A DNA stretch of 28,556 nt. It comes from a virus. The position numbers and the translations under genes are program-made. The DNA lies in IMG/VR virus record IMGVR_UViG_3300030389_003135, positions 1 through 28,556 of that record; one strand, 5' to 3'. Position 1 is the stretch's first letter. The number at the start of each line of letters is the position of its first letter. Below are positions 1-28,556 of the stretch, piece by piece. The notes under the pieces were generated by a model. It did not search any database and was not told where the DNA came from. It saw only the letters and a program-made list of their open reading frames with translations.

Positions 1-1
1 G

Positions 2-397
2 GTAGGTGTTTTCAATGGAGTCGAATATGTAGATTCAACAACAAAGAAACCTACTTTTGCAAACTTTCACACAGCAGGCACAACAGCAGACGACGGAATT
101 ATCAAGGCTTTCGTGATTGATGATCCTAACCAGTTATTTGAAATTCAAGTATCTGGTGCATTTACTAACGCTGATATAGGCGCTACAGCAAACTTAGTTT
201 ACGCCGCAGGTTCCTCACATAGTGGAACATCAAAGGTAGAAGTTAATTCTTCAACTATTGGTACAGGTGCGAACACAGCTGTGAAGATTGTTGGTTTATC
301 AGGAGATCCTGAAAATCAAGATACATCTGCAAACAACGCAAATATTATCGTGAAAATAAATAAGCACTTATACAGTGCAAACACAGCAGGAATATAG
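2..397 (+). CDS. Putative capsid decoration/stabilising protein, 3' part (5' end outside window)
   Basis: The frame is open from the first bases of the window, with no stop before position 395, so the gene starts upstream and only about 131 residues are seen. An in-frame ATG/GTG around 113-118 is unlikely to be the start, because the preceding 37 codons (GVFNGVEYVDSTTKKPTF...) read as normal protein. The visible part is rich in Gly, Ala, Thr, Ser and Asn, as in small beta-rich virion proteins. It lies directly upstream of the major capsid gene with a 12-base gap carrying a GGAGG ribosome site. I recognise the GVFNGVEYVD-type segment from marine phage genes that precede the capsid gene. A head accessory role is inferred from position and composition; no catalytic motif is visible. 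Confidence 0.7.
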   Translation, partial: VGVFNGVEYVDSTTKKPTFANFHTAGTTADDGIIKAFVIDDPNQLFEIQVSGAFTNADIGATANLVYAAGSSHSGTSKVEVNSSTIGTGANTAVKIVGLSGDPENQDTSANNANIIVKINKHLYSANTAGI

Positions 398-408
398 GAG
401 GTTAAACT

Positions 409-1332
409 ATGGCTATATCTAGAAGTCAACTCGTTAAAGAGTTAGAGCCAGGTTTGAACGCTCTGTTCGGCTTGGAATATTCACGTTACGACAATGAACA
501 CGCTGAGATCTTTGATGCTGAGTCATCTGACAGAGCATTTGAAGAAGAAGTAATGTTAGCAGGTTTCGCAACCGCCCCAACCAAACAAGAAGGTGAAGGC
601 GTATCTTTCGATACAGCTAACGAAACATTCACAGCACGCTATACACACGAAACAGTAGCACTTGCATTCTCAATCACAGAGGAAGCTGTAGAGGACAACC
701 TTTACGACAGACTCGCTGCGAGATATACAAGAGCACTAGCTCGTTCAATGGCAAACACAAAGCAAGTAAAAGCTGCAGCAATTCTTAATGAAGCTTTCGC
801 TGCCGCAGGTGCCGCAGGAACAAATCCTGGTGGTGACGGTGTATCCCTTATTAATACACAACACCCACTTCAAACAGGTGGTTTCTTAGTGAACAGACTT
901 GCAACGGATGCTGATTTGAATGAAACTTCACTCGAGCAATCTTTAATCGACATCGCTGATTTCAGAGATGAGAGAGGCTTAAGAACAGCTATTCAAGGTA
1001 TGAAACTTATTGTACCAAGACAGCTTCAGTTCACAGCTAACAGATTACTTGAGTCAACATTGAGAACATCAACAGCTGATAACGATATCAACGCAATCAG
1101 AAACATGGGAGTGATTCCACAGGGTTATACTGTGAACCATTACTTAACTGATGCAGATGCTTTCTATATCAAGACTGATGCTCCTAATGGATTCAAACAC
1201 TTTACAAGAACACCATTAAAGACAGTTATGGAAGGTGATTTTGATACAGGTAATATCAGATACAAAGCAAGAGAGAGATACTCATTCGGTTTCTCAGATC
1301 CACGTTGCGTATTTGGTACATCTGGTGCATAA
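409..1332 (+). CDS. Major capsid protein (Mu gpT-like, HK97-type fold expected)
   Basis: This 307-residue protein is expected to be the main shell subunit of the head. The length is right for an unfused major capsid protein of this class, and the pattern resembles the Mu-like major head subunit gpT family: an acidic N-terminal helix, a central segment with TARYTHETVALAFSITEEAVED, a segment with GMKLIVPRQLQF, and a C-terminal R-x-R-Y-SFGFSDPR stretch near residues 285-300. The start is supported by AGGAGG nine bases upstream. It is followed by a strong hairpin terminator, typical for a highly expressed capsid gene that is insulated from the genes after it. The GC content is visibly higher here than in the 11-14.5 kb cassette (25 of 60 bases in 901-960 by hand count). 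The capsid call is firm; the exact family is from memory. Confidence 0.85.
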   Translation: MAISRSQLVKELEPGLNALFGLEYSRYDNEHAEIFDAESSDRAFEEEVMLAGFATAPTKQEGEGVSFDTANETFTARYTHETVALAFSITEEAVEDNLYDRLAARYTRALARSMANTKQVKAAAILNEAFAAAGAAGTNPGGDGVSLINTQHPLQTGGFLVNRLATDADLNETSLEQSLIDIADFRDERGLRTAIQGMKLIVPRQLQFTANRLLESTLRTSTADNDINAIRNMGVIPQGYTVNHYLTDADAFYIKTDAPNGFKHFTRTPLKTVMEGDFDTGNIRYKARERYSFGFSDPRCVFGTSGA

Positions 1333-1355
1333 TCAGATCTTTTCATAATAATCCT

Positions 1356-1388
1356 AAGGGCGGTTGTCTTTGACTCCGCCCTTTTTTT
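1356..1388 (+). terminator. Intrinsic (Rho-independent) terminator after the capsid gene
   Basis: A perfect 8-bp stem is formed by AAGGGCGG (1356-1363) and CCGCCCTT (1376-1383), with a 12-base loop and a run of seven T (1382-1388). The stem is the most GC-rich short stretch in the area. It starts 24 bases after the capsid stop codon. It would stop or attenuate transcription between the capsid gene and the genes downstream. Confidence 0.85.
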
Positions 1389-1416
1389 ATGCAATATTAA
1401 AGGCCTAGCAAAAACG

Positions 1417-1460
1417 ACCATGCACCACTGAGCTAGCAGACGGTATAGAGACTGCATGGT
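1417..1460 (+). promoter_or_regulatory. Long-loop inverted repeat in the leader of the next gene
   Basis: Within the longest intergenic gap of the window (1333-1489), ACCATGCA (1417-1424) is perfectly complementary to TGCATGGT (1453-1460), enclosing a 28-base loop. A competing shorter pairing is GTATAG (1443-1448) with CTATAC (1467-1472). The structure lies between the terminator and the AAGGAGG ribosome site (1476-1482) of the gene at 1490. It could be a transcript-processing, stability or control element for the downstream message. No recognised riboswitch or tRNA consensus is visible. Confidence 0.35.
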
Positions 1461-1489
1461 TATGGTCTATACAACCAAGGAGGTTTATT

Positions 1490-2254
1490 ATGGCTGGAAC
1501 ACACTTTAAAGGGCCAATTTTATTCTCTGCGCAACGTCCTGCTTTAGAGAATTTAAATACAGGAATGTGGCCCGATCAAGTATACTACATGGATGATTTC
1601 TATGCAGGTGCACTTGACGAAACTCTTAGATGGACAATTGTTAAAGACTCAGGAGCAACAGCTGCGATAGTGGCTGATACACTAAACGGTGAAATAGAAT
1701 TAAAATCTGCTGCTGGTGTTGACAACGATGGTGCATCCATACAAGGTAAGCATGAATTTTTAGCCGTGCCTACAACAGCAGGTGAAAAATTATATTTTGA
1801 AACTAGACTTCAAACTGTTGGAGCAGGTTCAACTGATATCTTTGTTGGATTAGGTGAAGTATTCACCACAAACCCTGAGAATATTTTTAATACTAACAAT
1901 CAAATAGCATTCGTCTTAACAGAGGGCACTAGTGGTGTGATTACTGGTAGAACAAAAAGTGGTGGAACCACAACTACTGTTACTTTATCACCTACAGCAG
2001 ATGTCACTCTAGCAGATGATACTTTTATCACTTTAAGTTTTGTAGCAACAAAAGGCACAACCACTGACAAAGTGGAGTTTTTTGTTAACAGAAAAAAAGT
2101 TGGAACTTCTACAACAAATATTCCAACTGCAAATATGAAACTTCAAGCTTGTAGTATTTCAGGTACTCTTGGTGGAGAAGCTATGAATACAAAAATTGAT
2201 TACATAATGGCTGCAAAAGATAGAGGCGTATCATATCCAGGTCAACCAACATAA
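1490..2254 (+). CDS. Probable virion protein, beta-rich (unknown family)
   Basis: This protein has 254 residues. After a short leader (residues 1-30, with ENLNTGMWPDQVYYMDDFY) the sequence alternates hydrophobic and Thr/Ser/Gly-rich segments (KLYFETRLQTV, TDIFVGLGEVF, FITLSFVATKG, KVEFFVNRKKV), a pattern typical of a jelly-roll or lectin-like beta sandwich. No catalytic motif, signal peptide or membrane segment is visible. The start is set by AAGGAGG seven bases upstream. It lies after the capsid terminator and ten bases before another small beta-rich gene. A head-surface or decoration protein is the best inference; I do not recognise a named family. Confidence 0.7.
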   Translation: MAGTHFKGPILFSAQRPALENLNTGMWPDQVYYMDDFYAGALDETLRWTIVKDSGATAAIVADTLNGEIELKSAAGVDNDGASIQGKHEFLAVPTTAGEKLYFETRLQTVGAGSTDIFVGLGEVFTTNPENIFNTNNQIAFVLTEGTSGVITGRTKSGGTTTTVTLSPTADVTLADDTFITLSFVATKGTTTDKVEFFVNRKKVGTSTTNIPTANMKLQACSISGTLGGEAMNTKIDYIMAAKDRGVSYPGQPT

Positions 2255-2264
2255 GGAGTAGATT

Positions 2265-2537
2265 ATGATTAACTATCGCTCGGCTAAAGTAACTGCTACA
2301 GGGAATGTGGGCGCAGGGCCTGCAAGACTGATTGCAATTAATGCAGTCTGCTCTGGGAGTGCTGGTAGAATCCTTCTAAAAGACGGAAGCACAGGAGATA
2401 CTAGATTAGATTTAGATACTCCTGCATCAGCCACAGAACAAGTTAATCTTTATATTGGAGATGACGGTATGAGATTTGAAAATGTCATTCACGCTACATT
2501 AACCAATGTAACTTCATTAACCTGTGTATTTGCATAA
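2265..2537 (+). CDS. Small conserved phage structural-type protein
   Basis: This protein has 90 residues and is beta-rich: an N-terminal SAKVTATGNVGAGPARLIAINAVCSGSAG-like opening followed by IL-LKDG and LD-containing strands, ending in TSLTCVFA. Small proteins with the G-x-AR-x-x-x-x-x-x-x-SG-x-G-R-I-x-L-KDG pattern accompany capsid and tail genes in many marine phages. AAGGAG seven bases upstream supports the ATG. Its TAA overlaps the next ATG by one base (TAATG), which suggests translational coupling. The role is not known; a virion component is inferred from context. Confidence 0.7.
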   Translation: MINYRSAKVTATGNVGAGPARLIAINAVCSGSAGRILLKDGSTGDTRLDLDTPASATEQVNLYIGDDGMRFENVIHATLTNVTSLTCVFA

Positions 2538-2812
2538 TGGCAGACAAACAGCCACCAAGAACTAAAAAATATTTCCGCCCCACTAAAAAAGGGGCGGGAA
2601 TGACTAAGGCAGGTGTTGCTAAATATAGACGTGACAACCCTGGCTCTAAATTAAAAACTGCTGTGACAGGTAAAGTAAAACCTGGAAGTAAAGCAGCGAA
2701 AAGAAGAAAGTCGTTTTGTGCTAGAAGTGCAGGACAAATGAAAAAATTTCCAAAAGCCGCAAAAGATCCTAACTCAAGATTAAGACAAGCACGAAAAAGG
2801 TGGAGATGTTAG
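2537..2812 (+). CDS. Small highly basic protein (DUF6321-like)
   Basis: This protein has 91 residues, about a third of them Lys or Arg. The core segment (residues about 21-65) reads MTKAGVAKYRRDNPGSKL... then KPGSKAAKRRKSFCARSAG, a pattern I recognise from small proteins of marine and cyanobacterial phages, grouped as a domain of unknown function (DUF6321, from memory). The C-terminus RQARKRWRC ends in cysteine. Nucleic-acid contact is plausible from charge; no enzyme motif is present. There is no ribosome site, and the start ATG shares its A with the previous stop (TAATG), so re-initiation is likely. It opens the run of basic and membrane microproteins up to 5824. Confidence 0.75.
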   Translation: MADKQPPRTKKYFRPTKKGAGMTKAGVAKYRRDNPGSKLKTAVTGKVKPGSKAAKRRKSFCARSAGQMKKFPKAAKDPNSRLRQARKRWRC

Positions 2813-3210
2813 TGAGAGAGGGTATTATATATCTAATCTTAGCGTTGCTGAGCATATTTTTTTTCTTTTTATCAGTGCAAAACTCGTGGAGTGCAGAGTG
2901 GAATGAAAAGCCTGTTCTGTGTGGCAATCACGAGGAAACCTTTGTGCTAATAGAAGAAAAAGGTGAAAGACTTATGTGGAGTGCTGTGCAATTTACAAAA
3001 GTAAAAGGCCCTGACAATACTTACAGAGAAAATCCTGAAATGTTAGTCTCAGCTTATTATTTAAATTTAGATACTAGAACATATACTGTATTAGAATATC
3101 ACCCTAAGTATCTTGTTTACTGTGTTACAAGTTGGGGCACAGATGTTTTATTACCACAAGAAATAGATCCTAACGCTTATTACAAACCAGATAGGGGGGT
3201 GTTTAAATGA
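2806..3210 (+). CDS. Exported or membrane-anchored hypothetical protein
   Basis: The protein has about 134 residues. A strongly hydrophobic stretch (IIYLILALLSIFFFFLSV, roughly residues 6-23) followed by NSWSAEW resembles a signal peptide with possible cleavage after SWSA, or a signal anchor. The remainder is soluble with two cysteines (VLCGN and LVYCVTSWG) that could form a disulfide in the periplasm. The start is ambiguous: ATG 2806 has AAGG five bases upstream, while GTG 2812 has GGAG six bases upstream and forms a TAGTG junction like the one at 10091; GTG 2800 is less likely. I do not recognise the family. Its N-terminal anchor resembles the 26-residue peptide encoded at 3771. A role at the cell envelope, perhaps in lysis, is speculation. 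Confidence 0.65.
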   Translation: MLVREGIIYLILALLSIFFFFLSVQNSWSAEWNEKPVLCGNHEETFVLIEEKGERLMWSAVQFTKVKGPDNTYRENPEMLVSAYYLNLDTRTYTVLEYHPKYLVYCVTSWGTDVLLPQEIDPNAYYKPDRGVFK

Positions 3211-3563
3211 AAATATCAGACCAAACAAGTATCTCTATGCCTATGAGAAACTTAATAAGTATTCTTGCAGCTACAGCAATAGGTGTGTGGGCATACTTTG
3301 GAGTTATTGAACGATTAAATAATATTGAAACTAGACAAACATTATTTGAAGAAGATTTAGTTAAAGGTGCCGACCAAACACCCATTGATCAAGAACAGTT
3401 TATGTTGTTAGAATTCGTATCAGAACAAGTAGAAGATATATCTGATGATTTAGAAAACATGGCACATAACAAAGTTAATATAACAAGATTACAAACTGAT
3501 ATGGAAAAAGCATTAGTAGACATAGAAAAATTAAAAGATAAAGTAAGAGCAAATGGTAACTAA
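3207..3563 (+). CDS. Single-span membrane protein with coiled coil (possible lysis or virion component)
   Basis: This protein has 118 residues. One membrane span is predicted at about residues 13-31 (MRNLISILAATAIGVWAYFG), with a short N-terminal tail and a long charged C-terminal domain with heptad-like spacing (IERLNNIETR, VSEQVEDISDDLENM, LQTDMEKALVDIEKLKDKV). This type II layout resembles inner-membrane spanins, but it is also common among unassigned marine phage proteins that begin K-I-S-D-x-T-S-I-S-M-P. A strong GGGGG(T)G site lies upstream; it overlaps the previous stop by four bases and the next gene by 11. The span plus ERLN motif recurs in the protein at 3896. The function is not established. 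Confidence 0.7.
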   Translation: MKISDQTSISMPMRNLISILAATAIGVWAYFGVIERLNNIETRQTLFEEDLVKGADQTPIDQEQFMLLEFVSEQVEDISDDLENMAHNKVNITRLQTDMEKALVDIEKLKDKVRANGN

Positions 3564-3771
3564 AGTAATTATAGCATTATTATTGTTTTCTGGTGGCACT
3601 ATGATTGAACATACTGTTACTGATGGTGTAAAAGATTGTCTTGAAAAGAAAAGAATTATGACACGGAATATGCAATCTGAGACAGCGACTATACAATGTG
3701 TTAAAGTAGAAGCACAAATAGAAACTATAGAGGGTGTTGAATTTATAAGGTCAATGAGTAAAGTAAAATAA
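3553..3771 (+). CDS. Small secreted or membrane-associated hypothetical protein
   Basis: This protein has 72 residues. The N-terminus (KVIIALLLFSGGTMIEH, residues 4-20) is a short hydrophobic segment followed by a polar domain with two cysteines (C29 in DGVKDCLEKKR and C49 in TIQCVKVEAQI) that could pair in the periplasm. Small proteins with this arrangement (ALxLF, then CLxxKR, then CxxVxA) are familiar from marine phages next to the coiled-coil membrane protein; no function is known to me. It overlaps the preceding gene by 11 bases. Its TAA overlaps the next ATG by one base, so translation of the tiny downstream gene is probably coupled to it. Confidence 0.6.
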   Translation: MVTKVIIALLLFSGGTMIEHTVTDGVKDCLEKKRIMTRNMQSETATIQCVKVEAQIETIEGVEFIRSMSKVK

Positions 3772-3851
3772 TGTATAAAGGTTATTTTTATTTACTCTAT
3801 GCATTTATAACTGTAGTATTTATGTATTTATCAATGCAAACCAACTGGTAG
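3771..3851 (+). CDS. 26-residue single-span membrane peptide
   Basis: The ATG at 3771 shares its A with the preceding TAA (TAATG) and opens a 26-codon frame: a short MYKGYFYLLY start, a hydrophobic core (AFITVVFMYLSM) and the ending QTNW. Nearly the whole peptide would sit in the membrane. The tail LSMQTNW resembles LSVQNSW at the end of the hydrophobic segment of the protein encoded at 2806. It is too short for usual gene callers. Support comes from the coupled start, the coherent membrane composition and the otherwise unused gap between genes. It could be a small holin-like or regulatory membrane peptide, or a decayed duplicate. Confidence 0.5.
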   Translation: MYKGYFYLLYAFITVVFMYLSMQTNW

Positions 3852-3863
3852 ATAGGAGTAACC

Positions 3864-3917
3864 ATGTGCGATTGTAAAACAGATGAGGATTGTATATGTC
3901 GTTTAAAATCGAAATAA
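3864..3917 (+). CDS. 17-residue cysteine-rich microprotein
   Basis: The frame encodes MCDCKTDEDCICRLKSK, with four cysteines in two CxC pairs (residues 2, 4, 10 and 12). A good ribosome site (TAGGAG, five bases before the ATG) supports translation. The frame overlaps the start of the next gene (ATG 3896), whose own ribosome site GAGG lies inside it. Four closely spaced cysteines could bind one metal ion or an iron-sulfur cluster. Alternatively it is a leader frame that couples translation to the gene at 3896. The tiny size makes the call tentative. Confidence 0.4.
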   Translation: MCDCKTDEDCICRLKSK

Positions 3918-4126
3918 AAACAGTTTTGCCTTATGTTGTTCTTATTGCAACAATAGGTATGACATGGGGTATGTTTACAGAACGCCTTAATGCAGTCGAA
4001 AAAAAGGCAGATAGTGTTGCAAAAATGCAGCAAGATATTGCTGTAATAAAAACACAAATTCTAGCCATTGATGAAAAAATGGGTTGGATGGAAGAGTTTT
4101 TAATTAAAAACTATAGTGAGTATTAA
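3896..4126 (+). CDS. Small membrane protein with coiled coil, paralogue-like to the 3207 product
   Basis: This protein has 76 residues from ATG 3896 (GAGG seven bases upstream); a TTG six bases earlier is a weaker start. One membrane span is predicted at about residues 9-28 (VLPYVVLIATIGMTWGMF), followed by TERLNAVEKKADSVAKMQQDIAVIK, a heptad-like helix. The span/ERLN/E arrangement matches the protein encoded at 3207 (IGVWAYFGVIERLNNIE), so the two may be related by duplication. Type II orientation places the coiled coil outside the inner membrane. Lysis (spanin or holin partner) and virion-anchoring roles are both possible; neither is shown. The stop overlaps the next start as TAATG. Confidence 0.65.
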   Translation: MSFKIEIKTVLPYVVLIATIGMTWGMFTERLNAVEKKADSVAKMQQDIAVIKTQILAIDEKMGWMEEFLIKNYSEY

Positions 4127-4281
4127 TGAAACAATGTCAACTCTGTGGATGTCTTTGTCACTGTTCTTTGAACACTTCGTGTATGTGCGAGTGTCCGAGG
4201 TGCGTGCATGACGATCAGTCGAGCACAGATGAGGCAACAGATAGACAAGCCGGGAAAAATTACGAGGAAAAAGAAAAATGA
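4126..4281 (+). CDS. Metallothionein-like nine-cysteine protein (51 residues)
   Basis: This protein has 51 residues from an ATG that shares its A with the preceding TAA; its TGA overlaps the next ATG (ATGA). Nine cysteines fall within residues 4-26 (C4, C7, C9, C11, C13, C19, C21, C23, C26), giving CxxCxCxCxC, a short gap, then CxCxCxxC, with two histidines (H12, H28). The remaining 23 residues are hydrophilic and have no Cys. This cysteine density and CxC/CxxC spacing is what metallothioneins show, and nine cysteines plus His is also the count of the cyanobacterial SmtA type, although the spacing is not the same. It would bind Zn(II), Cu(I) or similar ions in a cluster. Coupled starts on both sides argue that it is a real gene. 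The function in the phage is unknown. Confidence 0.7.
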   Translation: MKQCQLCGCLCHCSLNTSCMCECPRCVHDDQSSTDEATDRQAGKNYEEKEK

Positions 4282-4577
4282 CAAAACTATGCCCAAGAGG
4301 AAAAGCCGCCGCAAAGCGTAAATTTCGAGTGTACCCGTCAGCGTATGCTAATGCCTATGCATCAAAAGTTTGTGCGGGTAAAATCAAAGACGATAGGGGC
4401 ACAAAGAGAAAAGACTTTAGAGGCCCTAAACCATCGGGGAAAGCAGATGGTGGTATAATAGATTTTAATAAAATATCACAAGATAGAAAAAAAGTTTCTA
4501 GTTTTAAACAAGGTGGCATCGCAAAAGGTTGTGGAGCCATTATGAAAGATAGAAGAAAAGTCACTAAGAAACTTTAA
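4278..4577 (+). CDS. Small basic marine-phage protein with YPSAYANAYASKVC motif
   Basis: This protein has 99 residues and is strongly basic. The N-terminal LCPRGKAAAKRKFRVYPSAY then ANAYASKVCAGK (residues 4-35) and the C-terminal GGIAKGCGAIMKDRRKVTKK (about 79-98) are segments I recognise from many small marine phage proteins of unknown function. Four cysteines are present in all: C5, C32 and C85 are clear in these motifs. GAGG ten bases upstream of the ATG supports the start, and the ATGA overlap couples it to the Cys-rich gene before it. A virion or DNA-associated role is inferred from charge and from co-occurrence with the other basic genes 2537, 4577, 4851 and 5678. Confidence 0.75.
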   Translation: MTKLCPRGKAAAKRKFRVYPSAYANAYASKVCAGKIKDDRGTKRKDFRGPKPSGKADGGIIDFNKISQDRKKVSSFKQGGIAKGCGAIMKDRRKVTKKL

Positions 4578-4870
4578 TGGCTAGAAGAGACCCTAAAGTA
4601 GGCACAGGTAAAAAACCTAAAGGGTCAGGAAGAAGACTGTATACAGATGAAAATCCAAAAGACACTGTTGGTATTAAATTTGCTACTCCGACTGATGCGA
4701 GAAAAACTGTGTCAAAAGTTAAAAAAGTCAACAAACCGTTTGCACGAAAAATTCAAATCTTAACCGTCGGTGAGCAAAGAGCGAAAGTCATGGGTAAAAC
4801 TCAAGTTGCTAATATTTTCAAAAGAGGTAAAGATAGTATAAGGAAACAACATGGCAAAAAAAGGACTTAA
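4577..4870 (+). CDS. Small basic conserved phage protein
   Basis: This protein has 97 residues and is basic. It opens with RDPKVGTGKKPKGSGRRLYT then DENPKDT, followed by a structured-looking core VGIKFATPTDARKTVSKVKKV and ARKIQILTVGEQRAKVMGKT. The first segment is a familiar signature of small marine phage proteins and is quite constant in my memory. No cysteine, membrane span or enzyme motif is seen. The ATG is coupled to the previous stop by TAATG, and the 3' end overlaps the next gene by 20 bases. Nucleic-acid binding is plausible, and no function is established. Confidence 0.75.
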   Translation: MARRDPKVGTGKKPKGSGRRLYTDENPKDTVGIKFATPTDARKTVSKVKKVNKPFARKIQILTVGEQRAKVMGKTQVANIFKRGKDSIRKQHGKKRT

Positions 4871-5135
4871 AGAGTGGTTTAAGCAAGACTGGAGAGACAT
4901 AAGCACCCGAAGAAAAGATGGCAGTTTCGCTAAGTGTGGTAGATCAAAACAAAAAAAAGATGCAAAACGAAAGTACCCTAAATGTGTCCCAGCATCAAAA
5001 GCTAATAGAATGACTAAAGGTCAAATCAGATCCGCAGTATCAAGAAAAAGATCAGTAACTCAAGGAGTTGGTGGTAAACCAACTAATGTGAAAACTTTTG
5101 TCAAGAAAAAAACTAGCAAAAAAAATAGAGCTTGA
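4851..5135 (+). CDS. Small basic protein, DUF5872-like
   Basis: This protein has 94 residues. The sequence pattern is LKEWFKQDWRDIS (residues 6-18), then KCGRSKQ, AKRKYPKCVPASKANRMTKG (about 42-61) and VGGKPTNVKTFVKKK near the C-terminus. I recognise this order of motifs from a widespread family of unknown function in marine phages and some bacteria (DUF5872, from memory). Two cysteines (KCGRS and PKCVP) lie between Lys clusters and could bind a metal. AGGAA seven bases upstream supports the ATG. It overlaps both neighbours, by 20 bases at the 5' end and 38 bases at the 3' end. Confidence 0.75.
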   Translation: MAKKGLKEWFKQDWRDISTRRKDGSFAKCGRSKQKKDAKRKYPKCVPASKANRMTKGQIRSAVSRKRSVTQGVGGKPTNVKTFVKKKTSKKNRA

Positions 5136-5673
5136 TGTAATTAATTGGTCTAAGACTGTCTTAGAGCCAGTGAATAAACACATCGGTTTTCCAGCTTGTC
5201 CGTTTGCTGCTAAGTGGAGAAAAGACAAAAAACTTCGAATAGAAGTTCGCATGGATAAATCTAAATATGAAAAACATTTAACTAAAGTAATAAAGTCGTG
5301 GAATAAAAAGGAACACGATATAATAATTTATTGTGATCCTTTTTTTGAACAATATAGCCCCGAACAATTTCAAGACAAAATAGATTTTTATAATAAAACC
5401 TACAATAGACGAGATGTGTATTTTATGGGCTTTCATCCAGAAACCCCTGCTGACCCTGATGAACAAGAATTTTTATGTGATCCTACTGATGCTCCTGTTG
5501 AACACTCAGATTTAGCATATTCTATGATGTTGATGCAAAAATTTAAACAGTTGTATGATGCGAGTTGCAAACTACATAAGATAGGTTATTATAAAAAATG
5601 GCCTAAGGACTACTATAATGAGGTGGTAGCTGAGAGGCAACATACGTATGAAAAACTAAATAAAAAGAGGTGA
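5098..5673 (+). CDS. Hypothetical protein with CPFA motif; non-ATG start
   Basis: The frame is open from just after a stop at 5089-5091, and the first in-frame ATG lies 51 codons inside a segment that looks conserved (DVINWSKTVLEPVNKHIGFPACPFAAKW). The true start must therefore be upstream of it; TTG 5098 is the best candidate (191 residues) and lies inside the previous gene. The INW...VL...CPFA pattern is reminiscent of bacterial DUF1415-type proteins but too weak to assign. The rest contains IIYCDPFF and a Tyr/Lys-rich C-terminus with no membrane span. The A-rich run near 5105-5125 also permits a +1 frameshift fusion with the upstream basic protein. The function is unknown. Confidence 0.6.
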   Translation: MSRKKLAKKIELDVINWSKTVLEPVNKHIGFPACPFAAKWRKDKKLRIEVRMDKSKYEKHLTKVIKSWNKKEHDIIIYCDPFFEQYSPEQFQDKIDFYNKTYNRRDVYFMGFHPETPADPDEQEFLCDPTDAPVEHSDLAYSMMLMQKFKQLYDASCKLHKIGYYKKWPKDYYNEVVAERQHTYEKLNKKR

Positions 5674-5677
5674 CACC

Positions 5678-5824
5678 ATGATGAAGAAAAAACAAGTCCT
5701 CAAAAAAAGAGGCGGAGGTATGGCCAAAAAAAAGCAAGTTAAGAAAAAAGCTGGTGGCGGTATGATGGCCAAAAAGAAACAAGTCATGAAAAAACGTGGC
5801 GGCGGAATGATGAAGAAGAAGTAA
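5678..5824 (+). CDS. 48-residue Lys/Gly tandem-repeat protein
   Basis: ATG 5678 has a strong ribosome site (GAGGTG, about five bases upstream) and opens a 48-codon frame made almost entirely of a 14-15 residue unit repeated three times: KKKQVLKKRGGG, KKKQVKKKAGGG and KKKQVMKKRGGG, each preceded by Met or Met-Ala, plus a final MMKKK. Nearly half of the residues are Lys or Arg, and no acidic residue is present. This is a low-complexity polycation that could bind DNA or RNA, condense packaged DNA or bind membrane. It falls below common gene-length cutoffs. It closes the run of basic genes and is followed after six bases by an adaptor gene. Confidence 0.65.
   Translation: MMKKKQVLKKRGGGMAKKKQVKKKAGGGMMAKKKQVMKKRGGGMMKKK
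5681..5811 (+). repeat. Three tandem 42-45 bp coding repeats
   Basis: The DNA carries three imperfect direct repeats in frame with the 48-residue gene, each containing an AAAAA-rich block, a CAAGT core and a GGYGGHGG block ending at ATG. The units begin at about 5681, 5723 and 5765. Third-position differences between units (ggcggaggt, ggtggcggt, ggcggcgga) show that the protein repeat is kept while the DNA diverges. Confidence 0.6.
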
Positions 5825-5830
5825 TTTGAA

Positions 5831-6496
5831 ATGGCTACATCAGGTACAACAGATTTTAACTTAAACATTGACGAGGTTATTGAGGAGTCTTTTGAAAGAA
5901 TTGGAAGACAAGTCAGAACTGGTTATGATTTAAAGTCAGCTAGAAGAAGTTTAAATCTGTTGTTATCTGAATGGGGTAACAGAGGAGTTCATCTTTGGAA
6001 AGTTGTTAATCATACACAAAATCTTGTAGCAGGATCAACCACGTATACTGCTCCCGCAAACACAAGTGATGTTTTAGAGGCAGTATTCAGAAATGGTAGC
6101 ACAGACACTACCATGACAAAAATTTCTAGATCGGAGTATCAAGCGATACCAAACAAATCCTCGCAAGGAACTCCAACGCAATATTATGTTAGAAGAAATT
6201 TAGCTAATGTTGAAATTAATTTATACTTAACTCCAAATGTTACTGACACTCAAATAAATTATTTTTACCTTGCAAGAATAGAGGATGCAGGGGCATACAC
6301 AAAAACACCTGACGCACCGTACAGATTTTTACCTTGCATGGTTTCTGGTCTATCTTTTTATTTAGCACAGAAACATAATCCTGGTAGAGTTCAAGAAATG
6401 AAATTGTACTACGAAGATGAATTACAAAGAGCCCTAACAGAAGATGGACAAAGAACTTCAGTGCATTTAGTGCCACAAAATTTTTTTAGGACCTAA
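5831..6496 (+). CDS. Head-tail adaptor / tail accessory protein (P22 gp4-like role)
   Basis: This protein has 221 residues. The N-terminal helix-rich part (NIDEVIEESFERIGRQ then YDLKSARRSLNLLLSEWGNRG, residues about 11-52) is the pattern I know from podovirus adaptor proteins that sit under the portal. Beta segments follow (TTYTAPANTSDVLEAVFR, VEINLYLTPNVTDTQINYFY) and then a C-terminal helix (FLPCMVSGLSFYLAQKHNP...MKLYYEDELQRAL). The size fits gp4-type adaptors. No clear ribosome site precedes the ATG. The protein encoded at 6825 has a related layout, so the two probably stack as successive rings or serve as adaptor and tail accessory factor. The role is a strong inference. Confidence 0.65.
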   Translation: MATSGTTDFNLNIDEVIEESFERIGRQVRTGYDLKSARRSLNLLLSEWGNRGVHLWKVVNHTQNLVAGSTTYTAPANTSDVLEAVFRNGSTDTTMTKISRSEYQAIPNKSSQGTPTQYYVRRNLANVEINLYLTPNVTDTQINYFYLARIEDAGAYTKTPDAPYRFLPCMVSGLSFYLAQKHNPGRVQEMKLYYEDELQRALTEDGQRTSVHLVPQNFFRT

Positions 6497-6498
6497 AA

Positions 6499-6828
6499 AT
6501 GACTTTTGCAGTTGGAAAAGAGTCACAAGCAATTTGTGATAGATGTGGTTTTCAATACTATTATTTAGATTTAAAAAAAGAGTGGAATGGACTGTTTGTT
6601 TGTCCTGAATGTTACGAACCTAAACACCCACAACTAGAGCCTCCATATTCAAAACCTGATCCTGAAGCGTTACAAAATCCTAGACCAGATAGACTAGAGC
6701 CAACAATTGTTTTTGTTGGAGCACCTGCAGATTCTGCTTTTGAGTCTAATGGAATGCAACCTGCAACACAAATCAGAGAGTTGATTATAGGATCAAGTCT
6801 TGGTAGAGTGACTGTGGTGATATCATGA
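6499..6828 (+). CDS. Zinc-ribbon protein of the adaptor region
   Basis: This protein has 109 residues. Two CxxC knuckles (CDRCGF at about residues 13-18 and CPECYE at about 35-40) separated by some 20 residues with aromatic and charged positions form a zinc-ribbon. A Pro-rich linker (EPPYSKPDPEALQNPRPDRLEPT) follows, then a short C-terminal domain with TQIRELIIGSSLGRVTVVIS. AGGA lies seven bases before the ATG, and the TGA overlaps the next ATG (ATGA). I recognise this arrangement as a small accessory gene between the two adaptor-like genes of marine podovirus-type phages. It is probably structural or an assembly factor that binds zinc; no function is proven. Confidence 0.7.
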   Translation: MTFAVGKESQAICDRCGFQYYYLDLKKEWNGLFVCPECYEPKHPQLEPPYSKPDPEALQNPRPDRLEPTIVFVGAPADSAFESNGMQPATQIRELIIGSSLGRVTVVIS

Positions 6829-7520
6829 ATTATTCTGAATTATTAGACAACGTAAGAAATTATACAGAGGTTACATCTGACGTTTTAACAAATACAGTTA
6901 TAAATGTTTTTATTACAAACACAGAAAATAAAGTTTCAAGAGAGGTTGATAGTGATGACCAAAGAAGATATGCAACAACAACCTTTGAAGCCAACAACGC
7001 TTTTTTAGATGTCAGTGGTCCTGAGGGTGGATTTAAATTTGCTAGAGGATTGCAATTAGTTGAAACTGATGGGACTAGAACTTGGCTACAGCAAAGAGAT
7101 ACAACTTTTATAGATGAGTATATTCCAGAGAGATCGACAACCGATACTAACTTTACAGGAAAGCCAAAGTATTGGGCTAACTGGGATGCAACACAATTAG
7201 TGGTGGCCCCTACTCCAAACGTAGCTTACACAGTAGAGATGTGGTACAACGAAACTCCACAAAGATTAGGAAACGGTTCTGGGTCCACAACTACTACAAC
7301 ATTTTTATCCAACAATGCCTCAGAGGTGTTGTTGTATGGAACGCTATCTGAAGCATTTTCATACTTGAAAAATGACAAAGATATGCAATTATACACACAG
7401 AAGTTCCAACAAGCTCTTCAACTTTTTGCACAAGAGCAGATGGGACGTAAACGTAGGGATGAGTACAGTGATGGTGTATTACGACTCCCCCTAAGATCAG
7501 TAGACCCAGGAGGTAGTTAA
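6825..7520 (+). CDS. Phage adaptor-like protein
   Basis: This protein has 231 residues. Helical N-terminus (YSELLDNVRNYTEVTS), then an EVDSDDQRRYA segment, a beta-rich middle with FTGKPKYWANWDATQLVVAP and YTVEMWYNETPQRLG, and a C-terminal helix with LLYGTLSEAFSYLKNDKDMQ then QLYTQKFQQALQLF. The GKP-x-Y-W, V-APTP and L-Y-G-x-L-x-E-A-x-x-Y-L-K-x-D motifs are typical of phage adaptor proteins that connect portal and tail. ATGA overlap with the preceding zinc-ribbon gene suggests coordinated synthesis. The C-terminus is basic (GRKRRDE). It could be the tail adaptor proper, with the 5831 product as the portal-proximal ring. Confidence 0.65.
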   Translation: MNYSELLDNVRNYTEVTSDVLTNTVINVFITNTENKVSREVDSDDQRRYATTTFEANNAFLDVSGPEGGFKFARGLQLVETDGTRTWLQQRDTTFIDEYIPERSTTDTNFTGKPKYWANWDATQLVVAPTPNVAYTVEMWYNETPQRLGNGSGSTTTTTFLSNNASEVLLYGTLSEAFSYLKNDKDMQLYTQKFQQALQLFAQEQMGRKRRDEYSDGVLRLPLRSVDPGGS

Positions 7521-7522
7521 AA

Positions 7523-7966
7523 ATGGCAATAAACCAAGCAGTCTGTGCTTCCTTTAAACAGGAGTTATTGGCAGGGGATCACGATATTGATAACGATACA
7601 ATCAATCTTGCTCTGTACACAAACTCTGTAACTTTAAATGGAAACACAACAGCCTACTCAGCAACAAATGAGGTAGGTAATTCAGGAACATATGCAGCAG
7701 GTGGGGCAACTTTGACGAGCCCAACTATCGGCTTAACCAAAACAAGTGCAACAGCATCAACAGCATTTGTTGATTTTGCAAACGTAAGTTTTACTTCAGC
7801 AACAATATCTGCTCAGGCAGCTTTGATCTATAACAGATCATCAACAAATACTAATGCAGCTATTGCAGTTTTAGATTTTGGTAGTGTAAAGACATCAACA
7901 AACGGTACATTCACAATCGCATTCCCAACTAACGATGCTTCAAGTGCTATATTAAGATTATCTTAA
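7523..7966 (+). CDS. Virion protein, small beta-rich (tail or fibre associated)
   Basis: This protein has 147 residues, starting MAINQAVCASFKQELLAG then DHDIDNDTINLALYTN, followed by a Gly/Thr/Ala-rich beta domain (TYAAGGATLTSPTIGLT, AFVDFANVSFTSATISAQAALIYN, IAVLDFGSVKTSTNGTFTI). This order, with a small N-terminal helix and D-x-x-x-L-ALYT, is common in marine phage structural genes near fibre genes. GGAGG lies about nine bases upstream. No enzyme motif is present. It is probably a tail or fibre attachment component; the assignment rests on pattern memory and position. Confidence 0.7.
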   Translation: MAINQAVCASFKQELLAGDHDIDNDTINLALYTNSVTLNGNTTAYSATNEVGNSGTYAAGGATLTSPTIGLTKTSATASTAFVDFANVSFTSATISAQAALIYNRSSTNTNAAIAVLDFGSVKTSTNGTFTIAFPTNDASSAILRLS

Positions 7967-7983
7967 TATAGGAGGTCATCACC

Positions 7984-8973
7984 ATGGCAGATGCTTGGAA
8001 TGAGGGCACGTGGGGGCAAGGCTTTTGGGGACAGCAAAGTTCTGTTACTGTAACCCTTACAGGTGTTTCTTCAACGACAGCATTAGGTACAGTATCGGCA
8101 ACTGCTGATGTTTCCGTACCTCCCTCTCCAGTCACACTTACATCAACTTTAGGTACACCAACTGCTGAACCAGAACATGTGGTATCTCCCACTGGTGTTT
8201 CTTTTGAAACTCAATTATCTGGTGCACTAGCAATTGAAGAAGGAGCAGGAGTTGTTTTAGGCAGCTTATCAGTTTCTTTTGCAGTTGGTGATGAAACAGG
8301 ATCAGGAACTGTAGATGCAGGATGGGGCAGAAACACTTGGGGTTCTTTTGCATGGAATGAAAACATAACGCAAGAAGTTAGTGTCACAGGCGTTGCAATG
8401 TCAACGTCCCTTGGCACAACCACACAAGAAGTAGGTACGGGTGTAATTGTATCTGCCACAGGCCTAAGCATGACAAGTGCTTTAGGCACAACATCACAAA
8501 CAGGCACCGCAGTACAAACACTTGATAGCCTAACAATAGGTGCGGCATTATCAGGCGCATCAGGTATTACTGGGGAAGGTAATATAGGAGTAATAGCTCC
8601 TTCAGATCAATTAGACTTTAATATCGGCACGGTCACCATTGATATATTTACACAGGTAGATGCTCCTTCCGTAGCGATGACGTCTGCCTTAGGAACTGCT
8701 GTAGCTGAGGCCGATGCAGTTGTAACTCTTGGTAGTTTATCAAGTAGTTTTGCGTTAGGCACAGAAACAGTAGAAACAGGCACAGGTGTAATAGTAAGTG
8801 TTTCAACGGTGGCATTAACTTTTGCTGAAGGCACAGAAACAGTGACAGGTGGAGCGGTGGTTGATCTTACAGGATTAAGTATGACAACTGCTTTAGGCGA
8901 TCCATTTAGCACCCCTTGGGCTAATGTGGTTACAGGGGCAAGTAATACTTGGACAGAGGTAAACGCAGCATAA
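7984..8973 (+). CDS. Repeat-rich beta virion protein with Trp-Gly motifs
   Basis: This protein has 329 residues. It opens with a Trp/Gly patch (WNEGTWGQGFWGQ, residues 5-16) and has a second at residues 113-124 (G-W-G-R-N-T-W-G-S-F-A-W). Between and after these are about ten loose copies of a 20-25 residue unit with the core TGxSMTSALGT plus acidic, Gly/Thr-rich spacers. It is almost free of Lys, has a single Arg (R116), and is free of Cys, which suits a repetitive beta-solenoid or stacked beta fibre. A strong AGGAGG site precedes the ATG. It lies just upstream of the tail-fibre gene and so is probably a fibre or spike component. The W patch is shared with the tail hub encoded at 15340. Confidence 0.7.
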   Translation: MADAWNEGTWGQGFWGQQSSVTVTLTGVSSTTALGTVSATADVSVPPSPVTLTSTLGTPTAEPEHVVSPTGVSFETQLSGALAIEEGAGVVLGSLSVSFAVGDETGSGTVDAGWGRNTWGSFAWNENITQEVSVTGVAMSTSLGTTTQEVGTGVIVSATGLSMTSALGTTSQTGTAVQTLDSLTIGAALSGASGITGEGNIGVIAPSDQLDFNIGTVTIDIFTQVDAPSVAMTSALGTAVAEADAVVTLGSLSSSFALGTETVETGTGVIVSVSTVALTFAEGTETVTGGAVVDLTGLSMTTALGDPFSTPWANVVTGASNTWTEVNAA

Positions 8974-8979
8974 AAAGTG

Positions 8980-9007
8980 TTGCTTGAATAATAAAAAAAG
9001 ATATATT
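8980..9007 (+). promoter_or_regulatory. Candidate sigma70-type promoter upstream of the tail-fibre gene
   Basis: TTGCTT (8980-8985) and TATATT (9002-9007) are separated by 16 bases in the 50-base gap before the fibre gene. The -10 box matches five of six consensus positions and the -35 box three of six. The gap is AT-rich, so chance matches are easy. A similar TTGCTA-17-TATATT pair precedes the gene at 15340. Confidence 0.3.
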
Positions 9008-9023
9008 TTAGAGAGGTTTAAAT

Positions 9024-10091
9024 ATGGCAAGTACATTTTCAGATAGACTCAAATTAGAACTCATGGCAACTGGTGCGAATGCCAATACATGGGGCACAAA
9101 CACCAATAATAATTTAGAAGTTTTAGATGCCTTTGCGGCAGGATATTTATCAAAATCTGTGGCGGGTTCAGCTAATATTACTTTGACGACAGCTAATGCC
9201 TCTGACACTGCTGAGTCTTCAAATAAAGTTATTGAGCTTACAGGTGCATTAACAGGCGACATAGTTGTATTTATTCCAGCGGTCGAAAGTGAATATTTAT
9301 TTTTTAACAACACAACAGGTTCTCAAACATTAACCATAGCAGCTACAGGTCACACAGCTAATGGTGCTTTGATAACACAAGGTGCATACTCAAGAGTTTA
9401 CTGTGATGGTTCTTCAGATTTTAATGTAGAAGTATCAACATCTTTATTAGGTACTACTAATTTTAAAGCAGATGTAACTGCAGGTGGTGGTAACATTGTT
9501 CTTCGAACAAATGGTGCTGTGTCCGCTACTACTTTTGTAGGTAGTGGCGCAAACCTTACAGGTATTGAGGCTTTTCCTTCAGGAACAAAACAACTTTTTT
9601 ATCAAGCATCTGCACCAACTGGTTGGACACAAGACACAACTGCTGCATTAGGTAACGCTGCCTTAAGAGTTGTTGTTGGTACAGGTGGAGGCACAGGCGG
9701 TGCTGATACTTTTCAAACAGTTTTTTCAGATTCAAAAACTACAGAATCAAAAAGTTTACCCGTTACAGGAAGTTTAAGTGGTACAGTTGGAGCTACAACT
9801 TTGTCAACACCACAAATTCCAAGTCACCAACACAAACCTTCTAAAATGACTTCAGGAGGACAAAACCCCGCACCTACAAGATCTTTCATGCCTCCTGCAT
9901 TTCAGGCAAGAAGAGCTGAACCTGTAAGTCCAGGTTTTTCCGATGAAGCTTTTCCAAACACAGGTGGTGGTGGTTCTCACACTCACCCATTTACAGGTAG
10001 TTTAAGCAGTGCAACTACCGCATCCTCAAGCTTTGCAGTCCCATCAATGGACGTAAAACACGCTAACGTAATCATAGCCGCTAAAGACTAG
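9024..10091 (+). CDS. Tail fibre protein with two HxH motifs
   Basis: This protein has 355 residues. The N-terminal SDRLKLELMATGANANTWGT then NTNNNLEVLD (residues about 6-35) is a typical fibre base that attaches to the tail, followed by a Thr/Ser/Ala/Gly-rich shaft (TLTTANASDT, ELTGALTGDIVVFIP, TTGSQTLTIAATG). The C-terminal part contains LFYQASAPTGWTQ (tail-collar-like) and two HxH motifs, S-H-Q-H (H268, H270) and S-H-T-H (H319, H321). In T4 gp37-type fibre tips, HxH triplets bind iron along a trimeric needle, so iron-bound trimerisation is plausible here. It ends VIIAAKD. It should determine host binding. GAGAGG before the ATG supports the start. Confidence 0.8.
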   Translation: MASTFSDRLKLELMATGANANTWGTNTNNNLEVLDAFAAGYLSKSVAGSANITLTTANASDTAESSNKVIELTGALTGDIVVFIPAVESEYLFFNNTTGSQTLTIAATGHTANGALITQGAYSRVYCDGSSDFNVEVSTSLLGTTNFKADVTAGGGNIVLRTNGAVSATTFVGSGANLTGIEAFPSGTKQLFYQASAPTGWTQDTTAALGNAALRVVVGTGGGTGGADTFQTVFSDSKTTESKSLPVTGSLSGTVGATTLSTPQIPSHQHKPSKMTSGGQNPAPTRSFMPPAFQARRAEPVSPGFSDEAFPNTGGGGSHTHPFTGSLSSATTASSSFAVPSMDVKHANVIIAAKD

Positions 10092-10573
10092 TGCCGATAT
10101 TTGACCCAGATGGGACGTGTCCTCTTCTTAAGAAGAAGTGTATAAAACATCGGTGCATATGGTATAATATGCTACAGGGCAAACACCCTCAAACAGGGTT
10201 AGATGTACAGGAATGGGGTTGTTCTATAGCATGGTTGCCCTTGCTTTTAGTAGAAAATTCAGGAAAAATATCCCAGACAACAGCAGCAACTGAAAGTTTT
10301 AGAAACGAAATGGTTCAATCTAATAATATAATGACAAAAGTTTTAGCACAAAGTGGAGATGCACAAAAAGCCATGGCCACGGCAGGATCTATTTTTGAAT
10401 TAATAGGCGATCATCAAAAAGCAATTGATACTAATGATTCTAACAATGAGGATAAAACTATTTTACAACTAAGCAATAATAAGGTAAAAGTTAAGAAGAA
10501 GCCTAAAAAGGCTATGACTAAAAAGGTGAAAAAAAATGGCAACAACCGTAAACAACACAACAGTTCAAAGTAA
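10091..10573 (+). CDS. Conserved four-cysteine protein following the tail fibre
   Basis: This protein has 160 residues from GTG 10091, whose G is the last base of the preceding TAG (TAGTG). The N-terminal PDGTCPLLKKKCIKHRCIWY, then GKHP-TG, then EWGCSIAWLPLLL (cysteines at about 10, 17, 22 and 44) is a pattern I recognise from marine phages just downstream of fibre genes. Four cysteines could bind an iron-sulfur cluster or zinc. A helical segment follows (AATESFRNEMVQSNN), then an unusual Lys-rich tail (KVKVKKKPKKAMTKKVKK), where the next gene begins in another frame. The function is unknown; a fibre-assembly or redox role would be speculation. Confidence 0.7.
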   Translation: MPIFDPDGTCPLLKKKCIKHRCIWYNMLQGKHPQTGLDVQEWGCSIAWLPLLLVENSGKISQTTAATESFRNEMVQSNNIMTKVLAQSGDAQKAMATAGSIFELIGDHQKAIDTNDSNNEDKTILQLSNNKVKVKKKPKKAMTKKVKKNGNNRKQHNSSK

Positions 10574-10988
10574 AATTACAATACTTTTTGATGCTGATGG
10601 TCCCTTAACAGGTGATGGACCAGCAAAAGGCACTGGAAATACTCAATCAGATGTATATTTAGATGACAATATTCAATTAAATATCAGATCTCATACAGAG
10701 ATTGATTCTAATATTCATGCCTTACAATGGGATGCTACAACAAACACCGGACATATTGAGTTTACAGACACAAGAGACAATGAGTCTATATCCTCATTTC
10801 CTCAGTGGGCTACAAATGTAGTGATTAGAGCTGAAGCTCAAAATACTTGGCAAAGCACTTATGATTCTACATATGAAAGTCATTCAGATGCTGGAGCAGA
10901 AGATGATTCTGCAGCAGTGACAGCCGCAACTACGGCTGCCAACACAGCGAGAACAGATTATCTTGCTGCACACAGTATAACTTACTAA
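10536..10988 (+). CDS. Hypothetical acidic protein, possible fibre-associated
   Basis: This protein has 150 residues. AAGGTGA about six bases before the ATG supports the start, which lies 38 bases inside the previous gene. The N-terminal two thirds are beta-like with DADGPLTGDGPAKG, LDDNIQLNIRSHTEIDSNIHALQWD and TGHIEFTDTRDNESI. The C-terminus is an acidic and Ala-rich helix (SDAGAEDDSAAVTAATTAANTARTDYLA) resembling the C-terminal helix of fibre-assembly chaperone-like proteins. I do not recognise a family. Its position between the fibre module and the oxygenase cassette suggests a fibre accessory role. Confidence 0.65.
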   Translation: MATTVNNTTVQSKITILFDADGPLTGDGPAKGTGNTQSDVYLDDNIQLNIRSHTEIDSNIHALQWDATTNTGHIEFTDTRDNESISSFPQWATNVVIRAEAQNTWQSTYDSTYESHSDAGAEDDSAAVTAATTAANTARTDYLAAHSITY

Positions 10989-11008
10989 GTTTTCTGTGAA
11001 CAAATAAT

Positions 11009-11557
11009 ATGCGAGAATATATACTAGAAGTAAAAAAATTAATTCCCGAAAAATACTGTAAAAAAATTATTTCTTATTTTGATTATAATTTAATAGATGC
11101 ACAAACAACAGGTTACGGTTTAGCTAAAGATGTAAGAAATTGTAAAAGTAGGAATGTTATGAGCCCAGAAACTTTTGGTGAAAGGATATGCTCTAATTTT
11201 ATTCAAACAAAATTATTAGAATGCGTTGGTTTTTATAAAGAAAAATACTCACATTTCTATTCTAGCAAAATAACATCATGTGAATTACTTAAATATCAAC
11301 ATAATAAATATAAAACAGGATATCAATATCATGTAGATATGGGAACAACGGTTACTAAACGACACGCATCAATATCTATATGCTTAAATAACGATTTTGT
11401 AGGTGGTGAATTTGTATTTGATTTGCCAGAGGGGGAAATACAAATGCCACAAAATGTAGGAGATGCAATAATTTTTCCCTCAAACTTTATGTTTCCACAC
11501 CAAGTAAATCAAATAACTAAAGGCACTAGATATGCCTTAGTGGCATGGATACATTAA
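11009..11557 (+). CDS. 2-oxoglutarate/Fe(II) dioxygenase (prolyl-hydroxylase-like)
   Basis: This protein has 182 residues. The Fe(II) facial triad and 2OG-binding Arg are visible in order: H108-x-D110 (YQYHVDMG), H164 (FPHQV) and R174 (GTRYALVAW), with the H-to-R spacing of ten that is typical of prolyl 4-hydroxylase-type folds. The GGEFVFDLPEGE and P-x-x-G-D-A-I-I-F-P-S segments are the matching beta strands. Such enzymes hydroxylate protein side chains or small molecules while oxidising 2-oxoglutarate to succinate. No ribosome site precedes the ATG. It opens an AT-rich cassette of modifying enzymes. A virion or host protein substrate is inferred only from context. Confidence 0.85.
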   Translation: MREYILEVKKLIPEKYCKKIISYFDYNLIDAQTTGYGLAKDVRNCKSRNVMSPETFGERICSNFIQTKLLECVGFYKEKYSHFYSSKITSCELLKYQHNKYKTGYQYHVDMGTTVTKRHASISICLNNDFVGGEFVFDLPEGEIQMPQNVGDAIIFPSNFMFPHQVNQITKGTRYALVAWIH

Positions 11558-12162
11558 TGAAACCTATTTTTATTAAAGAATTTTTACCTAGAGAAATCTT
11601 AACTGTTGTTCATAGTTATTGTTTGTTGAAATACCAAAATCCTCAATTTTTGAATAATGATTCTCAAACTAACTCTTTCATATCACACCATGGTGATTAT
11701 TTAATGGAATCATTAATGGATTTAAGCACCCCTGTGGTAGAAAAAAATGTACAAAAAAAATTATTTCCGACTTATTCTTTTTTCAGAATTTATGATCGAC
11801 TGTCTGATTTACCAGTGCATACAGATAGACCATCTTGTGAATATACAGTTGCTTTAAGTTTGGGGTCTGACCCTGTTGAAAAGCCTTATGAAATATTTGT
11901 AGGTGAAGCGGACGACACATCTGATTATAAATATTATGATGAATCTAGAAAAAAATTTAACAGATATCGTATCGATTATAAATTTCCTATGGTTCCTAAC
12001 AATGCAATAATTTTTAAAGGCATGGAAAAAATACACTGGAGAGAATATTGTGAGCATGATTATTTTATGACTGTTTTCTTACATTATGTCGATCAAGAGG
12101 GCGATTATAAAGATCATAAATACGATAAGAGAGATCGCATAGGTACTAATTTAAAAGATTAA
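11557..12162 (+). CDS. 2OG-Fe(II) oxygenase-like protein with HTD motif
   Basis: From ATG 11557 (TAATG overlap with the previous stop) the protein has 201 residues; an in-frame ATG at 11545 would add four. H88-x-D90 (LPVHTDRP) followed by CEYTVALSLG matches the first half of the oxygenase core, and H160 (EKIHWRE) fits the distal Fe ligand. The usual 2OG-binding Arg about ten residues after that histidine is not obvious there (sequence DYFMTVFLHY); R162 is close by instead. It may be an altered or differently liganded oxygenase. Length and neighbours fit the family. No ribosome site is visible, so translation is probably coupled to the upstream oxygenase. Confidence 0.7.
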   Translation: MKPIFIKEFLPREILTVVHSYCLLKYQNPQFLNNDSQTNSFISHHGDYLMESLMDLSTPVVEKNVQKKLFPTYSFFRIYDRLSDLPVHTDRPSCEYTVALSLGSDPVEKPYEIFVGEADDTSDYKYYDESRKKFNRYRIDYKFPMVPNNAIIFKGMEKIHWREYCEHDYFMTVFLHYVDQEGDYKDHKYDKRDRIGTNLKD

Positions 12163-12163
12163 T

Positions 12164-12967
12164 GTGAATAAAATTCTTTATAAAATAAGAATTGGCGTAG
12201 GCCTTGGAGATGTGTTTTGTGCATCTGGTGCACTTAAAAAACTTACTGAAAAATTAGACGCTAAAGTTTTTGTTGAAACAGGTCAACCCTCAGTCTTTGA
12301 AGATCAGCCTCATGTAATAAAAGCGTTTAGAGGAGCTTATGATTATTTAGATATTGACATTGAAAATCTTTACAAAAGTTTTGATAAAATTTACGTTGCA
12401 GATTATTATAACGAAAATCACTTAAAGTCTAAAACTAACCTTGTTGAGGCGTATTGTGAATCTATTGATGTAGATAAAACCTCTTTACCTTATTTGTTAG
12501 TGGATAAAGATAAGTTTAATAGTTTTAACTTTATTAATGACAATTATATTTTTGTTGCACTATCTGACAAAATAAAACCCTTTGTTAGTGAAATAGGTTC
12601 ATCAAAACATCTTTCTAACAATTACTGTAAAGATTTGATATACGCCATTCAAAAAAGCTTTCCAAATTATCAAATTGTAGATATTGACAGTTTAAATCCA
12701 AATATACATGACAAAAAAGAATTACTTTACATCGCTATGAAAGCGAAAAGTTTTGTAGCGGTTGATGGTGGAATGGTGCACATAGCGTCTAATCAACCAA
12801 CTTTTAAGAAGGGGGTTTGTTTATACCGTAATCAAGATTGTGTAGATTCTTTTGGGTACAAAGAACAAACTAATTTGATTTCAGACACACCTTTAATTGG
12901 GCCCTACGTATCAATAGAAAAAATTATAAATGAACTTAATAAAATTATAGATCAAAATGTTAACTGA
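12164..12967 (+). CDS. Glycosyltransferase family 9 (heptosyltransferase)-like protein
   Basis: This protein has 267 residues from GTG 12164; the nearby ATG at 12162 is out of frame and closes at once. The N-terminal IRIGVGLGDVFCASGALKKL (residues about 8-27) is the glycine-rich first strand and loop of GT-B heptosyltransferase-like enzymes. The C-terminal FVAVDGGMVHIASNQ (about 196-210) is the D-x-G-x-x-H-x-A donor-sugar motif of family GT9. It is shorter than the usual 320-350 residues, so the acceptor domain is reduced. It would transfer a sugar, possibly to LPS-type glycans or to a modified protein. It sits between oxygenase genes and lacks a ribosome site. Confidence 0.7.
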   Translation: MNKILYKIRIGVGLGDVFCASGALKKLTEKLDAKVFVETGQPSVFEDQPHVIKAFRGAYDYLDIDIENLYKSFDKIYVADYYNENHLKSKTNLVEAYCESIDVDKTSLPYLLVDKDKFNSFNFINDNYIFVALSDKIKPFVSEIGSSKHLSNNYCKDLIYAIQKSFPNYQIVDIDSLNPNIHDKKELLYIAMKAKSFVAVDGGMVHIASNQPTFKKGVCLYRNQDCVDSFGYKEQTNLISDTPLIGPYVSIEKIINELNKIIDQNVN

Positions 12968-13481
12968 AAAAATATTATTTAAAGAGTCTGCCTATCTTAC
13001 TAAATACGAGGGAGATAGAAATATTATAGATAAACATATAGAGCATATTTCACTTTTTGATAAAGGACGTAAAGGAAGTAATGAGGGGGGCTATCAAAGT
13101 CATGATATCACTTTTGGTTTTAATGAATTACTTACTTTTACACAAAAGTGTGCCGTAGAATTAGAACCAAGTTTGATTCTTGCAAATTTTTGGTTGAACG
13201 TAAACAAAGGAAATAATTTCAATTCAGAACACATACATGAATTAAATGGTGCATCTGCGGTTTATTACCATAAGGTTTGCTGTGATAAATGTCCTATTTA
13301 CTTTAAACATTTATGTTCTCAGGTTGTCTTAGGCACACCAAAATTCTATCCCAAAAACGGCGATTTAATATTTTTTCCTGCTTACTTACCTCATGGAGTA
13401 CAAGGGTGTGGTAATCCAGAACATGAAAGAATTTCTTTCGCTTTAAACTTTAAAATAAATAAACAATCTTTAGGGTTATGA
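12957..13481 (+). CDS. Putative 2OG-Fe(II) oxygenase (PF13759-like)
   Basis: This protein has 174 residues. The order FWLNVNKGNNFNSEHIHELNGASAVYY (H92, H94), a PKNGDLIFFPAYLPHGVQG segment (H146) and HERISFALNF (R158) matches the putative 2OG-Fe(II) oxygenase family known as 2OG-FeII_Oxy_5, where an HxH pair precedes a G-x-x-Y-Y strand. A small CCDKCPIYFKHLC cluster (about residues 107-119) adds extra cysteines that could bind metal, unusual for this fold. It overlaps the glycosyltransferase gene by 11 bases and the next gene by four (ATGA), and has no ribosome site. The substrate is unknown. Confidence 0.75.
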   Translation: MLTEKILFKESAYLTKYEGDRNIIDKHIEHISLFDKGRKGSNEGGYQSHDITFGFNELLTFTQKCAVELEPSLILANFWLNVNKGNNFNSEHIHELNGASAVYYHKVCCDKCPIYFKHLCSQVVLGTPKFYPKNGDLIFFPAYLPHGVQGCGNPEHERISFALNFKINKQSLGL

Positions 13482-13966
13482 ATAAAGTAATTCCACAACT
13501 TACCTTTGATTTTATAGAATGGATTGAAGAACAAGAAACAAACGATAAAACCATTGTTGAATTTGGCTCTGGTAATTCAACTTTATATTTTAGTAATAAA
13601 TTTAAAAAGGTTATTACTTATGAAGATGAACCTCAATGGATAGAAATGATTAAGTCTAGGAATATAGAAAACATACATATAAATTTTTTGGACTATAATT
13701 TTTATAAAAAAGAACCAGATACTTTTAAAAACGCTGATTTTATTTTAATTGATAATAACCCTCGTGATAATAATTCACGACTATACGTGGCTCAAGCTTT
13801 AATAGAAAAAATTAATTATCAAAATACGTTGGTGTTAGATAATGGCAATTGGAACGGAGATTGTTATTTTTACTTACGAACAAAATATAATTTTTTCAAT
13901 GATTTTATAGGTATAAACCCAAGAGGAGATAGATCAGTGACTACAGTTTTTTATGGCAGAAAATAA
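13478..13966 (+). CDS. SAM-dependent methyltransferase-like protein
   Basis: This protein has 162 residues. IVEFGSGNSTLYFSNKF (residues about 25-41) is a clear motif I for S-adenosylmethionine binding, followed by KVITYEDEPQWIEMIK with the acidic residue that usually holds the ribose. DFILIDNNPRDNN (about 87-99) corresponds to the post-III strand, and NTLVLDNGNW to a later strand. The fold is class I, most like the small family seen in polysaccharide clusters (Methyltransf_24 or FkbM-like). It is short but seems complete. It would methylate a sugar or protein within the cassette. Overlaps on both sides (4 and 14 bases) show tight packing. GC content is very low here (12 of 60 bases in 13561-13620). 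Confidence 0.7.
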   Translation: MNKVIPQLTFDFIEWIEEQETNDKTIVEFGSGNSTLYFSNKFKKVITYEDEPQWIEMIKSRNIENIHINFLDYNFYKKEPDTFKNADFILIDNNPRDNNSRLYVAQALIEKINYQNTLVLDNGNWNGDCYFYLRTKYNFFNDFIGINPRGDRSVTTVFYGRK

Positions 13967-14528
13967 TTTTTATCAAATACACGAAAGTAAAATTTACAAA
14001 GGTAAACTTGACAATGGGGTTTGCCAACAATCTAAAAAATTTATTGAATCCTTTAAAGATAAATTTACTGAGCACAAGTATGATTGTCCTCTTAAAACAT
14101 CACATAATCTAACAAACAATATTTTAAATATTGTCGAGTTAAGACAATTAAAATTTAATATTTTATCCCACATAGATAATTATATGTTACAAACAAAAAG
14201 GTTTTTTGATGGATATATTTACAATTCATGGATTAACATTTATGAAAAAAATTATTATCAAGAATTTCACAACCATCAACATGAAGTTTACAAATGTATA
14301 AGTGGTGTCGTTTATTTGACAGAAAAAAACTCAAATATTATTTTTGATGCAAATCATGTTAAAAACTTTATACCTGAGTTTTCAGATATAATAATATTTG
14401 AAGATGATATGTTTCACAGAGTTAAGTCTAATGAAGAAGAATTAAGAATAAGTTTGGCTTTTAATTATAGAAAATGTGTCTCATGGCATGGGATAAGAGA
14501 AACAAACAAGGAGAAAACAAATGATTAA
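13953..14528 (+). CDS. Putative 2OG-Fe(II) oxygenase (PF13759-like)
   Basis: This protein has 191 residues. WINIYEKNYYQEFHNHQHE (H106, H108, H110) followed by ISGVVYLTE, then PEFSDIIIFEDDMFHRV (H155), then ELRISLAFNYR (R165), gives the ordered motif set of the 2OG-FeII_Oxy_5 family, with the His-to-Arg spacing of ten. It resembles the 12957 product in its second half more than the HxD-type enzymes at 11009 and 11557. The N-terminal 100 residues are helical and unassigned. It overlaps the methyltransferase gene by 14 bases, and the start has no ribosome site. A hydroxylase is the natural reading; the substrate is not visible. Confidence 0.8.
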   Translation: MAENNFYQIHESKIYKGKLDNGVCQQSKKFIESFKDKFTEHKYDCPLKTSHNLTNNILNIVELRQLKFNILSHIDNYMLQTKRFFDGYIYNSWINIYEKNYYQEFHNHQHEVYKCISGVVYLTEKNSNIIFDANHVKNFIPEFSDIIIFEDDMFHRVKSNEEELRISLAFNYRKCVSWHGIRETNKEKTND

Positions 14529-15321
14529 ACCAGAAGAGTTGAGAGACAAAAATTTTAAAGTATTTTTAGGAATGCCTATGTATGGAGGTTTATTAACAGA
14601 ACCAACTTTACACGGATTATTAGAACTACAATCATGGACCATGAATAATGGCATTAAAATGAGAATACAAACAATGGGTAATGAGAGTTTAATAACTAGA
14701 GCACGTAATACAATTGTGTCGATGATGTTAGATCAAACTGATTTCGCTGCCACACATTTATTATTTATTGATGCAGACATAGGCTTTCATTGGCAGAATA
14801 TTGAAAGACTTCTTTGTGCTGACAAGGATGTAGTTTGTGGAGTCTACCCTAGAAAGCACATACATCTCGAGAAGATAAAAGGTATTTTAGAGGAGCACCC
14901 AGATATTAGTTCTGATGAAATGGAGGCTAGAGCATTAGGCTACAATGTAAATTTTGATAATCCTACTGATCTACGAGGAGAGAACGGATTTTTTAAAGTA
15001 AACGAAGCAGCTACAGGAATGATGTTAGTTAAAAGAGAAGTATTTACAACCATGATGAAAAAGTTTCCTGAGAGAAAATATGAAACCGATCAGATAGTCA
15101 ATGGGCTATATTATAGATCAAATAATTGTTACGACTTATTCGCTGTCGGGCCCTATCAAACAGGAGATCAAAAAAGATATTTATCTGAGGATTATTATTT
15201 TTCAAGACTATGGCAAGAGTGCGGTGGGGAAATATGGGCTGACTTAGCTAGTCCTCTCACTCATTTTGGTAATAGAGCATATAAAGGGCATGTCGGAACC
15301 TTACTTGCTAAAAAAGAGTAA
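14521..15321 (+). CDS. Glycosyltransferase, GT-A fold (GT2/Anp1-like)
   Basis: This protein has 266 residues. FKVFLGMPMYGG opens a Rossmann-type strand, ESLITRARNTIVSMML (about residues 55-71) is the nucleotide-sugar contact region seen in phage enzymes of this kind, LLFIDADIGFHW (about 80-91) holds the D-x-D metal motif, and VVCGVYPRK and EAATGMMLVKREVF follow. The C-terminal LSEDYYFSRLWQECGGEIWADL then LTHFGNRAYKGH fits the acceptor half. It would transfer a sugar from a nucleotide-sugar donor. Unlike the six genes before it, it has a clear ribosome site (AAGGAG, seven bases before the ATG), so it may be expressed more strongly. Confidence 0.8.
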   Translation: MIKPEELRDKNFKVFLGMPMYGGLLTEPTLHGLLELQSWTMNNGIKMRIQTMGNESLITRARNTIVSMMLDQTDFAATHLLFIDADIGFHWQNIERLLCADKDVVCGVYPRKHIHLEKIKGILEEHPDISSDEMEARALGYNVNFDNPTDLRGENGFFKVNEAATGMMLVKREVFTTMMKKFPERKYETDQIVNGLYYRSNNCYDLFAVGPYQTGDQKRYLSEDYYFSRLWQECGGEIWADLASPLTHFGNRAYKGHVGTLLAKKE

Positions 15322-15333
15322 TTTATATATATT
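15305..15333 (+). promoter_or_regulatory. Candidate promoter directly upstream of the tail-hub gene
   Basis: TTGCTA (15305-15310) and TATATT (15328-15333) are separated by 17 bases. The -10-like box ends seven bases before the A of the ATG at 15340, and no ribosome site precedes that ATG, so a transcript starting here would be leaderless or nearly so. The region is AT-rich and the match may be chance. Confidence 0.3.
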
Positions 15334-15339
15334 TAGCTT

Positions 15340-17166
15340 ATGCCCCTAGTAAATTTTAGACCAGCACCAGGTATCAACAAGGAAGTCACTGACTATACAG
15401 GTCAGGGTAAATGGACTGATGGTGACATGGTGCGTTTTTTTCAAGGATCTGCACAGAAAATAAAGGGGTGGGAAAGATTTCTTTCAACAACATTAGTAGG
15501 TGTGGTTAGAGACCAGCATGCTTGGATTGCCCTCGATGGCACAAGATACAACGCATTTGGCACTGATAGAAAGCTCTATGTTTTCGAAGAAGGTAGAGCC
15601 TATGATATTACTCCTATTAGAGAAACACAGGCCTTAACTAATCCATTTACTACTAACGCCACTACATCCGTTGTTGTTACTGATACAGGTCATGGTGCAC
15701 AAAAAGGAGATTTTGTAACTTTCGACTCTTTTTCTGCTATAGACGGATTAGACATGAATAAAGAGTTTGAGGTGACATCTGTAGCAAATACAGACGCCTA
15801 TGTTGTAACTACCACATCGGCTGCATCAGGATCCACATCTGGTGGTGGAGGTTCAGGTAATGCTAAATATCAAATATCTATTGGGCCTGAACTGTCTACT
15901 TCAGCTTTTGGTTGGGGCACAGATACATGGGGTTCAAGCACATGGGGGACTCCATCGACAACCTCTAATGTAACATTAGAAGCTAGACAATGGTCTCTAG
16001 ATAACTTTGGTCAATTACTAATTGCAACTGTGTTAAATGGTGGAGCGTTTGAATGGAGTCCTAGCTCAGGCGTATCCACAAGAGCCACAGCCATTACAAA
16101 CGCACCGACTGCATCTAGATTAAGTTTGGTTTCTACTCCCGACAGACATATATTATTCTTTGGAACAGAAAAAACCATAGGTACATCAGATTCACAAGAT
16201 GATTTATTATTAAGATTCTCAAATCAAGAAGATAGAAATACATATCAACCGACAGCAGAAAATACTGCTGGATCACTTCGTATTGCCGACGGATCACGGA
16301 TTGTGGCTGCAGAAAGATCTAGGGGACAAATATTAGTTTGGACAGATACATCACTACATAGTTTACAATTTATTGGTCCACCTTTTACTTTTGGTTTAAG
16401 ACAGCTAGGTCAAAACTGCGGTATTGTTGGAAGTCATGCAGGTGTTGATATTAATGGTATAAGTTATTGGATGTCACAAGACTCCTTCTTTCTTTTTGAT
16501 GGTTCAGTAAAAAAATTACCATGCACCGTAGAACAATTTATTTTTAATAACATTAATGTAACTGGGGCAGAAAACGCTTTTGCAGGACATAATGGAGAGT
16601 TTAATGAAATCATGTGGTTTTATCCTAGAACAGGATCAGATCAAATAAACGCTATAGTCGCTTACAACTACTTAGAGGGTACATGGTGGACTGGTACTTT
16701 ATCAAGAACGACATGGATTGACAGAGAGGTGTATGATAATCCTATAGCAACAGAGTATAGTCCCACAGCTACCGCTAACAACGAAGTAATAAGTGGATTA
16801 ACTGATGGTGCTTCATCAGTGTTTTTACACGAAACAGGCAACAATGGAGACGGCCAAGCAATAACAGCTTTTGTAAAATCTGGTGTAGTACAAATAGCTC
16901 AAGGGGATGAGTTCGCTTTTGTGTCTAAAATTATACCAGACGTTGAAGATCAAGAGGGTGTTTTAAATGCAAAACTTGAATTTAAAAATTATCCTAACAA
17001 TAGCACAAGTGTGACTAAAACAACTAGTTTTTCAGACACCACGGACTTTGTAAGTCTTCGTGGTAGAGGTAGAGAGTTTACTGTTAATCTTGTCTCTAAT
17101 ACAACAGGAACTGCTTGGAGATTAGGCACTCAAAGATTTGACATACAACCTGATGGTAGAAGATAG
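15340..17166 (+). CDS. Tail hub / stabilisation protein (P22 gp10-like)
   Basis: This protein has 608 residues. The opening PLVNFRPAPGINKEVTDYTGQ then KWTDGDMVRFFQGSAQKIKGWERF (residues about 2-47) is the characteristic start of P22 gp10-like tail proteins, which form the hub below the adaptor and carry the fibres or needle. The later QSRGQILVWTDTSLHSLQFIG-like stretch (about 325-347), GISYWMSQDSFFLFDG and NEIMWFYPR-x-GSDQINAIVAYNY are beta-propeller-type repeats of this family. Residues about 191-202 hold a Trp/Gly patch identical in spacing to one in the 7984 product. The usual gp10 length is near 470, so this version has insertions. It marks the return from enzymes to virion genes. Confidence 0.75.
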   Translation: MPLVNFRPAPGINKEVTDYTGQGKWTDGDMVRFFQGSAQKIKGWERFLSTTLVGVVRDQHAWIALDGTRYNAFGTDRKLYVFEEGRAYDITPIRETQALTNPFTTNATTSVVVTDTGHGAQKGDFVTFDSFSAIDGLDMNKEFEVTSVANTDAYVVTTTSAASGSTSGGGGSGNAKYQISIGPELSTSAFGWGTDTWGSSTWGTPSTTSNVTLEARQWSLDNFGQLLIATVLNGGAFEWSPSSGVSTRATAITNAPTASRLSLVSTPDRHILFFGTEKTIGTSDSQDDLLLRFSNQEDRNTYQPTAENTAGSLRIADGSRIVAAERSRGQILVWTDTSLHSLQFIGPPFTFGLRQLGQNCGIVGSHAGVDINGISYWMSQDSFFLFDGSVKKLPCTVEQFIFNNINVTGAENAFAGHNGEFNEIMWFYPRTGSDQINAIVAYNYLEGTWWTGTLSRTTWIDREVYDNPIATEYSPTATANNEVISGLTDGASSVFLHETGNNGDGQAITAFVKSGVVQIAQGDEFAFVSKIIPDVEDQEGVLNAKLEFKNYPNNSTSVTKTTSFSDTTDFVSLRGRGREFTVNLVSNTTGTAWRLGTQRFDIQPDGRR

Positions 17167-17704
17167 ACTTATACAACAATTAAAAAGTCAAGAGATGTCC
17201 ACAACAGAGGACACTATCTTAGAAAGATTATTAGATAGATATCGTTGGCCTAAACTTTATTCAGGTCAAAACTACCTTCAACCAAGCGTAGAGGCAATAA
17301 AAGAAGATGGCACTAAACATCAAGACTTTTATGATGATGACAATCACTTAAATTCTTTAGATTGCATAAAATGCTATGAGGAGGGTTATTGTTTAATACT
17401 TTCAAACACTGGAGGTTTATGCAAAGACCTTTGGCTCATTCAACAAATTTTAAATCAAAACTATCAAAGACATATAAATTGTAATTTATACTTTGGTAAT
17501 GGTAAAAAATCAGTATCTTTTCCTAAACATAATCATGAATATCCTGTTATTGTTAAAAATATTTATGGCACATCTAAATGGATAATTGATGGAAAAGAAG
17601 TTATTTTAAAAGATCAAGACGTAATTTGGTTTGATAAGGGCATAGATCATCAAGTGGTAGAAATAAGTGATGCAAAATTATCTTTGACATGTAATATCGA
17701 ATAA
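17153..17704 (+). CDS. Cupin/JmjC-like protein, possible 2OG hydroxylase
   Basis: This protein has 183 residues from ATG 17153, which overlaps the tail-hub gene by 14 bases; ATG 17195 is an alternative start. The core CNLYFGNGKKSVSFPKHNHE (H126, H128, E129) followed by YPVIVKNIYGTSKWIIDGKEV and IWFDKGIDHQVVE (H166) is a double-stranded beta-helix metal site. The N-x-Y-x-G....H-x-H/E....G-x-K-W layout fits JmjC/cupin_4-type hydroxylases as well as plain cupins. Such enzymes hydroxylate ribosomal or other proteins. It is the fifth of six Fe- or metal-dependent beta-helix genes in this window. The N-terminal WPKLYSG segment has no assignment. Confidence 0.65.
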   Translation: MVEDRLIQQLKSQEMSTTEDTILERLLDRYRWPKLYSGQNYLQPSVEAIKEDGTKHQDFYDDDNHLNSLDCIKCYEEGYCLILSNTGGLCKDLWLIQQILNQNYQRHINCNLYFGNGKKSVSFPKHNHEYPVIVKNIYGTSKWIIDGKEVILKDQDVIWFDKGIDHQVVEISDAKLSLTCNIE

Positions 17705-17877
17705 TGGCTAAATTAACATTACAAAGATTTCCCGATCCTAGACCTGAGTATGATGCTCAACAGTCTGCTGAGTTGATAAGACAACTAGAAGAACTAGTTC
17801 AACAATTGAATACTCAATACACACAGGACACACAAGAGGAGTCCACTAGAAGGAGTTGGTTTTTTTCTAATGGCTGA
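17704..17877 (+). CDS. Small coiled-coil protein (57 residues)
   Basis: The ATG shares its A with the previous TAA (TAATG), and the stop overlaps the start of the next gene by eight bases. The product opens AKLTLQRFPDPRPEYDAQ and continues with a helix SAELIRQLEELVQQLNTQY, then a polar tail. A short R-F-P-D-P start followed by a Leu-heptad is familiar from tiny genes next to the tail hub in marine phages. It is too short for many gene callers, but coupling on both sides and the absence of any other use of the gap support it. It may be a small virion or assembly protein. Confidence 0.6.
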   Translation: MAKLTLQRFPDPRPEYDAQQSAELIRQLEELVQQLNTQYTQDTQEESTRRSWFFSNG

Positions 17878-18226
17878 TGTATTTAAAAGATTTATAACGA
17901 ATGTTACCACAACAGACTTGACTACAGTGTTTACAGTTCCAACCGCTAACGTGGCTGCAACACCCCCTGTTCCTGTATCAACTTTTATTGTTAAAACAAT
18001 CAATACTCATAACTATGACGGATCTGCAGCAGTGACTGTAAATGTCGATCATAATGATGGTAGTGCAGATTTTCAAATCTTTCAAGTTGATGTAGCGGCT
18101 TCAAACACAAACACCATAAGCACTAGTATGGTTTATCAAGAGGGGGACTCTATGAAAGTTCAAGCCAATGCCGCCTCAAGAGCGATGATAGAGGTTTCAG
18201 TATTAGAGGTAAAACAACAACAATAA
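17870..18226 (+). CDS. Small beta-rich virion-type protein
   Basis: This protein has 118 residues with alternating strands: VFKRFITNVTTTDLTTVFTVPT, STFIVKTINTHNYDGSAAVTVNVDH, DFQIFQVDVAASNTNTIST, SMKVQANAASRAMIEVSVLEVK. The S-T-x-I-V-x-x-I-N-x-H-N pattern and the terminal I-E-V-x-V-x-E-V are typical of small phage beta-sandwich proteins, such as decoration or fibre-base domains. AAGGAG lies 14 bases upstream, rather far, so translation may be coupled to the overlapping 57-residue gene. No enzymatic motif is seen. The position after the tail hub suggests a tail or head accessory protein. Confidence 0.65.
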   Translation: MADVFKRFITNVTTTDLTTVFTVPTANVAATPPVPVSTFIVKTINTHNYDGSAAVTVNVDHNDGSADFQIFQVDVAASNTNTISTSMVYQEGDSMKVQANAASRAMIEVSVLEVKQQQ

Positions 18227-18816
18227 TGTATGTATTAGCTGACGTACCAAAAGAAATATTAGAAATATTAAATAATGTAATAGATGAAAAAGGACTATCG
18301 CCTTTGAATCAAGACCTCGCTGGTAATATCAAACACGAGTATGCTATACCAAAAGGTAAGGCTGCGGTCTCGCCTATGTTGATGCAAATGATAATAAAGC
18401 ATCAAGAAAAATATCCAAATTATTTTAAAAAAGCACACTCCACAATAAACTACAAAGCGTGTGAGATTGAACTGTTTAACCTTTGGGTTAACTTTCAGAA
18501 AAAATATGAGTTTAACCCAATGCATGTACACGACGGGCTATATAGTTTTGTAATTTGGCACAAGGTACCTTACACCATGAAAGATGAAAAAGAGAGATTA
18601 GCTAGCATGATGGATCATGATTTTAGAGCAGGTATGTTTGCTTTCTTTTTTTCTGATCCTAGTGGTAGAATTACGCAAGAGGCCTTGCCTGTTGACAACA
18701 GTTGGGAGGGTAAAGTAGCTTTGTTTCCTGCTAATTTAAATCATTGTGTTTACCCTTTTTATACCTCAGACGAATACAGAATATCTATATCAGGCAACTT
18801 AGGTTTTAAGATATAA
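18226..18816 (+). CDS. 2OG-Fe(II) oxygenase-like protein (HxHD motif)
   Basis: This protein has 196 residues. LWVNFQKKYEFNPMHVHDG (H100, H102, D103) followed by LYSFVIWHKVPY, then VALFPANLNHCVYPFY (H173), then EYRISISGNLGF (R185), gives the ordered oxygenase motifs, with His-to-Arg spacing of 12. I recognise the F-N-P-x-H-x-H-x-G-x-x-S-F-V-x-W variant from T4-like cyanophages and marine phages, where it is common among late genes. It is separated from the main cassette by the tail hub and has a TAATG-coupled start. The substrate is unknown. It would act in the cytoplasm during late infection. Confidence 0.8.
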   Translation: MYVLADVPKEILEILNNVIDEKGLSPLNQDLAGNIKHEYAIPKGKAAVSPMLMQMIIKHQEKYPNYFKKAHSTINYKACEIELFNLWVNFQKKYEFNPMHVHDGLYSFVIWHKVPYTMKDEKERLASMMDHDFRAGMFAFFFSDPSGRITQEALPVDNSWEGKVALFPANLNHCVYPFYTSDEYRISISGNLGFKI

Positions 18817-18820
18817 ACTA

Positions 18821-18847
18821 TTGATTTCATAGCTTTTCGTCTATAGA
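18821..18847 (+). promoter_or_regulatory. Candidate promoter with leaderless start for the next gene
   Basis: TTGATT (18821-18826) and TATAGA (18842-18847) are separated by 15 bases in the 39-base gap after the oxygenase gene. The -10-like box ends eight bases before the ATG at 18856, which has no ribosome site, so transcription from here would give a leaderless message. The spacer is short and the case rests on sequence match alone. Confidence 0.25.
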
Positions 18848-18855
18848 ACTATATT

Positions 18856-19107
18856 ATGGCGAAAATTATAGATGAACCCGTCCTATTACGTCATGACATA
18901 ATAGACGGTAAAAAAGTCCCCGTATATAGTGCTAAAGTAGAGACTACAGTTACAAACACCAAGACAGGGCAAGAGTACGATTCACATGAGGAGTGTCAAG
19001 CAGATATTGACAATCCAGAAACAGAAACAAAAGAAGAAGATATTAGAAGAGATGTTAATGTAATAGCACCTAACTTATTCAGTGGTGCAGCTACAGGCGA
19101 GGAGTAA
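18856..19107 (+). CDS. Small acidic conserved marine-phage protein
   Basis: This protein has 83 residues. It opens with IIDEPVLLRHDIIDGKKVPVYS, contains VTNTKTGQEYDSHEECQADI and ends with DIRRDVNVIAPNLFSGAATGEE. I recognise the V-T-N-x-x-T-G-x-x-Y-x-S-x-E-E segment and the C-terminal V-x-V-x-A-P-x-L from small phage genes placed just before the internal virion genes. It is acidic at the C-terminal half, unlike the basic set at 2.5-5.8 kb. No ribosome site precedes the ATG. The stop is followed directly by the next start. The function is unknown; a scaffold or virion-associated role is possible. Confidence 0.7.
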   Translation: MAKIIDEPVLLRHDIIDGKKVPVYSAKVETTVTNTKTGQEYDSHEECQADIDNPETETKEEDIRRDVNVIAPNLFSGAATGEE

Positions 19108-19108
19108 A

Positions 19109-19933
19109 ATGTTTAAGAAGATCCTACCAGTTATCACAGGCGCAGTGGGTTTCGCATTTGGCGGACCCATAGGAGCGTCTATCGGTGCAGGAATAGGATC
19201 AGCAGTTAGAGGAGACAATCCTGCAAACATAGCTACATCTGCTTTAATGGGTTATGGTTTAGGAGCAATTGCACCCTCTTTCGGTTTAGTAGGGGGTAAA
19301 GGTCTAGGTGCTTTCGGTGCAAGTGCAAAATCTGCGTTAGGTTTTGGAACTCCTGCAACAACAGCTAGTGGAACTGCCCCAGTAGGAAATAGAGCCTTAG
19401 CGCAAGCAATGGAGGAAGGTGCAAAAAAACAAGCACAAACTTCTGCTGTTCAAAAAACACTTGGTCAAAAAGCATTAGAGTTTGCAAAAGCAAATAAACT
19501 TGCAACAGGTGCTTTAGGTCTTGGTACTTTAGGGGCATTGGGTGCTTTTGATAAGGACGAAGAAAAGTTAAGTGTCCCTCCTCCAGTTGAAGCGGGAAGT
19601 AGAGGCATGTTAGACATCACTCCTCCTAAAGCAGTTTTTTTTGATACTGCAACAGGACAATATGGAGCTTCTTCTCCAACAATACAACCAATAGCGAGAG
19701 TTGCTGATGGAGGATTTCCTCGTCGAACAGGACAGATCGACGGACCAGGAACAGAAAAATCTGACGACATCCCTGCAATGTTGTCTGATGGTGAGTTTGT
19801 AATGACTGCAAAAGCAGTTAGAGGATTAGGTGCATTGAATGGGGCTAATAAAGATGATAAGTTAGAGCAACGTCGCAAAGGCGCTAAGATGATGTATGAC
19901 ATGATGGATAAATTTGAAAAGAGAGTAGCATAA
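19109..19933 (+). CDS. Internal virion (ejection-type) protein with glycine zipper
   Basis: ATG 19109 has a strong GGCGAGGAG site and is the clear start; a GTG 27 bases earlier is not needed. The protein has 274 residues. Residues about 8-33 (ITGAVGFAFGGPIGASIGAGIG then SAVRG) form a glycine zipper that could insert into membranes, and more Gly/Ala-rich stretches follow to about residue 145. The C-terminal DGPGTEKSDDIPAMLSDGEF then VMTAKAVRGLG is a motif I recognise from marine phage proteins in this position. The first and likely smallest member of the ejection set, it may help form a channel for DNA entry. The function is inferred. Confidence 0.65.
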   Translation: MFKKILPVITGAVGFAFGGPIGASIGAGIGSAVRGDNPANIATSALMGYGLGAIAPSFGLVGGKGLGAFGASAKSALGFGTPATTASGTAPVGNRALAQAMEEGAKKQAQTSAVQKTLGQKALEFAKANKLATGALGLGTLGALGAFDKDEEKLSVPPPVEAGSRGMLDITPPKAVFFDTATGQYGASSPTIQPIARVADGGFPRRTGQIDGPGTEKSDDIPAMLSDGEFVMTAKAVRGLGALNGANKDDKLEQRRKGAKMMYDMMDKFEKRVA

Positions 19934-20922
19934 TGGTTCAAGAAGTAGTTCAGTTTCAAAGACAAGCTCCTTTTATTGAAGATAGAGTAGAAAAATTATT
20001 AGCTTCAGTTTTTGGCATACCACAGATTGGAGAGCCAGGAGATCCTGACTTTCGAGAAGGACAGGAAGGACTAGCTGGAAGAGCCACCACTATCCCTGCC
20101 TTTGAGGTAGCGGGGCTATCTCCACAACAACAAGCAGCTATTAAAAGAGCACAAGAGGGGTTAGGTGCATATCAACCTTTTTTAGACGCTGCAGGCACCA
20201 CGATAGGAACAGGGCTCGGGGCCTTGAGTGCTGCTCAACAGACTTTAGATCCAAATCAAATTTCTACTTTCATGGATCCTTTTCAACAACAAGTAACACA
20301 AGAGGCATTAAAAGAATTAGACAGGCAGGCGGAAATGCAATCTCAAAGAACTGCGGCAGAGGCAGTTGCAGCAGGGGCTTTTGGTGGTTCACGATTTGGT
20401 GTTCGTGAAGCGGAGGAGGCTAGAAACTTAGCACAGGTAAAATCGCAAAGAATTTTTGAAGATCTATCAAGAAACTTTTTACAAGCACAACAAGCACAAG
20501 CTAGAACTGCTCAACAGTTAGGAACTTTAGGAACTCAAACTTTACAGGCAGCACAAGGACAAGCAGGATTGGGGCAACTTGGACAACAATTAGCATCTAG
20601 AGATATAGATAGATTATTAGGTCTTGGACAGTTAACACAACAGTTTGGTTTTGTAGATCCTACAACTCAAGCGTTTGTGCCTGGTCAAGCACAAATTGAA
20701 GCCGCAAGAGCAACAACTCTCGCTGAACAAAAAGAACCTTTTGAAAGAGTGGCTTTCGCATCTGATATTTTACGAGGCGTGCCTTCTTCACAAATAACTT
20801 ATTCTCAAAGTCCTTCTCCATCACTACTACAACAAGTGGCGGGATTAGGTATCGCAGGATTAGGTGCGTATGGAAATATAACAGGAGGACTAGGAGGTAT
20901 TAGCTCCTTGTTTGGAGGTTAG
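19933..20922 (+). CDS. Internal virion protein, Gln/Ala-rich helical
   Basis: This protein has 329 residues, TAATG-coupled to the previous gene. Almost the whole middle is helical and rich in Gln, Ala and Arg: PQQQAAIKRAQEGLGAYQPF, FQQQVTQEALKELDRQAEMQ, RTAAEAVAAGAFGGSRFGVRE, QAQQAQARTAQQLGTLG. The C-terminus carries a short Gly-rich hydrophobic segment (VAGLGIAGLGAYGNITGGLGG). Such composition is typical of podovirus ejection proteins, which leave the particle with the DNA and build a conduit through the envelope. The helix-breaking Gly tail may be membrane-active. It lies in the same order as internal protein genes of marine podovirus-type phages. Confidence 0.7.
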   Translation: MVQEVVQFQRQAPFIEDRVEKLLASVFGIPQIGEPGDPDFREGQEGLAGRATTIPAFEVAGLSPQQQAAIKRAQEGLGAYQPFLDAAGTTIGTGLGALSAAQQTLDPNQISTFMDPFQQQVTQEALKELDRQAEMQSQRTAAEAVAAGAFGGSRFGVREAEEARNLAQVKSQRIFEDLSRNFLQAQQAQARTAQQLGTLGTQTLQAAQGQAGLGQLGQQLASRDIDRLLGLGQLTQQFGFVDPTTQAFVPGQAQIEAARATTLAEQKEPFERVAFASDILRGVPSSQITYSQSPSPSLLQQVAGLGIAGLGAYGNITGGLGGISSLFGG

Positions 20923-22134
20923 ATGGCTATTTTAGACAGACCTATGTTTCAACGACGACTGACCAAGAACCAATTACGTCAGTATGGTTTACCTGCATTT
21001 GCTAACGGTGGTATTGTTGGGATGGGGCCAGGGCAGTCAAGGGCTATGACTGGAGGCACTAGTCTTGCTTCGGTTCCTAGGGTTAAGACCGCAGATCAAT
21101 TATTAGAGGAAACTTATGGAAAATATGGAAAATTTGTAGCAGGAGATAGAGCAAAACAAGCAGCATTCGAGAAAGAAAAAGAAGCTGAGAGATTATTAAT
21201 ACAAGCCGCCGCCGCTGAAAAGGAAAGATTAGAAAAAGAAAAAGCAGATAGAGAAGCTCTTCAAACTTTAAGAGAAAAAGAAAAAGAAAAAGAGGATAAA
21301 GAGAAAGATGACTTTTTAAGAAAACCCGCTGCGGAGGGTTCAGATACAATAGATAGATCAGGTGATGTTGATAAGAACATAGGCGATGAAGAAGAAAAGG
21401 TCAGTGACTTTGAAGCATTAAAGAAAAAGTATTTAGAAAAGTCTGAATTATATAAAGAGTTATTAGGCAACCCAAAAGAGATGATTAAAAGACAGGGCTT
21501 TTTACAACTAGCACAATTTGGTTTAAATTTGGCATCCGCTCAAGGATCAAACTTCTTAGACAAAGTGGCAAAGTCTGCTAAAGATCCTTTGAATGCATTT
21601 GCTGAGTTGGGTAGAAAAGCCTATGAAGATGAAAGAGCAGTGAACTTACTAGCACTAGAGGCAACAGAAAAAGATATAGCCACAGAACAGGATGCAGCAC
21701 TTAGAAGAGAACTCACATTACTCGCTAAAACTGATCCTGATAAACTCACTGATTTTGAAAAGAACTATAACAGAATAGTAAAAGAGTTAGGTTTAGGACC
21801 TGATGATAACAAAGACTATGCAATACGAATAGCTAGAGGATTAAGTGGAGGAGAATCAAGAGGAGACACAATATTAGATATATTCAAACTTCTTAGAGAC
21901 GATCCATTAAACATAGGAACAACCGACAATGATCTCTACTCACGAGCAGAAATATTGGTAGACAGATCAATTGGTGCAGAGACAACAACTGATACAACAA
22001 ATACAGAATTTGTTCCTGTGGTTATTACTGAAAATATGGTGGAGCGAGCACTGCAACAAAATGAAGGTGCTACAAGAGATCAGGTAATTAGTCAACTAGA
22101 GCAAAAAGGCCACGACGTTAGTAACGTAAAGTGA
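20923..22134 (+). CDS. Internal virion protein with long charged coiled coil
   Basis: This protein has 403 residues. GGAGG five bases before the ATG, which directly follows the preceding TAG, fixes the start. The N-terminal MFQRRLTKNQLRQYGLPAFA then NGGIVGMGPGQ is followed by a Lys/Glu-rich coiled coil (about residues 75-130, KEKEAERLLIQAAAAEKERL), an acidic linker, and a conserved-looking region QGFLQLAQFGLNLASAQGSN then DPLNAFAELGRKAYEDE (about 191-240). The C-terminal VVITENMVERALQQNEGATR resembles a short helical domain. The layout fits an internal ejection protein between the Gln-rich and the giant protein. No enzyme motif is visible. Confidence 0.65.
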   Translation: MAILDRPMFQRRLTKNQLRQYGLPAFANGGIVGMGPGQSRAMTGGTSLASVPRVKTADQLLEETYGKYGKFVAGDRAKQAAFEKEKEAERLLIQAAAAEKERLEKEKADREALQTLREKEKEKEDKEKDDFLRKPAAEGSDTIDRSGDVDKNIGDEEEKVSDFEALKKKYLEKSELYKELLGNPKEMIKRQGFLQLAQFGLNLASAQGSNFLDKVAKSAKDPLNAFAELGRKAYEDERAVNLLALEATEKDIATEQDAALRRELTLLAKTDPDKLTDFEKNYNRIVKELGLGPDDNKDYAIRIARGLSGGESRGDTILDIFKLLRDDPLNIGTTDNDLYSRAEILVDRSIGAETTTDTTNTEFVPVVITENMVERALQQNEGATRDQVISQLEQKGHDVSNVK

Positions 22135-22141
22135 GAACGCC

Positions 22142-25100
22142 ATGGCTGAGTTAGATTTTTCAGGCATCTTACCAGAGGATAAAGATAAGAAAGATTCTTT
22201 AGACTTTTCAGGTATTGTAGAAGACGAAAAAGAGAAAGAAGAAGACAAAGGATTTTTTAAATCTATTGGTGATGCATCTCTCAGTGGAGGCGCAGGTTTA
22301 GTGTCTGGTGTTATAAAAATACCAGAAGGATTTGTGTCCTTAGGTGCAGAGTTAATTGATTTAGGATTTGATACTCAAACTGCAGATGCAGTTGAAGATT
22401 TTTTTGACAAGATGAATCCTTTCGAGGAGGTCGCTGAGAAAACTTTAACAGGTAAGATTGTAGAGGGACTAACTCAATTTGGTGTGCCTAGTGTTGCAGG
22501 TTACAAGATAGGAGCTAAAGTAGCACAAAAGGTTTTAGCTAGTAGAACAAAAGGAAAACATATTTCATTAAAAAAAGTAAAGTCTTTATCTAGTAAAAAA
22601 AGACAAGAGGCCTTTTTAAAAAGAAAACAAACTAGAAGAGAAAAGTTTTTAATTGGTAGTTCTGGTTTAGCAGGTGCAACTGTGGGTGAAACTGCAGCAT
22701 ATCAACAAGACTTAGATACATTATCAGGTGATTTCATAGAAGAACTTACAGGTAGTTCTGCACTAAGAACAGACAAAGAAGCACGAGAACCTGGAAGATC
22801 AGATGCCACTAGAAGAATTTTAAACAGAGCAAAGTTTGGTATAGAAGCAGGACTTTTGGGAGGAGCCTTGACAGGTATCTTTACGGGGGTCGCCACCGCC
22901 GCTAGATCAGGGGGTAAAGCTGCTTTTAGTGCCGACCCTATTGAAAGAGTATTTGGTAAGATTGCCAATCAGTTCACACCAAACGGACCCGTTAGCAAAA
23001 GATTTTTTGCCGAACAAAGGTCTGCCATAGATTCTATTGAAGCATTTAGAGACATTGCAACCGATACCTCTCTAATACTACAAAACACCGCTGAGGATAT
23101 CGCCAAAAGTTTAAAAGGTAGTGGTGTCATGAGAAGGTTGAATGGTCCCAAATATGAACAATTAAAAAAACTCATCGGTGATAAGTTAGAGAGTTATGGG
23201 GCTAAATCAGACTTTGATAAGGCATCTAACACTTTTGCTTACACATTAAAAACAGACAAACAAAAAGCTGCAGATACAGCACTTAATAAGTTTTTAAAGG
23301 ATAATAAAATAAAAAAAGATTTAGTGGAAAGATTAGATAAAGATTTATATGTGGCTAGAAACCAAATAGATGTGTTTTCGGATAAAATAGCAGAGCTTGC
23401 TAAAAAAAGAATAGCAGAAGCGGATAGAACATTGTCGGGTAATCCAAGCACTAAGGCTAAAGATGACGCAACAAAAGCAAAGAAAGAAGCGGAAAGATTA
23501 TTAAAAGCGACTCAAGCAAACTATGGCTCTTATCTAACAAAGCAATATCAGTTGGTTCAAAACAAACCTGGTGGAGCATTGGCTAATGGTTTGTCAAAGT
23601 ATGAACCAGGAGAGGATGCCATACTACAGGCAGAAAATTTCTTTGTTGATAAATTATTAAAAGTTAGAGCTAAAAAACTATCAAATACTAAAGATTTAAA
23701 ATCCCCGCTATTAGAACAATTACAAGCAGGTAAAATAACAAATAAACAGTATGACGAACTTTTAAAGAAAAATGCAAACGACTTGGCCAACAATCCTAAA
23801 AGTTTAAATGATATTAGAGATCAAGCCTCTGATATTGTTAATTATATTATTAATCAAGCAGGACGAAATGTGGAAGGCGTTGCAACTGTTGATAAAAATT
23901 TAGCCAAAGAATTAAGCAAAGAGGGATTAGATTTAAGTGAAAATATTTTAAAGAGTAGAAAACTTCCGCCCGAACTACGAGCGTTATATGGTGAGATAAC
24001 TGATCCTTTTTTTAATGTAGCAAATACGTTATCAAAACAAGCAGAGTTTATAGCTAAGTACGATTCTTTTGAAAATTTATTGAGAGCCAACAAAAATACA
24101 AAAGGACAAAACACAGTATTTTTTGATAAAAGTGAATTAACAGCTATAGGAAAAAGATTAGGCATAGACCCTCAAAAAAGATTGGTTGAAATTAAAACTA
24201 GTGGTCCTTTAAAAACTCCATTAGACGGTAAGTTTACATTTAAAGAAGTGGCAGATTCTCTTAATGATCAAGGGTTGGCTTTACAAGATAATTGGTACAA
24301 CAACCTTTACAAGTATATGATTTTGTATCCTAAAAGTTTTTCTAACCAAGCCAAGACAATCTTCTCTCCTTTCACGCATGTGCGTAACTTTGTGTCTGCT
24401 GCTATGTTTACAACAATGAATGGTAATATTTTATTTCAAAACCCTGCACAAACAGGAAGATTGTTTAAGGAGGCTTTTTTAGATTTATACAATCCCTCCT
24501 CAGCGGCAGCGGTTAAGAGAAAAATAGATAGAACAAGATTAGGAGTTAGAGGCACGAGTGTTACAGGAATTGAAACTGCAAGACTCGCTAGAGAAACAGG
24601 GACTGATTTAACTAATAAAAACTATTCAGGATTTTTAGGAAAAACCATAGGCTCCATGGTAAATAAAGTAGGTAAAAAATTTAGAGATGCATATATGTGG
24701 GAGGATAATGTTTGGAAAGGTTATAACTTCGAAGCAGAAAGAAGTTCTTTCAGAAAAAATTTAGAGGGACTTAAATTTACTCCTGCAAAATTACGAGATC
24801 CTAAATTTGTTGCAGACATGGAAAAACTTGTTGGTAGAAAAATAGGAACTCCAAGAGCAGATGGCACTATCGACATTCTTGATGATCCTTTATTTAGAAA
24901 AAATGTTTACAAAAGAGATGGTCAAAATGCATATAGAGATTTAGGTCTATCTAAATCAGTCCCTGAAAACGAATTAACAGATACTTTTATTGATAACATG
25001 GCAGCAGAGATAACTAAAAATCAAATACCCAACTACGAGTATGTGGGACAGTTTATTAAAAATTTAAGAAGACTACCCCTTGGCACATTTGTTGCTTTCC

Positions 25101-26467
25101 CTGCTGAGATAATTAGAACAGGATTCAACACGATTCAAAGAGGGGCAAGAGAGGCCACAACCGCAGGATTTAGAGGAACAGGATTAAGAAGATTAGCAGG
25201 TACATTGACCACCGCTACTGTCGTGCCCGCAGGATTAGTTGAATTAGGCAATCAACTTTATCAAGCAACAGAGGATGAGATGACTGCTCTTCGTCGTATT
25301 GTTCCCTCTTGGTCAGAGAATGGTTTATTGATGGCAACAGGCAGAGATAAAAACGGACAACTAGAATACGCTGATTTAAGTTATATCTTTCCATACGATC
25401 AACTAATTCGTCCTGTCACCACTATGTTTAATGAGGTGGCAAAAGGAGAAGCCACAGAAGAGTCAATTAATAAATCTTTATTTGATGCAGGTGTAAAATC
25501 TATGGCAGAACTAGCGGCACCTTTCGTTTCTGAATCTATTTTTGCGGAGGCTTTTATAGACTTAACTGTAAGAAGAGGGAGAGATCCTGGTGGTAGGCCC
25601 GTATGGAATCCAGAGGATCCTGTCGGTGAAAAACTTTTTAAAGGAACCATGCACATTCTTGATCCTTTTATACCTGGTTCGTACAAAGCAGGAACTAGAA
25701 TAGCTCAAGCAAAAAGAAATAAAGCAGATAAAAGAGGAAGAACATTTGATTTAAAGGATGAGGGTTATGGTATATTTGGGTTTAGACAACAAAAATCTGA
25801 CCCAGACAGAGCGGCTCCTTTTATATTTACTGAATTTAAAGATTTAAAAGGTAAGGCTCAAAGAACCTTTACAACGGATGTACTAAGAGGTGGAGAGATT
25901 ACCGCAGGAGAAATAATAGAACAATACATAGGATCAGAACTTAGAAGATTTGAAATTTATAAAAACTTTTATCAAGATGTTGAGGCTTTAAAAACTTTAA
26001 ATATAAATAAAGCGGAGTTGGCAGCACAATATGAAAGAATAACAAAGACAGATAGAGGCTTTTTGGAGTCAGGTAAATATATACCTCAAGTCCCCACTAG
26101 AGGAACGATAGAAAAGTTTATTCAAAACTACATGAAATTAGAGGAAAACTTAGGAAGAAAAGTTGATCCCACAATAATAGATGCTCTTCCATATATAACT
26201 GAATTTATACGAAAAAACGCAGGTGTAGGTATAAATGAAAATTTAGACATAGAATTAAATCTCCCTCAATCATTATTCAATCAAGAACCACAACCTAGTG
26301 AACTTGACTTTAGTGGAATATTACCATCCCCCAACACTAGCACAGGAACCACTATCACCGGACAAGGGCAAAAACCTACAACAAACCTTGATCAGACGAC
26401 AAAGAAAGCTATTATAACTGACATGGATACAACTGAAGCAATAGCGGAAAGACAAGGGACTATCTAA
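22142..26467 (+). CDS. Giant internal virion (ejection) protein, 1441 residues
   Basis: This is the largest gene in the window and occupies the place of T7 gp16-like ejection proteins. Residues 4-10 and 20-26 carry LDFSGI motifs, and another (ELDFSGILPSP) lies near residue 1388. Gly/Ala hydrophobic patches occur near residues 48-72 (SLSGGAGLVSGVIKI), 170-190 (FLIGSSGLAGATVGE) and 233-255 (GIEAGLLGGALTGIFTGVATA). Long helical middle sections follow, then NPAQTGRLFKEAFLDLYNPS and YMWEDNVWKGYNFEAERSSF (about 852-871), which I know from large marine podovirus internal proteins. I see no transglycosylase or polymerase catalytic motif. It probably crosses the envelope with the DNA. Start weakly supported (GAGAACGCC). 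Confidence 0.7.
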   Translation: MAELDFSGILPEDKDKKDSLDFSGIVEDEKEKEEDKGFFKSIGDASLSGGAGLVSGVIKIPEGFVSLGAELIDLGFDTQTADAVEDFFDKMNPFEEVAEKTLTGKIVEGLTQFGVPSVAGYKIGAKVAQKVLASRTKGKHISLKKVKSLSSKKRQEAFLKRKQTRREKFLIGSSGLAGATVGETAAYQQDLDTLSGDFIEELTGSSALRTDKEAREPGRSDATRRILNRAKFGIEAGLLGGALTGIFTGVATAARSGGKAAFSADPIERVFGKIANQFTPNGPVSKRFFAEQRSAIDSIEAFRDIATDTSLILQNTAEDIAKSLKGSGVMRRLNGPKYEQLKKLIGDKLESYGAKSDFDKASNTFAYTLKTDKQKAADTALNKFLKDNKIKKDLVERLDKDLYVARNQIDVFSDKIAELAKKRIAEADRTLSGNPSTKAKDDATKAKKEAERLLKATQANYGSYLTKQYQLVQNKPGGALANGLSKYEPGEDAILQAENFFVDKLLKVRAKKLSNTKDLKSPLLEQLQAGKITNKQYDELLKKNANDLANNPKSLNDIRDQASDIVNYIINQAGRNVEGVATVDKNLAKELSKEGLDLSENILKSRKLPPELRALYGEITDPFFNVANTLSKQAEFIAKYDSFENLLRANKNTKGQNTVFFDKSELTAIGKRLGIDPQKRLVEIKTSGPLKTPLDGKFTFKEVADSLNDQGLALQDNWYNNLYKYMILYPKSFSNQAKTIFSPFTHVRNFVSAAMFTTMNGNILFQNPAQTGRLFKEAFLDLYNPSSAAAVKRKIDRTRLGVRGTSVTGIETARLARETGTDLTNKNYSGFLGKTIGSMVNKVGKKFRDAYMWEDNVWKGYNFEAERSSFRKNLEGLKFTPAKLRDPKFVADMEKLVGRKIGTPRADGTIDILDDPLFRKNVYKRDGQNAYRDLGLSKSVPENELTDTFIDNMAAEITKNQIPNYEYVGQFIKNLRRLPLGTFVAFPAEIIRTGFNTIQRGAREATTAGFRGTGLRRLAGTLTTATVVPAGLVELGNQLYQATEDEMTALRRIVPSWSENGLLMATGRDKNGQLEYADLSYIFPYDQLIRPVTTMFNEVAKGEATEESINKSLFDAGVKSMAELAAPFVSESIFAEAFIDLTVRRGRDPGGRPVWNPEDPVGEKLFKGTMHILDPFIPGSYKAGTRIAQAKRNKADKRGRTFDLKDEGYGIFGFRQQKSDPDRAAPFIFTEFKDLKGKAQRTFTTDVLRGGEITAGEIIEQYIGSELRRFEIYKNFYQDVEALKTLNINKAELAAQYERITKTDRGFLESGKYIPQVPTRGTIEKFIQNYMKLEENLGRKVDPTIIDALPYITEFIRKNAGVGINENLDIELNLPQSLFNQEPQPSELDFSGILPSPNTSTGTTITGQGQKPTTNLDQTTKKAIITDMDTTEAIAERQGTI

Positions 26468-27537
26468 TGGCACCACCATTCGCACAAAAAACAAGTAAAA
26501 TTGCACAAATGAAAGCTGATGCTAGTAGAGCTAAAACTAGCAAAGCAGATATTGCTAGAGATTTAGATATTGCTAGAGGACGTAAAGAATTCTTTTCTGA
26601 CAGACCAGATGTATCTGATGACAGAGCTTTAAGAAGAATGACACAAGCTGATGAGCTTCAGCGTTTTAAAAATTTATTTACCAAACCTGTTCAAGGTTCT
26701 TCAAATCTTTTACAAATGACAGCAGATGCCCCTCGTACTCTTGCAGAAGAAGAAATGAGATTAGCTAATTTATACGGTCCCACATTTAAAGAAATAGGAA
26801 GCGATATTGGTTTTGGACTTGGGAGTATAGCAAAGGGTGTGGGAGACAGAATTCAGTCTGGTAGCTTTGGATTATTCGGACTTGCAAAAGATTTGTTTAA
26901 TAAATTTACTGATAACGCTACAAAAGCAAAAAATGCATTAGTACAGGGGTTTAATAATTTAACTGATGTCGAACAAGAAGTAATAAAAAATCCAAACAAA
27001 TATTCTCGAATGTCCTCTCATCCGAGAGTGCAAGGAATTAAAGACATAGAAGCATTTCAAATGAGTGAGTTGGATAAAGCAAACTTAATAAAAGAAAATA
27101 TGGATAGAGTAACGACTGTTGTCGATCAAGATGATTCTTTTAGAAGAACACCTGCCACAGGAATTACATCTCCAACAGTATTTGATAATAAATTTGTAAG
27201 AATGCCTGGAAGTGGGTATCAAGCAGGCGCAGGTCTTCCTGCTATAACAACAAATAATATTCAAATTAAAGATGGAAAAGCCAAACCTATTACTGATGAA
27301 GAATTCATAGAACAACAACAAAAAGCAAATGAAATTTTTAGTGAACCTTTTTTTAATCAAACATCTAATCAAATGAACCAACCACAATTTGAAATTGTGA
27401 CAGACTATGTAAGCCCTGAAGACAGAATGCAAAATTTAATAAATCAAAATATGCAGAATAATAATACAATGTTTAACAGTGGAGTAATGACTCCCTCGGA
27501 AACTGAAGATATATTCGGAATTAATTTACGACAATAA
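26467..27537 (+). CDS. Internal virion or tail-associated protein
   Basis: This protein has 356 residues, TAATG-coupled to the giant gene. It begins with Lys/Ala/Asp-rich helices (KTSKIAQMKADASRAKTSKA, DIARDLDIARGRKEFF), continues with a Gly-rich patch (IGFGLGSIAKGVGDRIQSGS then FGLFGL) and ends in a low-complexity Asn/Gln region (NQTSNQMNQPQFE; NLINQNMQNNNTMFN). Residues about 247-254 contain PGSGYQAG, which recurs in the basic protein at 28013. No catalytic residues are visible. The position between the ejection proteins and lysozyme suggests the last member of the internal protein set. Confidence 0.6.
   Translation: MAPPFAQKTSKIAQMKADASRAKTSKADIARDLDIARGRKEFFSDRPDVSDDRALRRMTQADELQRFKNLFTKPVQGSSNLLQMTADAPRTLAEEEMRLANLYGPTFKEIGSDIGFGLGSIAKGVGDRIQSGSFGLFGLAKDLFNKFTDNATKAKNALVQGFNNLTDVEQEVIKNPNKYSRMSSHPRVQGIKDIEAFQMSELDKANLIKENMDRVTTVVDQDDSFRRTPATGITSPTVFDNKFVRMPGSGYQAGAGLPAITTNNIQIKDGKAKPITDEEFIEQQQKANEIFSEPFFNQTSNQMNQPQFEIVTDYVSPEDRMQNLINQNMQNNNTMFNSGVMTPSETEDIFGINLRQ
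27214..27227 (+). repeat. 14-base exact direct repeat, copy 1
   Basis: GGGTATCAAGCAGG lies inside the sequence coding for PGSGYQAG in the 26467 gene. An identical copy is at 28079-28092; over the 24 bases covering both peptide motifs, 20 match. Confidence 0.6.
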
Positions 27538-27552
27538 AGGAGATATATAATT

Positions 27553-28002
27553 ATGATTAAAATTACAGATGCATTGAAGGCACGAGTACAGGACCATGAA
27601 GGTCTAAGGACATCTGTCTACCTCGACACATTGGGAAAAAAAACTGTGGGCATAGGCCACCTCGTACAAGACCATGAACTTGAAAGATTTGCCGAAGGAG
27701 TAGAAATACCCATGGATGAAATCATGGAGATATTTGAAATGGATTTAAACAGAGCGGCAGCAGGAGCCGATATGTTAATAGAAGATAATATTGGTCATGA
27801 CTTACCACAACATGTTGGGGAGGTCATACTAGAAATGGTTTTTCAATTAGGCACCACAGGCGTATCTAAATTTAAAAAAATGTGGAAAGCGATGCGTGTC
27901 AAAGATTGGAAAAAAGCCGCCGAAGAAATGAAAGATTCTAGGTGGCATTCACAGACACCGAAACGTTGTGAGTCGCTAGCAGAAATAGTAGCTAACACAT
28001 AA
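27553..28002 (+). CDS. T4-type lysozyme (GH24 endolysin)
   Basis: This protein has 149 residues. The catalytic triad of the T4 lysozyme family is present with exactly the same spacing as in T4 (E11/D20/T26): E16 (HEGLRTSVYL), D25 and T31 (GKKTVGIGH). The C-terminal SRWHSQTPKRCESLAEIV corresponds to the RWYNQTP-type region of the family. It cleaves the MurNAc-GlcNAc bond of peptidoglycan. There is no signal peptide, so release would need a holin; none is adjacent, and the single-span proteins at 3207-4126 are the only candidates in the window. AAGGAG about ten bases upstream gives a good start. Confidence 0.92.
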   Translation: MIKITDALKARVQDHEGLRTSVYLDTLGKKTVGIGHLVQDHELERFAEGVEIPMDEIMEIFEMDLNRAAAGADMLIEDNIGHDLPQHVGEVILEMVFQLGTTGVSKFKKMWKAMRVKDWKKAAEEMKDSRWHSQTPKRCESLAEIVANT

Positions 28003-28012
28003 GGAGTATAAG

Positions 28013-28429
28013 ATGGCAAGACAAGTATTAAAACATAGAAATATAAAGAGAAGAGTTTTTAGAGAACAACCTGGTACAGGGTATCAAGCAGGTAAGAAAA
28101 ACCCTGGTGAGAAAAGTAAAATTATAAAAGACTCAGACATAGTAGGTAAAACTTCTAGATTAAGAGAAATCACAAGAGGTGAAAGAAAAGAAGCAGCATC
28201 TAAATTTAAAAAAATGAAAGAAAAAAATCTTGCTGATTTTACTAAAAAAAATAGAACAACAAGAGCGTCTCCTGGTTCAAATATTAAAAAAAGAGCGGAT
28301 ACTAAAAACTATAATGTTGGTAAATCAAAAGGCGGTGTTTCTTTTGGGGAAGCGTTTAGGCACTTTAAAAAGAAAGGTGCAAAACAATTCACTTGGAATG
28401 GCAAACGCTACACCACAGAAACTAAATAG
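28013..28429 (+). CDS. Basic protein with terminal SFGEAFRHFKKKGAKQFTWN motif
   Basis: This protein has 138 residues and is very rich in Lys and Arg. PGTGYQAG at about residues 20-27 matches a peptide in the 26467 product. The C-terminal SFGEAFRHFKKKGAKQFTWN then GKRYTTETK (residues about 109-138) is a module I recognise at the C-terminus of many marine phage proteins of different lengths, suggesting a shared docking tag. AAGGAG seven bases before the ATG supports the start. It is the last + strand gene, ten bases from the end of a convergent gene. It may be a packaged basic protein or belong to lysis regulation. The function is not known. Confidence 0.75.
   Translation: MARQVLKHRNIKRRVFREQPGTGYQAGKKNPGEKSKIIKDSDIVGKTSRLREITRGERKEAASKFKKMKEKNLADFTKKNRTTRASPGSNIKKRADTKNYNVGKSKGGVSFGEAFRHFKKKGAKQFTWNGKRYTTETK
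28079..28092 (+). repeat. 14-base exact direct repeat, copy 2
   Basis: GGGTATCAAGCAGG codes for part of PGTGYQAG in the 28013 gene and is identical to 27214-27227, 865 bases upstream. Confidence 0.6.
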
Positions 28430-28439
28430 TAGCTAATAC

Positions 28440-28556
28440 TTAGTCTTCAATTTCTTTTACGGTCTTCTGATGTGATTCCAACGCATCCCACACCTCAACC
28501 TTTGACCAATGAGCCATGACACATTTAGATATGTCCTCGTGTAAGACTTTCAACCA
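28440..28556 (-). CDS. Partial hypothetical gene on the opposite strand (start outside window)
   Basis: Read on the minus strand, the frame is open from the window edge to a TAA at 28440-28442, giving 38 residues (WLKVLHEDISKC...ESHQKTVKEIED). The sequence is balanced and hydrophilic, with an acidic end, as in a real C-terminus. It faces the late operon with a ten-base gap between stops. It is short, so the call is tentative. No terminator hairpin is visible between the two genes. Confidence 0.45.
   Translation of the reverse strand, partial: WLKVLHEDISKCVMAHWSKVEVWDALESHQKTVKEIED

Follow-up and report, generated by a model that had tools for sequence, protein, structure and literature searches.

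The locus studied here raises the question of why a marine phage carries a run of oxygenase genes among its tail genes, and on what their products might act. The window, the whole stretch of 28,556 nucleotides that was analysed, is a fragment of a marine phage and is kin to the HTVC023P-type pelagiphages; its capsid protein is 72% identical to that of HTVC023P, with which it has further genes in common. All of the genes named in a preliminary description of this DNA were found, and the oxygenase genes are embedded among tail genes:

9024..10091, + strand: fib20, tail fibre-like protein (phrog_12796, tail fiber protein, E 3.8e-6; position conserved)
10091..10573, + strand: s21, 'S' tip module, small protein with Cys residues (in S-type loci it always precedes OX1 together with s22)
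10536..10988, + strand: s22, final protein of the 'S' tip module (its gene adjoins OX1 on the upstream side)
11009..11557, + strand: OX1, 2OG-Fe(II) oxygenase, P4H/PKHD-like (PF13640, E 2.6e-12)
11545..12162, + strand: OX2, 2OG-Fe(II) oxygenase fold, phrog_2954 (AlphaFold, Foldseek, HxD...H)
12164..12967, + strand: GT9-like gene, variable cargo, weak assignment (PF01075, E 0.052)
12957..13481, + strand: OX3, PF13759 oxygenase, HxH...H...R (E 1.8e-10; alignment)
13478..13966, + strand: methyltransferase-like gene, variable cargo, weak assignment (EFGSGNST motif)
13953..14528, + strand: OX4, PF13759 oxygenase, HxH...H...R (E 1.6e-8; alignment)
14521..15321, + strand: GTA, putative GT-A glycosyltransferase (phrog_34859, E 2.6e-8; conserved DxD)
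15340..17166, + strand: STAB, virion structural/stabilisation protein (phrog_3287, E 1.9e-82; tblastn)
17153..17704, + strand: cupin-family gene, variable cargo (PF07883, E 1e-6; alignment)
18226..18816, + strand: OX5, PF13759 oxygenase, HxH...H...R (E 5.6e-9; alignment)

Genes of the oxygenase cluster

The proposal that this region encodes oxygenase-type enzymes held for all five candidates. In a Pfam profile search, four of them (11009, 12957, 13953 and 18226) matched PF13640 or PF13759, and the fifth (11545), which had no oxygenase Pfam match, showed a confident 2OG-Fe(II) oxygenase fold in its AlphaFold model. The sixth member of the proposed set, at 17153, matched Cupin_2 (28.8 bits versus a cut-off of 27.2) and was retained as a cupin, but not as a JmjC hydroxylase (JmjC_2, E 0.0025; 17.8 bits, below the cut-off of 22). 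The HxD or HxH, distal His and Arg residues previously described in four of the five oxygenases were correct, OX2 being the one without the Arg. The PF13759 scores of OX3, OX4 and OX5 were 41.5, 35.3 and 36.7 bits, respectively, above the curated cut-off of 27. In these three proteins an invariant HxH replaces the acidic ligand of the canonical HxD/E; for example, the conserved ligands of OX5 in the homologue alignment are H100xH102...H173...R185. Profile searches against the PDB returned nothing credible for OX5 or the cupin.

The accompanying glycosyltransferase and methyltransferase assignments are suggestive at most. The GT9-like product at 12164 scored 13.3 bits against a cut-off of 22, and its family of 11 scored no better; the product at 13478 contains a motif, EFGSGNST, that resembles an SAM-binding motif, and had sub-threshold matches only (best methyltransferase family 14.1 bits, below the cut-off of 24). 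Family profiles thus brought no gain over single-sequence matches for either gene. For GTA, D84xD86 was invariant in the alignment and the PDB profile match was A197 (E 0.027), and its AlphaFold model (pLDDT 63.5) was too poor for fold comparison. GTA is near-universal in relatives and is placed elsewhere in HTVC023P. In this interval, relatives additionally have genes for epimerases, a sulfotransferase and a TOD1/MUCI70-like glycosyltransferase.

We surveyed relatives by tblastn with STAB as the anchor and found that the cluster recurs in them and does not break up into single scattered genes. Among 38 comparable loci, the number of oxygenases ranged from 3 to 8 and was mostly 4–5; the window, with five plus the cupin, is typical of the phage group. 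We accordingly dismissed an unusual oxygenase density, which had been read as a possible sign of an undescribed system; such clusters were reported for HTVC023P-type pelagiphages in 2022 (PMC9599517), and in cyanophage syn9 about nine oxygenase-like genes lie in a row. The cluster is not a product of chance, because most of ten consecutive non-structural genes are of such kinds and because ligand-intact copies are kept in dozens of relatives.

OX1 and the gene labelled 'ferrochelatase'

OX1 belongs to the 2OG-Fe(II) oxygenase superfamily by its profile match, its HxD...H iron ligands and its distal Arg, and the ligands H108xD110...H164...R174 were invariant in 24 homologues. Its profile matched PKHD-type PiuC and prolyl 3- and 4-hydroxylases in the PDB, with E values down to 2.4e-8. 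In direct profile comparisons, OX1 showed only partial similarity to OX2 and no similarity of note to OX5. OX1 is a sequence relative of PiuC and the prolyl hydroxylases, whereas OX2 has the fold in common with them.

OX2 begins at 11545, and not at 11557 as first given, and overlaps OX1 by 13 bases. The AlphaFold model of OX2 (pLDDT 92.8) has the double-stranded beta-helix oxygenase fold, its best PDB match in Foldseek was the prolyl-4-hydroxylase 4j25 (E 1.1e-7), and H92xD94...H164 was invariant in 37 homologues. In contrast to PiuC and the prolyl hydroxylases, the basic residue that usually binds 2OG is missing from OX2: the alignment has neither Arg nor Lys at the expected place about 10 residues past the distal His. 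Judging from the alignment, the invariant R81, R95 and R166 could substitute as 2OG binders.

OX2 matches phrog_2954, which bears the PHROG label 'ferrochelatase'. This label, attached to phrog_2954 and phrog_3531, is the only likeness between OX2 and ferrochelatase. No ferrochelatase appeared among the 50 Foldseek matches listed for the OX2 model, and PF00762 (ferrochelatase) was found in 0 of 8 records, HTVC023P included, while the control was positive in 8 of 14 genomes. A ferrochelatase identity of OX2 is ruled out by the oxygenase fold together with the absence of PF00762, and the label of phrog_2954 is wrong for the OX2 family. The correction matters, since the phage 'ferrochelatase' (phrog_2954, phrog_3531) has been used in published statements on iron/heme metabolism and seasonality (PMC9599517, PMC11561400). 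The former study, on the same phage group, described several non-orthologous oxygenases close together, one of them beside this gene, and treated the partner as an iron-metabolism ferrochelatase, whereas the fold of the partner in the window is that of an oxygenase, and the pair is linked to the fibre tip.

Linkage of OX1 and OX2 to the fibre tip

In 50 of 51 loci OX2 is situated between the fibre gene and STAB, the pair following immediately after a fibre-tip or chaperone module. OX1 and OX2 overlap or are all but contiguous in nearly every locus, and are fused as OX2-OX1 in 3 + 10 loci. In the window the tip module follows fib20 and consists of s21 and s22, for which profile searches gave no family match and which always precede OX1 in S-type loci. 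The upstream neighbour of the pair is fixed for each tip type: s22 (34/34), c7 (14/14), c13 (6/6) or c25 (3/3). One tip type, c7, is a chaperone of tail assembly (PF16778, E 6.1e-12), and a further one includes a protein rich in Gly (PF21722, E 4.1e-13). We found no collagen-like Gly-X-Y stretch, as a possible substrate, in the proteins of the window; Gly-rich tips occur in relatives with a different tip type and are absent from the window. On the downstream side of the pair, the gene in S-type loci is one of eight kinds. However, in C7-type loci the downstream gene (c3) is constant too, which counts against linkage to the tip only, and one locus (L050) has a c17-c13 tip and lacks OX2, which counts against tip pairing.

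The phylogeny agrees with this arrangement. On the OX2 tree, a quick tree in which two of the groups have support values of 67 and 72, tip type changes 3 times, the minimum possible, versus 12 times on the GTA tree; on the same 35 loci the changes numbered 9 for GTA, 7 for STAB and 10 for fib19. OX1 and OX2 are thus inherited together with the fibre-tip genes just upstream, and the other cargo is exchanged independently of the tip. Adjacent genes can be co-inherited from linkage alone; however, fib19, which is near the tip on the opposite side, is not co-inherited.

These results do not support the single hydroxylate-glycosylate-methylate pathway that had been proposed for the locus. GTA is inherited apart from the oxygenase-tip block, so that oxygenase and glycosyltransferase do not form one inherited unit, and of the 38 comparable loci only 11 have the GT9-like gene and only 8 the methyltransferase-like gene. 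The principle invoked, protein hydroxylation followed by glycosylation, is that of the procollagen lysyl hydroxylase/glycosyltransferase (PDB 6ax6), to which OX1 has weak similarity (E 0.017); in contrast to that enzyme, the glycosyltransferase in the window is not co-inherited with the oxygenases.

Marine podoviruses and T4-like phages of unrelated lineages show the same arrangement of OX1 and OX2. In HTVC023P and 023Pt_psg01, the c17-c13-OX1-OX2 block stands in front of fib19/fib20 and not behind, which indicates that the pair moves with the tip. Both genes are near fibre genes in HTVC033P and in the T4-like phages HTVC008M, Mosig and ACG-2014b. T4-like cyanophages and pelagimyoviruses (syn9 gp45-gp54, HTVC008M, Mosig) have runs of 4–9 oxygenase-like genes, an OX2 homologue included, that adjoin tail-fibre genes or a tryptophan halogenase; these phages differ from the window in morphology and backbone, and published accounts ascribe to their clusters a function in 2OG/nitrogen status or DNA repair. 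A second set comprised 100 non-redundant OX2 loci, 89 of which were testable; OX1 was in the same run as OX2, or fused with it, in 77/89. A tip gene touched the oxygenase run in 55/89, compared with 36 expected from shuffled gene order, many upstream genes being unnamed; the contact is clear, not absolute. In cyanophage S-P4, an OX2 homologue lies alone among replication genes, which counts against tip pairing.

Possible substrates of the OX1-OX2 pair

The results suggest that the fibre by which the phage binds its host is chemically modified by the phage itself. Our preferred explanation, to which we assign a probability of roughly 0.47, is that the OX1-OX2 unit oxidises the fibre tip or the upstream tip/chaperone protein, and that the remaining genes are interchangeable add-ons. 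OX1 and OX2, whose genes overlap and in some relatives are fused into a single one, would be made together and work as a two-enzyme unit. Before the virion is assembled, this unit would oxidise residues, most likely by hydroxylation, either in the tip of the tail fibre or in the small tip/chaperone protein whose gene lies just upstream. Every tip type would be paired with an OX1-OX2 lineage matched to it, and tip and pair would be swapped together as one block. OX3-OX5, the cupin, and the GT9-like and methyltransferase-like genes would be interchangeable add-ons in neighbouring slots that probably tailor the same structure further, or host surface glycans. The reaction is presumably a 2OG-dependent hydroxylation, and we infer the tip as the substrate, as well as any benefit for binding or host range. 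Virion or host proteins had both been named as targets; the linkage to fibre-tip genes speaks for a substrate in the virion rather than for a metabolite of the host. More tentatively, in unrelated marine phage lineages a tip-matched OX1-OX2 pair might hydroxylate the receptor-binding tip or chaperone, with slot-added tailoring enzymes (oxygenases, halogenases, sulfotransferases and glycosyltransferases) diversifying the host-binding protein.

It is also conceivable, though unlikely, that the target of the pair is a protein or envelope component of the host; as the host is determined by the tip, pair and tip would both have to suit it, and the tip linkage would follow without any virion modification. 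The fold matches of OX2 indeed include a bacterial P4H in complex with EF-Tu (PDB 4iw3). However, GTA, possibly host-matched too, is in the same block and is not co-inherited with the tip, and the fixed neighbour of the pair is the tip or chaperone gene itself. We consider it rather improbable that the cluster serves to alter glycans or lipids on the host surface, for instance in superinfection exclusion. The near-universal GTA and the epimerases, sulfotransferase and TOD1/MUCI70-like glycosyltransferase of relatives, together with the oxygenases, would fit such a role, but it predicts neither an OX2 lineage that tracks tip type nor fusion nor tip adjacency. Least convincing is a metabolic role, in which the oxygenases shift host 2-oxoglutarate/nitrogen or iron/heme status or repair DNA, as earlier studies proposed for phage 2OG oxygenases (2OG levels, NtcA and DNA repair; PMC3037559) and for the oxygenase-ferrochelatase partnership (PMC9599517), since the fold of the 'ferrochelatase' is that of a 2OG-Fe(II) oxygenase, PF00762 is absent, and a simple 2OG sink needs no multitude of non-orthologous oxygenases beside fibre genes.

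The oxygenase clusters of this phage group were already known; what is new here is the tie of OX1 and OX2 to the fibre tip. A literature search for tail-fibre hydroxylation by phage oxygenases found no report, which does not in itself prove absence. Among marine phages, 2OG oxygenases are common as 'auxiliary' genes, and the tip linkage supplies a concrete target, namely the fibre-tip proteins of cultured HTVC023P or HTVC033P. If the preferred explanation is true, phages would vary host binding through chemistry and not through sequence alone.

The oxygenase genes and their setting

The window, a 28.6-kb virus record in IMG/VR, encodes a capsid protein with 72% identity to its counterpart in Pelagibacter phage HTVC023P, and it has tail-region genes in common with the HTVC023P group. 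All genes named in the preliminary description were present, and the oxygenase-like and cupin genes were assigned as follows.

Family assignments by start position
11009: OX1, PF13640 (Pfam)
11545: OX2, phrog_2954, labelled 'ferrochelatase'
12957: OX3, PF13759 (Pfam)
13953: OX4, PF13759 (Pfam)
17153: cupin gene, Cupin_2 (Pfam)
18226: OX5, PF13759 (Pfam)

OX1, a relative of PKHD-type PiuC and of prolyl hydroxylases, has a complete canonical ligand set, and OX3–OX5 carry HxH in place of HxD. The G+C content at 11–15 kb was 28–30%, compared with 38–45% at 8–11 kb and 40% directly behind this stretch, as expected for acquired cargo. Further along, positions 22142–26467 encode a 1441-aa protein that had no PHROG match at E 0.01 and occupies the position of the DNA-transfer protein in DSL-LC04.

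We collected 80 relatives via the structural protein at 15340 (STAB). They shared the gene order fib19–fib20 (tail fibre-like genes), tip module, OX1, OX2, variable genes, GTA (a putative GT-A glycosyltransferase gene), STAB, variable genes, s32, OX5 or variable genes, and s34. Across the 38 loci covering this full skeleton, window included, there were 3–8 oxygenase-family genes per locus, mostly 4 or 5 (five plus the cupin gene in the window). The oxygenase cluster of the window is thus typical for its phage group, in which co-located 2OG oxygenases were already reported in 2022 (PMC9599517).

Assignment of OX2

OX2 matched no Pfam oxygenase family. Its AlphaFold model, built from 35 homologues (pLDDT 92.8), gave 451 Foldseek matches in the PDB at E ≤ 0.001; the best 50 were nearly all 2OG-Fe(II) oxygenases, headed by a prolyl-4-hydroxylase (E 1.1e-7), and included no ferrochelatase. 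The PF00762 ferrochelatase profile was found in none of eight phage records, HTVC023P among them, in a search that was positive in 8 of 14 control genomes. We therefore rejected the ferrochelatase identity on fold and profile, and the model identifies OX2 as an oxygenase by its fold. H92, D94 and H164 were kept in 37/37 homologues, and HxDR...HWR was likewise invariant in the versions of T4-like cyanophages and pelagimyophages. Because OX2 lacks the basic residue that usually binds 2OG, 2OG would be only a presumptive cofactor.

Other PHROG names, 'DNA endonuclease (V)' and 'minor coat protein' (phrog_274, phrog_2297, phrog_1644), also seem to cover 2OG-oxygenase-like proteins, judging from PF13640 or DUF6445 matches and HxD...H...R patterns (L069:13690-14181; L058:12358-13026; syn9 gp51–gp53 in L091). 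Such labels stand inside the oxygenase runs of syn9 and other cyanophages.

The OX1–OX2 pair and the fibre tip

OX2 had the fibre on one side and STAB on the other in 50 of 51 loci, and OX1 and OX2 overlapped or almost touched in nearly all. In c25-type and some other loci the two were fused into one protein of ~365–430 residues, OX2 part first, which by matched profile positions corresponds to phrog_3531, likewise labelled 'ferrochelatase'. Four tip types were distinguished: s21/s22 (S type, as in the window), c7 (a tail assembly chaperone, PF16778), c17-c13 (c17 being a Gly-rich protein, PF21722) and c25. By eye, a 138-aa c25-type protein (L193:5540-5956) resembles a tail assembly chaperone of greater length, which raises the possibility that the short c25 proteins are truncated chaperones.

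The gene 5' of the pair was fixed within each tip type, and any of eight gene kinds stood directly downstream in the S type. Tip type changed three times on the OX2 tree, the minimum possible, and 9, 7 and 10 times on the GTA, STAB and fib19 trees of the same 35 loci, although these were quick trees, part of the loci were fragments, relatives' genes were called mechanically, and linkage alone could account for part of the signal. fib19 was not co-inherited with tip type despite a distance of only some two genes to the tip. The entire c17-c13-OX1-OX2 block of HTVC023P and 023Pt_psg01 precedes fib19/fib20 rather than standing behind them. These results place the OX1–OX2 pair with the fibre tip.

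Sampling in the survey was deep for one phage group and light for others. HTVC033P has the order c17-c13-c17-OX1-oxygenase-OX2, T4-like HTVC008M, Mosig and ACG-2014b carry OX1 and OX2 near fibre genes, and syn9 has about nine oxygenase-like genes in a row (gp45–gp54). In a second set of 100 further non-redundant OX2 loci (89 testable), OX1 was fused to OX2 or in the same gene run in 77 of the 89, and a recognised tip gene adjoined the oxygenase run in 55 loci, compared with 36 expected from shuffling; some loci scored negative had an unnamed Gly-rich protein and a small protein in the tip position. An exception was cyanophage S-P4, with OX2 among replication genes.

Cargo and possible function

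The cargo was variable: among the 38 loci, 10 had the cupin gene, 11 the GT9-like gene and 8 the methyltransferase-like gene, and the same slots also held, among other genes, those for a sulfotransferase, a tryptophan halogenase, sugar epimerases, a TOD1/MUCI70-like glycosyltransferase and DUF6065. In five relatives, the slot that separates STAB from s32 was taken by a sulfotransferase (L073:8398-9159, PF13469, E 6.9e-11). Several pelagiphage-like contigs (L075:13105-14595; L143, L137, L168, L220) had a tryptophan-halogenase gene within or beside this same island linked to the fibre, as did HTVC008M, syn9 and S-RIM44 (L088, L091, L093).

The main rival explanations are that OX1–OX2 is matched to the host, not to the tip, that the cluster remodels envelope glycans, or that the oxygenases have their published roles in 2OG/nitrogen, iron/heme or DNA repair (PMC3037559; PMC9599517). 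The single hydroxylate–glycosylate–methylate pathway proposed earlier is unsupported: the genes for glycosyltransferases and methyltransferases are inherited apart from the oxygenase–tip unit. The best reading is that the OX1–OX2 pair would oxidise, as a putative substrate, either the tip of the fibre or the chaperone-like protein next to it, and that the remaining cargo genes would encode interchangeable tailoring enzymes.
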